The position numbers and the translations under genes are program-made. The notes beneath the pieces are model-generated. The model did no database searches and was not told the DNA's origin. It saw nothing but the letters and a program-made list of their open reading frames with translations. From the NCBI GenBank assembly GCA_039720395.1, contig CM077826.1, positions 38,034,790 through 38,098,789 on the forward strand: a stretch of DNA of 64,000 bases, given 5' to 3'. Shown here in pieces: positions 1 to 64,000 of this stretch (the first letter of the stretch is position 1; each line of letters opens with the position of its first letter). Origin of the DNA: Liquidambar formosana. Its lineage: Eukaryota; Streptophyta; Magnoliopsida; Saxifragales; Altingiaceae.

Positions 1-462
1 ATACACGAAGATCACAATGTCATGAGCTCTAGGGTTGGAGTCTGGGATGTGTGTGATAAAAGGTTTCTTCTTGGGCTTGAGAGAGAGATAAAGGTCGGGT
101 TTATTTTTGAGGGCGCAGATTTTGTAGTGATGGAGTATCTCTCGCACTCCAACAGAAGTCCCTAATATCTGGTTAAGGGCATGAACCCCCAGGATGATCC
201 TAAATGAATTTAGCCCTAGCTGAGTCGGGACTACGCCACAGTAGAGGAGGAAGTCGTTAAGGAGGTCAGGGAATGGGACTCGAACTCCACCCTCCATGAA
301 CGCAGCAATAGGGACAGGGAGGCCATTCTGGGCATCTGACCTATAGATGTCCTCCCCGGGCTCAACAAAGCGGAAGCTAAACTTCCCATCTTCAAAGCCG
401 TATAAGGCTTTAAACTCTGCTATCCTTGCAGGGTTCTCCCTAATGTCATAAAAAGAAGACAT
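1..462 (-). CDS. Antisense ORF of element C, gypsy-type transposon protein (Transposase_28-like), C-terminus off window
   Basis: The frame is open for 154 codons from an ATG at 460-462 (minus strand) through the left edge, so the protein is partial. It begins MSSFYDIRENPARIAEF and contains an FMEGGVRVPFPDLLNDFLLY segment followed by a Q-L-x-x-N-S-F-R-I-I-L-G-V stretch. That pattern matches my knowledge of the plant family called putative gypsy-type transposon (Transposase_28). Such proteins are carried by Tat-lineage retroelements; their function is not known. The ORF is antisense to the LTR that follows at about 1393, the arrangement also seen in element A (24510-25799). The ATG directly follows a CTTAGCAG acceptor-like site, so a 5' UTR intron is likely. 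Family call is from memory of sequence patterns, no search was run. Confidence 0.6.
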   Translation of the reverse strand, partial: MSSFYDIRENPARIAEFKALYGFEDGKFSFRFVEPGEDIYRSDAQNGLPVPIAAFMEGGVRVPFPDLLNDFLLYCGVVPTQLGLNSFRIILGVHALNQILGTSVGVREILHHYKICALKNKPDLYLSLKPKKKPFITHIPDSNPRAHDIVIFVY

Positions 463-853
463 CTGCTAAGTTGAAAGGGGAAGGTTAAATCCAAGAATAA
501 CTCAACCTATGCCCATATGCCCCGACCTGAAATTTCAGAGTCAAGCCTATACAGGTATGTTATCCCTGCCTTGACAGACCCTAAAATTTTCCTAAGTGTC
601 AGCTTGGGGAATATTAAACTTAGTGTTGGGAAAAGACAAAAGAAGAGACCAATGGCCTCTTTCTCAAATTTACCCCGAGATGGAATTTTTTAAACCCTAA
701 AAGGCGGGAAAATCGATATCTTGGTGATTTGCCCCAAAAACCAGAGGAAAACCCTAGGATTGCGAAGCAAACCCCAAGAACGTCACCAACAACCGCAAAT
801 AGATAAAATAAAACCGAACAAATTGAAGAATAAGATCAAAGAAGAAGTTATAC
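463..853 (-). other. Candidate 5' UTR intron of the element C antisense ORF
   Basis: Read on the minus strand, a donor (GCAAAG then GTATAAC) lies at 853 and an acceptor (pyrimidine-rich, CTTAGCAG) ends at 463, immediately before the ATG. The 391-bp interval has no coding potential of its own. Splicing is inferred only from these sites. Confidence 0.4.
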
Positions 854-1240
854 CTTTGCAAAGATCAAACGGTGGTTAGAAAGGCAGTCTCGTCGGAGAA
901 ACTAGACAGCGTGGTGCCAAGAACCTCCAAAAATTGCTTTTGGAAAGGTGGAGGGAACAGGAATAGTCTTCCAACGAAGAACAGCGCAGGTGGAATGATT
1001 CGCAAGGCAGTGAACAAGCACAGAACAGATCTTCTCCCACAAACGAACGGCGTAAACAGTGGATTCCAGCGGAAAATACGGTATTTTCTTGGTGAAAACA
1101 GAAGGCAGAAGGTAGAGAAAGTAGAGAGAGAATGCAGAGAGCAGAGAGTAGAGAGAGAATGCAAAGGATAAAGTGAGTAGTGATTAGCTTCCCTCCAAAG
1201 ACATAAGGCTTCTGGAACATTAAATGCTATATACAGCGGA
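854..1240 (-). promoter_or_regulatory. Leader and TATA region for the antisense ORF of element C
   Basis: On the minus strand a TATATAG box lies at about 1228-1233, followed by a C/T-rich leader full of CTCTCT and CTTTC runs that reaches the splice donor at 853. Small ORFs on both strands here are low-complexity by-products. The box sits in front of an antisense gene rather than in the LTR, which suggests an independent transcription unit. Confidence 0.4.
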
Positions 1241-1392
1241 TGGTACAGTCCCAAGGCACATGACATCAGCACCTTGGAATACGAAAGGGCATAACCGCCC
1301 TCTGCCAGCTAAGCCCTAGATTGCCAAACGGCATAGGAGCACAGGGTGAAACACTTAGCAAAATAAAATTATGACAAGTTCTAACTCGGGAA

Positions 1393-1782
1393 TGTCATAA
1401 TTTGGGGCAAATTGTGTGGAAATATCTCTAAACCGAGGTTCCAGCTCGGGATAGAAATCTCAAACCGGAAACGCTGACACGTGGCAAAGGCCATTCAACC
1501 AGGCCAACTACAATGCACGTGATCCGTCTCCCACGATCCAATTCGGGCCAAAGAGTTAAACCATGATATTCGACACGTAGTTTATACCACACGATGGGAT
1601 CTGCTGCAAATCACGTGACCTCCCAGCTCGGGACCTTACTTTCATCTCGGGACACCTATCCTATGACTCACACTACAGTCCAAACGCTACTACAATCCAA
1701 AACTGTCACAGCAGCTGTAATTCCTGACACAACGGTTACTAGGAATCATGGTTCCACCCCAACCACGATTGACAAACCATGG
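1393..1782 (+). repeat. 3' LTR of element C, left part
   Basis: The LTR probably begins at TGTCATAATTTGGGGC and runs to the insertion point of the solo LTR. The short stretch 1241-1392 before it shows no gene. It is GC-richer than the neighbouring elements, with repeated CTCGGGA words and a CACGTGG near 1480. The left boundary is chosen because of the TG start and is uncertain, since the upstream purine tract is weak. The sequence resumes at 4502 with one copy of the CATGG duplication. Confidence 0.45.
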
Positions 1783-2240
1783 TGTGAACCCCAGAAATTG
1801 GGCCCACGAGGATTGACAAAAAGATTAGTTTGTTTGAAAAAGAAAAAGGAAAGGAGTCGCCACCTCATTTTTTAAAGGAAACAAGGAAAACCCTAAAAAC
1901 AGTTTGTTTTAGGAAAACAATTTGAATGACTCCGTAAAAAAGGAAAGGCAAAAACCAATCTTTTGGAAACCAAAGAAATCGGGGATTCGGAGGCTAAGTT
2001 ATGACATGGGAAGGTTCTAGGCAAAGCCTATAGGCACCCATGTCACCCTTTCGGTCTCTCAGTTCATTTGGGCTAAATCAAGATCTTTTCCATACAAAAA
2101 TCAGCAAGTATATCATCACAAGATAGCATGCATATCATATATTTCATTCATCCATCCATGCATAATAAACACATAAAAACAGAAAATAAAGAAAAAGAAA
2201 ACAAAACAAAAAGAAGCCTAGGATGCTTGGATCCTAGAAC

Positions 2241-2307
2241 GGACTTGAGCCTCACGAAGAGCGCCTACGTACCATGCAACGAAATACATGGATCAAAGTC
2301 CACGTAG
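2241..2307 (-). other. Pseudoknot-like motif in the solo LTR
   Basis: On the minus strand the order is CTACGT, GGACTT, CCATG, CATGG, ACGTAG, AAGTCC. CTACGT can pair with ACGTAG and GGACTT with AAGTCC, and these two helices cross. This copy is identical in its stems to those in the LTRs of element A. See the motif finding for the comparison. Confidence 0.5.
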
Positions 2308-3711
2308 TTCGATTAGAACTAGGGTTAAAACTTAATATAAACCTATGGTAAAAACCCTAGGTTTCCTTATTTGATCAAAAGAGTTGAATATGATAGATAA
2401 ACCAAGTTTGATTTTAGGAAGACCTCCACAATATGGAAACTCTGATAAAAACATAATTTTGTTGGTTAAGGAAACCCTGGATTTAAACCATAGACTTGTA
2501 TTAAAAATTAACCCTAGAGAGGGAGAAGGGAAAGAATTAAGGAAGAGAGGTGAATTGGGGCACCTTCACACCCACTTACCAGAGCGCAATAGCTCCAAGC
2601 ATTAGCCATTTCAAGCATTGGCAACCCTATTTGCCATAGGACAAATACCACACCTATTTGCACCCTTACAAGTGCTCAAAACCATGCAAAAATACTAACA
2701 TGCAAATCTGGACAGAATAGTATTATGGCCTAAAATCATCTACTAAGCATGCTAATAACAAAAACATCAAACTTTCATAAGCCCTAACACAATCCTAGAA
2801 CCATACCATGCATAAAAACCCTAGAATGGACTAACATGCATGCAAAAATATCATGTTTACTCCATATGAAAAACATATACAGCAAACATGAAGAAGAACC
2901 AATGAAAAGACCTACTTTATCATGCTGTATGAAAACTAAAACAAGGACACTAACAACCCTAAACTCACAAATATACTTAAAAACTTACAAAACAAACCTC
3001 ACACATACTAAAATAAACCTAAACAGAACCTAAATCATGCATATTAACTAACTAAAGCAATAAAACATGATAAGAAACCCTAAGACTAACATGCAATAAC
3101 ACTAATCCTAGCACAAGGACAACAGGAGCACAAGAATCACACCTATGCTTAAAAACCTAAAGGACAGCCCTAAAGCATGCTAAAATTATGATAAACAGTA
3201 GATATTCCATGTATATTAACTAGCTAGAGTGTTAATACATGATAAAAAAGCTACCTTTAACATGCAATAGGCCTATCCTATATGAAAACCCATATTCAGC
3301 ATAAGAAGGAGTAAGGCATACCTTAGGAAGAGGCTTCCTTACTGCTGTAGAGACTCTCTCTTCCTCTTATGGATGACTTGAACCAATGTTCTCCAAGGCT
3401 ACAGCAAGAACTCCAGCTCTCCTTCAAGTCTCTCTCTCTTATTCCCTCTCTAACACTTAGGTTTTTAGGCATAAAGTGGCTCCCCTTGTGCTAAAGCATA
3501 GGGGGGTATTTATAGAGTTTCATTTTGATTAACCAATGGCTAGGATTAAAATCCTAAAAATTAATCCAAGGGCTATTAGAGACCCCTTGGGGCTTAAGTA
3601 ACTCAGAAGTTACCAAAAAATAGAAGGAAACCCGTCCAAAAAAGCCCTTGTACGTCAAAATAGGGAGGAATCCGCTTCAGCAAGGAAACATAGAGCAATT
3701 AGGAAAGTGCT

Positions 3712-3791
3712 CTCGGGTGACCACCAGGGCCTGGGCAGCTAGCCACCTGGGCCCAGGTGGCTAGCCGCCCGGGGCTGGGTGGTCACCCGAG
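3712..3791. repeat. Large perfect-arm palindrome in LTR U3
   Basis: Outer arms of 14 bp (CTCGGGTGACCACC at 3712-3725, its complement at 3778-3791) enclose a perfect 28-bp palindrome centred on GGGCCC (3738-3765, half-site GCTAGCCACCTGGG). It lies about 200 bp upstream of the TATA box in LTR orientation. Related palindromes occur at 41273-41353, at 25941-26002 and, in a short form, at 62766-62819. Confidence 0.75.
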
Positions 3792-4501
3792 CCCACTTCG
3801 GATTTTTCTCCTATTTTGACTCTCAATGCTTCTAGAAGTGTTTCAGGGGGCAAATTAACTCCGATTTTGATGAAAAAAAGCCAAAACGACTGTGTTTCGA
3901 TGAGGAATATGTTTTTGAACATTTTAGGGTGAAAACCACTAACCATGGGGGCATGGTTAGGTTTGAACAAAGCGGTAAACCACTATGCTCTACCTTTGCT
4001 AAGCATAGGCATGCACATAGGGCCAAACCAAACACTTTCCATATCAAAATTGAACTTCATAAAACACTTTTGGGGGTAAAATGATGACTAATGAAAGTCA
4101 ATTTGAAAAGATTTGGTTGGTAATTGTGAGTCAATTAGAGCTAACCCAAGGGAGGGTCAATTAACCAACTTTGAGCTGTATCGAGCCATTTTAATCCCGA
4201 GCCATTGATTTATCAAATTGACACTAGAAATACCTCTTATGCATCCATATGAACTCCAATTGACAATTTGGAGATCATTTCAAGGTCAAAAGAAAAGTTT
4301 GGGACTGAAAAGATGATTATGCCCCTCAAGTCACGAAAGCTCTTATTATCCCTCAAGATCAACTCCAAATTGAACCAAAATTCATATCGATTGTCCTTGT
4401 GACTCTAGAAACCTAATGCAAGTGACTAGACTTAAAAACCAAACAAAAACATGCATGAAATGATGAGCCCTAGTAAGGTGGTGCAAAAATGGGGTGTGAC
4501 A

Positions 4502-4836
4502 CATGGTCAGACGGTTATTGGTAAACCATGGTCAGATCTGACCTAACCAAGGTAGTTACCTGACCTCACATGGTTAGTCCGTACAGGTGGGTATAAAAGG
4601 AATACGATATAGCCAAATGTGGTAAGCTACAGTACCCTAATCCTCTGAGATTCATCTTCTTCCTTGCCTCATTCTCCCCAACATAGTTTTCTGACTTAAG
4701 CTTTGGAGAGGGCACGGCCAAAACCCACCTTGGCCTACCCTCTAACCCGTTTTCCAAGCTTGTGATTGCAGGTCCAGGCGAGAGAGCAAGCTCCATCATC
4801 AACACTAAGTTCGGGAAGCATATTTTACCCCGCACA
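4502..4836 (+). repeat. 3' LTR of element C, right part
   Basis: This continues the LTR after the solo-LTR insertion. It contains a TATA box (GGGTATAAAAGG, about 4590-4601) on the plus strand and then a transcribed-looking region. Its end is placed at ACCCCGCACA (4836), because the sequence from TAAAATAAAT onward matches the end of the element B LTR (from about 40258). The left half of element C and its target duplication are outside the window. Confidence 0.5.
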
Positions 4837-4930
4837 TAAAATAAATCTTTTAGTGGTTTCCTCGTACCCTAAAAATGAGGTAGCGATTCCTTGCTTTTTG
4901 AAAATCTCTTTTAAAAATGGAAACAGAAAC
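4837..4930 (+). repeat. Element B 5' LTR fragment left of the copia insertion
   Basis: These 94 bp match the final part of the B 3' LTR (about 40258-40352) with few mismatches, and end in GAAAC, the copia target duplication. The rest of this LTR continues at 32260. Confidence 0.75.
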
Positions 4931-6584
4931 TGTTAGGATTATGCCCTAGAGCCAATCATAGAGATGATTGTTTAGGGATTAGGAACAATCATTTGATTTC
5001 ATTTGTGTATGTCACATTTATTATTGATTTAATAAAAGGGCTTATTCTATTATGTTTATATGCATCATTTATATTTACATAATATGTCCATGGAGTTAGA
5101 ATTGAGAATATGGAATTACAAAGAGTTGTAATTTTGAGACTGTAGATATATCTCTGTACTAAACTCCTAAAGCATTCCTAGTTGAAGGTTTACTATGATG
5201 GACAATAATGAACCATAGGACTAGCACTTGTTAGGTTGACTCTATAGAAGGATAGCTAGTCTCAAGCTATTTGTGTGGAGACACTACAACCAATAAGTGG
5301 GTGCCTATTACGAGAATAGGTACAATGAATGTGACCAAAGATATGAGATAAACTGAATGGAGTTTTATCCTGCCTGTTAATCAATTTCTCATTGTTATAG
5401 TGGTACAAGTAATCCTTAGACCTGAGACACCATAGTTGTCTTATGCATGTAGCTTTAGAAGTTTGATAACACTAAGTGCAAATCCTATTCAGGGGTTTGC
5501 AAAGGTGTTCATTGGCCCTACTGCTATGTGTATGAAGGCATGTGAGTGATCAACAAGGGATCCATCACTCTCAGGAAAAAGAGAGAGAATGTCTCATATA
5601 GCATTCATAATATAACTCATTAAATCCATGGCCATGGTAGGATGAATATGAAAAGAGTTTCATGAGTTCATCAATGAGTTGATATCTATGAATGAGTATA
5701 AAGTAATTGAACTAGGGACTTGACAGACTTCCATGTCCTATTAGTTCAATTGGAGACATTGTGTTGAAGGAAGGATGCAATTTTAACCTATAAACTATAA
5801 CAGAAGGGTTCTTTGTAAATGACTATTCACCTCATTACGGACCACACCATGAGCCATATGCTAGGTGTTACTCATGGTTAGTAGAAGCCCTAATTGATAT
5901 AAGTGAATTATAATCAATTAGGGAATTGGAAGGAGTTCCAATTAGACCCTAAATGGAAAGAGTTCCATTGTGCACACCTCGTGCTATTCCTACTACTTGA
6001 TGATGTGAACCCAATGGGTCACACACTGATCATGCAAGATGAGCTTTAAAGTCTATGAGAGAAAGGGTATGAGTGCAAAAAGAATAGTTCTTTGAGGCCT
6101 ATTTATATTTGATATAATTTATAGGGGTTATTGTGCAATTTAGAGAAATTGCATAAAACCCTAATAGGGTTTCCACCTAGGGCCGGCCCCCTTAGTGTGG
6201 ACTATTTAAGTCACACTATGATGTGTGACATCATCATAAGTTGAACTCCCCAAGGGTTGGCCAGATTTTCCAGCCTCCGTCTCTCTCTCTCTCTCCTCTC
6301 TTCTCCTACACTAGCAACAACAAGGAAAAGGAGGAAAGGACTTGAAGCTCTAGCTAGGTGTGGATACCGTTGGAGGCAGCACACTTGGGCTGCTCATTCA
6401 ACGCTGTCCGGAATCAAAGCTTAGAGCAAAAAGGAGAAGACAAAAATTCTGTAAGTGTTCTAACCCTCTTTGTAGTTAGGGTTTGATTTTGTGTTATGCA
6501 TAGTTAGATTCATGGGCTGTGGAATCGTAGGAAAAATTTTTATATTCCGCACTTCAATTTTTCCCTCTTGTTCGATTCCCAACA
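4931..6584 (+). repeat. Copia 5' LTR
   Basis: This 1654-bp LTR runs from TGTTAGGATTATGCCC to TTCGATTCCCAACA. The probable promoter is near 6201, where ACTATTTAAG stands in place of ACTATATAAG of the 3' copy (31881-31890), so the 5' TATA box may be weakened. A hairpin GTCACAC/GTGTGAC (6210-6229) follows directly. Confidence 0.93.
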
Positions 6585-6585
6585 G

Positions 6586-6597
6586 TGGTATCAGAGC
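6586..6597 (+). other. Copia primer-binding site (initiator tRNA-Met type)
   Basis: TGGTATCAGAGC one base after the LTR is the classic plant copia PBS complementary to the 3' end of initiator methionine tRNA. Confidence 0.93.
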
Positions 6598-8089
6598 CAT
6601 GATTATGCATAATACAAAATACATATGGGCTGGTAATTATGGTGTAGTTGAATGATTCAAAAATCTGGAAAAGTTTTCTGCATAATTGGTTTTCCTCCAT
6701 GGCTGAACCTAGGGTTTGGAACCCTAGGTCAATTCTCTTCTACTCCTCTTCTAATTGATGGTTAAGTGTAGCCATGGATGCAATAGGTTGCATAGGGTTT
6801 GAGTTTGGAGAAGAAGAATAAGGAAACTAGGGTTTTATAAAACTGTTATGAACAGTTTTCATGGTAGCCATGAAAAACCGTCATCTTGTTTTGCATGCTG
6901 AATTCAGAGTTCTTCTCCAAAATTTTCAAGCCATATATGGTTAGAAAACTCTTCGAATAAGCTTTCCAACCCAACAAACGGTGCGTCAATCCGAGTTCTG
7001 TAGTGAAAGTTATGAATTTTTTACTACAGGCTGTCTAGAAAGACAGTTTTGCTCGGGAATGATGCAATAACCACAACTTTGAGTTATTGATGGAGATCAA
7101 AGGCATGGCAATGGTTGCCACCACTTGGGTTATGTTCTAGACATGGTAGGGAAACATTCCCAAGCATTTAGATGCATCATAATTGGATTAAGATGCTAGA
7201 ACAGAAGGAAGAAGGAGAAGAACACCATGGAGGCTGAATCTGGGTTTTAGAACCCTAAGGTTCTTGCAACTAATTCTAATTAAAGCTGCTGTATTTATGA
7301 TAGCAAATCATTATAGGATCATCATATATCATGTGTATATGATTTTCTTTAAGTTTCAAAAAGGTTTTGATGGAAAAAGATTCAAAAAGTTTGAAAATTT
7401 TTCATGAGCAGCATAGCAGAATTTTTCCGCAGAAAAGTCATCAATGGAGTTTTGATTAGAACTTGAGTTAGGGAAGTCCAAATTGCATGAAACCAATTGC
7501 ATTAGTTTCCTAAGACATGTAGGATACTGGGCAAATTCATTTGGTAGCCTAATTCATTCATCTTGCTGGGTTTTAAATCAATTTCTGACAATGGACAGTA
7601 TGCTGTAAATTTTTGGGCAGCCTACTGTTGTTTTAATTGTTTAGAACAATTGGTGATGATTTGATCATCCAAACCTCTTCTATTAGCTTAGTATTTCATG
7701 TAGGGACATGATACAAAAGCTGGTTTCAATGGAGGAGTCGAATTGATAAGGTTTTAGAAGCTATTGTGACCTTGAAGGTCTGCAACAATGGCTCCAGCAA
7801 TGGGTTTTGGAAACCCTAATTGTTCTTAATGATGGCAGCCACTTCCACCTCTTCTCACGTGTCCAAGGGCTTGTCCCACACCCCTGTAGTCCTCTCCCTT
7901 GGTTGGCCATGGCCTTCCACAGCCGTTGGTGGCCATGGCAGCCTAGCCAAGCTCAGGCAGCCCCCTGGTAGTGACGGCTGCATAGAGTTAAGGATGAAAC
8001 CCTAATTTTGAGTTAATGATGAAACCCTAATTTCATTATGGCATTAATTAAACCCTAATTGGAATATTAATTACCTTAATTAAGAGTTA

Positions 8090-8116
8090 ATGATTGGTCA
8101 TTAAATGACCAATCAT
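8090..8116. repeat. Near-perfect hairpin palindrome, copy 1
   Basis: The 13-bp arms ATGATTGGTCATT and AATGACCAATCAT are separated by one A. A second copy with one changed arm base lies at 8278-8304. Confidence 0.7.
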
Positions 8117-8277
8117 GGTTATTAATTGTTAGGGCATAATTAATACATTAATGATGTCTAGGGTTAGGGTTTTGATAACCCTAATTAGTGTAATTAATTA
8201 AGGGTAATAAATACCCTATTTAGCATTAATTAAACCCTAATCCCTTTTATTAAATACCGTATGAACCTAGGGTTTTA

Positions 8278-8304
8278 ATGATTGGCCATTAAATGACCAA
8301 TCAT
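8278..8304. repeat. Near-perfect hairpin palindrome, copy 2
   Basis: Arms ATGATTGGCCATT and AATGACCAATCAT, spacer A. The single T to C difference from copy 1 leaves an A-C mismatch. TTTAGGG telomere-like heptamers follow at 8333-8370, too few to be a telomeric tract. Confidence 0.65.
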
Positions 8305-11300
8305 AAGGCATTTAATGATTAGGGCTTGCATTTAGGGTTTAGGGTTATGCATTTAGGGTTTAGGGTTTTAGGAAACCCTAATACACTAATTCATCATTTA
8401 ATTGATTTTATTTAATTCCCATGTTAATTATTTAATTAATATTGATTAATTTTATAATGTTTTAAATGGTTTAAAATACAATTGGGGATTAAATTAAAAT
8501 CTGGAAATTCTTAATTAAGTGAAATTGTTTTGTTTAAATAAGGGAACCCAATATTGGATATTAGAGTTATTTTTGGAAACTTTATATGTTTCTATTAATT
8601 TGATTAATTGAAACTAAATGTCTTAAATGTTAAGACTTTATTTAATTCTGGATATTTTGTTAAAACCTAATAAGATTAGGATGCATTAATGAGATTAATG
8701 TAAATCATTCAAGAGAATTACCATAATGCCCATATGTTTTAATGCTTACAGTTTTTCTTTACATTATGCAATGAGATTGTATGTATGTGTTTGGATGATG
8801 ATTATGGACTATACCCTTTAAACCAATTGTGATTGGCCGTCTTATGAATGAGTTGTAATAATTTTTCAAGAGTTGTAATTTTATTATGGTGATGTAATTT
8901 ATTATTTGAGGCTTGCATGCCACCTTCCCTCTCTCTCTATCATTCTCTTATGTACCCTACATTCCCCTTATGTATCCTTTCTATATATTATGTAAATGTT
9001 ATGTAATCGAGAGCACACTAAGGAGCATGGTGGAACCAAAGGAGTATGATGGAGCCCAACAAGCCAATGGTGGAGACCAACAAGCCAATGGTGGAGACCA
9101 TCAAGCCAAGGGAGCAGATTAAAGGACTTGAAAGCTTAGAGAAGTTTTTCAAGAAAGCATGCATGTTACAAATGGTTTATTTTACGATCACCTACACCCA
9201 CCTTAGACCTTGGATTCAATCTATTGGCTTGGATTGAATCCTCTCAAAGTCCATAATCATTATAGTGGGTGCTTTTATTTATGAGATAATTGTATTAGCT
9301 CCAATACCATAGTTTGGTATATGTTACTTATTCACATAGGGACTAATATCAAAATATGGTACTTTATATATGTTGATATATAATAGCATGCGATGTATGA
9401 TTTATAATAGCATAAGATGTATGATTATAAATAGCATAATTTATATGTTTAAATTTTGATACATAGGATGCATGTTAATTTGATGAGACCTTTTAAAAGC
9501 CCTCCTATTTAATATTAAGTTGAAAATGGAGAAGTCATTGGGGAATAAATTGTTCATTGCCTTCCATCATTATAGGATCATCTAACGTCCCTTAATGTGG
9601 GTACCTGGCTGCAGACATGTAGGAGCTACCCATGTTAAAGACATTACGTGAAACTATCACATATGAGATATCATAGGGTGCCTAAACTAGTATATACCAA
9701 GAAACTAACGTGTGAGGTATATATTTGGCGAAACATACCTGTGTGAATGATGGGTTTAACTTAACTGGGGAAGTATTCCAAGAAACTAACATGTGAGGTG
9801 TATATTCCCTAGAGGCAAAATGATTGGAACTTGCTTATGAAGCAATAGACAAAGAGTTGTCTTCTTATTGTGGGTTAGAAGCCAAGAAACTAACATGTGA
9901 GGTTTCTAGGTCACAATGGGACCCCAATCCCCATTAGGAATGAGATTCCCGAATTCCATTAGAGGGTGTATGGAATTTGATAAAATAGTGGGAGGTACCA
10001 TATGATTAAAGACCCAATCATTATGGATTAAAATGAAATCTAATTCTCTGTTTATGTAGATTACCTAATTACTCACCTCAAAACCCCTATTTCCTAATAT
10101 AGGATATTGATAGTTTGACTAAACCCGATTTCTTTGATTGACTTAGGAAATTAAGAATTGTTCTCAATTTAAAAAGATTGTTTATATGCTATTAGGCCTT
10201 TTATTAAAGGCCCTCCATAAAACATCCTAAGAAGAAAAAGACACTATGCGCAATTGGCATCTTGTTGCCATGCTATATGACAGTATTGATGACTAATGAG
10301 CTTCAGAAGCAAAATTAGTCAATGCAAGTGCTTTTGATGTCCTACATCACATACAAAGGTTGTATTGTGAGTAAAATAATACTATAAAGTATAGTACTTG
10401 TAAAGGATTTCTTCTGGACTAGGATGTAATAAAAGTTGTTTATTAATAATCATTCTTTTGAAAAATGATTAATCACATAGAATAGCTTGAGAAACTAGAT
10501 GTGATTTAAAATGGAAGCATAGAGGAAAGCAAGTCTTGAAAAGTCAAAGACAAAGAAATATAATTATTTTGTAGTAAACATAAGGTATTGTAAAAGGAAC
10601 TTAATAAAGTATCAGTCTTCCTAGAAGAACCAAACTTTTGAAGTTTTGGTTCATGCTCTAAACTAAATTGTTGGTTAGTTCTGCTTCTTGGTTTTTGGAT
10701 TCTAGTGTAATCTAAATCGAAGCAGAAAGTTAAGTAGATAATAAGTTACCTTTAAAAAAAAAAAAATTAATAGAGCAAGAGTTGCTAGATTAATTTTGGG
10801 AACTTATTTCTTAACTAGGTCATTTAAGACATTCTAGAAATTTGATTTCTGAATTTAAATGACTAATTAGAGCGAATGCAACGTATTCCGAGAATACAAG
10901 AGATGTAGAGACTCTCATTTAAATGTAACGATTATGACTTGGTTATGAGATGACCAAACCCATCTTTTACTTGGTGAAGTGAAAGAGTTACATTTATAAT
11001 TTCACTAATACATTGTGATGTAGTCATGTAGAGCATGCATTCAATTACAGTAGACTCATCTTAGAATACCATAGCTCAATGGTGAATCTAAGAGAACGAA
11101 TTGAACCCTATTAAGATATGGTTTGATCCATGATGAGTTTTACTAATGTATTTATCTAGGATATACCTTAAAATTGCTACATATTGATAATTTAGGGTTC
11201 ACTCCAGTTTTGTCCCAATTATATCAGATATAATATGGGAAGAAATCCAACTTAAAGAAGTTAAGGCTTGGGCTTATGCTACGTATGTCTAGAAACATAA

Positions 11301-12934
11301 TGTAGACAATCTGGAACTAAGGTCAAGTGTTAAATTGTGGTATATCCCAAAAGTGGTTGGGATAGTATTTCTATTACCCTAATGAACAAAAGTTGTCCAT
11401 TAGGATGTTTGCTGGATTTTCTTGTGAAAGAGTTCATTCAAGAAAGATGCAAAAGTAGATAGAATTTATAGAATTGTCTGTAAAGCCACAAACGGACAAA
11501 GATCCAACCCTTGTCTCTATTGAGACAAAAACCCTTAACTACACTACAATCTTTTCATAGATCAAATTGGATATTTCTTAACATAAGAGAGATATTGTAT
11601 CTCTACTAGAATGTGAAAGAATTGTTCTTTGGTGATAAAGATCACCAAGATAATCCTATTGATTATGACTAGACGATGTTTCATATCAACTCGAGAAATG
11701 ACTAAGGGTCATTAAATCCAATATGGATAGGTAGAGACCTTAAAGGCTTGGCTATTTAAGAATGTTTTCAACATAGGCAAAAAGTTGTCTATAAAGAAAC
11801 TTGTTTGATAATAGTTATGCTGAAATCCATTTGGATCTTGTTATCTATAAACACATATTTTGAATATGAGATATGTCAAAAAGGATATAAAGATGTTATA
11901 TCAAATGGTGAAAAACCATAAAAGTGTGTAAGTTATAGAAGTCTATTAATAGACTACAAGGTTCTCATAATTAGAACATCTATAAAGTTGAAGTAATCAA
12001 ATTGTTTGATTTCTCTCATTGTATAGATGGACCATGAGTGTATAAAAGGTTAGTGGGAATGCGATCGTTTTTCTTTATCCTAAGTATAGATGACATCATA
12101 ATCATTATGAATGATATATGAATGTTATCTAATGTAAAGTTTTAGTTTTTGGAGAAAAGCTAATTCATGAAAGATTTGGCAGAAGCATCCAATAAGATCT
12201 ATAGAGATAGATCATATAGATTGCTAAGTATCTCCAAATCATCAAACATAGTTGAAATGTTGAAGGAGTTCAACATGGAGAATTCTAAAGGAGGTCTGAT
12301 TTACTTCAGATAAGAATTCATTATTCAAGGGCATGTGCCCTAAGATAACACAAGTAAGGTTCTTAAAGTGTATTGAACCTGATATCTATTATGTTGTAAT
12401 TGTTACAAATAGTTATCAATCAATTCAAATTTGGAATATTGGATTGTATATGGAAATTGTAAACTCATAGTAGATGGGTATATGGATTTGGATATAATCC
12501 ATATGGGGTATATTTTATATTTGCTTTAGTTGGTGAAATACTTAATGGAAGAACTGTATGAAAGATACAGTGGATTCCATTATTAAGGGTGAATTAATTG
12601 TCGCATTGTCTAGGAGACTGTTTGGATCTATAAGTTCATTTAGAACTTGGAGTTGTTCCTTCCATTGAGTTGCCCACACCTTGTTTTGTGACAACAATGG
12701 GTCTATAGCTCAAGTATAGGAATCACGGTCTCATCAAAAGTTCAAACACATAGAGAGACAATTCCAAGTAATTAGAGGAATCATTGGAAGAGGTAATAGA
12801 TACATTACAGAAGATATTATCTACATAAGTTTTTGTAGACCTACTGACTAAAGCTTTAAAACATAATTGGTTATGTCTAAGACCAACATCTTGAGAAGAT
12901 AGGTATGCGATACATGGTCGATTAGCTTTAGTGC

Positions 12935-12944
12935 AAGTGGGAGA
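12935..12944 (+). other. Copia polypurine tract
   Basis: AAGTGGGAGA lies two bases before the TGTTAGG start of the 3' LTR, the usual plus-strand primer position for plant copia elements. Confidence 0.85.
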
Positions 12945-12945
12945 T

Positions 12946-13617
12946 TGTTAGGATTCTGCCCTAGAGCCAATCATAGAGATGATTGTTTAGGGATTAGGAA
13001 CAATCATTTGATTTCATTTGTGTATGTCACATTTATTATTGATTTAATAAAAGGGCTTATTCTATTATGTTTATATGCATAATTTATATTTACATAATAT
13101 GTCCATGGAGTTAGAGTTGAGAATATGGAATTACAAAGAGTTGTAATTTTGAGACTGTAGATATATCTCTGTACTAAACTCCTAAAGCATTCCTAGTTGA
13201 AGGTTTACTATGATGGACAATAATGAACCATAGGACTAGCACTTGTTAGGTTGACTCTATAGGAGGATAGCTAGTCTCAAGCTATTTGTGTGGAGACACT
13301 ACAACCAACAAGTGGATGCCTATTACGAGAATAGGTACACTGAATGTGACCAAAGATATGAGATAAACTGAATGGAGTTTTATCCTGCCTGTCAATCAAT
13401 TTCTCATTGTTATAGTGGTACAAGTAATCCTTAGACCTGAGACACTATAGTTGTCTTATGCATGTAGCTTTAGAAGTTTGATAACACTAAGTGCAAATCC
13501 TATTCAGGGGTTTGCAAAGGTGTTCATTGGCCCTACTGCTATGTGTATGAAGGCATGTGAGTGATCAATAAGGGATCCATCACTCTCAGGAAAAAGAGAG
13601 AGAATGTCTCATATAGC
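12946..13617 (+). repeat. Copia 3' LTR, first part
   Basis: It matches 4931-5607 closely and ends in ATAGC (13613-13617), the target duplication made by element A. Confidence 0.92.
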
Positions 13618-14207
13618 TGTCACACCCCATTTTTGCACCACCTTACTAGGGCTCATCATTTCATGCATGTTTTTGTTTTGTTTTTGAGTCTAGTCACTTG
13701 CATTAGTTTTCTAGAGTCACAAGGACAATGGATATGAATTTTGGTTCAAATTGGAGTTGATCTTGAGGGATAATAAGAGCTTTTGTGACTTGAGGGGCAT
13801 AATCGTCTTTTAAGTCCCAAACTTTTCATTTGACCTTGGAATGATCTCCAAATTGTCAATTGGAGTTCATATGGATGCATAAGAGGTATTTTTAGTGTCA
13901 ATTTGGTAAGTCAATGGCTCGGGATTAAAATGGCTCGATGTAGTTCAAGTTGGTTAATTGACCCTTCCTTGGGTTAGCTCTAATTGACTCACAATTACCA
14001 ACCAAATCTTTTCAAATTGACTTTCATTAGTCATCATTTTACCCTCAAAAGTGTTTCATGAAGTTCAATTTTGATATGGCCTGATGATGAGTTTAGTGTG
14101 GTTATTTACGGATTATCCTTGAAGAATTAGTGCGAATCACAGCATGAGATTTTTGGTTAAAATGAAAAGAAAATTATTTTATTAAATTAGCCATTTTTAT
14201 CATGACA

Positions 14208-14271
14208 CTAACACGTGTACGTATGTGATGAGTGTGTGTACGCACATACGATACATGTGCATGCGTGTTAG
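14208..14271. promoter_or_regulatory. G-box hairpin in element A U3
   Basis: Arms CTAACACG (14208-14215) and CGTGTTAG (14264-14271) bracket a second inverted pair, GTACGTATGTG against CGCACATACG. The left arm contains CACGTG, a G-box core, and the segment is dense in ACGT cores typical of plant bZIP/bHLH sites. It lies about 140 bp upstream of the TATA box. Regulation by such factors is inference. Confidence 0.5.
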
Positions 14272-15881
14272 CGGTCAGTCTCCCGATTTTTATAAAAGAC
14301 AATTTCCTTTTCCTATTCAGATTAGAAGTCTTTTATCATTATAAAATACCTTTTAATTATTCTCCAAAGAAACCTAGTCCAGGAAGGAAAGGGAAACTCC
14401 AGATTTCAGCTATAAATACTTTCTTAATGTCTTTAAACAAGGGAGAGGAGAAGAGGGTTTGGAGGGAGTGAAATTCGTCATAATTCAGCAGCAGATTTTC
14501 TGAAAACCAGCAGTCGTATTTTAATCATAACTTTTTCATTCGAAGTCAGAATTTGATGAAATTGGTCTTGTTAGAAAGATAATTCAATTCTCTACAACTT
14601 TGTATTTCACAAGCTTTGTCCAAATCCAACGTTTGCATACCCAAAAACGCGATTGAAGTTGCTGCTGCTGCAAAGTGACGAGAATCACTTTTTCTTTTCT
14701 CTTGTTCTCTTTTTGTTTTCTATTTCTTTTCAAAGTTGAGTGAGTTTTGATCTCTTTGCTGTGATACCACTTTGACAAAGAGGAGGATTCGTGTTGGTTT
14801 GATTCACTCTAAAGACCTGAGGAGCCACGAACAATTACAAACACAAGGGGAGCCACTTCCTAAGGTATTCTCCTTCTCTATTCAAGCTTAAACTAGGTTC
14901 TCATATGGGTTAGGCTTATTGCATGTTAAAGGTGACTTTTTTATCATGTATTAACACTCTAGCTAGTTAATATACATGGAATATCTATTTTTTATCTACT
15001 GTTTAGCATGCTTTAGGGCTGTCCTTTAGGTTTTTAATGCATAGTTATGATTCTTGTGCTCCTGTTTGTCCTTGTGTTAGGATTAGTGTCATTGCATGTT
15101 AGAGTTAGGATTTTCATCATGTTATATTGCTTTAGTTAGTTAATATGCATGATTTAATTTCTGTTTAGTTTGGTTTTAGCATGATTAAAGTATGTTTTGT
15201 ATGTTTTTAAGCATATTTGTGAGTTTAGGGTTTTAGAGTCATTGTTTCGTGTTTGTTTTCATATAGCATGATAAAGTAGACTTTTTTATTTGGTTTTTCT
15301 TCGTGTTTGCTGTATATGTTTTTCATATGGAGTAAACATGATAGTTTTGCATGCATGTTAGTATGTTTTAGGGTTTTTATGCATGATATGGTTCTAGGAA
15401 TATGTTAGGACTTATTATTGTTCGCTGTTTTTGCTATTGGCATGCTTAGTGGATGATTTTAGGTCATAATACTATTCTGTCCAGATTTGCATGTTAGTGT
15501 TTTTGCATGGTTTTGAGCACTTGTAAGGGTGCAAATAGGTGTGGTATTTGTCCTATGGCAAATAGGGCTGCTTATGTCTGAAATGGCTAAATGCTTGGAG
15601 CTAATTGCGCTCAGGTAAGTGGGTGTGAAGGTGCCCCAATTCACCTTTCTTCTTAACTCATTCTCTTCTCCCTATCTAGGGTTAATTTTTAATACAAGTC
15701 CTATGGTTTAATTAGAGGTTTCCTTAACCAACAAAATTCTGGTTTTTATTAAAGTTTCCATTTTGTGGATTTCTTTCCTAAAATCAAACTTTCTATCATA
15801 TTCAACTCTTTTGATCAAATAAGGAAACCTAGGGTTTTTACCATAGGTTTGTATTAGGATTTAACCTTAGTTCTAATCGAA

Positions 15882-15948
15882 CTACGTGGACTTTGATCCA
15901 TGTATTTCGTTGCATGGTACGTAGGCGCTCTTCGTGAGGCTCAAGTCC
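15882..15948 (+). other. Pseudoknot-like motif in element A 5' LTR
   Basis: Stem strands: S1 CTACGT 15882-15887, S2 GGACTT 15888-15893, S3 CCATG 15898-15902, S3' CATGG 15913-15917, S1' ACGTAG 15919-15924, a small CTC/GAG hairpin, then S2' AAGTCC 15943-15948. S1 and S2 helices cross. It lies downstream of the TATA box, so it should be in transcribed R/U5 RNA. The same motif occurs in the 3' LTR at 30756-30822. Confidence 0.55.
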
Positions 15949-16405
15949 GTTCTAGGATCCAAGCATCCTAGGTTTATTTATGTTTTCTTTTCTTCTTTTT
16001 ATTTTCTGTTTTTATTTGCTTATTATGCATGGATGGATGAATGAAATATATGATATGCATGCAATTCTTGTGATGATATACTTGCTGATTTTTGTATGGA
16101 AAGACTTTAATTTAGCCCAAATGAACTGAGAGACCGAAAGGGTGACATGGGTGCCTATAGGCTTTGCCTAGAACCTTCCCATGTCATAACTTAGCCTCCG
16201 AATCCCCGATTTCTTTGGTTTTCAAAAGATTGGTTTTTGCCTTTCCTTTTTTATGGAGTCATTCAAATTGTTTTCCTAAAACAAACTATTTTTAGGGTTT
16301 TCCTTGTTTCCTTTAAAAAATAAGGTGGCGACTCCTTTCCTTTTTCTTTTTCAAACCCACTTTCTTTTCAATCCCTCGTGGGCCCAATTTCCGGGGTTCA
16401 CAGTT

Positions 16406-16423
16406 TGGCGACTCCACTGGGGA
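16406..16423 (+). other. Element A primer-binding site, probably tRNA-Arg
   Basis: TGGCGACTCCACTGGGGA begins four bases after the LTR. Its complement ends in GTGGAGTCGCCA, which I recall as the 3' end of a plant arginine tRNA, the primer reported for Ogre-type Tat elements. The exact isoacceptor was not checked. Confidence 0.8.
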
Positions 16424-17280
16424 TTTGTGGGCTAGACTCTATAAAGTTTAAATGGGCTAGGTTAATTTCTTATGTTTAATTAAAATCAATCACATTGCAT
16501 CCGCTTGATTGTGTGCTTTCATTTATTGCATTGTGTGCGCAAACTCTTGCATGTTAGGATCGATGTCCCTCGATGTATCCTTGCCAACGATCGGCCTAGT
16601 CTCAACCTTGGTTTTCCTGATTCCATGTGTTGGGGCGAAAGCTATCAACCTCTCTTGCCTAGTACCCTTGGGCTTGCCCTTAGGTATATTAAATGAGTTA
16701 ATCACGTACTGCTGGACCCACGCGGCGTTCCTGATGCCACATGTGGTTAGGTATAAGGATTGCTCAAGCAAGTGAAGGACCCTAGCCTACCCTTATCATT
16801 AGTCCATATAGACAGACTTGTAGGACACTACGGTCTCACCTTTATGCACCCACAATTGTTTGTAATGATGCTATGCCGTGTTTGTGGTGTGAGGCTTTAT
16901 ATCTTATGCCCTTAATATAGACCTTTAAACCCTAGCCTTCGTTAAGGCCATGGGTTAGGAGGAATAAATTAAGGAAATAGGATGTAAAGCTATGTTTGTG
17001 ATGTGCTAGTCCTAGGGGATTAATTAAACCTAATTGAAGGACTCTATGCCCTATTCTTTAAAACATACCCTTAATCCATGACCCCTGTAAAGGTAATTGG
17101 ATAAAAGGAATGAATTAATTGAACATGGTGTAGAGACCGAATTCATTAAGGAAAATATGGAAGGTTTAGGACAGATCCTTAGGCTAAAGGTTAAAACTTT
17201 TCTATCCATAGACGTGCTGGCTTGGATCCGCAATCCACAAGGGCTGCCTAGTGAGTGTTGAGTCCACCCATCAGACAGAC
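16424..17280 (+). other. Untranslated leader of element A
   Basis: These 857 bases between PBS and gag have no convincing ORF. The small ORFs at 16505-16775 and the minus ones at 17051 and 17248 are spurious. The leader probably carries packaging signals, but I see none I can name. Confidence 0.6.
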
Positions 17281-18525
17281 ATGGCCGACGAAAGAACTAG
17301 TGAGGGGCACTTCGACCTTGAGGCTTGCCTGAAAGCCATCATGGCCAAGCTTGATCATACCGCCGAGACATCCGATACCGCATTGAAAATGGCTCAAGAG
17401 AACCAACAGAAGATGGCGGATCTTGAACAAAATGGCTCTAAGGCCCATTCCTCGGGTATACCTCATGGGGCTGGCACCGAAGAGGGACCTCAATCCAATG
17501 AGAACACCAAGACAAGGGGGGAAAGTAGCTCGAAACCTGAGGTCACCGACCTAGAAGGGGAAGCCAAGGGGAAAGGTACTAGCAGTGATTCCGTGTTAGC
17601 TAGCAAGGTAGAAGCTTTGGAGAGAACCATAAAAGGGATTCGCAGGGCTGATGACATGGTCGATGTGCGGACTCTATCCCTGTTTCCAACGGCTCGTATT
17701 CCACTACAATTCAAGATGCCGGAGTTAGAAAAGTTCGATGGGACGGGTTGCCCTAAGACTCATTTGAAGATGTACGTGCGAGCTATGCACCCTCGAGGGG
17801 CTACTGACGAGCTTTTAGCTCAAATGTTCCATGAAACCTTGGCCACTTCTGCTTTGAAATGGTTCTTATCCTTGGATGAGAATAGAACCCGGACTTGGGA
17901 AGACATATGCAATGAGTTTTCAGAGCACTACAAGTATAACACAGAGGTGGACGTTACTCGAAGGGACCTAGAAACTACCAAGCAAGAGGCTCATGAAACT
18001 TTCTCCGCTTACATTACAAGGTGGAGACAAAAGGCGTCGAGAATGACGGATAGGCCGAATGAGGAGGACCAAATTCAGTTAGTGGTTAAGAACCTGCTGC
18101 CCGTGTATCACAAGCACCTATTTGCCCACTATTTCCCAAATTTCAAAGCTCTCATTGGGGCTGGCACGCAGGTTGAAGATGCTATCAATGATGGGACAAT
18201 CAAGACTGAGGAAGTGAGGAGTCGCAAGACAAACTTTACTGGGAAGAACAATGCCGAGGTCAACACCATAACTCAACCAATCCAACCCTTTTCTCTCAAT
18301 GATGTCAACCCACCTCGCCAATTCACTGACCTATTCATGCCACTCGAAAGAGTCCTTGAAAAGCTCATAAGTCGTGACCTATTGAAGCCACTCGACCCAA
18401 GACCTCCACCAAATCCCTTACCCAAGAGCTATAATGAGAATGAGTACTGCAAGTACCACCAATCCAAAGGGCCATGCCACCAATCGCTGTATTCGCCTTC
18501 GCCACCAAGTCCAAGACCTCATTGA
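17281..18525 (+). CDS. gag: Gag polyprotein of element A, C-terminus shifted
   Basis: Gag forms the virus-like particle and binds the element RNA. I take the ATG at 17281 (MADERTSEGHFDLE) as the start; the frame is open to a GTG at 17251, but GTG is an unlikely start in a plant. After a charged N-terminal third there is a conserved FKMPELEKFDGTGCPKTHLK segment. Then comes the retrotransposon gag domain, with WFLSLDENRTRTWEDICNEF and RRDLETTKQEAHETFSAYIT. Near the end lies NENEYCKYHQSKG, the start of a zinc-knuckle-like motif, but at about 18470 one extra base in a GGGCC run shifts the frame and a stop follows at 18523-18525. The rest of the motif continues in the frame of the next ORF. Element B keeps the uninterrupted reading at the same place, which marks this as an insertion. 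Confidence 0.88.
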   Translation: MADERTSEGHFDLEACLKAIMAKLDHTAETSDTALKMAQENQQKMADLEQNGSKAHSSGIPHGAGTEEGPQSNENTKTRGESSSKPEVTDLEGEAKGKGTSSDSVLASKVEALERTIKGIRRADDMVDVRTLSLFPTARIPLQFKMPELEKFDGTGCPKTHLKMYVRAMHPRGATDELLAQMFHETLATSALKWFLSLDENRTRTWEDICNEFSEHYKYNTEVDVTRRDLETTKQEAHETFSAYITRWRQKASRMTDRPNEEDQIQLVVKNLLPVYHKHLFAHYFPNFKALIGAGTQVEDAINDGTIKTEEVRSRKTNFTGKNNAEVNTITQPIQPFSLNDVNPPRQFTDLFMPLERVLEKLISRDLLKPLDPRPPPNPLPKSYNENEYCKYHQSKGPCHQSLYSPSPPSPRPH

Positions 18526-20620
18526 CAAGCAAGTCATTTCACCACCAACCCGTCCAAATGTCACCCGTAATCCTCTCCCATCACACAACAACACACCCCC
18601 ACCTAACACCATAAATGCCATTGGGGTTGAATCCTCTCGCCCTCGCCATCCCATAAGACAATACACTCCGCTCCCCATGACCTTAACCCGTCTCTTCACC
18701 ATTTGCCGCAATAACAGCCTTATCATGCCACTTCCACCAAAGCCAAGACCATCAACCCCTCACCAATATTGCCAATACCATCGTGCACCCGGCCATGACA
18801 CCGAGGCTTGTTCTATACTAAAGAAGATCATCCAAGACCTCATTGACCAAAAGGTTTTGTTGTTGCCAAAGAAATCTATCCAACAAGAGCTGAAAGAAAG
18901 ATATGAAGCAGGGGATCCTCAGGTTGGCCTATTAGGTGAAGCGTCGGGGAAATATGATTACTATGTGCTGTACTCAAGCCCAAGTCCGATATCAGATGAG
19001 CCGATAGTCCCTTCAGGTTGGGATGACTTGCCGACAGAGATGGAGAGCATCGACATGATAGAATGGGATGACTTGATGAATGACTCCGAGGAAGTCCATG
19101 ACATATGGGCTAGCGATGATGAGTTGGACCATATAACCAGAGGGGGTCGTCATTTCAAGCCCCCCCACCTAGAATCTGAAAATCCGTTGGAAGATTTGGA
19201 AGGGCAGAGGCGTCCTAGCTTGCAAGAAGAAGAGGATGAAGTGCTTAGGCAGCTGAAGAAGACCAATGCCAACATTACTATTTGGGGCTTGCTCATGGCC
19301 TCGCATAAGCACAGACAGACCGTGTTGAAACTGTTGAATCAGATACAAGTGCCTGTTGACACATCCCCCGAGGGATTGGTACATTTGGTGAATCCAACTC
19401 CCAAGAACTCAACCATCGTGTTCACCGATGTAGACCTACCTAAAAGCGGGCCGAGCCATTCTCAAGCTCTCTATGTGACCGTTGACACTATGGGGAAGAG
19501 GGTTCCCACCGTTCTTATCGACAATGGGTCCGCACTGAATGTATGTCCTCTCCGAACTGCCACTGTTTTGGGTTTGGGACCCACTGATTTCACGCCATCT
19601 GGGCAGACCGTAAGAGCTTATGACAACACCCGCCGAGAAGTAATAGGGGTAGTTACTTTGCCTCTTATCATGGGACCCACTGAATTTAGGGTAGAATTCC
19701 AAGTGTTGGATGTGCCGTCATGTTTCAACTTGCTGTTGGGCCGACCTTGGATCCATCCTGCTGGGGCTGTACCATCTTCACTCCATCAAAAGGTGAAGTT
19801 TCCTTACGAAGGGGCCATAGTAACACTTCAAGGGGACTATGAATTGAAACTCGCAGGTGTGCCGATATGTGAGATACAACCCAAATCAGCAGCGATACCG
19901 CTATCTGGGTTTGACTATGTCCAATGCATTGAAAAAGAGCTCGAAAAGGGTGAATTAATACCCTTGGACTTTTGTCCCCATGGCAACTTGCATGTTGGTG
20001 AAATCATGAGAAGAATGAGTTTCTTTCCAGGCATGGGGCTAGGGCGTCGCCAACAAGGGATCCCTACGTCTATTCAAAGCCGTGTCACCTCATACACCTT
20101 CGGGCTAGGATATGAGCCCTCCAGAAATGATTATGTGGAAATGCTGAAGAGGAATAAAGAGAAAGTAAGAGCCAAAGCCGAGGGAAGGGTGCCAGACCTG
20201 AGGATCTCGCCATATCGACCTACTTTGAATGGTTACTTCGTCAAAGAAGGGGATGATTTTCTATATTGCGGGTTTCCAGAACCCACCTTTGACCAAGCTA
20301 CCAAGATCCGAGTTCCGGGTTTTGAAATCTTCTTCACCGAATGGTATCCAATCACAGCTGAAATGGTGGATGATGAAGCCATCAATAATGAGTTCTGGGA
20401 AAAGAAAGAGGAAGACTGGGCAGAGAACCTTGACGCAGGGGCTATGACTGAAATGTTCCAAGATATGATCCTCACCGTGGAAGACTCGACCATTGAAGAA
20501 CTCCAGGGTTCATCCATTAGCCATGCTACTGTGCCATTCCTGAATTGGTACCTTGAATGTGGTGTCATTGCGGAGATCCATGAAGAAGAAGACCTTGGCC
20601 TACCTGATAGCAGCTTGTAG
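18434..20620 (+). CDS. pol: Gag C-terminus, aspartic protease and G-patch-like segment of element A
   Basis: The ATG at 18434 is only where the frame opens; genuine sequence enters at about 18470, after the shift in gag. It continues the zinc-knuckle-like motif (HATNRC) and has a second similar motif, YCQYHRAPGHDTEAC, at residues 112-126. An acidic linker follows. The retropepsin domain shows its catalytic D-N-G-S at residues 363-366 (LIDNGSALNVCP) and the LLLGRPWIH signature near 433-441. Residues about 521-550 contain MRRMSFFPGMGLGRRQQGI, a G-patch-like stretch that I know from other Tat polyproteins. The unspliced frame ends at a TAG at 20618-20620, which lies inside a candidate intron in frame with RT. 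The protease would cut the polyprotein in the particle. Confidence 0.88.
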   Translation: MRMSTASTTNPKGHATNRCIRLRHQVQDLIDKQVISPPTRPNVTRNPLPSHNNTPPPNTINAIGVESSRPRHPIRQYTPLPMTLTRLFTICRNNSLIMPLPPKPRPSTPHQYCQYHRAPGHDTEACSILKKIIQDLIDQKVLLLPKKSIQQELKERYEAGDPQVGLLGEASGKYDYYVLYSSPSPISDEPIVPSGWDDLPTEMESIDMIEWDDLMNDSEEVHDIWASDDELDHITRGGRHFKPPHLESENPLEDLEGQRRPSLQEEEDEVLRQLKKTNANITIWGLLMASHKHRQTVLKLLNQIQVPVDTSPEGLVHLVNPTPKNSTIVFTDVDLPKSGPSHSQALYVTVDTMGKRVPTVLIDNGSALNVCPLRTATVLGLGPTDFTPSGQTVRAYDNTRREVIGVVTLPLIMGPTEFRVEFQVLDVPSCFNLLLGRPWIHPAGAVPSSLHQKVKFPYEGAIVTLQGDYELKLAGVPICEIQPKSAAIPLSGFDYVQCIEKELEKGELIPLDFCPHGNLHVGEIMRRMSFFPGMGLGRRQQGIPTSIQSRVTSYTFGLGYEPSRNDYVEMLKRNKEKVRAKAEGRVPDLRISPYRPTLNGYFVKEGDDFLYCGFPEPTFDQATKIRVPGFEIFFTEWYPITAEMVDDEAINNEFWEKKEEDWAENLDAGAMTEMFQDMILTVEDSTIEELQGSSISHATVPFLNWYLECGVIAEIHEEEDLGLPDSSL

Positions 20621-20787
20621 GTGTCTTAGTTTAGTAATATTTCCCTAATTCAATAAGATGTATCTACTTTACTCACTTTGTGGAGTCATAGTATTGATAC
20701 AGATTTGTTTGTTTTCCTTCTTTCTTTTGTGTGTCATTCCCATTATTCCTAGTCAATAAAGTGTGCTTTCTTTCTCTATATATGCAG
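20617..20787 (+). other. Candidate 171-nt intron between protease and reverse transcriptase
   Basis: The donor GTAGGT at 20617 overlaps the TAG stop and is the only nearby GT that removes it. The acceptor is ATATATGCAG, ending at 20787 after a CTTTCTTTCTCT pyrimidine tract. 171 is a multiple of three, and both flanking frames are the same, so splicing gives one open frame. Ogre elements are known to splice an intron at this place, which supports the call. Not tested by RNA data. Confidence 0.6.
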
Positions 20788-20806
20788 TGTCTCTTTTCTC
20801 TCCTCT

Positions 20807-22912
20807 ATGGATATTTATGGCATGGATATAGATCCTAGGAACGATGTCCCCCCGGAGCTCGTTGAGCAAAGGAAAAGGGGCGTCACCGAACCTAATATGG
20901 ATGAATTGGAATCAATCAACTTAGGGACGAATGAATTGCCAAGAATAGTTAAAATTGGGAAAACCCTCTCCCCCGTTGAAAAAGAAAAGATGATCTCCCT
21001 CTTGAAAGCCAACATTATGGCTTTTGCATGGTCTTATGAAGACATGCCTGGCATTGACCCCGATATTGTGCAACACTATATCCCCACCAATTCCCTAAAG
21101 AAGCCGGTAAAGCAGAAACTCAGAAGATTAAAACCAGAATGGGCCCTAAAAGTAAAAGAAGAGGTAACTAAACAACTAGACGCGGGTTTCCTTCAAGTTG
21201 TGGAGTACCCCGAGTGGTTGTCGAATATAGTGCCTGTGCCTAAAAAAGATGGGAAAGTGAGGATGTGTGTCGACTTCCGAGATCTCAACGCCGCGAGCCC
21301 TAAGGATGACTTTCCTTTACCCCATATCGACGTGTTGGTAGATAGCACGGTGGGACATGCACTCCTCTCCTTCATGGACGGATTCTCCGGGTATAACCAG
21401 ATAAAGATGGCGCCTCAAGACATGGAGAAAACAGCCTTTATCACGCAATGGGGAACGTACTGTTACAAGGTAATGCCTTTTGGCTTAAGAAACGCTGGGG
21501 CTACTTACCAAAGAGCAGCTACGACCTTATTGCATGATATGATCCATAAGGAAGTCGAGGTTTATGTCGATGATATGATCGTAAAGTCCGTGGATAGAGA
21601 AGGGCATTTCAAGGCACTAGAGAAATTCCTAGAGCGAGCAAAAAAGTACAATCTCCGTCTCAACCCACAGAAGTGCGCTTTTGGTGTCACTGCAGGCAAG
21701 TTATTGGGGTTTATGATCACTCAGAGAGGTATCGAAGTGGACCCAGGGAAGATAAAAGCTATTGTGGAGATGGAGCCGCCTAGCACTGAGAAGCAGATCC
21801 GGGGTTTTCTGGGAAGAGTTCAATACATAAGCCGATTCATTGCCAACTTGACCATGGTTTGCGAACCAATCTTCAAATTGCTTAAGAAAGGTGTGCCAAA
21901 AGTATGGAACGAAGAATGCCAAGAGGCCTTTGAGACCATTAAGAGATACTTGAGCAATCCTCCAATCTTAGTTCCCCCACGGCAAGGTGCGCCGCTTTTG
22001 TTATACTTAACGGTCACCGAAACCGCGACGGGAGCTTTGTTAGCTCAATATCTCGAAGGGTCTACAAAGGAGAATGCCATTTATTACTTAAGCAAGAAAA
22101 TGACAGACTATGAAGTGAAGTACAATGCAATTGAAAAGGCTTGTGTGGCACTAGTATGGGCGACGCAGAAACTCCGGCACTACATGATGTCCTTCGAAGT
22201 GTTCTTGATAAGTCGCATGGACCCGTTGAAGTACCTGGTAGAAAGGCCAGTATTGTCATTCAGAACTGCTCGATGGTCAATTCTCCTCAATGAATTCGAC
22301 ATCAAGTACGTGAATCAGAAGTCTATCAAGGGAAGCGTCATCGCAGACTACCTAGCCAGCTGTCCGGTGTCATCATCCGCTCCGTTCAACGATCAATTCC
22401 CAGATGAGGACGTGCTAGAGATTGGTAGAAAAACTTGGAGAGTATACTTCGATGGGGCAGCCAATAAGAAAGGTTATGGGATAGGAGTCCTGCTGGTCTC
22501 ACCTGAAGAGGCATTTACACCGTTGGCGGTCAAGTTGGGGTTCGAAGCTACCAACAACATTGCTGAATATGAGGCCTGTATCCTAGCACTGGAAGCGGCA
22601 CTTGAATTGGGGATCAAAGAATTAGAAGTGTTCAGGGACTCGGCGCTAATCATTTGTCAGATAAAAGGGGAATGGAAAACTCGAGATGAGAAGCTGCTAC
22701 CCTACCATGCCTACCTGGAAGCTCTAACCAAGGAGTTCTCAGAGATAGAATTTAACTACCTTTCAAGGAACAAGAACCAGTTCGCCGATGCCTTGGCGAC
22801 CCTAGCATCCATGGTGGAGATACCTGAAGAGGGGAAATGTGAAGCCGTTGGTGATAGAATGCCGAGACAAGCCTGTGTACTGTTGTGCAATCCGAGGAGG
22901 AGAGGTAAATGA
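20807..22912 (+). CDS. pol: Reverse transcriptase with two RNase H domains, element A
   Basis: It copies the element RNA into DNA. The first ATG is at 20807, but the frame is open from the intron acceptor at 20788, so it is probably translated as part of the polyprotein. Residues about 100-300 are the RT palm and fingers, with FMDGFSGYNQ (D191) and the catalytic YVDD at 253-256. Residues about 390-520 are the original RNase H, in which the usual first aspartate is absent (LTVTETATGALL), so this copy is probably inactive. Residues about 541-668 are a second, archaeal-type RNase H with intact D549, E587, D611 and D661 (YFDGAANK, NNIAEYEA, VFRDSALI, NQFADALA). Dual RNase H is diagnostic of the Tat lineage. 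Near 22831-22840 one extra base in GGGGAAATG shifts the frame and a stop follows at 22910-22912; the integrase continues in the next frame. Confidence 0.93.
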   Translation: MDIYGMDIDPRNDVPPELVEQRKRGVTEPNMDELESINLGTNELPRIVKIGKTLSPVEKEKMISLLKANIMAFAWSYEDMPGIDPDIVQHYIPTNSLKKPVKQKLRRLKPEWALKVKEEVTKQLDAGFLQVVEYPEWLSNIVPVPKKDGKVRMCVDFRDLNAASPKDDFPLPHIDVLVDSTVGHALLSFMDGFSGYNQIKMAPQDMEKTAFITQWGTYCYKVMPFGLRNAGATYQRAATTLLHDMIHKEVEVYVDDMIVKSVDREGHFKALEKFLERAKKYNLRLNPQKCAFGVTAGKLLGFMITQRGIEVDPGKIKAIVEMEPPSTEKQIRGFLGRVQYISRFIANLTMVCEPIFKLLKKGVPKVWNEECQEAFETIKRYLSNPPILVPPRQGAPLLLYLTVTETATGALLAQYLEGSTKENAIYYLSKKMTDYEVKYNAIEKACVALVWATQKLRHYMMSFEVFLISRMDPLKYLVERPVLSFRTARWSILLNEFDIKYVNQKSIKGSVIADYLASCPVSSSAPFNDQFPDEDVLEIGRKTWRVYFDGAANKKGYGIGVLLVSPEEAFTPLAVKLGFEATNNIAEYEACILALEAALELGIKELEVFRDSALIICQIKGEWKTRDEKLLPYHAYLEALTKEFSEIEFNYLSRNKNQFADALATLASMVEIPEEGKCEAVGDRMPRQACVLLCNPRRRGK

Positions 22913-23627
22913 TGGCCGTCCGTGGTTCCATGACATAAAGAAGTTCATTGAAGAAAGGGAATACCCAGAAGGAGCATCTCGTATCGATAGAAAAACCCTA
23001 AGGCGGTTGGCGAGTCACTATGTACTTTGTGGAGGAAAGCTATATCGGAGATCATACGACGGGATCCACCTGCTGTGTGTCACCGAGGAAGAAGCCGAGC
23101 ATCTGATTAAAGAAATCCATGAAGGGACAGGGGCTCCGCATATGAATGGCTATATGTTAGCTAAGAAAATCATGAGGTTAGGCTATTATTGGTCTACCAT
23201 GGAAAGAGACTGCCACGCACATGTCAAGAAGTGCCACAAATGCCAACTGTTCGCCAGTGGACAACATTTGCCTTCTATGCCTTTAACAAGTATGTCGTCA
23301 CCATGGCCATTCGCGGTATGGGGGATAGATATCATCGGACAGATCAAGCCAAAGGCGTCAAATGGGCATGAATACATCCTGGTTGCCATCGACTACTTCA
23401 CTAAGTGGGTGGAAGCAGCGTCCTTCAAGACCTTGAATTCCAAGAAGGTAGCACAGTTCATACAGCACAGCATCATCTATCGATATGGGGTACCGCATGA
23501 AGTTATCTCAGACAATGGCCAGCACTTTCAGAAAGAAACCCATGAGCTCTTGCAAAAGTACGGCATAGCCCACCATCTGTCGTCACCATACCGTCCTCAG
23601 ACTAATGGAGCAGGTGGAAGCAGCTAA
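22839..23627 (+). CDS. pol: Integrase, zinc-binding and first part of catalytic core, element A
   Basis: Integrase inserts the cDNA into the host chromosome. The frame opens at a GTG, not an ATG, so this is the continuation of pol after a one-base shift. An H-H-C-C zinc domain is visible: H94 and H101 (IHEGTGAPH), C132 and C135 (CHKC). In the catalytic core D164 (WGIDIIG) and D225 (VISDNGQHF) are present, followed by PYRPQTNGA. One extra G in GCAGGTGG at about 23610 then shifts the frame and a TAA ends the ORF at 23625-23627, just before the third catalytic residue. Confidence 0.9.
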   Translation: MKPLVIECRDKPVYCCAIRGGEVNDGRPWFHDIKKFIEEREYPEGASRIDRKTLRRLASHYVLCGGKLYRRSYDGIHLLCVTEEEAEHLIKEIHEGTGAPHMNGYMLAKKIMRLGYYWSTMERDCHAHVKKCHKCQLFASGQHLPSMPLTSMSSPWPFAVWGIDIIGQIKPKASNGHEYILVAIDYFTKWVEAASFKTLNSKKVAQFIQHSIIYRYGVPHEVISDNGQHFQKETHELLQKYGIAHHLSSPYRPQTNGAGGSS

Positions 23628-24168
23628 CAAGAACATCAAGAAGATACTACAGAAGACTGCGGACTCACACACAGACTGGCATGAGAAGTTGCCATTGGCT
23701 CTATGGGGTTACAGAACATCAATAAGATCGTCAACAGGGGCTACCCCTTATTCTCTAGTTTATGGAATGGAGGCCGTGTTGCCAGTTGAATTGGAAGTTC
23801 CTTCACTAAGAGTTGCCGTGGAGAGCCAGATAACAGAAGTGGACTGGGTTAAGAGCCGCTATGATGAGTTAGCTTTGCTGGATGAAAGGCGTTTAAGGGC
23901 GCTGTATCATGTTCAGGGGTATCAACGGAGAGTTGCCAGAGCATTCAACAAGCATGTCAAAGATCGAGGTCTAAAGAAAGGGGATGTAGTGCTGAAAGAA
24001 ATCAGAGCTCCAGTGTTCGATCCGCGGGGAAAATTCAAGCCAAGTTGGGGTGGGCCATACATTATCAAAGAGATATTGCCAGCAGGGGCTGTTCGCCTCA
24101 TGGATTTAGATGGAATTGAGTTCGCTCGTCCAACTAATTTGGACCAATTGAAAAAATATCATGTTTGA
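23605..24168 (+). CDS. pol: Integrase C-terminal part of element A
   Basis: This continues the integrase in the next frame. The third catalytic acidic residue is the E of VEAANKNIKK near its start, and KLPLALWGYRTSIRSSTGATPYSLVYGMEAVLP is the conserved core end that follows (quoted in part: ALWGYRTSIRSSTG). The C-terminal segment GKFKPSWGGPYIIKEI is the usual SH3-like region of gypsy integrases. The ORF ends at TGA 24166-24168. The apparent start MEQ is only an ATG that happens to lie at the break. Confidence 0.9.
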   Translation: MEQVEAANKNIKKILQKTADSHTDWHEKLPLALWGYRTSIRSSTGATPYSLVYGMEAVLPVELEVPSLRVAVESQITEVDWVKSRYDELALLDERRLRALYHVQGYQRRVARAFNKHVKDRGLKKGDVVLKEIRAPVFDPRGKFKPSWGGPYIIKEILPAGAVRLMDLDGIEFARPTNLDQLKKYHV

Positions 24169-24225
24169 GGCCTGCTAGGTTGAAAACCCGTAAGGGCGGC
24201 CTAGGCAAAAGTTAAAGCATAAGAA

Positions 24226-24389
24226 CTACGTAAGACCTGATTCTCCATTCAAAAACAAAAAAAAAAAAAAAACAAAAAAAACAAAAAACAAAAAAAACAA
24301 AACAAAAACAAAACAAAAACAAAAAAAAAAAAGAAGAAAAAACCATGGAGATACGTAGGCAACCCATAAAGTTACCTTGGGTGCGGTCT
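24226..24389 (+). other. Post-pol pseudoknot-like motif, element A
   Basis: Strands: S1 CTACGT 24226-24231, S2 AGACC 24233-24237, S3 TCTCCAT near 24242-24248, a long A/C-rich loop, S3' ATGGAGA near 24345-24351, S1' ACGTAG 24353-24358, a hairpin ACCCA/TGGGT (24362-24382), S2' GGTCT 24385-24389. S1 is the same as in the LTR copies, while S2, S3 and the hairpin have other sequences that still pair. The preceding segment from 24171 (CTAGGTTGAAAACCC ... CCTAGGC) is conserved in element B. Confidence 0.55.
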
Positions 24390-24509
24390 AAATCAAACAA
24401 GAAAATCCCAAATTTGATTTATTATTGGCAATTTATTCAAAACTAAAATTGATTGACATAGCAATTCATTGGTATTAAGTAAAAGAACTATAAATATGCC
24501 ATAAATATC

Positions 24510-25799
24510 CTATTCTATTTTCTTGAGCCTCTTTGCAGCTCGCTCCTCAGCTTTCTTCTTCTCTCTTTCATGTCTTCTTTTCTTCCTCAAGTCATGTTCA
24601 TAAGCTGCTGTCACTGCTTCCATAATATCTTCTCTGCAAGATCCAAGTTCGTTGTTCTTGATAAGTCCAAAAATCCTTTCTCTTCGAGTAGTCTCTCTCT
24701 CACCTAAATTGCTTTTCAACCATTCCTTATACTCGGGGCTCATCATATATGGACCATCAGTATTCGTAACTTGGGTTAGTATCAACTTGCTAGGCCATCG
24801 GTCCTTCGCCCAAGTCACTACAGAAAGACCCGCGGGCACCACAGGATAGTCACCTTTCAAGGAAGTGGGTATGGTTTGCATGGCGCCCATCTGACGCAGA
24901 ACCCTTGAAGGCCAATAGAAGGAAGTAGACCTCAGTCCTATGAGTCTCACCATGGCGCATCCAGAAGTCCGCAGAAGCACCTGGTCACTGCAGCCCCATA
25001 TGAATACAAACCACTTGACACTCCTCCAAGAAAGGGTTTGGTAGTAACCTAGCCAATCTCTCAATGAAAATTGCCCAGGTAATTCAATGCGGCGAAGGCA
25101 GTAATGCTGGGGCTTGTATGGTGTAATGGCAACTGGTGACAAGAAATTCAGTCTTTCAAGCAACCACATCTGCAGTAGAATGGGGCTACCTCCTAAAGGA
25201 ACCTTTGGGTCCTCATGAGTTTTATCCAAACCATTCAGGGTTTCAGCTAGCACCATGGGAATCAAGTTATGGCCCTTGGCAAGGAGAGGAATCAAGTCAC
25301 AGATTTGAACGGGAACATGTGGAGTACCAGTGGAAATAAGAAAACGACCAATGAGGCAAAAGGCAAGTGCATGCTTAATAGGAAAGGTAAAATTCAGAAT
25401 ACCTTTACTATCACAAGCTAAAAAAGAGGTTGCCAATTTCATCAAGTCTACCATATGGTCCTTTACAAACGTAGAGGCATATTGTGAGTGAATCCCAAGT
25501 AGATTGGAGAAAGAAGTAAGAAAGCTTGGGCGAGGAGTAGGGAGAATGAAAGGACCTACCGTTGAAACTCCATACAATGCACAGAATTCCTCCATGGTTG
25601 GGCACAGTTCTTCATAGTTGAAGCGGAACACATGAACTTGAGGATCCCAAAAATATGTAGCAGCAGTCAAGAGGTTCGTTTCAAGCCTCACATGCCTCAA
25701 GGAGAGCAATGGATCCAAGCCAAAGCACTTGAACTCAGATTTTGCTTCAGCACTCATAACTCTCAAAAACCCTCCTAAAAATTTGTCTAGAGCCTCCAT
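24510..25799 (-). CDS. Intact antisense ORF of element A (DUF7745 / plant mobile domain-like)
   Basis: This is a complete 429-residue ORF on the strand opposite to gag-pol, between pol and the 3' LTR. It begins MEALDKFLGGFLRVMSAEAK. Segments such as YFWDPQVHVFRFNYEELCPTMEEF, LAFCLIGRFLISTGTPHV, MVLAETLNGLD and MMSPEYKEWL follow an order I recognise from plant proteins annotated with DUF7745, which are common in retroelement-rich genomes and relate loosely to plant mobile domain proteins. Residues about 396-429 are a Lys/Arg/Glu-rich helix (KKRRHEREKKKAEERAAKRL) that could be a nuclear localisation signal or coiled coil. It has its own TATA box 50 bp upstream. While gag-pol has three frame breaks, this ORF has none. 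Its function is unknown; a role in regulation or targeting would be inference. The family name is from memory. Confidence 0.75.
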   Translation of the reverse strand: MEALDKFLGGFLRVMSAEAKSEFKCFGLDPLLSLRHVRLETNLLTAATYFWDPQVHVFRFNYEELCPTMEEFCALYGVSTVGPFILPTPRPSFLTSFSNLLGIHSQYASTFVKDHMVDLMKLATSFLACDSKGILNFTFPIKHALAFCLIGRFLISTGTPHVPVQICDLIPLLAKGHNLIPMVLAETLNGLDKTHEDPKVPLGGSPILLQMWLLERLNFLSPVAITPYKPQHYCLRRIELPGQFSLRDWLGYYQTLSWRSVKWFVFIWGCSDQVLLRTSGCAMVRLIGLRSTSFYWPSRVLRQMGAMQTIPTSLKGDYPVVPAGLSVVTWAKDRWPSKLILTQVTNTDGPYMMSPEYKEWLKSNLGERETTRRERIFGLIKNNELGSCREDIMEAVTAAYEHDLRKKRRHEREKKKAEERAAKRLKKIE

Positions 25800-25847
25800 A
25801 ATTTCTAATGAATGAATACAAGTAGGTTTAGGAACCTCTTGGATGTG

Positions 25848-25855
25848 TTTTTATA
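25848..25855 (-). promoter_or_regulatory. TATA box for the antisense ORF of element A
   Basis: On the minus strand CCCTATAAAAACACATCC lies about 50 bp before the ATG at 25799, leaving a short leader. Together with the palindrome at 25941-26002 this looks like a dedicated promoter. Confidence 0.6.
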
Positions 25856-25940
25856 GGGAAAAGGTCACAAATCCAAGTTCAAATAGGAAAAAACCCATCA
25901 GAATAGGAAGTTTCCTATTCAAAGTGGGATTTCCGCTTCG

Positions 25941-26002
25941 GGCTCGGGTAACCACCCAGGCCTGGGCGGCTAGCCTCCCGAGGCCTGGTGGTCACCCAAG
26001 CC
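25941..26002. repeat. Palindrome upstream of the antisense promoter
   Basis: Arms GGCTCGGGTAACCACC...AGGCCT and AGGCCTGGTGGTCACCC.AAGCC pair with few mismatches around a CGGCTAGCC core. The same words form the U3 palindrome in the solo LTR (3712-3791) and in LTR A' (41273-41353), but are missing from element A's own LTRs. Confidence 0.7.
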
Positions 26003-26283
26003 ACTTTGTTTTGGTTTTGCTTCTCGCTTTGTCTCGCCTTGACGCGTGATCAAACCTCCTTCCAAATGAGATATTCAACACTTTTTGAGCTTAAAATCAA
26101 TCAAATTCCATCTTGAAATCAATTCCTTGAATTGATTTTATGTTCAAAAGGGTTGAATATATTTCCCCTGTGCCATGCCAACTCAAGTGACAATGTGTTA
26201 AGACACTTTCCTCTTGCACCATGCTTGTTTAATCTTGATAAATTGATCATATATCCTCATGTCAAATCTTGATTTTTCATCTC

Positions 26284-28360
26284 ACTTGGTTGAATGTATT
26301 CATCACTTGAATATATTCTTCCATTTCAAAAGTGTATTCACCCTTTGAATATACTCCTCAGTTTCAAATTCTTGATTTTCCATCCCACTTGGTTGAATAT
26401 ACTCATCACTTGAATATATTCTTCCATTTCAAAAGTGTATTCACTCTTTGAATATGCTTCTCAGCTTCAAATTCTCATTCTCTATCATACTTGGTTGAAT
26501 ATATTCATCACTTGAATATATTCTTCCATTTCAAAAGCATGTTCACCCATTGAATATGCTTCCTAGTTTCAGATCCTCATTATCACTTACTTGGTTAAAT
26601 ATATTCATCACTTGAATATATTTCTCCATTTCAATGGTATACTCATCACTCGAGTATACTTCTCAGATATTTCGTCACTTACTTGGTTAAGTATATCCAT
26701 CGCTTGGGTATATTTCTCCATTTCAATGGTATGTTCATCACTTGAACATACTTCTCAGATCATTTGTCACTTACTTGGTTAAGTATATCCACCACTTGGG
26801 TATATTTTTTCCATTTCAATGGTATGTTCATCACTTGAACATACTTCTCAGATCATTTGTCACTTACTTGGTTAAGTATATCCACCACTTGGGTATATTT
26901 TTTCCATTTCAATGGTATACTCATCACTTGAGTATACTTCTCAGATATTTTGCCACTTACTTGGTTAAGTATATTCATCACTTGAATATATTTCTCCATT
27001 TCAATAGTATGTTCATCACTTGAACATACTTCTCAGAATATTTGTCACTTACTTGGTTAAATATATTCATGACTAGAATATATTTCTCCATTTCAATGGT
27101 GTACTCATCACTTGAGTACACTTCTCAGATTATTCTCTATCTTACTTGCTTAAGTATATCCATCGCTTGGATATATTTCTCTATTTCAATGGTATGTTTA
27201 TCACTTAAACATACTTGTCACTTACTTGGTTAAGTATATCCATCACTTGGATATATTTCTCTATTTCAATGGTATGTTTATCACTCAAACATACTTGTCA
27301 CTTACTTGGTTAAGTATATTCGTGACTAGAATATATTTCTCCATTTCAATGGTGTACTCATCACTTGAGTACACTTCTCAGATTATTCTTATCTTACTTG
27401 GTTAAATATATCCGTCGTTTGGATATATTTCTCCATTTCAATGGTATGCTCATCACTTGAGTGTACTTCTCAGCTTACTTGGTTAAATATATCCATCACT
27501 TGGATACATTTCTCCATTTCAAAAGTGTGTTCATCACTTGAACGTACTTCTCAGTCTTTTTCAATCATTAAGTATACTCATCACTTGAGTATATTTCTCA
27601 GCATCTTTTTCATCACTTGGTTAAATATGTTCGTGACCTGAATATATTTCTCCATTTCAAAAGTACACTCATCACTTGAATACACCTCTCAGATTATTCT
27701 TATCCTACTTGGTTAAGTATATCCATCGCTTGGGTATATTTCTCCATTTCAATGGTATGTTCATCACTTGAACATACTTCTCAGATTATTTGTCACTTAC
27801 TTGGTTAAATATATTCATCACTTGAATATATTTCTCCATTTCAATGGTATACTCATCACTTGAGTATACTTCTCAGTTCATTCTCTATCTTACTTAGTTA
27901 AATATATTCGTGACCTGAATATATTTCTCATTTTTCAAAAGTATGTTCATCACTTGAACGTACTTCTCAGTCTTTCTCAATCATTAAGTATCCTCACCAC
28001 TTGAGTATACTTCTCAGATTTCATTCTCACATTACTTGGTTAAATATATTCGTGACCTGAATATATTTCTCCATTTCAATGGTATACTCATCACTTGAGT
28101 ATACTTCTCAGATATTTTGTCACTTACTTGGTTAAGTATATCCATCGCTTGGATATATTTCTCCATTTCAAAGGTATGTTCATCACTTGAACGTACCTTT
28201 CAGATCTCATTCTCATCACTTGGTTAAATATATTCGTGACTAGAATATATTTCTCCGTTTCAAAAGTATGTTCATTCGTAGTGGCTTGAATATGCTTCTC
28301 TTGACAATCATCAACCCCCAGTGGTTTTGGTGTACTCATGACTTGAGTAAACTTCCTTAT
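26284..28360 (+). repeat. Tandem array of about 21 double-hairpin units, element A 3' region
   Basis: Units start with ACTTGGTTAA and recur about every 92 bp (for example 26681, 26773, 26866, 26959, 27051); the first three are about 102 bp. Each holds two inverted repeats around a conserved spacer close to ATCACTT. In the first, arms such as TATATTC/GAATATA or TATATCC/GGATATA occur; in the second TATACTC/GAGTATA, TATGTTC/GAACATA, TGTACTC/GAGTACA or TATGTTT/AAACATA. The arms change together so pairing is kept. The many short ORFs here (26591-28339) are by-products. Tandem repeats in this place are known for Tat elements. Confidence 0.9.
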
Positions 28361-28479
28361 TTCAGTCTCAGGTTTTCAACCTCCCATCATTGTTGGTATC
28401 AGTGTGTGATTTCTCCGGGCTTTTTGGCCAAAAATGGGTTGTTCTTTATCATTGGTTCACAAGTGTAACTTGTTCGCCA

Positions 28480-28491
28480 ATGAGGGGCTTC
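28480..28491 (+). other. Element A polypurine tract
   Basis: AATGAGGGGCTTC sits directly before the TGTCACACC start of the 3' LTR. Element B has AATGAGGGGTATC at the same place. Confidence 0.65.
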
Positions 28492-31276
28492 TGTCACACC
28501 CCATTTTTGCACCACCTTACTAGGGCTCATCATTTCATGCATGTTTTTGTTTTGTTTTTGAGTCTAGTCACTTGCATTAGTTTTCTAGAGTCACAAGGAC
28601 AATGGATATGAATTTTGGTTCAAATTGGAGTTGATCTTGAGGGATAATAAGAGCTTTTGTGACTTGAGGGGCATAATCGTCTTTTAAGTCCCAAACTTTT
28701 CATTTGACCTTGGAATGATCTCCAAATTGTCAATTGGAGTTCATATGGATGCATAAGAGGTATTTTTAGTGTCAATTTGGTAAGTCAATGGCTCGGGATT
28801 AAAATGGCTCGATGTAGTTCAAGTTGGTTAATTGACCCTTCCTTGGGTTAGCTCTAATTGACTCACAATTACCAACCAAATCTTTTCAAATTGACTTTCA
28901 TTAGTCATCATTTTACCCTCAAAAGTGTTTCATGAAGTTCAATTTTGATATGGCCTGATGATGAGTTTAGTGTGGTTATTTACGGATTATCCTTGAAGAA
29001 TTAGTGCGAATCACAGCATGAGATTTTTGGTTAAAATGAAAAGAAAATTATTTTATTAAATTAGCCATTTTTATCATGACACTAACACGTGTACGTATGT
29101 GATGAGTGTGTGTACGCACATACGATACATGTGCATGCGTGTTAGCGGTCAGTCTCCCAATTTTTATAAAAGACAATTTCCTTTTCCTATTCAGATTAGA
29201 AGTCTTTTATCATTATAAAATACCTTTTGATTATTCTCCAAAGAAACCTAGTCCAGGAAGGAAAGGGAAACTCCAGATTTCAGCTATAAATACTCTCTTA
29301 ATGTCTTTAAACAAGGGAGAGGAGAAGAGGGTTTGGAGGGAGTGAAATTCGTCATAATTCAGCAGCAGATTTTCTGAAAACCAGCAGTCGTATTTTAATC
29401 ATAACTTTTTCATCCGAAGTCAGAATTTGATGAAATTGGTCTTGTTAGAAAGATAATTCAATTCTCTACAACTTTGTATTTCACAAGCTTTGTCCAAATC
29501 CAACGTTTTCATACCCAAAAACGCGATTGAAGTTGCTGCTGCTGCAAAGTGACGAGAATCACTTTTTCTTTTCTCTTGTTCTCTTTTTGTTTTCTATTTC
29601 TTTTCAAAGTTGAGTGAGTTTTGATCTCTTTGCTGTGATACCACTTTGACAAAGAGGAGGATTCGTGTTGGTTTGATTCACTCTAAAGACCTGAGGAGCC
29701 ACGAACAATTACAAACACAAGGGGAGCCACTTCCTAAGGTATTCTCCTTCTCTATTCAAGCTTAAACTAGGTTCTCATATGGGTTAGGCTTATTGCATGT
29801 TAAAGGTGACTTTTTTATCATGTATTAACACTCTAGCTAGTTAATATACATGGAATATCTATTTTTTATCTACTGTTTAGCATGCTTTAGGGCTGTCCTT
29901 TAGGTTTTTAATGCATAGTTATGATTCTTGTGCTCCTGTTTGTCCTTGTGCTAGGATTAGTGTCATTGCATGTTAGAGTTAGGATTTTCATCATGTTATA
30001 TTGCTTTAGTTAGTTAATATGCATGATTTAATTTCTGTTTAGTTTGGTTTTAGCATGATTAAAGTATGTTTTGTATGTTTTTAAGCATATTTGTGAGTTT
30101 AGGGTTTTAGAGTCATTGTTTCGTGTTTGTTTTCATATAGCATGATAAAGTAGACTTTTTTATTTGGTTTTTCTTCGTGTTTGCTGTATATGTTTTTCAT
30201 ATGGAGTAAACATGATAGTTTTGCATGCATGTTAGTATGTTTTAGGGTTTTTATGCATGATATGGTTCTAGGAATATGTTAGGACTTATTATTGTTCGCT
30301 GTTTTTGCTATTGGCATGCTTAGTGGATGATTTTAGGTCATAATACTATTCTGTCCAGATTTGCATGTTAGTGTTTTTGCATGGTTTTGAGCACTTGTAA
30401 GGGTGCAAATAGGTGTGGTATTTGTCCTATGGCAAATAGGGCTGCTTATGTCTGAAATGGCTAAATGCTTGGAGCTAATTGCGCTCAGGTAAGTGGGTGT
30501 GAAGGTGCCCCAATTCACCTTTCTTCTTAACTCATTCTCTTCTCCCTATCTAGGGTTAATTTTTAATACAAGTCCTATGGTTTAATTAGAGGTTTCCTTA
30601 ACCAACAAAATTCTGGTTTTTATTAAAGTTTCCATTTTGTGGATTTCTTTCCTAAAATCAAACTTTCTATCATATTCAACTCTTTTGATCAAATAAGGAA
30701 ACCTAGGGTTTTTACCATAGGTTTGTATTAGGATTTAACCTTAGTTCTAATCGAACTACGTGGACTTTGATCCATGTATTTCGTTGCATGGTACGTAGGC
30801 GCTCTTCGTGAGGCTCAAGTCCGTTCTAGGATCCAAGCATCCTAGGTTTATTTATGTTTTCTTTTCTTCTTTTTATTTTCTGTTTTTATTTGCTTATTAT
30901 GCATAGATGGATGAATGAAATATATGATATGCATGCAATTCTTGTGATGATATACTTGCTGATTTTTGTATGGAAAGACTTTAATTTAGCCCAAATGAAC
31001 TGAGAGACCGAAAGGGTGACATGGGTGCCTATAGGCTTTGCCTAGAACCTTCCCATGTCATAACTTAGCCTCCGAATCCCCGATTTCTTTGGTTTTCAAA
31101 AGATTGGTTTTTGCCTTTCCTTTTTTATGGAGTCATTCAAATTGTTTTCCTAAAACAAACTATTTTTAGGGTTTTCCTTGTTTCCTTTAAAAAATAAGGT
31201 GGCGACTCCTTTCCTTTTTCTTTTTCAAACCCATTTTCTTTTCAATCCCTCGTGGGCCCAATTTCCGGGGTTCACA
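28492..31276 (+). repeat. Element A 3' LTR
   Basis: It has the same length (2785 bp) as the 5' LTR and only scattered substitutions (for example C/A near 29158 and T/C near 29949). Its TATAAATA is at 29285-29292 and its pseudoknot-like motif at 30756-30822. Confidence 0.95.
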
Positions 31277-32259
31277 ATAGCATTCATAATATAACTCATT
31301 AAATCCATGGCCATGGTAGGATGAATATGAAAAGAGTTTCATGAGTTCATCAATGAGTTGATATCTATGAATGAGTATAAAGTAATTGAACTAGGGACTT
31401 GATAGACTTCTATGTCCTATTAGTTCAGTTAGAGACATTGTGTTGAAGGAAGGATGCAATTTTAACCTATAAACTATAACAGAAGGGTTCTTTGTAAATG
31501 ACTATTCACCTCATTAAGGACCACACCATGAGCCATATTCTAGGTGTTACTCATGGTTAGTAGAAGCCCTAATTGATATAAGTGAGTTATAATCAATTAG
31601 GGAATTAGAAGGAGTTCCAATTAGACCCTAAATGGAAAGAGTTCCATTGTGCACACCTCATGCTATTCCTACTACCTGATGATGTGAACCCAATGGGTCA
31701 CACACTGATCATGCAAGATGAGCTTTAAAGTCTATGAGAGAAAGGGTATGAGTGCATAAAGAATAGTTCTTTAAGGCTTATTTATATTTGATATAATTTA
31801 TAGGGGTTATTGTGCAATTTAGAGAAATTGCATAAAACCCTAATAAGGTTTCCCCCTAGGGCCGGCCCCCTTAGTGTGGACTATATAAGTCACACTATGA
31901 TGTGTGACATCATCATAAGTTGAACTCCCCAAGGGCTGGCCAGATTTTCCAGCCTCCCTTTCTCTCTCTCCTCTCTTCTCCTACACTAGCAACAACAAGG
32001 AAAATGAGGAAAGGACTTGAAGTTCTAGCTAGGTGTGGATACCGTTGGAGGCAGCACACTTGGGCTGCTTATTCACCACTGTCCGGAATCAAAGCTTAGA
32101 GCAAAAAGGAGAAGACAAAAATTCTGTAAGTGTTCTAACCCTCTTTGTAGTTAGGGTTTGATTTTGTGTTATATATAGTTAGATTCATGGGCTGTGGAAT
32201 TGTAGGAAAAATTTTTATATTCCGCACTTCAATTTTTCCCTCTTGTTTGATTCCCAACA
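31277..32259 (+). repeat. Copia 3' LTR, second part
   Basis: It resumes at the ATAGC duplication and matches 5603-6584, ending TTGATTCCCAACA. It keeps the ACTATATAAG TATA-like site (31881-31890). Confidence 0.92.
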
Positions 32260-32298
32260 GAAACTCGATTCCCCCCAAGTCGATTTTCAGGGTCCACA
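32260..32298 (+). repeat. Element B 5' LTR end, right of the copia insertion
   Basis: It starts with the second GAAAC duplication and matches 40348-40387, ending GGGTCCACA. Confidence 0.8.
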
Positions 32299-32302
32299 GT
32301 TT

Positions 32303-32319
32303 TGCGACTCCATTAAGGA
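32303..32319 (+). other. Degenerate primer-binding site of element B
   Basis: TGCGACTCCATTAAGGA corresponds to the element A site TGGCGACTCCACTGGGGA but has lost one G and carries several changes, so it is probably no longer efficient. Confidence 0.7.
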
Positions 32320-33330
32320 TATTAAGGGCTAAACTCTAATCTATTTATTGGGCTTAATCAATTTCATTGTTAATCAATTGATCACTATCACTTTTTTGCA
32401 TTGCATACTTGCATCGATGTATCCTTGCCAATGATCGGCTACACTGGACCTTTGATGGTGTAGCTATTAACTCCAATTGCCTCGTACTGAATGGTTCACC
32501 GTTCAGATATATCATATGAGTAGGTCGTACCACTGGACCCACACGAATTCCTTTATTCACATGTGGTTAGGAATAAAACCTCTCTAGCAATTGAGTAACC
32601 TTTCACACACCAAATTTCATATAGAATAGGAACATATTTGGCTCACTTTACGGTAATGTCAAAACCATGCTGTTATGCTACTCGTTGCTATACATGTTAT
32701 GTGATTGAATGAATAAGGTATAACATGACCCAATGACCCTGGTATGTCCACCCACCCAATGCCCCACAAGGCATACTAATAGATGGGTTGTATAACTAAG
32801 GCCATGTCGTGTCAGACCTCATATATATCAAAATAGTCATGGACCTTTGATTGAGAATCTGTTGGATCGTTATGCTGCCTAATTGTCTGTGATTGATCTT
32901 TGCATTACAATTTAGGGTCGTTTGTTTCCATGTCCTTAGTATGTCTTTGTACCCTCAAAGGATGACCATCCAACTAGGGGTATAGCAAGTTTAGGTCTAA
33001 CCTTTGTTTATGTGTCCATGGTATTCTGTTGAGCTGTCCACTTAATGGTACTTACAAGATACCATTGTGTTGTCCGTCTAGGTACTTAGGATTAGTTGGT
33101 CCCATGTGTGTCGTCCCATCTTTCGTCTTATGGAATTCGGTCAATATGAAGTGTCCAACTAGGGGTATGGTACTCAGGGTCAACTCTATCAGATTTAGAG
33201 CAGTCATGGGCCTTAATTTAAAATAAAAATTTGGATTGAGCCTAAAAGAAAATATGTTCTTGTCAGGGGTCTGGCTTGGATTCGAGTTTATACAGGAAGA
33301 CTAGTTAGAGTCAACCATTCAGTCAAAGAT
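32320..33330 (+). other. Leader of element B
   Basis: About 1 kb without a supported gene, between PBS and gag. Parts resemble the element A leader (CGATGTATCCTTGCCAACGATCGGC-like words near 32412). The ORFs at 32354 and 33029 are not supported. Confidence 0.6.
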
Positions 33331-34720
33331 ATGTCAGAAATAAACCCATCAGTACCTGCATCGACCTCCTCCTCTGAGGAAGTGGTCCCACTTGAGAATG
33401 TGAACAAACTCTTACATAAGATGATGACTATGTTGCAACAAGTATCTCTGAAATCTGATAAGGCAATGAGGATGGCCAAGAAAGCAGTTTAAGCCCGAGT
33501 AATCCATACCCAACCTATTCCACAAAATGCCCAAGCTCCACCGTAAAATACTCAAACTATTCCACGGACTACCCAACCTATTCCACAAAATACCCAAGCT
33601 CCACCTCAAAATACCCAAACCATTCCACAGACTACCCAAGCTCCACCACAAAATACCCAAGCCGTGCCACAGAATACCCAGAATTACCCCTATTAACCTG
33701 GATGATTGGCCTAGTGTCACCTTGGAACCAAATGTTGCCACCCCTAAACCTAATTTACTCGTGCCCGAGGATCAAAAAGTGCTAGCTTCTAGAATTGAAG
33801 CCATGGAGAAAGCCCTCAAGAATATTCGCAAGTCAGATGATTTGATTGATATCCATACCTTGTCTCTTTTCCCTCAAGCCCGTATACTAACCTAGTTCAA
33901 AATGCCAGAGCTTGAAAAGTTTGATGGTACAGGCTGCCCTAAAACCCATCTAAAAATGTATACTAGGGCTATGCACCCACGAGGAGCCACAGATGAGCTA
34001 TTGGCCCAAATGTTTCATAAGTCTTTATCTAGATCAGCTGTCCACTGGTTTTTATCGTTGAATGAATCTCGAACCCAATCTTAAGAAGATGTTTATACAG
34101 AATTCTCCAATAATTACAAGTACAACACTGAGGTTGATGTTACCCGTAGGCATTTGGAGACCACTAAACAGGAGCAAAACGAGACCTTCTCTGCTTTCAT
34201 CACTAGATGGAGACTTAAGGCATCCCAAATGACTATAAGGCCGAATGAAGAGGAACAAATCCAAATGGTGGTAAAGAACCTTTTACTAGTTTACCACAAG
34301 TGTCTATTTGCTAATTATTTCCTGAACTTCAAAGTTTTGATTGGAGCTGGAACTCAAGTAGAAGATGCCGTAACTAATGGGACTATTGAAGATGAGGAGC
34401 AGCCTTGTCCTCGTCGTTCTGCAACTAATGGAAAGTCTACTGAAATTAGTAACATCTCTTCCCAGCCATTCCAACTGGATAAAGGGCCTCGTCAACTCAT
34501 TGAGCTTCATATGCCACTGAGCTATGTTTTTGAGAAGTTAAAGGTAAAGGGTGTATTTGAACCGCTTAATCCAGCACCATTACCTAATCCTCTACCTCGT
34601 CAGTTTAAGGAAAATGAGTATTGTAACTTCCACCAAGGCAAGGGGCATAGCATTGATCGTTGCCCAAGATTGAAGCATGAGATCCAAGACCTCTTTGATA
34701 AAGGAGTAATTAGTCCACCA
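33331..34720 (+). pseudogene. gag: Decayed gag of element B
   Basis: From ATG 33331 the reading (MSEINPSVPASTSSSEEV) stops at TAA 33490, then passes through a proline/glutamine-rich repeat in the same frame with further stops, and the frame changes near 33690. From about 33760 the homology to element A gag is clear in one frame: IRKSDDLIDIHTLSLFP, FKMPELEKFDGTGCPKTHLK, NYKYNTEVDV, ETTKQEQNETFSAFITRW. Stops interrupt at 33893-33895 and 34082-34084. The zinc-knuckle-like motif YCNFHQGKGHSIDRCPRLK is unbroken here, unlike in element A. The capsid-forming protein cannot be made from this copy. Confidence 0.88.
33505..33695 (+). repeat. Coding minisatellite in element B gag
   Basis: Units of about 21 bp built on CCACAAAATACCCAAGC encode P-Q-N-T-Q-A-P type repeats. 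The equivalent part of element A gag has no such repeat. A shadow frame gives a histidine/lysine-rich ORF that I reject. Confidence 0.7.
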
Positions 34721-35104
34721 AAGTCATCCAACTGTTCAGGTGCTATGATATTATTGACTCTCGAGAACATCTTTCTTAGTGCTTACTACTGCACTATTCT
34801 ATTATGAACATTTGTGGTGAGGAGTTTGAATATGTTCAGTTCAAAGTAGACTTAGGATTGGTTCATTTTCTTTCTAGTTTATAGTCCATTTGCTTCCTAG
34901 TTAATTTGTGAGTCCCTATTGCTGCTAGTCTGGTCTTTCATTGTAATTCCTCAGTCTTTCAATAAAATGATTTGATTCCAAATATTTATTTGTCTTTCCA
35001 TTCATATCTTCTCATCAATCAATCAATGATCAAAGTGGCACGAATATAAACTTTAGAGGCATAATGGATGAACTATAACTAATTAATTTGGAAACAATGA
35101 TAAG

Positions 35105-35212
35105 CCTGAAATGGTTAAGTTAGGGACCACCCTCCCAAATGAAGATAGAGAACTCATCAGTCCATTGAAGAAAGACTTTGAAGCCTTTGAAGATCAAGAA
35201 GTTGAGCATTGA
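35105..35212 (+). pseudogene. pol: Remnant of RT N-terminus in element B
   Basis: A short readable stretch (PEMVKLGTTLPNEDRELISP) corresponds to the start of the RT ORF of element A (PRIVKIGKTLSPVEKEKMIS), then a stop follows. All RT, RNase H and integrase motifs are missing after it, so pol was deleted. Between 34721 and 35104 and from 35213 to 35455 I see only A/T-rich filler. Confidence 0.65.
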
Positions 35213-35458
35213 GCAATTCAAAATCAGAATTTCGAAAAGATTAGCCCTATGTAGCCCAAAAAAAAAAAAAAAGCATTGAGTGGAAAAGTGATGGTAGAAT
35301 CATCAAGAATGTCGAAGAAGATTAATAGAGAATTGTTGAAGAAAGACCTTGTGATCAAAAAGGGTAGAGCATTAGTTCATGACTCAGAAGAAGAGTTGAA
35401 GATCAAATTAGGGTGGTACCTATATTAATAAAAATCTTTGGCATGTGCAGAGTCCTAG

Positions 35459-35651
35459 CCCGCTAGGTTGAAAACCTAAAAAGGCGACCTAGGCAAATGT
35501 TAGGGCTTTCAAAAAAAAAAAAAAAAATGCATTTGAACTACGAAGACCTGATTCCTTACAAAAGAAGACAAGCTTTTCAATTGTACATGTTTCTCTCAAG
35601 TATTAAGTGGGGATACATAGGCAGCCCATAAAGTCACCTTGGGCGCGGTCT
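35459..35651 (+). other. Post-pol motif of element B, partly decayed
   Basis: GCTAGGTTGAAAACC...GACCTAGGC (35461-35495) matches 24174 of element A. After an A-run come CTACG (35538-35542), AGACC (35544-35548), ATACATAG (degraded S1' at 35613-35620), the hairpin GCCCA/TGGGC (35624-35644) and GGTCT (35647-35651). The hairpin closing pair is G-C where element A has A-T. Confidence 0.5.
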
Positions 35652-36217
35652 AAAAAAAAAAAAAAGAAGAAAAGAAAAAAAGGGGCTTTGCATGTGACTA
35701 ATCATTGAAAGTGATATTTTGTGACTAAGTTGAAAGGGAATAGTTTCATCCATAAGCCTCTTAGGAGATATAACATGCCACTAAGAAAGTTGATATAATT
35801 TTTCCTTCTTTTTTGGTACTGAGTGTCTTGTCTATATTCTTCACCATTGATTCTCCCATGATTTTCTTCATATTTTGTTTTGATCCCGTGTCTTTATTGG
35901 TCATTAACCTTGCCCTCTAAAGAATCTTTGATTGTTGTGATCCCATCCAATCCCATAGCAAAAAAATAAATAAATAAATAATGTCTCATTCGTTGGACCT
36001 CACCACGTCCTTCAACTCAAACTTTTGTCATGAATTTAAGGACAGAAATGGTGTAGCAGTGGTCTCTAAGGGAATGATTGGGTTTATTTGATTTGAATGG
36101 CTCAATAAAGAGTAAGGGTATGAGACTTCATGAATTGAATTCTCATGGTTGAAACATTCTGAATATTTGAAAGGTTTTGTAGTAGTAAAAAAAGAAATGA
36201 AGAGAAAAGAAAACCCA

Positions 36218-36262
36218 CTAGGTTGAAAACCCAAAAGGGCAATCTAGGCAAAAATTAGGGTG
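36218..36262 (+). repeat. Second copy of the CTAGGTTGAAAACCC segment in element B
   Basis: CTAGGTTGAAAACCC...GGGCAATCTAGGC repeats the segment at 35463 about 750 bp further on. The stretch 35652-36570 otherwise shows only A-rich filler and no supported gene; the minus ORFs at 36028 and 36255 are not supported. Confidence 0.55.
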
Positions 36263-36579
36263 TTTGAAAAAGAAAATAAGGAAAAAGAAAGTGTCTACTC
36301 TGTCTCTGTACTCTAAATGAGCAACGGGTCCAATCCAAGTCTCTTAAAAGCACATCTTTTTCTATTAAGGCATGTCCATGATTAAAGAAAATTGTTTTAC
36401 AAAAAGGCTCCATGACTGTACCTAAGTCTGTGTAGATAACCTTAATGATGTCTTTCAATAAATGACGAAAAATGAAAAATAATGAATCTTATTGGAAGCC
36501 ATTATTGGCTTTAGTCTCTAAATCCGTCTTGGTATGAGTGTCTATCATATCTTTAGAAGTTATACCTTTTGTTAGGTTT

Positions 36580-38290
36580 GTCTTCCCTTATAAGGTTTGC
36601 ACCATTTTATCATAAGGCTTAAGGGTCTTTTGCATGTCTGTTTCTAGGCTAGCAAGCCTATTTGGTTTGGTTTTAAGGTATTTTTGCATGTTTGTCTCCA
36701 AGATTATGGACTTCCTCTATTCAGCTTTAAGGCTTGAAAGCCTTTTAATGTATTTGTGTAAGCCTGTGAATTGACCTCATCTCCATGCCTATGAATTTTT
36801 GCATGATTGTCTTGAGACCTGTACGCTTCCTTGTTCATCTTGAGGCCCAGATACCTTAGTCATTTTAGCTTCCAGGTTCAACACCTTAAAGCTTAAGCTC
36901 TTTTTCAATCCAAGTTCGAGGCTTGACTGCCTCCTAAAACTATTTTAAGGCATGTGTAGCCTTCATTCTTCCCTTGTGCATGTTGATAAATCTCATCCAC
37001 ACCACATGACTACTGACCACTTCTCATTGGTTTCTTAAATATGAGTATTGACTCTTACTCATATAACGTATTGTTCCTCTTCGTATGAATATTGAATTCT
37101 ACTCATATGATGCAATGTTTTTCTTGAGTACTGATTTTTACTCATCTTAAGCATTGACTTTTGCTTATATATTTTTCATCAAACGAGTAATGATTCCTAC
37201 TCATTTTGAGCATTGACCTTTGCTTATATACTTTTCTCTATGAGTATTGACTTCTACTCATTTCGAGCATTGACTGTTGCTCATATGCTTTTAATCAAGA
37301 GTATTGACCCTTACTCATCTTAAGCATTAACCCTTGCTTATGTGCTTTTCTTTATAAGTATTGATTTCTACTCATGAGATTTTTTATTACACTTTCAGTG
37401 TGGATATTGACTTCTATCCATACATTATATCATTCGTTCTCGTATGAATAATTACCCTTACTCATACGATGTCTCATTGGCTCTCTTGAGTATTAACCTA
37501 TACTCATTCCAAGTATTGACCCATACTTACTCCGAATATTAACACATACTCATCCTAAGTATTGACCTATACTTATTCCTGAGTATTGACCTATATTTAT
37601 TCCAAGTATTAACCCATATTTATTCCGAGTATTGACACATACTCATCCTGAGTATTGACCCATACTTATTCCTGAGTATTGAACTATACTCATTCCAAGT
37701 ATTGACCCATACTTATTCCAAGTATCGACACATACTCTCACCCAGAGTATTGACCCACACCCATTTTAATTATTAAAGCATATTTGTCCCAGGTATTAAC
37801 CCATACTCATTTTGAGTATTGACCCATACTCGCTCTTAGTATTGACCTGTACTCACTCTCTTGTTTCGAGTATTGACCTATACTCATCCTGCATTTTCTG
37901 AGTATTGAACCATAGTTATTCTAAGATTTGACCCATATTTGTTTTAAGAGTATTGACCCATACTCATCCCGAGTATTGACCCATACTCATCTTTAGCATT
38001 GAACTATGCTTGTTTTAAGTAGTGATCCCTACTCTTGATCCCCTTTTGTGTATGAACCTGCCTTTGTCATATAAGTATTAATCCTTGATCTTATGACATC
38101 TTTGTCCATAAACATATGAGTATTGATTGCTACTCATATGATGTCCCGTTGGTTTTATCATATGGATATTGACTCTTATTCATATGATGTCCCATTAAAC
38201 TTTTTATGAGTATTGATTCATACTCATAAAACGAACAGTGTTGGTTATTCATTGTCCTGTGAGTACTTACCCTTACTCATAAGATGTCCT
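36580..38290 (+). repeat. Hairpin repeat array of element B
   Basis: Dozens of short inverted repeats share a spacer close to TTGACYY. Examples: ATATGAGTA/TACTCATAT near 37040, AAGCA/TGCTT near 37143, TGGATA/TATCCA near 37402, AAGTA/TACTT and GAGTA/TACTC through 37480-38030. The first part (36580-36960) has other arms, such as AAGGCTT/AAGCCTT and GAGGC/GCCTC. Spacing is 20-60 bp and irregular. It occupies the same place as the element A array but the sequence is different. Confidence 0.8.
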
Positions 38291-38370
38291 ATTGACAAAA
38301 TTGACAAACAGCTGTGAAAATGGGCTGTCTTTTTCGGCATTGGCATTCACTTGTTAATGCAAGCTCTGCC

Positions 38371-38383
38371 AATGAGGGGTATC
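38371..38383 (+). other. Element B polypurine tract
   Basis: AATGAGGGGTATC directly precedes the TGTAGACACC start of the 3' LTR. Confidence 0.65.
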
Positions 38384-40387
38384 TGTAGACACCCCATTTT
38401 TATCCTCTAATTCCACACCTTTCTACCTTAGGAGCATTATCATTTATAGAGAATTGCATCATTTTGGCACCAAATCTTTTTAGTTAAGCTCTATACATCC
38501 CAAAGAGTCCATGGTATCCTCCGAGGTTCAATTTGGTTAAGTCTTGATAGCTAATAGGAATTTTTGTGATTTTGAGGGTATTTATGTCATTTCACTTGCA
38601 TAATTTTTATTTGATATCCAATTCTCATCAAATTCATCTCAGGATGATCATAAGGGCCTTAGGATATCATGAATAGGCTTGATTTAAAATTTGTTTAAGT
38701 TCGGAGATGATTTGCTTAACGATGGTCCAAATAGGCTCGGTTTGACTATGTTCGTCGGCCCTTCTTATAATTGCTTCTTAATTTGATCCAATTGACTTCA
38801 ATTAATGCTTCATTAATGTCAATTGGGTCTTAATTAAGGTGTATTAATGCTTGGAATTATTTTTGGGAGAGTTTGATTGCAACTAGGACTCTATTAGGGT
38901 TCAAACCCTAATGTCATCCCGGTAAGCCTTAATTGATCTCTATAAGCCATATGGGCTTAACCCTTGATTAATTGACCAAGTGTGGCTCAATTAGGATTTT
39001 TTTTTTTAACTAGATTTTGAATAGAGAATTGAGACATGGTCGTTTTAAGACCAAAATCAATGAATTTAGACTTGAAATAGGCAAAATACATAGCATAAAG
39101 GGATAAGCATGCACAAAAGTGAGCTAAAAAGGCTACTGGTGGCCGTATGTCCACCAAGGAAGGCCAAACAGCCACTTATGGAGGGCCAAACGGCCCCCAA
39201 GGGTGCTCGTTGGCCTTTGATAGAGTTTTGCCTTATCTTGACTTCTATAAACTCCTTCTTTTGCTTCAACTCGAATTTCCTTTGGATTTTTGTAGAGTTT
39301 GAGATAGGAACCAGTTCTTGGGAGTGTTTGAGAGCCCTTGGATCATCCCTAGCTAGATCCAATCTGGGCCATTCATTCCACCCACCTCCCACTATAAATA
39401 GGGGTCCTCCCTTCCTTTATTGATCATCAAGTCTTAGTAGAATTTTCCTAAGCAAATGAAGAGCTTGAGTTCTTGAGCATAGGGTGAACGTTCCTATTAG
39501 TATCCCTTCACTTGAGACTCATTCTAAAGAAGAGCTTGGCTCAATAGTTATTGGGGAACGTTCCTATTAGTACCCTCTAACTTGCGACCCATTCTAAAGC
39601 TTGAAGACGCGGAAGCTCTGCCCGACTTGCGACTCCCTCCCTTAAGGTCATCTTAAAGCTTGGAAAGCGTGGAAGCTCTGTCCAATTTTCAACTCAAAAA
39701 CCCCGAGGTTGAAAATAGAACTCTGGCTCAGTTCTGTCAGGTATAATTTCTAAACTCCATTGCCATGATATAATTGCTTATGTGATGATGCATGCTCCCA
39801 CGAGTTTTATTATTCATAGGATTTTATTAGGATTTTGATCCAAAATCAAACAAGTTTTTAAACTAAAGTTGTTTATCTTAAAGCAAGTAATTATTCTCAA
39901 AATAAAGTGTTTGATTATGGATTGGATTCTAATAGAGTCCTACGAGGAGTGAAACTCTCCCCCCTAAGATGATTATTCGAACTACGTGGACTTTGATCTT
40001 CGTCAGAAGTACGTGGGCTGCTCACTTGAGCCCAAGTCCAACTTAGCTTAGTTTTTATCTTTTAATTTTCATAATTTTTAGATATTGCATGGTTGAAATT
40101 AATTAGGCCCAATCAATAAATGAGACCAATTTATCGGGCAAAATGGGTGCCTATGGGCCGTGGCCCAGAACCTTCCTATTTCGTAACCTAGCCCCCGTAC
40201 CCTTTTTTTTGGTTCAAGACTTGTCTATTTTCCATTAATGGAATCAAATTTGTTTTTGTAAAATAAATATTTTAGTGGTTTCCTCATACCCTAAAAATGA
40301 GGTAGCAACTCCTTGCTTTTTGAAAACCCCTTTTAAAAGTGGAAACAGAAACTCGATTCTCCTCCGAGTCGATTTCCGGCGTCTACA
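38384..40387 (+). repeat. Element B 3' LTR
   Basis: This 2004-bp LTR starts TGTAGACACCCCATTTTTA and ends CGGCGTCTACA, with a TATA box (CACTATAAATAGG, about 39391-39403). Ends and layout resemble the element A LTR although most sequence differs. The ORFs at 38987, 39066 and 39109 overlap on opposite strands and are not supported. Confidence 0.88.
39982..40039 (+). other. Pseudoknot-like motif in element B LTR
   Basis: S1 CTACGT 39982-39987, S2 GGACTT 39988-39993, S3 CTTC 39998-40001, S3' GAAG 40006-40009, S1' ACGTGG 40011-40016 (one G-U pair), a GGGCT/AGCCC-type hairpin, S2' AAGTCC 40034-40039. S3 differs from element A in both arms. Confidence 0.55.
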
Positions 40388-42071
40388 ACCATAAATCCAT
40401 ATTAAAAAACAACCCTAGGAGGAAGAAGGGAAAGAATAAGGAAATAGAGCTAGGGCACTTTTATACCCTACTTACCTTTGTGTAGTTTACTCCAAGCAAT
40501 AGAAAATTTGAGCAATAGTAACCTTATTTGCAATAAGGCAATTATCACACCTCTTTGCACCCTTACACGTGCTCAAACCAATGCAATACTTATCATGATT
40601 ATTTTACATTCATAACATATATAACAATCATGAAAAGAAACGACTCAAAAACCCTAACCTAGCATCCTATATGAAACTTACCCAAAATAAAGATAATTGA
40701 AACCCTAAAATCACTACTATGCATTAAATCCTATAGAATAACTCTAAAGCATGCAAAACTTAACATGAATGACATTTAAATCACGTATATCAACTAACTA
40801 AAGCATTAATACATGATAAAAATCCTAACTTTAACATGCAATAGAACTATCCTACAAGAAATCCTAATTTCAATATTAAAAGAAAAAGAAATACCTTAGG
40901 TAAAGCCTTCTTTATTGCTTTGGAGACTCTCTCATTCTCTTGTAAACAGCTTGAAACAACTCTTTTCAAGCTTCTAGCAAGAACTCCATCTCTCTTTTAG
41001 AACTCTCTCTCTTATTCTCTCTTAGAACTTAGGTTTAATGTATAAAAGTCGCTCCCTAATGCTGAAATATAGTGGGGTATTTATAGGGTTTAGGTAGGAT
41101 AAATCAATGGCTAGGATTAAAACCCTAAACATTAATCCAAGGGTTGTTATAGACTCCCTTGGGGCTCAGGGAACTCAAAAGTTACCAAAAACTAAAAGGA
41201 AACTCGTCCAAAAGAGTCCAAATCCATCAAAATAAGTAAAAAGTCCCGCTTCAACAAAAATAGGAAAGGGGTCTCGGGTGACCCACTGGGGCTGGGGGGC
41301 TGGCCACCTAGGCCCAGGCGGCTAGCCGCCCAAGCCTAGGGGGTCACCCAAGCCCATCTTCAGTTTTTTTCCTTTTTTGGACTTCTTTCCTTCTAGGAGT
41401 GTTTTAGAAGTCAAATTAAGTCCGATTTTGATGAAATAAAAGCCAAAACGACCGTGCTTTGATGAGGAATACTTTTTTTTAACATTTTAGGTTAAAAACC
41501 ACTAATCATGGGTACATGTAGGTTTTACAAAGGCAGTTAACCGCTATGCACTACCTTTGCAAAGCATAGGTATGTACATAGGATTGAACCAAATGATTTC
41601 TAAACCAAAATTAAACATTCCAAAACACTTTTAGGGATGAAATAAAAACTAATTAAAGTTAATTTGAAAAGAATTAAAGAGATTTGATTGATAATTATGA
41701 GTCGAATTGAGCCAACCCGAAGTGGTTCTTTTAACCAACTTGAACCATTATAAGCCATTTTAACCCTAATCCATTAATACACCAAATTGAACCTATAAAT
41801 ACCTCATATGCATCAATATGAACTCCAATTGGCAATTTGGAGATCAGTTCAAGGTCAAATGAAAAGTTTGTGATTTAAAAGACGATTATACCCCCTCAAG
41901 TCACAAAAGTTCTTATTAACCCTCAAGTTCAACTCCAAATTGAACCAAAATTCATACTCATTATCCTTAGGACTCTAAAAACTTAATGCAAGTGACTTGA
42001 CTCAAAAACAAAACAAAAACCTACATGAAATGCTAAACCCTAATAAGGTGGTGCAAAAATGGGTTGTGACA
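40388..42071 (-). repeat. Old Tat-family LTR (A'), partial
   Basis: On the minus strand it starts TGTCACAACCC at 42071 and matches the solo LTR from its 5' end to about 2490, with much divergence. It is cut at 40387 by element B; the remaining part should lie left of the window. It includes a palindrome at 41273-41353 (CTCGGGTGACCCA against GGGTCACCCAAG) and a TATA site (minus strand CTATAAATA, about 41074-41082). Confidence 0.8.
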
Positions 42072-43060
42072 AGACCATCTTTTATTTAAGGCATAAATAA
42101 ATAAAAAGAAAAATGACTGACAGTGGTTACCATCAAATTCGTCTATGGTACGAAGTGTTACGTGGTGCTTTTTTAATGAGGTGACACAGAACAAAGACAC
42201 GGACGGGCCAGAAGATCCATGCTTAACCACAGTCATTAAATCAACTATTATAAGTTTATAACATTGATAAAAATTGAAACAAAAATGGCTTACCCTAAGT
42301 TACCTCCCTCTCACCTTATTGTGGCCTAGTAGTACTTCCCATGTGAGGGAGGTCCTAGGTACAAGTTTTATTTTTGGTATTTGTTGATGTAATGAATTTT
42401 TTTTTTTTTTCATAATATCCAAAAAGAAAAAAACTAAACCTTGAAATGGTGAAACCCACGATCTCATTGAGACCCAAACAAATCAGCAATCACCGACGAC
42501 AGCTACCAAGAACGTAGGAAGATAGGAACTCATACGGCCATACCCGACATCGATTGTCAACTCATCAGAGAGTGGAGACCATTGCCGATAAGATTTCTAC
42601 ACTTCTACTTCACTCTCTCTAGCTACCCTCTTTTTTTCTCTCTTCATTCTTCTCTCTCTCTTTTTTTTTTTTTTTTTTTGGGTTACTTTTCCTCCATAGT
42701 TTGTCAGAGAGACTCTGCCCCAAGCTCCTAACCCAATCGTCATCAATAACAAGCAGAGGTCCATTCATCACCGGAGAAAAACAACCCACTAGGCCAAGGT
42801 AATTTCAAATCCCAACTCCGCCCTAGTCGTTGATCTTCTTGCCGGCTACTAGTGCTTCATCCTTTGTTCTGCTTAAGTTGGTTCTGGTTGTGGTGGGGGT
42901 TCTCTCTTTTGGTTTTGTGCTTTGGTTTCTTTGGGTCTTTGTATCAAGTTTTGTACTTAGCCTGGATTGCTGCTTTTTAATCTATGATGTTCTGAATTCT
43001 CCCCCCCCCCCCCCCCCCCCGCCCCAAAAAAAAAAAACTGATAAGTGAAAACTTATGTCA
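42072..43060. other. Intergenic stretch with SINE-like piece and homopolymers
   Basis: No supported gene. A tRNA-promoter-like segment lies near 42300-42412: an A-box-like TGGCCTAGTAG (42322-42332), a B-box-like GGTACAAGTTT (42358-42368) and a T-run tail (42398-42411), as in plant SINEs; this is tentative. A T-run (42661-42679), a run of 20 C (43001-43020) and an A-run follow. The ORF at 42830 translates the C-run and is not a gene. Confidence 0.45.
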
Positions 43061-45123
43061 AATTACCAATAAACATTGATTAATTAATTTGTATCCAAAA
43101 ACTAAACATTGATTAATTAATAAAAATATGTCTCATACCAAAAACCACTTATATATTATTGATGAAAGTGAGCTTTCAATTCAGTGTTATAGACTCTTTG
43201 AGAGAGTATCTTGTACCCAAATAGACTACAAATCATCTTATATTCAAAGGGTTGTGTGAATTCTAACTCCGAATCACTTGAAGGGTATTTTGTGCAAGTG
43301 TTAGTGAAGAACACTTGTGACTTGTAAAGGTTTGATCTCCATGGGTAAGGAGATGGGAATAGTGGATTGTAAAATTCTCAAGCAGAATTTTTGTGGTGAG
43401 GACGTAGGTTGATAGGCCGAACTTCGTTAAATCATGGTTTGCGTACAATCTCTCTCTCTTAATTCTCTATATTGGATATTCTCTTAATTGGTGTGAAATT
43501 CCTCGATTTATAGGCAATAATTGTTTTTGAGATTGCATTGAAGTCCATAATTATCTTAAAACCCTATTCAATCCCCTCTAGGGTTATTCACTTGGGCCTA
43601 TGACATGATAAAAGAAAATTTTTGAACAAAAACATCTTTAATTTTTTTTTTTTTAGGATAGAATATTAACAATCAACCAAAATTGGCCTCCCACAAACTA
43701 AATTAGTGGCTTTGTCCATGGATATGTTTGTTTCTTAGTGTATTCGGGATTATCATCTGGACCTTTGCGTGCATAGTCATACTTCATAAAGGATACAAAA
43801 TCTAGTAGCCTAGGTTAACTGCAGGTCGCTTCTTCAATGTCCATAGGGGATACAAATTTGACTTCATATATGTTACCATGTTCCCTGATTTATGTTGATT
43901 GTTGGGTAGACATATCACCATACTCATCACCCTTTTATCTTTCCCCCTTTGTGTTTTATTTATTTATTTATTTTTATTTTTCAGCTATTTTTTGCCATGT
44001 GAAATCTCAACATTCAAGCTGAAAGCAGTGGAAAAGCCATACATCACTCTAATGGGGGCATTTTTTTTTTTTTGCTGATTGTTAGAATTTTATCTTAATT
44101 TTATAAATTAAATATATTATTAGTATTATTTTTGTCTAATAGGGTCTCCAAACCTTTAATTTGACTAATCTTTGGAGCATTAATAAGGCCACTGCCCACC
44201 CCATGTCAATTAATGCTCAAGATAAACCTAATTAGTGGTTGGCCTCAAAAAAGAATGAGAAGTTGAACCCAAGGACTTCATCTTGAGGCATAAGTTTCAA
44301 GAGTCACTAATCCACCTCTTGATATTAAAATAAATTAAATAAATTAGTTGACTACAAATTTATGATATTTTACAAAATTTAATTGACAATAATGTCAACA
44401 AATCAAGACCATTTGGATTGATGGTAACTTTAGAAACTTAAACATTCATTATTAATATTTCTATTAAGAAAATCAAGATATTTCCAATTTTTAGTGTATA
44501 TTCGGAAAAAAAGAAAGAAGAAAAAACTAGAAAAGTAGGGTGGGGGCACATGCCCCAAAGGCCCGCATCTGAATTTGCCATAGCTGAGAGTTGCAAGTTT
44601 TCAAAGAATATATTTACTAGTCATATGTGCTTTGAGCTCAAAACTTGATTTGATTGTGTCGAAGAAGTGATGAATATATTTTTCCTAATTATAAATGCAA
44701 ATTTGTGATTCTTTTTCGATGAATGGAAAGTCGCATAGGATGTTTGCAGTTGAATAGTGTGTTGAGGATTGAAGGCTAGGCCACCTTTGAAAATCCCAAG
44801 CTTCAAAATGTTTAGCCAAAAATCGAATTTTTAATCTGATTATTAATTGCAGTCTTTAAAAAAAAAACAAACAAACAAACAAACAGAAACAAAAACCATT
44901 TAGACATGTTACTCCAATTTTAATCATATCTGATAGTGTTACACCTCTAAATTATGCGTATATGAAAAAATTATGAAACAATAATATGGAGGGAATTTGA
45001 GGGTTCCAGGATTGGAGGCAAACCAAATGGCAATCAAATTACGAAAGCAGCCTTCAATATGTTTTTTGTTCGAGGTGTTTTGTGGGCTCGTAAGTCGTAA
45101 ACTCGTAACCTATATTTCCTTGA

Positions 45124-45126
<3 letters not shown>
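43061..45126. other. AT-rich intergenic stretch
   Basis: I see no supported gene. There are T-runs (43638-43653, 44060-44073), an AAAC microsatellite (44858-44886) and scattered short ORFs on both strands. Confidence 0.5.
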
Positions 45127-45182
<56 letters not shown>

Positions 45183-45195
45183 CTCTCTCTCTCTC
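45127..45195. repeat. CT microsatellite
   Basis: About 34 CT units with a single CG interruption near 45180. A short ORF of leucine/serine repeats reads through it and is rejected. Confidence 0.95.
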
Positions 45196-45288
45196 CAAGG
45201 AAAATGCTAGTCAATCTCATACCCAATAATCTCAAAATGGATCAGGTCTTACCAATATATACTATTTTCATTAATTATATATATCTAT

Positions 45289-47319
45289 TCTATACTACCT
45301 ATAAAAATATGAATGTGAGAAAAACTTTTAATTGACTAATATACCCTTATTTTAATTTTTAAATACACAACTACCCTTCTGCATATATTGGAAATACAGC
45401 AATATAAAACACATACCTTAATAAGAATTCTAAGGAAACTATACAATTACCCTTCTGCATATATATGAAATATAACAATATAAAACACATACCTTAATAA
45501 GAATTCTAAGAAAACTATAATTCGTATAATAATTAAATAAAACCAAACCCAGATAGGAATTCTAAAAAAACGGAAACTATAATTCGTATATAATAAATAA
45601 ACAGCTGGATTGTAAATTCCACTTTCTTCATCAAGAGTAACTTCAACCTTCTCTCCACCTTTTCCATTAACGGCGACTTCTCCCTTCTCTAGTAAGTTTT
45701 GCTATACAAATTATAATATATATATATGGTATTGTGCTGGAAATTTGTTGAGTTGGGTTTTGGTTTGAATGCTAATAATCACATTAGGTTGTATTTAATT
45801 TTGTTCCTCTGAAAAATTAATTTTATGCAATTATATTGCATTTAAATTCTATATATCTTTCCTAGAGTTTTTTTTATTCAAGTTTTTGGTTTTGTATTTT
45901 TTATTTTTGCTGTGAGTATTTTCACTTACTTTTGATTTGATTGATAGAGTTTCATAAGCAATTTGCTAAAATGCTTTTGTGTTTGAATGCTAAACCCTTT
46001 ATTTTATGTAGTAAATCATCTAATTATATTTTTTCTTTTGATGAAAAATTGCTCTTGAAAATATCCGATGGGAATTGAAAAGCTATTTTTATATACTTAT
46101 TCTCTTTCTAATTTTTTCTTGCTGATAAAAAATCCCTTGTAAGATGTATGTATTTTATTTTATTATTTTTTTTAAATGCTCAATCTCTATGTTGTCTTTC
46201 TGATTTTTTCTTGGAGATTAAAATTCCCTTCTCAAGACTACACTGTTTATGAGTGATTTAAGAGGTGAGTCGGAGAGCAAAGGCCTTAGGTTTCTAAATG
46301 TTCTTGATGAGGCATCTTGCCTTGTTTTTTGATTTGTAATTTTTACCATTTTTTGAATCCTAAGATTAGTTTTTGTGCTATGTTATCTTTGGTTATTTCA
46401 ATTAATGGGATGTTGACCTCCAATGATGCATTGTGGAATGTCTTGCTACAAAGTGGGGATCCATAGATTCTTCAGCCAAAGAAAAAAAAATACAAAGAAG
46501 TTGAAGAGAGGGAGTAGTAGAGTTTTATTTGGATGAAGTGGAATAATATCTCATAATAGTAATATGGTGTGAGGATTCTTATCTTTTTTAGTATATACTT
46601 ATTCTTTAAGTGATCCAAAATGTATTAGAATTTGTTAATGTGTAAGTCACTTTATATAAACTACTAATTCATTAATAAATTTAGTCTATTCTTTGCATAT
46701 AATTTTTACGATACAATAGATTTGCCATATGGTTAACAATTCAACCAAATTAAATTCTCTCTAGAGATTAAGTATATACTTTCTCCATTTATTTTGGTTC
46801 TAATTATTCTCTTTTTTACTTCTTCATTGATATGTTTCTTATTGTAGATGTGTAAAAAATTGGTGGACAATGAATAAGTTATTTGTCAAGATTCTTGATA
46901 ATTACGTGTCATTATGTATTAACATTTCTTTTTAAATCATTTGATGTACACGGACTAAAACCTTTTACAGAATAATAAATATTTTTTTAACATCTTAAAT
47001 CTTCACACTTAATATGGATTAAATGTTAAAGAACAAATGGCTGCATAACCTTCCTTAAGTAAATAAAATTTATATTTAATCAATATGGACAATACTAAAG
47101 AGATAATTACTACTAGATGAGGGGTTATACTACATGAAAAGGGTCAATCCCTATTCAAACTAAAAAGATCTTGGGAAGCACCGATCTTTTATATGTTTAT
47201 TTAACAAAAAATCATTTGAATCATTTTAAATAATTGATGATCTTGAAATAATTGATGATCTTTAAATCATTTTATTGTTGACAAAAAATCCACGTGCAAT
47301 GCACGTGTGCAATAACTAG
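45289..47319 (+). mobile_element. Non-autonomous Helitron
   Basis: The 3' end has the diagnostic layout: a hairpin CACGTGC-AAT-GCACGTG (47291-47307), a short spacer, then CTAG (47316-47319) followed by T. The 5' end TCTATACTACC (45289) fits plant Helitron starts, and is followed by the usual AT-rich text. The base before it is T, not the expected A, so the 5' boundary is less sure. Inside, a 77-bp direct repeat (45370-45446 and 45447-45515, CTACCCTTCTGCATATAT) is visible. No RepHel protein is present. Confidence 0.65.
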
Positions 47320-47350
<31 letters not shown>

Positions 47351-48069
47351 TGATTTTCTTATATCAATACCATATATTGGAGATTATATCTATACATGTT
47401 TGGGTTGTATAAGAGACACACAATGAAATTGATCAAATTAGTTGAAGCAATTTTTTTTATTTTTTATTTTTTATTTTTTATTTTGGCTAGGAAAATAGTT
47501 GAAAGTTAGTGGACATGCATAAATGTAGAGCTATATATTGAACCAATAAAAAAAAAATGAAAAAAATGAGCTATATGGATGAAGAACTTTGATGGTGCAT
47601 GGATCCACGTGTGGTCCCTTGCAAGTTGCAATGAGTGTGGCAGGTGATGTAAAAAAATATTTCAAAACATGTGGATGGAGTGCTTAAACCCCATTAACTC
47701 GGATAATGCCATGAACTGAAACTGACCACTCATTTAATGGTTTTGGGGCATGCAAGCTTGAGGAGGAGAGGGAGCTGCGGCTGCCTCTTCAAAAATAATA
47801 ATTATAATAATACTAATAATAATAGTAATTATAAATTAAAAAAATGGAGGGGCGGGACGTAATGATAAAATAGATGAGCTAGGCAGCCAGCCAACGTGCA
47901 TCCAAACCATGGGCGAAAGGTGTTGAGTATGTGAAAGAGACAAAAAGAAGTTTTACGTTTACCACTAATCTAGTTGGGAGTTCCAACTAGCAGTTCACTG
48001 ATAGAGGACTACGTTATTATCACCACATAAAATTCTTTAAATTCTCACTTAATTTACACATGCATTTTA
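47320..48069. other. Intergenic stretch with simple repeats
   Basis: Starts with TA/TG dinucleotides (47321-47350), then ATTTTTT repeats (47450-47484). No gene seen. Confidence 0.5.
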
Positions 48070-48289
48070 GGCTCCATTTGGTTTGTGAATTTTATCAAGG
48101 AAAAAAAAATAAAATATAAGAAATTCTACCTTTCTTTATTTTGTTGCAATGGAAAATTGAAAGAAAAATAATAATTAGAATAATTTTGGCTTGATATAAT
48201 TTTATCTTTTCTTTTCATTTTCTTTCCTCCTCCTTTTTTTTTCCTTTCCTTTTTTTTTCCTTGATAGAATCCATGAACCAAATAGAGGG
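48070..48289. mobile_element. Tourist-like MITE 1
   Basis: A 220-bp unit flanked by TTA (48067-48069 and 48290-48292). The ends GGCTCCATTTGGTTTG and its imperfect inverse CCAAATAGAGGG continue into a TATCAAGGAAAAAAA inverted repeat, together about 35 bp. TTA duplication suggests PIF/Harbinger origin. The minus ORF at 48126 lies inside and is not a gene. Confidence 0.55.
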
Positions 48290-48528
48290 TTAAGGTTTTA
48301 GGAAAATATAAAAAGTTTTTATGAAAATTAGTAGCATAGTTCACTAAAAAAACATCATTTCTAATAACTTTATAAATGAAAGTTTTTCCAAAATTTGTCT
48401 TTTATGGCTATTTTTTATGGAATATTTTGTAAAAATTAAAAATATAAAATATATTAATCAAGGGGTCCAGCCGTAACCAATCTCCACCACAAAATAACGA
48501 GGGAAGATACCAACCACATCTTCTAGCT

Positions 48529-48565
<37 letters not shown>

Positions 48566-49083
48566 GAGAGCATTGAACGTACTTTAATTTCGTTATTATT
48601 TTATAACTATGGCGGTTCTATAATATTTCATGTACGTCGCTGTTCACCATATTCTCATCATCTATGGAAGAAGACTTGGTATATTTATGGTACAAGCTAG
48701 TCAATTTTAATTAATTAGTGCCTTAATATATTACATTATATATATATATATATATGGATGAATGATGCATCATTTGCACTTCATAGTTAGTTAGGTGACC
48801 TGACTAAATCTCCACTTCGGAACAGTGAAAGCCCCATGTGACATACGGCATTGGATCACTAAAGCGATATAAGGTTCAATAGAATAATTATCCTAAAATC
48901 CTTTTTAAATACTCCGTAACACTTTTTGATATAAATGGCTAATTAATGGTTACCCTTTGTCATTTCGGTGAATTTGTTTGATCTTTAAGAACAAGCTAAG
49001 TCAAGAGATAAAACAAAAAAATTTAATATATTATCACTGCAAGTGTTCTCATGTTAATCTATATAATAAACCAGATGCATCCA

Positions 49084-49120
<37 letters not shown>

Positions 49121-49322
49121 CATATATATCAGTTGTTTTAGGTCGTACTCATAGGTCACATGATAGCAAACCTTCAACTTAATTACAAGGGTAATTAAAT
49201 TTTTTATGTTGACTTTATGCTTATTTTTTTTATTCAATTACCGGCCATTAATCAATAGCTAATTGGCTGATTAAGATTAGTACGTACAGTCAGCCTCCAT
49301 TAGCAGAAAAATATGTATGTAA
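48290..49322. other. AT-rich upstream region of the LOR-like gene
   Basis: It holds TA repeats (48532-48561, 48738-48755) and a GT then TA microsatellite (49084-49120). No gene seen. Confidence 0.5.
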
Positions 49323-49332
49323 TATATATAAT
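49323..49332 (+). promoter_or_regulatory. Candidate TATA box of the LOR-like gene
   Basis: TATATATAAT lies about 95 bp before the ATG at 49422, which would place transcription start near 49360. Confidence 0.4.
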
Positions 49333-49421
49333 ACAATACATCTTCCGATGACCTCAGCTTTTGAACCACTTAAAAGCTCTTGAGCTGTTGATTAATAATG
49401 TACAGATCCAACTTTGTTTAG

Positions 49422-50202
49422 ATGGGAAAGGTTCATCCCCAAGCTCCACTTTCTTCTGCTTCCTGCTACTTAACTTCCAAACAAGAGGTTTTTACTATAT
49501 GGATGAAGTCACTTGTACTAAGCGGCAAAGGCTGCACTGTATTTGATTCGAATGGCCAAATTGTGTATCGTGTCGATAACTACAACTGCAAATGTAGTAA
49601 TGAAGTTTATCTCATGGATTTCACAGGCAAAGTTCTATTCACCATTCTTAGAAAGGTAAGAGTTTGAAGTTATGACAGAATCATTAATTTGCAAATTTTT
49701 TAGAGTCAAATTTTATTTTAACATTTTGAGCTTTTGTGTACGTAGAAATTTAAATTGTTTAGGTGTTGGGAGGGATACAGATCCACAGGTACAGAGATTA
49801 ACAAGGGGAAGCCTGGTTTCCAACTTAAGAAATCCTTCAGTATTCCAAGACGGAACTCACTTTGTGAGGTTATTGTGGGCTCAAATAACACTCAACCACA
49901 ACATTATAAGATTGAAAGCTGGACTAGCAATTCTGATTCAGCATGCAGGATAGTTGACCAGTTAGGGGGGCTCATTGCAGAGGTAAAATTGGCTTAGGAA
50001 TTCTACTTCTCTCTCTTTTTGCCTCTTTTCTTTAATGTTATTGCTAACTCCATGTTTTTTTTATTAGGTAAAGAGAAAACGATCAACAGATGGAATTGTT
50101 TTAGGAAACGATGTTTTGACAATGGTAGTGGAGCCCTATATTGATCACTCTCTCATCATGGGGCTTGTCGTAGCGCACAGTCTCATCAACTGTAAACTGT
50201 GA
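49422..50202 (+). CDS. LURP-one-related (LOR) family protein, three exons
   Basis: Exons: 49422-49655, 49746-49982 and 50068-50202, joined at phase-0 sites (AAAG/GTAAGA, TACGTAG/AAA, GAG/GTAAAA, TATTAG/GTA). The predicted protein has 201 residues, the normal size for the family. Exon 1 carries the signature FTIWMKSLVLSGKGCTVFDS then GQIVYRVDNY and EVYLMDFTGKVLFTI. Exon 2 begins with the basic KFKLFRCWEGYR segment and ends RIVDQLGGLIAE. Exon 3 is VKRKRSTDGIVLGNDVLTM, then VVEPYIDHSLIMGLV. LOR proteins have a Tubby-like beta-barrel fold; one Arabidopsis member, LURP1, is needed for defence against an oomycete, but most members have no known role. No break is visible, so this is probably functional. 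An ATG at 49422 is chosen because it begins the family-like N-terminus; the other frame at 49361 is a shadow. Confidence 0.9.
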
Positions 50203-50312
50203 AACTGTGAAGTTGAATACAATAGAACTTTCTTCTTGTAATAACAATCAAGAGAAAAGCGAAGAAAAAAAAAATGGAGAAAGAAAACACCTTGCTGTCA
50301 AGGAGGATTTTA

Positions 50313-50546
50313 GGCCATGTTTGTTTGGTTGGAATGAAATGGGTGGGAATGGAATCCGATTCCATGTTCAAAATAGTTTAGAATGGAATGAGATTGAAAT
50401 AAATATTGCGGAATGGATATCATTATAATTAATTACTATTGTTTGATTCCATTCTCATTTAATTATCTCATTCAAACACGTTGTTTGGAATGGATTGAAA
50501 CGTGATTCCATTCCATATATTCCATTCCAACCAAACAAACATGGAA
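50313..50546. mobile_element. Tourist-like MITE 2, just after the LOR-like gene
   Basis: A 234-bp unit flanked by TTA (50310-50312 and 50547-50549). Its inverted ends CCATGTTTGTTTGGTTGG and CCAACCAAACAAACATGG are perfect for at least 20 bp, and the interior is also largely self-complementary (GGAATGGAATC, GATTCCATTCC). It starts 110 bp past the stop codon and may lie in the 3' UTR. Confidence 0.75.
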
Positions 50547-50796
50547 TTAGATCAAACATTTGAAGTGGGTTTCCATTTAATCTACATGTCATGTACTGGT
50601 TTTAGAACTTCAAAGTTAATTCAGTGTTGTTAGAGCAGAAATCTTTAAGCCTGAATGTAATTATGTGCCTTGCTTCCCCATTTGGCTGGCCCAACCTGGT
50701 GTGGACTGATGTCCTGGCGCGCAAGCTGTTGCAATTTGATTGTCCTACATGAGAATGCTTTATGATCACTAAATATGCTGTGGTGGAAGGCACATC

Positions 50797-50953
50797 ATGC
50801 ATCTTCAGCCGCTTCTCATGGACTGCCTGAGTTGGATGGGTGAATTTCAAAGCCTACACCCCCAGTTCTGTTATCAAAAGGAAAATTTTTTGGCTGACGT
50901 TTTGGCCAAGATTGCAGCGGATATTTGCTCTTCTCATGTTTATTTTGAGCCAC
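50797..50953 (+). pseudogene. Fragment of a non-LTR retroelement RNase H-like domain
   Basis: The frame reads DCLSWMGEFQSLHP then CYQKENFLADVLAKIAADIC and HVYFEPP, resembling the C-terminus of the RNase H-like (RVT_3) domain of plant LINE-derived proteins, where an ..E-x-N-x-x-A-D-x-L-A-K.. motif is typical. It is cut at 50954 by a CACTA end. No other part of a LINE is recognisable in 50550-50796. Confidence 0.45.
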
Positions 50954-51250
50954 CACTACAAAAAAACTTAGGCTTTGCTGGCTGTTTAAACAGCCAGCAA
51001 AAGCTTGAAATCTGGCCGCTAAATGTTTTGCCAACAGTTACACTATCAGCCATCCAATCCCCAGTCGGCAAAGCCTTTCATGGCTGGTACAACTATGGCC
51101 GGAAATGGTGGCTATTATTGGCAATATGAACAGCTGGCACTGAATCATTCCAACAGCCGGCAAAGCCCAACAACTAGCCAGCATCAACAATTAGAGAACT
51201 TCTCATTTGCCAGTTTGGTTTCACGTTTGGTCTTAAACTACTTTTATTGG
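50954..51250 (+). mobile_element. One end of a CACTA-type DNA transposon
   Basis: CACTACAAAAAAACTTAGGC is a typical plant CACTA terminus. It is followed by subterminal repeats: a perfect 28-bp palindrome at 50974-51001 (half-site TTTGCTGGCTGTTT) and several CGGCAAAGCC, GCCAGCA or GGCCG words to about 51190. No matching inverted end (TTTTGTAGTG) is visible up to 64000, so the element is truncated or ends beyond recognition. The right limit is approximate. Confidence 0.6.
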
Positions 51251-51363
51251 GCAGCCCATGGTATTCACAAAAGCTCTAGCCCAATTCATTTAACCTGACC
51301 CAAACACACAAATGAGCTCTCAACACAATCCAAACACACCATGCTATTGCTGTGTAAAAAAAA

Positions 51364-51518
51364 ACCCATTCATCCTCTATTATTCCAAGCATCCAAAAAA
51401 CCATTCATCCTTTATTATTCCAAGCATCCAAAAATTATCAGTAATATAAAAGCTGAAATTACATTAAGAAAAAAAAAAAAAACCATTCATCCTTTATTAT
51501 TCCAAGCATCCAAAAAAA
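51364..51518 (+). repeat. Three copies of a 34-bp repeat
   Basis: The unit CCATTCATCCTYTATTATTC plus CAAGCATCCAAAAA appears near 51365, 51400 and 51482, the last two separated by about 48 bp of other sequence and an A-run. Confidence 0.75.
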
Positions 51519-54500
51519 ATCATTTAGCTGCACAGCTGAAAAAGTTAAAATAACAACAAAAGAATAGAACACCCACAGCTGCTTAAATCCCACTCAACAT
51601 GCTTGTTACTAATTTTATGACAAATGACCCTTCTGAAACCTACAAAAAAAAAATTAATCAACATGAGCTTGTCACCTAACTAAAATGAGATGCAACACAA
51701 TACCAAATAAACTCTCACTAGCTAATAAAAAACCTTAAAATCCCATCCATGGGAAACTTCATATGAACATTGACTGAAAATTTCAAACAAGTAGTATTTT
51801 CCTGCTTAATTAACAATTGTTTCTTGCTTTATACTGCCACAAACTAAAAGCAAAGAAGTGAGTCATATTAAATATGCCACAGATTTTCAAAATAAATGAA
51901 ATACCAAGGAACAAAAGAAATATAACCCAAACTTTCAATGGAAGCATGGCCATAGAATCTTCTACATTAGTTTTGGGTATCAACGTGTCAATGCATGAAA
52001 ATCCTAACACTAAAAGAGCAAGTGCATGCTAACTACACACCGATGGAATTCGTGAATATTAACCAGGGATCATGCACAAACTATTTTTGAAAATCCTAAA
52101 CCAAAATAAGTAAAGAAGAGATATGAATTAAATGAGTAAAGCCAAAAACAAAAACATGCAAAGCAAAAAACACAAGCCAAGAACATTAAAAAACGGGCAT
52201 CTAACCAGCAAAAAAATTACTGTTCCAACTCACCCTTTTAAATAATGCCCTTATAGTTGTGCTTGAAGTTAATGGTCAGCTAAAATTCTAGATGAACCTA
52301 GGGATGAAAGCTTTTCCTTCAAACCCAATGCTACAAGGCACCACTAATAAGCTTATCTGCTTAAAGAACATGGCATGATAGCAATTGAAAGCATCTATTC
52401 TCACATGTAATGATTAATGAAGATACACGTTAAAAGAATAACATATTATGGAGGCAAAATATTACTAGAAGCTTAAAGGAATTTGCTGTCTACTGTAAAC
52501 AGAACATCATATCAAAACATGAATTTGCTATTTATTTTGGCACTCATATGATAGTAACATGTGTAAACTTGGAAAATTCAGTCAAATATAAAACCAAATT
52601 AAAGTAAACAAGAGGCCATTAGGATGCAGTCTACCTGAGGCACTCATAGCCATCGATACAAAGGAGATGCTTCCACAATAGGCATCATCTGACTAACTAG
52701 AGGACCTAATTGTAGAGTAGCAGTACAAACACTTAGAATATTGCACAAGTTTAAATTGACTAAATCAAACGATATTGTCAAAAATGTCCATATAACAATG
52801 ACAAAAAGTTAATTTCCTACAAAGAATTTGATTTATTTATTTTCTTTTTTCATTTTTGAGAAGGTTCGTTAGTATTAAACTCCATTGATTCGCAAATATT
52901 AATTTCATTCCAAACATAATTTAAAATGAGTATGAAGTTGGTGTGAGAGCCAATTCACTTCAGGCATCTAGCCCTATACAAGTTGAGGTGAATGCTTCTA
53001 TATTAGCCATTTGGTGGACAATCAATCATAACTTATGCCATAAGTTGAGAATAAATTGATTGAGCTTATTCCATCAGCTAGTCAGGATTTAGGAAAATAA
53101 CATGGTGGTGAGATGTATCTTTACTTCAGAAAACTTCTTTGCATAAACGGTAAAGTGATCTAGGTGCTTAATGGATTGTTAAGGAAGGCCAAGAGAAGAC
53201 AATTTTTTTCTTCACAGCTATTTATAATGTTAGACAGATTTCATTGGGTTTTTTCCCTCCATTGCTTTTTTGAAATCCTGGTTCTTGTTTCTAAATATTT
53301 TATTGACTTCAAATTGCAAAAATACAGGAGATGTTTTTCAAACCAGCCTATTCTTGTGAGAACATAATCAAAACCAAAACAACTCCATCAACGAATAGAA
53401 AGCATGGTGACTGCAAAAACCCATAGGTATTTTAAAAGAATATTTGCCTCCTTAGCACGCATTTAATGAAGACCATCATTGTAATACTTAAATTATGTTA
53501 TTTTTGTATTTTGGAGATGACAATGCCAAAAATTATCAAAACAAAATTTAATTTGATTTAGGTGAAAAATACTGATAGCATACGCATATGGATCCAAACA
53601 TATTAAAGGTAACTACAAAGCTATTGAAATAACAAGACAGTCAATATCATGAAACGAAATTAACGCCTACTCAAAGTAAGGTACAGCTTCTGTTCCTGGC
53701 CTGTAGTTGTAAGAGATTATGGCATTAGCCTTCCACAAGAAAAAAGAGAAAACTATTAGTCACACTCCACAAAGTGCTTAACATATTTTAAGCTAGATGA
53801 ACCCTTAGAATGTGCTTCATACTTCCACAAACTACTGTGTAATATATTTCTCTTAATAGATATTCATTTGAATTTTCTTCACTTAGACAAGCATGTTATG
53901 AGAGACAGGAAAGTTAGGAAAAACAAACCTTTGGTATCTTTTCAGAGAAATAACATCCTACAAGTACCTGGAGAAGTGCACCATTGCTACAATTAATCAT
54001 TCATGACAAAAAATACGTTAGTGCAGAAATGAAGCAAAGCCAAATCAGAAATATTGCGACACAATTATTGCTCTCAGATTATAGTGGCGAAAAAAAATGA
54101 AGAATTAGCAGCTTCAACCAATAGTAAAAATGAAGTCAGATGAGGACAATTGTTCGTAGAACATATCTGACGGCACAAAAATTATTATAGTGGCAAAAAA
54201 AATGAAGAATTAGCAGCTTCAACCAATAGTAAAAATGAAGTCAGATGAGGACAATTGTTCGTAGAACATATCTCATGACACAAAAATTTGTTATTGCATT
54301 TGGCATGAAGAAAGCAAATTTGCATTTCAAAAAAAGAAAAAAAAAAGAGCAAAAATAGTGTACAAGTTTCACAAGATTGGTGTTAGTTGTGTGTGGGGGT
54401 GCATGTTGTACTATTTTTGTATTTATTTATATGGACTCTTAGGCAGTGAGCAAAACAGAGTTGTTACTCATTACTATTGCTGTTACACATGAGTGCATTG

Positions 54501-55713
54501 TGTTCTGACACATTAGCTGCCAAAATTGCGTCGTAAGATATGTTCTATGAAAAAATGAAGTTAGATGACGACAATTATTCACAAGATCAATACAAGTTAG
54601 AACTTAGAAAGCTACTATATCATAGAAAGTTAGAAACTTTTCCTACAGATGACCACTATGGGAATGAAAATTTGAAAAATAAAAGGTATATACATACTCA
54701 ATGAAACTCTCAATGAAAAAATCAGAGATGTAATGCAAATTTTGCTGGCCAAGCAATGGTATACCCAATGGCATTTTTAATGGTTTCGAGACGTCTGGCA
54801 ATGAGGTCTTATCAATGGTTTATCCTCAACCACTGTTATCTCAGGATAGACTTCCCAAAAGTGAGGTTCTAGTGCTATATTCCCCCAACCAATGTAGATG
54901 GATCCATACTCCTCAGTGTTCCTAGTGCCACACAAATTTTAGGCACATAGAAGCTCATCAAGCAAACTCTACCTCCACCCTACAAATAACAAGTAAATGT
55001 AATGATTGGAAAGAAAACCCATGAGAAATGAGAATGCCAGGCATCACTTTTCCATTTGTATATGATCTAATACAATATAACTTAAGAAAACATATATAAC
55101 TGACATATTTAAGGAACCCCAATGGTCCTTGCTCATGTAAATATGCTTTACCATGATATTACCATGACTGATGCTATCAAAAGAGCAGAGCTTAAAATCA
55201 GAACATAAAAATTCAACTAGATTTGAATAGAAAACAAAAACAAAAAAAACAAACAAACAAACAAAAAAAAAAAGTTTGAAATTATGGAACAGACAACGGA
55301 CTAACAAAGATGAAGAAGCTCTAAGTTCTGAGAATTAGAAGAAAAACCTTGAAATCAGAATAGAATAGAGAGGACATCTTCAGTCAAACCATGGTCGCTA
55401 GTTAGAAATGAGGAGCACCACTTTGAATCTAACTTCTAGGGTTACTGAGAATGAGATTAAGAGAGACAAAAAAGCTTCAATTTATGAGATTGAGAACAAA
55501 AAACTTGAAATTAGAACACAAATTTAACAAAAATATCACATCTATATATATATATACACGAAGGGAAAGGACCTTAAGCTTCATCATCGCTGGTGAGAAG
55601 TGAAGAGCACCACTTCAAATCACTCAAATCCAACTCATAAGATTTCTAAGAATTCATCATCACTGATTTTATGATAAATGGAAGTTCTCTGATTTTTTAG
55701 AGAACATTGTGTG
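51519..55713. other. Long AT-rich stretch without a recognised gene
   Basis: A 106-bp tandem duplication lies at 54081-54292 (ATAGTGGC...GAACATATCT), with a worn partial copy near 54541. Near 54760-54980 the minus strand has a short open text (EYGSIYIGWGNIALEPHFWE) that could be an exon of a decayed gene, but I cannot name it. TA repeats occur at 55541-55556. The other short ORFs are not supported. Confidence 0.4.
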
Positions 55714-56039
55714 TGTGTTTCCTTCAAAAATTGGATTATGGGGATTTGGTCGCGCGAGCGTGCCAGCCACAACCTTGTGGCGAATTGCAAGTTCTACCTT
55801 GCCTTGAATGGACTCATAGACTTTTTCTGTAATAGTTGAGAAAATAAACAAAATAACCACAGAAATTAAAAACAAGAGCTTACCATGGAAGAAACCATTT
55901 TCATTAATAACTTATAAAATTACAATGATAAACAAAGGGGTGCACACGCCTTTAACCAGAAAGGAGCACACGTTTCTGGGTTTCAAAGTCCTAGAATTCT
56001 AAAAAGAAAGGAAAAAGATAAAGTTGATTGGGAACTGGT
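55714..56039 (-). repeat. Partial LTR of element F (left copy)
   Basis: It matches 58450-58775 over 326 bp without indels. It corresponds to the 3' half of the LTR on the minus strand (ending GGAAACACA). Beyond 56039 the sequences part. Confidence 0.75.
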
Positions 56040-58428
56040 GTAAGGACCTGTTTTCTTAATAGGGATTCTTACGGCTAAATGTAGGTTTAGTGTAGTTAAT
56101 CCCTTGATTTTTGAGGACCTCATGTATGGGTCATCCGTGTGGATAATGATATGATGTTGTATGTATTTTTATGCTTGTTTTGATGCATCAAATATCCTAA
56201 GAGTGTGTTTGGCCTTGATTACAGTTTCGAAGTTTAAGCTACTAAAATTTGGATAAGTGTTGGGGAAAAATAAATTTTCATAAATTTCGTTTTTTAAAGA
56301 TAATATTTGGCGGTAATAGAAATTTATAATATTATAAGACTTCTGTGATTTTATTAGATTTTATTAGCATGTTTGGATTGGGTTCCTCACATGTTTGTTT
56401 TAAGGAAATCTATCGGGAGACGGATTTTGTACTAAAACTTGGAAGTGAGAATTTGATATACTTGGAATTTGATTTATTTTTTTTTAAATATTTTATTTGG
56501 ATTCAAATGGGGGGTTATTTTCTTATTTTCATTAAATAACTTAAAGTAAATGGATATTACTTAAATGTTTTAAATGAAAATAAGGTTGATGGAATGTAGC
56601 TATGATAACCTAAGAATTTGTGAAACAGCAGGAGTTTCAACCTGCTAAAAATGAGTTTCAACCTGCTGAAAATTACATGTCAGCTGCCTGAAAGTTCATG
56701 TCAGCTGACTGAAAATTCCAGAGAGGATTATTTTGTGTTACGCATTTTCAACTGGCTGAGAATATTTTTCAGTCGTCCGAAATTTTTTTTTTAGCCAGTT
56801 GAAAATGTCGGCAAATGAGAGAAGGAGAGTGACGGGGGAGGTTGTAGGTGGCTCATCGAAGCATGGCAACCCCAATCCAACGCCAGCAAGCTCAGATTCA
56901 ACATAGTTTGGCCCAACCTACATGCGTGTAGGGATGGTTTGGCATTTGCATCACTCATTTTTTAGGTAGGGAACATTTTCTCATTCCAAACCCTTGATGT
57001 ATGGGGATTTGGGTATAAATCATATAGATTTACATGTATTTGATCATTTTTGCATAATTATCATGCATGGGGTATTTATTGGCTAGGTTTGATCAAATTT
57101 TGAAAAACCTAGGGTTTGCTTTCTATATCATTGTGTTATAAAAATGTTGTTTTTGAAACTATTGTTTAGAAATGGTTTAGAGATGAATTATATGAATTAT
57201 TGGAAGTTATTGCATACTATTTAACCACCCACCCTGTTATAGGGTTTTTGGAAAATTTATATAAATAACTTTTCAAGTTGTATGGAATTAATGGGGCTAA
57301 AATGAGTTGGTTTTGAACCTATTGGTTATTTTTATGTAACCAAATATTGGGGGTCACTTTATATAAGTGTTTGTGAAGCCATTATTTTGAAAAATGGTTG
57401 GAGATTGTTTATATGAATAAAGAGAATTATTTCATATGATTTACTTGTACAAACTCATTATGTAGTTTTTAGAAAATTTATACATAATTTTCCGGCTTAT
57501 ATGGAAATAATGGAATTAATGAATGAAGCGACAAATAGTAATGGTTTGGATATGATTTGTGGGAGTTAATTTATATGATTTCGATGTTTTTTTACCATTA
57601 AAAATAAAACGGCTTTGGGAGATTAACATGTAAATGGATGTGATGATAAAGAGTACTTTCCAGTCTTAACGATCGTAGTGTTCCCAAAATGAGGTTACTT
57701 TCTGGATCCATAAAGGATTTATAGTATTTCCTCAAGATGAGGTTACTTTCTTGATCCATGTAGGATTCATAGTGTTTCCTCAAGATGAGATTACTTTCTG
57801 GACCCATGTAGGGATCTATAGTGTTTCCTCTTATTTCCGCGTGCAAGGTCCCGCATAACCTGGGAAGGATTATTTAGTTTAAAAGACTGATGATTTGGAT
57901 TGCCAGATATAGCGGATGATGTTGTAGATTGCCAGATATGGTGGATTTATGTTATGGATTATTTACATGTTCTCCCTTATTTTAAATTGAAAAATGTAAC
58001 TCCCATTATATCATTCTTTTTAAAATGTTCAAAAATGGTTTATAAAACCTGGGTATACATCCTTCAAAAATGATGATTTGGATTACAAACAACTTGAGTT
58101 ATTTCAACCTGGGTATACAGGCTATCACTACTTTGCAGATTGGACTCAACAAATGTCTTTATGGTAAGAGACATCTGTTGCATTATCATTTAAGAGCTAT
58201 CATGCATCATGGTGTCAAAATTCACCCTAAAGGTAGCCATGAACTCGTTAGCAACATTTCCATGCTCAACTAACGGTTGGCCTTCCATGTTCTCATTTTT
58301 TGGTGAATTACCTCCATAGAATTCCAAAATTTCTTCTTGGCTTAAGGTCTTTTTTCCACGTCCTTCAGGTTTTGGTGGCATGATTTTGCGAGAAAACCTC
58401 CTAGAAACTAGAAAATAACACAAATGGT
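56040..58428 (-). other. Internal region of element F, left unit, mostly non-coding
   Basis: Between the two LTR copies only a gag-like start (58190-58381) is readable. There is a perfect 15-bp inverted repeat (CATTTTCAACTGGCT at 56743-56757, complement at 56793-56807) within text rich in TTCAACCTGCTGAAA words, and a threefold 48-bp repeat at 57681-57832 (GAGGTTACTTTCTGGATCC). The rest is AT-rich and unrecognised and may include foreign DNA. Confidence 0.45.
58190..58381 (-). pseudogene. Short gag-like N-terminus of element F
   Basis: From ATG at 58381 the minus strand encodes 63 residues, starting MPPKPEGRGKKTLSQEEILE and ending at a stop at 58190. It lies 50 bp after the PBS, where gag should start. 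Nothing similar to a gag core follows, so it is truncated. An earlier in-frame Met at 58447 overlaps the PBS and is unlikely. Confidence 0.45.
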
Positions 58429-58446
58429 CTCCCACTGGGCGTGCCA
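58429..58446 (-). other. Primer-binding site of element F
   Basis: On the minus strand TGGCACGCCCAGTGGGAG starts four bases after the LTR end AAACACA. It has the expected TGG start for tRNA priming; I do not assign the tRNA. Confidence 0.65.
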
Positions 58447-58449
58447 AAA

Positions 58450-59092
58450 TGTGTTTCCTCCAAAAATTGGATTATGGGGATTTGGTCGCACAAGCGTGCC
58501 AGCCACAACCTTGTGGCGAATTGCAAGTTCTACCTTACCTTGAATGGACTCAAGGACTTTTTCTGTAACAGTCGAGAAAATAAACAAAATAACTACAGAA
58601 ATTAAAAATAAGAGCTTAACACGGAAGAAGCCATTTTAATTAATAACTTCTAAAATTACAATGATAAATAAAAGGGTGCACACGCCTTTGACCAGAAAGG
58701 AGCACACATTTTTGGGTTTCAAAGTCCTAGAATTCTAAAAAGAAAGGAAAAAGATAAAGTTCACTGGGAACTAGTTTGTTGATTTGATTGAAGGTCCTCT
58801 TCAAATAACTGTCTTTCAGCTTTTATATGTCCAAGTAGAAACTGCTTCCATAGAATTCATCCATTAACTACCCATTTTATGATCCATCAGCTTTCAGCGT
58901 AACCACGTTCCCATGACTTGGTAACTCCAAAGTCAACCACGATCCCTTTTTGGTAACTGCCTCGATCATGTCATAAATAACTGCTTCAATTTGGTCTCCC
59001 TTGGATGATTCTTGCAAAATAGGTTCACTTCTTCCTATCTTTGGCCAAATTCAAATATAATTCTTAGTAGGCCCATTTTTAGGGTGTAAACA
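58450..59092 (-). repeat. Full LTR of element F
   Basis: On the minus strand it starts TGTTTACACCCTAAAA at 59092 and ends GGAAACACA at 58450 (643 bp). It is flanked on one side by a PBS and on the other by a polypurine tract, so it serves as both a 5' and a 3' LTR. Confidence 0.7.
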
Positions 59093-59105
59093 TTGCCCCC
59101 CAAAA
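59093..59105 (-). other. Polypurine tract of element F
   Basis: On the minus strand TTTTGGGGGGCAA directly precedes the TGTTTACACCC start of the LTR. Confidence 0.65.
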
Positions 59106-59602
59106 TTTACTAAATTATATTTGGTAAAATGTTTCATAAAGTACATCGGCCTATCTTAACACTCAAATATTTTCCCATACAAATGTTTTGTAACACGTGA
59201 CGATTCCCTAGCTTTTTGGTCTTTTGCTACGTGTTATCCTCTTACTGGTTACTACGTTGACGGCATTAGATGATTGTGAATCAAATCACGTCATAATTGC
59301 ACAAATTCCAATGAATCATGTCATTCCAAATGTCTTTTCAGTTTTTCCTTTAAAACATTAGAATCTTAAAAACCCCTTATCCTTTTCATCTTCTTCCTCA
59401 CAAACTCAGAACTAGCTGCTTCTTTTCTTAGGGTTTTGTCTTCTTCGTGCTCCTCCATTGCTGCTACCCTCCATTTCCGGCACCAGATGACTTCCTGTGG
59501 TCCACCCCTTGCTTAGAAAGTCCCACATCTTCATCTCTACGTCTTTACACATTCTTCCAATGGTGTTTAGCTTGGGTTTATCACCTTAGTTTCATCTTCA
59601 CC

Positions 59603-62074
59603 ATGTCTGACCATATCTTCGATGATGAAGATTTCTCCAGCAAAGAATGCTTGGAGAAATTCCTCTCCACTGACCCTTCAGTTCTCAGTACCCAGATATT
59701 TACTCCTTTCAAAAAACACCTCTATACTTTAGGGCCTAAGTTTCTTTCTCTTGATGCTACTCAATCCATTCCATCATTATTTCCAAAATATAAGTCTGAG
59801 GTTTTTGCCTACGAAAATCCTATTTGTAATTTGAAAGATTCTTTTTCTAGGATTATTCGTTGCTGGCCGAGTAGGAATATAGATTAGAATACCTAGTTTG
59901 ACCGTATTTATTCCTTTAAAGCTGAAGATTGGAAAAACATTGGAATTTATGAAATAATACATTTTTCCAAGTTTCAAATACCAATAAATAGGGAACTGCT
60001 AGCTTCGACCTTAAGCTTGTGGTCTGTTTCAATAAACACTCTTCACTTGAAGTTTGGCATGATGACACCCACTCTTCTTGATATATCTTTCTATTTTATT
60101 CAATCTTCGCCCCAATGGAAGTTGGATTAATGCCTTAACTATGATTCTAGAGCTTGATCTTCCTCTTCTATTTGACAAAAAATCCACTTCTTATTTAAAA
60201 TTTATGTCTTCATATAGAAAGTAAGTGGTAACCATGAGGAAACCAAATATGTTGCTTTTCTCTTGTTGTGGATTTGGAAATTCCTTTTTTGCAACCCTTC
60301 GTTTAAAATTGTAAAGGCTAAATTGAAACTTACACTTTACTTAGCACGAGGATGCAGAGTTGCTTTGGCTCCTCTTGTTTTGTCCAACTTGTATAGAGGT
60401 TTCTTTAATATTCTCTTCTCCAATTTTCAAACATTGGGGGGAGGAGGGGCCTCTTTGGATTTTTCAAATTTGGTTCCACGCCTACTTTCCTAAAATCAGT
60501 CCAAGTTTCAAAGATCGGTCTGATATTATTTGTCACGGGTTCAAATATTGCATTTTACCCACATTTCGCATTCTTTTGAACAATGTTTTACCTTTCTTTA
60601 CACCTGCCCAAATCATACAACTTCACAATTTTGTCCATTTGTTCCTATCAAATTCGGCCCAGAATAGATGAAAGCAGCAATTTCATTCAAGGCTTTTACT
60701 AATAGCCTTCAGCATTTTTGGAGAAGTGTCTTAACACCTCGTGACCTTCATCATCGGTCTGTTTTGGAAAATTCTGGCAATAATCGTTGTGAGGTTGAAA
60801 TTTATTGTCCACACTTTGTGGCAAGGCAATTTGGCCTAATACAATCTCCTCATTTTCCACTTACCTATTCTGCCAATGATAATTTTGTTTATCGAATTGT
60901 CTTGAAAGATCTTGATGAAGTGGTCGGTGTAGACAAAATTTTTAGATATTTAAGATCTACTTTCACCATATCTCCTTTTTCTAAGAAAATTCCAAAGCTT
61001 CTTCTGAGTTTAACATATTTTGGGCCCGATATAGTGAAAGGATTCGACCTCATAAACCATTAACTCTTTTGCCCGAATTCTATTTTTCTCAAGAGAGCTC
61101 AAGTGGAGAAACTGATCAAATCTCTACGCAGCTTACAAGGTCTGACCCGAAGGAGAAGAAGAAAAAATGTATTCCTCTTGACAAAATTGAAACCTATCAG
61201 TCAATTTTAACTTTTGAGAAGTTCTATAAAATTAAATGGGTCCCAAGTAATAGATGGAATATGATAGATGAAATAGACAGAGCAACAATTCAATTAAAAG
61301 CCAAAAAATTTGACAAAAGTTTTGGAGAAAAATAAAGACAAAATCCTCAAAGGCCAGAAAGTAAATCAAGTCAAGTTTTATAAGACTTTTGAGAGGTGGT
61401 TGTCCAAGCATCGGCTTATAACTCAAATGGCCGAATTTGTAATTGTTGATCTTTTGGCACCAGTCCAGACTCCTGCTTCTTCTAGTGAAGTCATTTTAGT
61501 GGGCAAGATAGCCAATAAAAAATTGGCTAATCGTTTTAAATGGATAGTGTGGCCGGTGTCAACTTTTTCAATAGGTATATTTTCAAACCTTTTTCCATGA
61601 TCATTCTCTCTTTTCTCTAACCTAAATACAAATCTCTCTTTTTCAAATGCTCCCAGTTATGAAGAAGGCCTCTTAAGCCGCTTCCAGAAATTCTTTCCTC
61701 ATATGAAGAAGAACCCGCAAAGGCCCAGAAAAAAATGCAGTCGGCCTAAGGCTACAATTCCTTCGAAGGTTGGCTGAAAGAAAACCAAGAAAGGAGATAA
61801 TATTAAAGAGCTCTTTGCATTAATCTCACAATCAAAGAAAGAATCAGATGCTAAATCTGTTCAAGTTTCCAATTCCTCCATTGCCAAGACTCAACAGACC
61901 GAATCGCTTCTACTCCATAAAGAAGTAATTGAGGACAAGGATGAAGAGACAACCCTTCCTCCTCCTATGATCAATCTCCTTGCAAAAACTTCTCAATCAA
62001 ATGCTGTTCCAGAACCTACCCCAGCTCCTGCTCTAACTTCTCTTAGCGACAAGATTTCTTTGTCCTTGGCTTGA
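59603..62074 (+). pseudogene. Decayed plant mobile domain (aminotransferase-like) ORF, antisense to element F
   Basis: The probable start is MSDHIFDDEDFSSKECLEKF at 59603. Downstream, in changing frames with stops, I read FDRIYSFKAEDWKNIGIYE, HLKFGMMTPTLLD, LARGCRVALAPLVLSNLYR, EGPLWIFQIWFHAYFP and RQFGLIQSPHFPL, in the order typical of the plant mobile domain family (PF10536). TAG codons at 59885 and 59894 stand where the family has tryptophan, as G to A changes would give. It ends with a Pro/Ala-rich tail near 62020-62074 and is cut by LTR E at 62116. It lies opposite to element F with a C/T-rich leader at 59370-59440, so it is probably the antisense ORF of F; this domain occurs both in host genes and in transposons. 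Confidence 0.65.
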
Positions 62075-62115
62075 CTCCAAAGACTAAGGTTGCTGATAAA
62101 ATCAAAGTCTGCATC

Positions 62116-64000
62116 TGTAAACACCCCATTTTCACCTCCCATAAGTTCATGATAGCATTTGGTTAGGTTTAGAAGCATTTTAGGAGTTCCTGAGTCTTAA
62201 AGGACACTTTTGCCCTTTTAAGCTTATAAGGATAGTTCATCATCGCATGCATATTTTTGTTTCATTATTAAGTCCCATAAATTTCATTAGTTTTTAGGGT
62301 CATCTAGGATATGTGTGTCAAATTTGGTTCAATTCCAGAAAGGTTTGGATAGGTAATTAGAACTTTTGCGCAACTTAAAAGACAATTTTGTCTTTCACTT
62401 CGTATACTTTCCAATTACTTTCCAATCGACTCCGCAACTTGTTTCAGATCGTTCCATTGGTCTTAAAATAATGAAATGAGTCTAACTGAAGTGCCAATTT
62501 AATTATTGAATAGGTTTTGGATTGATTTACCATATTATCCTATGGCTAATTGACCCTTTTTCGGTTAAATGCCTTGTTAAAACCCAGCCACTTGATCGTG
62601 GTCAGGGATTTTTGGTCTAAAAACATTCTAGACTTATTCTACATTGAATCCTTGAAGTTTTAGCTTTTGAATCACTTAATTCGGAGTTAATATGAGGAAG
62701 ATATGGTCATTTTAAGTTAGAAACCTGAAATAAGTCAAAACCGGGTAAAATAAGGGTCAAGCCTCGGGTGACCCGTTCACCCAACCGGTCCATCTAGTTT
62801 ACCCAACTGGTCACCTGAGCCCCACGTCTATTTTTCCCTATTTTCAAGGAAATGCGGTTTTAGACTCTTTTACTCCGAATTTTCTTCTTCCAAAAGTGTT
62901 TTAAACCCATTAGAAAGTGATTTTAAGTTGTCCAACATCTAGAGGAGTCAATAATAGTCTTAGATTAGTTTTATGGTGAATTAATCTCAACCATTGGTTC
63001 ATATGGTTGGTTGGCTATAAATAAAGGCTCATTCATCATCATTATGGACTTTTGACACTTCATATTCATAAGAGAGAGGGGGAGAACGAATTTGTACACA
63101 CCCATACCACTTGGAAAGAGCATTCTACCACAATTTTAAAGAGGAATTAGAAGGCAATCAATTCCAAAAAGAAGGCAGTCAAGTCCAACAAGAAGGAAGA
63201 ACGTAGCGAAGACCTTTGCTTTGTTGTAAGCTTCCTTGCATCCTTATTCTCCTCTTTCTATATTTCTTTCTTCTTCTACCCCATTCTCTGCATATTTATG
63301 GCTTAGTATTAAATTAAGAATCGTATTAGCTTTATATTTTAAAGTGTCTATTATTCATATGATATGAAAAAAATACTAGTAGAGTAGGGATTGTGAATTG
63401 TTTGCTGGTAGAATAGTTTCTCTCTCTAGAATAGGGGTATGTTTTACACAGAAAATTAGTTGATGTGTTTAGGTCATTTTCTCTTTATGGTTCAATTATA
63501 TGCATGATTTTAAGCAGACACTTTCTGTGAAAACTTCATCTTCATGGGTGTATGGATGATTATTCTTTTAGAGGATAATTATCGTCCTTAGAGGGTGAGG
63601 TTGTGCATAGGTGCTTTTTGCCATAAGTTTTTTTGCATTCTTAGGTATATATTTCATGTAAGATATGTGAAAAAATCATTCATACAGAGTGATTTCTATG
63701 TGAAATTATCCTAGGATAGTTTTTCTTAAGAAAGTTCACCGTAAAGATAATTATTTCACATTCTTACATAAAATACTTATCTAATGCATATGTTAGATTT
63801 TATTTTAACGTTTCGAATTTTATATGATATTTTCATTATAATAATTCATATTTGGCATGTTTTTGATAGTTTTATGCATATTAGGATGTTTAGGGCATAT
63901 AGGAACATATTAGGGTTTTGCTTTTCATTTGATTTTTGTTCTTTGCATGAATATTAGGTCATTGTAAGCATGATTAGTATTCTGTCCAGATTTGATTTAG
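62116..64000 (+). repeat. Tat-type LTR of element E, right end off window
   Basis: It starts TGTAAACACCCCATTTTCACC and follows the layout of the element A LTR: GCATGCATATTTTTGTTT, a GGTTCAATTCC-like line, and a short inverted repeat (CTCGGGTGACC at 62766, GGTCACCTGAG at 62809). The TATA box (GGCTATAAATAAAGG) is near 63013-63027. No purine tract precedes it, so it is more likely the 5' LTR of an element inserted into the mobile-domain pseudogene. No gene seen in it. Confidence 0.75.

Follow-up and report, generated by a model that had tools for sequence, protein, structure and literature searches.

A recurrent RNA motif with covarying helices in Tat retrotransposons, a probable signal for the handling of element RNA

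The window analysed here, a stretch of 64,000 nucleotides of Liquidambar formosana DNA, holds a long terminal repeat (LTR) retrotransposon (element A), a second element (element B) and further LTR sequence. Element A is laid out as follows.

13617..16402, + strand: 5' LTR of element A, 2786 bp, 99.7% identical to 28491-31276
16406..16425, + strand: presumed primer-binding site (PBS) of element A, so labelled from its position right behind the LTR
20753..22912, + strand: frame of element A with reverse transcriptase (RT), RNase H and an additional RNase H, a mark of the Tat lineage
28491..31276, + strand: 3' LTR of element A, with the purine-rich stretch GAGGGGCTTC before it

In the frame at 20753-22912, RT_RNaseH is followed by RVT_3, i.e. 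by a second RNase H downstream of the native one. Behind pol, an antisense frame carries a plant mobile domain (PF10536; 24510-25850, minus strand). Because it combines RT, RNase H, the additional RNase H and this antisense frame, element A belongs to the Tat lineage of Ty3/gypsy. The antisense frame is in keeping with those of Retand elements, for which a 2025 survey reports antisense frames and tandem repeats in the post-pol region (PMC11963269). Tandem repeats of about 92–103 nt each are present at 26249-28275 of the window, between the antisense frame and the 3' LTR. A stretch bounded by GT...TGCAG (20617-20787) lies between the pro and RT frames and is possibly an Ogre-type intron. The pol frame ends at 24168, about 4.3 kb from the 3' LTR, and a TATA-like box is found at 14411 in LTR A. 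Element B is worn, including its pol frame. The minus-strand LTR at 1783-4501, called a solo LTR in the initial annotation, matches LTR A in parts.

The motif described in this work occurs at six sites in the window. Its helices are named P1, P2 and P3 (formerly S1, S2 and S3) and P4 (the hairpin before S2'); the strands, read at their coordinates, are given below.

15879..15948, + strand: LTR-leader class motif in the 5' LTR of element A; GAA 15879-15881; P1 15882-15887/15919-15924; P2 15888-15893/15943-15948; UGAU 15894-15897; P3 15898-15902/15913-15917; P4 within 15925-15940
30753..30822, + strand: LTR-leader class motif in the 3' LTR of element A; P1 30756-30761/30793-30798; P2 30762-30767/30817-30822; P3 30772-30776/30787-30791; P4 within 30799-30814
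2241..2310, - strand: motif in the A-family minus-strand LTR; strands 2307-2241
39979..40039, + strand: LTR-leader class motif in LTR B; P1 39982-39987/40011-40016 (one T.G); P2 39988-39993/40034-40039; P3 39998-40001/40006-40009; P4 inner stem 40020-40023/40028-40031
24223..24389, + strand: post-pol class motif of element A, about 55 nt past the end of the pol frame (24168); P1 24226-24232/24352-24358; P2 AGACC 24233-24237/GGTCT 24385-24389; UGAU 24238-24241; P3 24242-24248/24345-24351 (96-nt A-rich loop); P4 24359-24366/24378-24384
35535..35651, + strand: post-pol class motif of element B, flank as in element A, P1 worn; P2 35544-35548/35647-35651; P3 35553-35559/35607-35613; P4 35621-35628/35640-35646

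All strands of the initial annotation were found where it had placed them (15882-15948, 30756-30822, 2307-2241 on the minus strand, 39982-40039, 24226-24389 and 35538-35651). Its count of five independent or semi-independent sites comes down to four semi-independent ones: LTR A, whose three copies form one family, LTR B, post-pol A and post-pol B. The first stem had been given as always CTACGT with ACGTAG or ACGTGG and worn in post-pol B; the damage in post-pol B was seen, and LTR B has a T.G opposition as well.

The motif recurs more than chance would allow. The core pattern GAACTACG..TGAT..TACGTRGGC, searched in full as GAACTACGN{5,9}TGATN{4,34}TACGTRGGC, had 9004 exact matches in the 718-Mb genome from which the window comes, against none for the reversed pattern. 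A sub-pattern omitting the commonest P2 gave 423 matches (reversed, 0), and for each genome pattern the letters of about the first 100 matches were available. With a looser pattern, 19 site readings were obtained in 267 kb (the window, locus L001 and 20 sampled stretches) and none in the reversed sequence; the window accounts for six, L001 for one and the sampled stretches for 12. They represent 18 distinct places, as L001 and L044 820 are one place, and the sample is not random, since L043 and L044 are neighbours of L001, which is contained in L044, and ten of the stretches come from no more than about 0.5 Mb away from the window. The reading L037 5284, with three mismatches, was excluded from later sets as too worn. 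As the invariant letters belong to the core pattern, their invariance is partly produced by the search itself.

In a collection of genome contigs the pattern had 29 matches, 27 of which look like unrelated bacterial DNA. The other two, L002 (NZ_QPKJ02000028.1) and L020 (JAFUBK010000065.1), are filed as bacterial and carry plant-like retroelement DNA in which the whole fold is present. In L002 this is an LTR with a primer-binding site behind it; L020, apparently a chimeric contig, differs in its P2 (GGCCTT/AAGGCC). A sub-threshold Rfam match to wcaG in L002 (28.5 bits vs 42) is probably due to chance. A collection of viral contigs yielded no match to a stricter pattern and none in an RT protein search, and the two matches from a further search there are both unrelated. 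These two and the 27 bacterial ones served as a background for the pairing rules: P2 reached at least 4 pairs in 18 of the 29 and P3 at least 3 in four, both rules being passed by two. Among real sites 20 of 24 pass both, including L063, where the pairing falls at the wrong place. Given that 18 of 29 unrelated sequences reach the P2 threshold, P2 discriminates poorly when it is taken by itself and its 3' partner is left free.

From 5' to 3' the motif reads GAA, the 5' strand of P1 (CUACGU), 0–3 nt, the 5' strand of P2, UGAU, the P3 hairpin, P1' (ACGUAG), P4, 0–2 nt and P2'. No nucleotide separates P1 from P2 in LTR A, LTR B and L002; the spacer is 1 nt long in L001 and up to 3 nt elsewhere, and P3' abuts P1' either directly or via a U preceding P1'. 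The P3 loop varies from 4 nt in LTR B to 96 nt in post-pol A, with no common letters seen. P4, initially drawn as a simple hairpin before P2', is by eye better described as two closing pairs directly behind P1' and an inner stem, with a single bulged base between them on the 5' side; the second of the closing pairs is disrupted in LTR B/L072, L047m, L056b, L071, L079, L084 and L085.

The letters of P2, P3 and P4 change from family to family and their pairing is kept. P2 occurs as GGACTT/AAGTCC, GGCCTT/AAGGCC, AGACC/GGTCT, GGCT/AGCC, TGACT/AGTCA, AGGTC/GACCT and GGGTC/GACCC. With strand borders that were set by eye with the pairing in view, which favours the within-site value, pairing within sites exceeded pairing between sites in P2 (5.57 vs 1.71; 7 types, permutation p 0.00037), in P3 (5.91 vs 2.00; 11 sequences, 0 of 100,000 permutations) and in P4 (5.64 vs 2.02; 14 sequences, 0 of 100,000). 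The covariation anticipated for these stems across families is thus found. Within the same borders, G.U oppositions outnumber A.C ones by 20 to 4 in the helices, which points to the sense transcript as the selected molecule. The cross-pairing was used for P2 and P4 because the MAFFT alignments (A1-A3) misplace P4 and P2'. On alignment A3 (12 sequences, covering P1 and the first three P3 pairs), each of the three P3 pairs shows two-sided change; taken over both P1 and P3, the score (0.295 vs 0.140 shuffled) and the share of paired cells (97.2 vs 90.0) were reached by none of 500 shuffles, and two of the five measures, the number of two-sided pairs (107/500) and of pair types (415/500), did not rise above the shuffles.

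In three loci whose P2 5' strands had been recorded before the loci themselves were retrieved, P2' agreed with expectation each time, one being of the GGCT type already known from L056 and two of a new type, TGACT. Among the 24 representative sites, not all of them independent, three fail a strict P2 rule at the expected place (L047m and L063, broken, and L077, by a single G.U) and two (L083, L085) fail a strict P3 rule. The argument that variable stems imply selection on RNA shape is therefore supported for P2, P3 and P4, which re-pair across families with a wobble bias that fits the sense strand, and not for the first stem. The data support three nested helices, in which P2 closes a junction holding the hairpins P3 and P4, next to the conserved UGAU; being nested, the covarying helices by themselves make up a three-way junction.

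P1 behaves differently. In 12 representatives none of its pairs changes on both sides: four of the six never vary, one is U.G once and one is broken once. Genome-wide, at the two CpG pairs among the six, compensated double changes (44 and 43) are not in excess over uncompensated ones (52 and 38), and CpG decay in dead copies is the simplest account of all four counts. The first stem is thus nearly invariant, as had been claimed, and by that very invariance lends no covariation to the fold. The same qualification applies to the crossing helices, i.e. the pseudoknot: the P1 strands are complementary, and since P2, P3 and P4 are nested, any crossing depends on P1, the helix without covariation. 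We nevertheless regard base pairing between the invariant flank GAACUACG and UACGUAGG, the equally invariant stretch between P3 and P4, as likely; it would give a compact pseudoknot. The reasons are that these strands complement each other, do not vary and stand immediately next to the other helices. P1 and P2 might instead be alternative, mutually exclusive helices of a two-state RNA switch with no pseudoknot at all. When five copies were folded without pseudoknots, L001 and L020 took up P2+P3+P4, L002 took up P1+P3+P4, and the folds of LTR A and LTR B were different ones; the choice of L001, L020 and L002 would suit such a switch, and covariation is blind to whether helices coexist or alternate. 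The ends of P1, P2 and P4, however, abut with linkers of 0–4 nt, which would suit a compact joint fold, and we consider the switch unlikely.

Wherever its context was read the motif lies in noncoding RNA, and it occupies three positions: the transcribed LTR leader, the region just after pol, and a place 162–182 nt before the polypurine tract (PPT). The LTR class is defined by the P2 letters GGACTT or GGATTT. In all 41 readings (L001 and L044 share a place) a second covarying hairpin follows 169–497 nt downstream, and in 13 of them a PBS follows at 512–794 nt. Behind motifs of the other classes no such hairpin was found in five 3-kb loci (L056, L062, L071, L079, L080). With start sites taken from TATA-like boxes, the presumed transcript would run for about 1.4 kb before it reaches the motif in LTR A and for about 0.55 kb in LTR B. 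Copies of the post-pol class lie about 55 nt past the pol stop in element A and in L047. L056a and L062a sit behind a gag frame, L056a 1.28 kb upstream of a pre-PPT copy, and we infer that both belong to this class; L083-L085, of each of which about 100 nt were read, were left without one. The pre-PPT class, at the distance given above from the PPT/LTR start, comprises four places (L043, L056, L071 and L079/L080). The last of these, a single place, carries two copies in tandem, which are complete, 148 nt apart and just upstream of the PPT and LTR start (L079 1687 and 1539, minus strand). Among the matches listed for the genome there is a similar pair, also 148 nt apart (C1:9807066 and 9807214).

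So far the P2 letters go with position: LTR copies have GGACTT, post-pol copies AGACC or GGCT, and pre-PPT copies AGGTC or GGGTC. The original division into GGACTT in LTRs and AGACC after pol is seen in the data and widened by the other types. The picture of one copy near each end of the RNA is incomplete, for other families have the third, pre-PPT site, once doubled. The end-to-end contact built on that picture finds no specific support, the P2 letters differing between LTR and 3' copies.

The second covarying hairpin is itself a structured RNA of U5, present at 16143-16186, 31017-31060 and 40141-40181 (plus strand) and in the 2036 region (minus strand). It has a stem of 7–10 bp, a conserved internal loop UGCCUA/GAACCUU and an inner hairpin. 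Seven of its 15 pairs change on both sides in seven sequences, with a score of 0.444 vs 0.214 shuffled (0 of 500). Its folding energy stands out in LTR A (z -3.9), L001 (z -4.8) and L002 (z -3.1) and is unremarkable in LTR B (z -0.6). A third possible hairpin of U5, closed by GGAGTC/GACTCC, was noted by eye at about 16250-16335 of the window and at 3168-3245 of L002; its 3' arm, GGTGGCGACTCC, has letters similar to those in the first half of the presumed PBS at 16406.

Among known RNAs, HDV-like ribozymes come closest in topology, with an identical order of eight strands and a P1 of 6–7 bp beside P3'. In these ribozymes the letters of L3 help to form P1.1, and the J4/2 strand carries the catalytic C and an adjacent A. 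The motif differs from them by its UGAU between P2 and P3 and its invariant P1 letters. A conserved small L3 is absent, given the P3 loops of 4 to 96 nt; J4/2 is 0–2 nt long, with a C-A-A in the LTR class that is free only if P2 is shortened to 4 bp, and the letters at J4/2-P2' of the post-pol and pre-PPT copies (GGTCT, AGCC, AGTCA, GACC) offer no C-A-A, so an HDV-type J4/2 is doubtful at best. The J1/2 spacer is also lacking, the lengths being those given above for P1-P2. In one study, an HDV-like ribozyme had no activity without this spacer and little with one nucleotide, and a short P3 with a conserved L3 loop helped to form the core (PMC4908430). The ribozyme models of Rfam gave no match in the window with E values as high as 5, and none at the motif with values as high as 10; all Rfam matches listed scored below their gathering scores, among them one to GIR1 in L001, away from the motif (19.4 bits vs 100), which was discarded. 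Topology thus fits an HDV-like ribozyme, the core (spacer and small L3) does not, and from the letters self-cleavage appears unlikely.

Other resemblances concern position. Mammalian transport elements usually sit in the 3' noncoding region near the 3' LTR, and those of the CTE/RTE type drive nuclear export through an export receptor. Like M-PMV CTE, IAP RTE and MusD MTE, the motif is structured cis-acting retroelement RNA with 3' noncoding copies near the 3' LTR, the pre-PPT copies at four places and the post-pol class both having that noncoding placement. Unlike them it has its own fold and letters, is also present in the LTR leader and belongs to a plant host. The MusD element is described as pseudoknotted in a 2025 review (PMC12786077). 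The stability element of Rous sarcoma virus (RSE) is comparable to the post-pol copies, which lie directly behind a stop codon with long RNA following; the motif differs in being about 70 nt long and structured in most copies and in having further copies elsewhere. The RSE reportedly acts after the gag stop codon. Retrozymes, i.e. hammerhead ribozymes in plant LTRs, share with the motif a structured RNA inside plant LTRs, and differ in that the motif has no hammerhead match in Rfam, an autonomous Tat host and three positions.

All this suggests that the motif is probably a signal for the handling of element RNA. Our preferred reading, offered tentatively and drawn from these analogies, is a folded cis-acting domain of Tat RNA that acts as a docking site for the export or stability of the full-length transcript. 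The three nested helices and the likely P1 would form a compact domain, a host or element protein would read it through the invariant letters and dock there, and docking would secure the export or stability of the full-length RNA, or protect it from decay, in spite of a long leader, an apparent intron and a 3' region of more than 4 kb. Such a task would be comparable to that of CTE, RTE and MTE in mammalian retroelements. Each copy would fold independently and copies would add up, which would explain their presence in the LTR leader, after pol and before the PPT. A protein-docking domain suits a fold that appears constrained in the sense RNA, noncoding and repeated, and whose core letters are kept while its hairpins drift. 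Export or stability is preferred because the 3' copies are where mammalian transport elements sit, because some 4.3 kb separate pol from the 3' LTR, and because of the intron-like GT..TGCAG stretch.

The same positions would also suit packaging, dimerisation or translation control. Packaging or dimerisation, in which Gag would recognise the fold or P1, through its palindromic UACGUA, would bring two genomic RNAs into kissing contact, is the main rival, close behind export or stability, and is possible if somewhat doubtful: the P1 strands are self-complementary and nearly invariant, and the LTR copy stands in the transcribed leader, upstream of the PBS by the 512–794 nt measured in 13 cases and near the second structured hairpin. 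The post-pol and pre-PPT copies, however, are far from the usual place of a packaging signal, and intramolecular pairing is simple, with P2 and P4 abutting P1. A shield against nonsense-mediated or long-3'-UTR decay, after the manner of the Rous sarcoma virus element, would explain the post-pol copies some 55 nt past the pol stop, which in element A have more than 4 kb of RNA behind them; no long frame is known ahead of the LTR and pre-PPT copies, and we rate this account as rather improbable.

Considerably less probable is a self-cleaving ribozyme of HDV topology that would free a gag-pol RNA by cutting in the LTR and post-pol copies. The strand order P1-P2-P3-P3'-P1'-P4-P4'-P2' and the many invariant letters speak for it; the short or missing P1-P2 spacer, without which an HDV-like ribozyme was inactive (PMC4908430), the variable P3 loop, the short J4/2 as paired here, P1 letters that stay fixed while the hairpins vary, the lack of an Rfam ribozyme match at the motif and the destruction of genomic RNA that cleavage would entail speak against it. 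We give just as little weight to a new catalytic or switch RNA that would keep the HDV topology around a core of its own (GAA, CUACG, UGAU and UACGUAGG) and cleave or rearrange at the LTR and 3' copies; were it true, Tat elements would trim or circularise their gag-pol RNA. Least credible of all is a DNA-level element, in which CTACGTGG and TACGTAGG would be ACGT-core bZIP sites and the stems incidental. The ACGT core of that site family is present, but the other three helices restore their pairing from family to family, the wobble pairs point to the sense RNA, and the sites of LTR A and LTR B lie downstream of a TATA-like box.

We found no description of the motif in a literature search that ran largely outside subscription journals and included a text search for its letters, where the 20 titles listed, out of 44 hits, looked unrelated; the main text of the Retand survey does not contain the words ribozyme, hairpin or secondary structure (PMC11963269). 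The motif would be a candidate RNA family that is absent from Rfam as searched here. The 2025 review notes a lack of direct studies on how the RNA of plant LTR elements is exported (PMC12786077). The motif would also serve as a marker for Tat copies, including those without coding sequence, and a fold of about 70 nt reused at three kinds of place, with differing P2 letters, gives a handle for reporter work. Tat elements make up a large part of many plant genomes, and the export, retention and packaging of their very long RNAs, on which this motif may bear, are little known.
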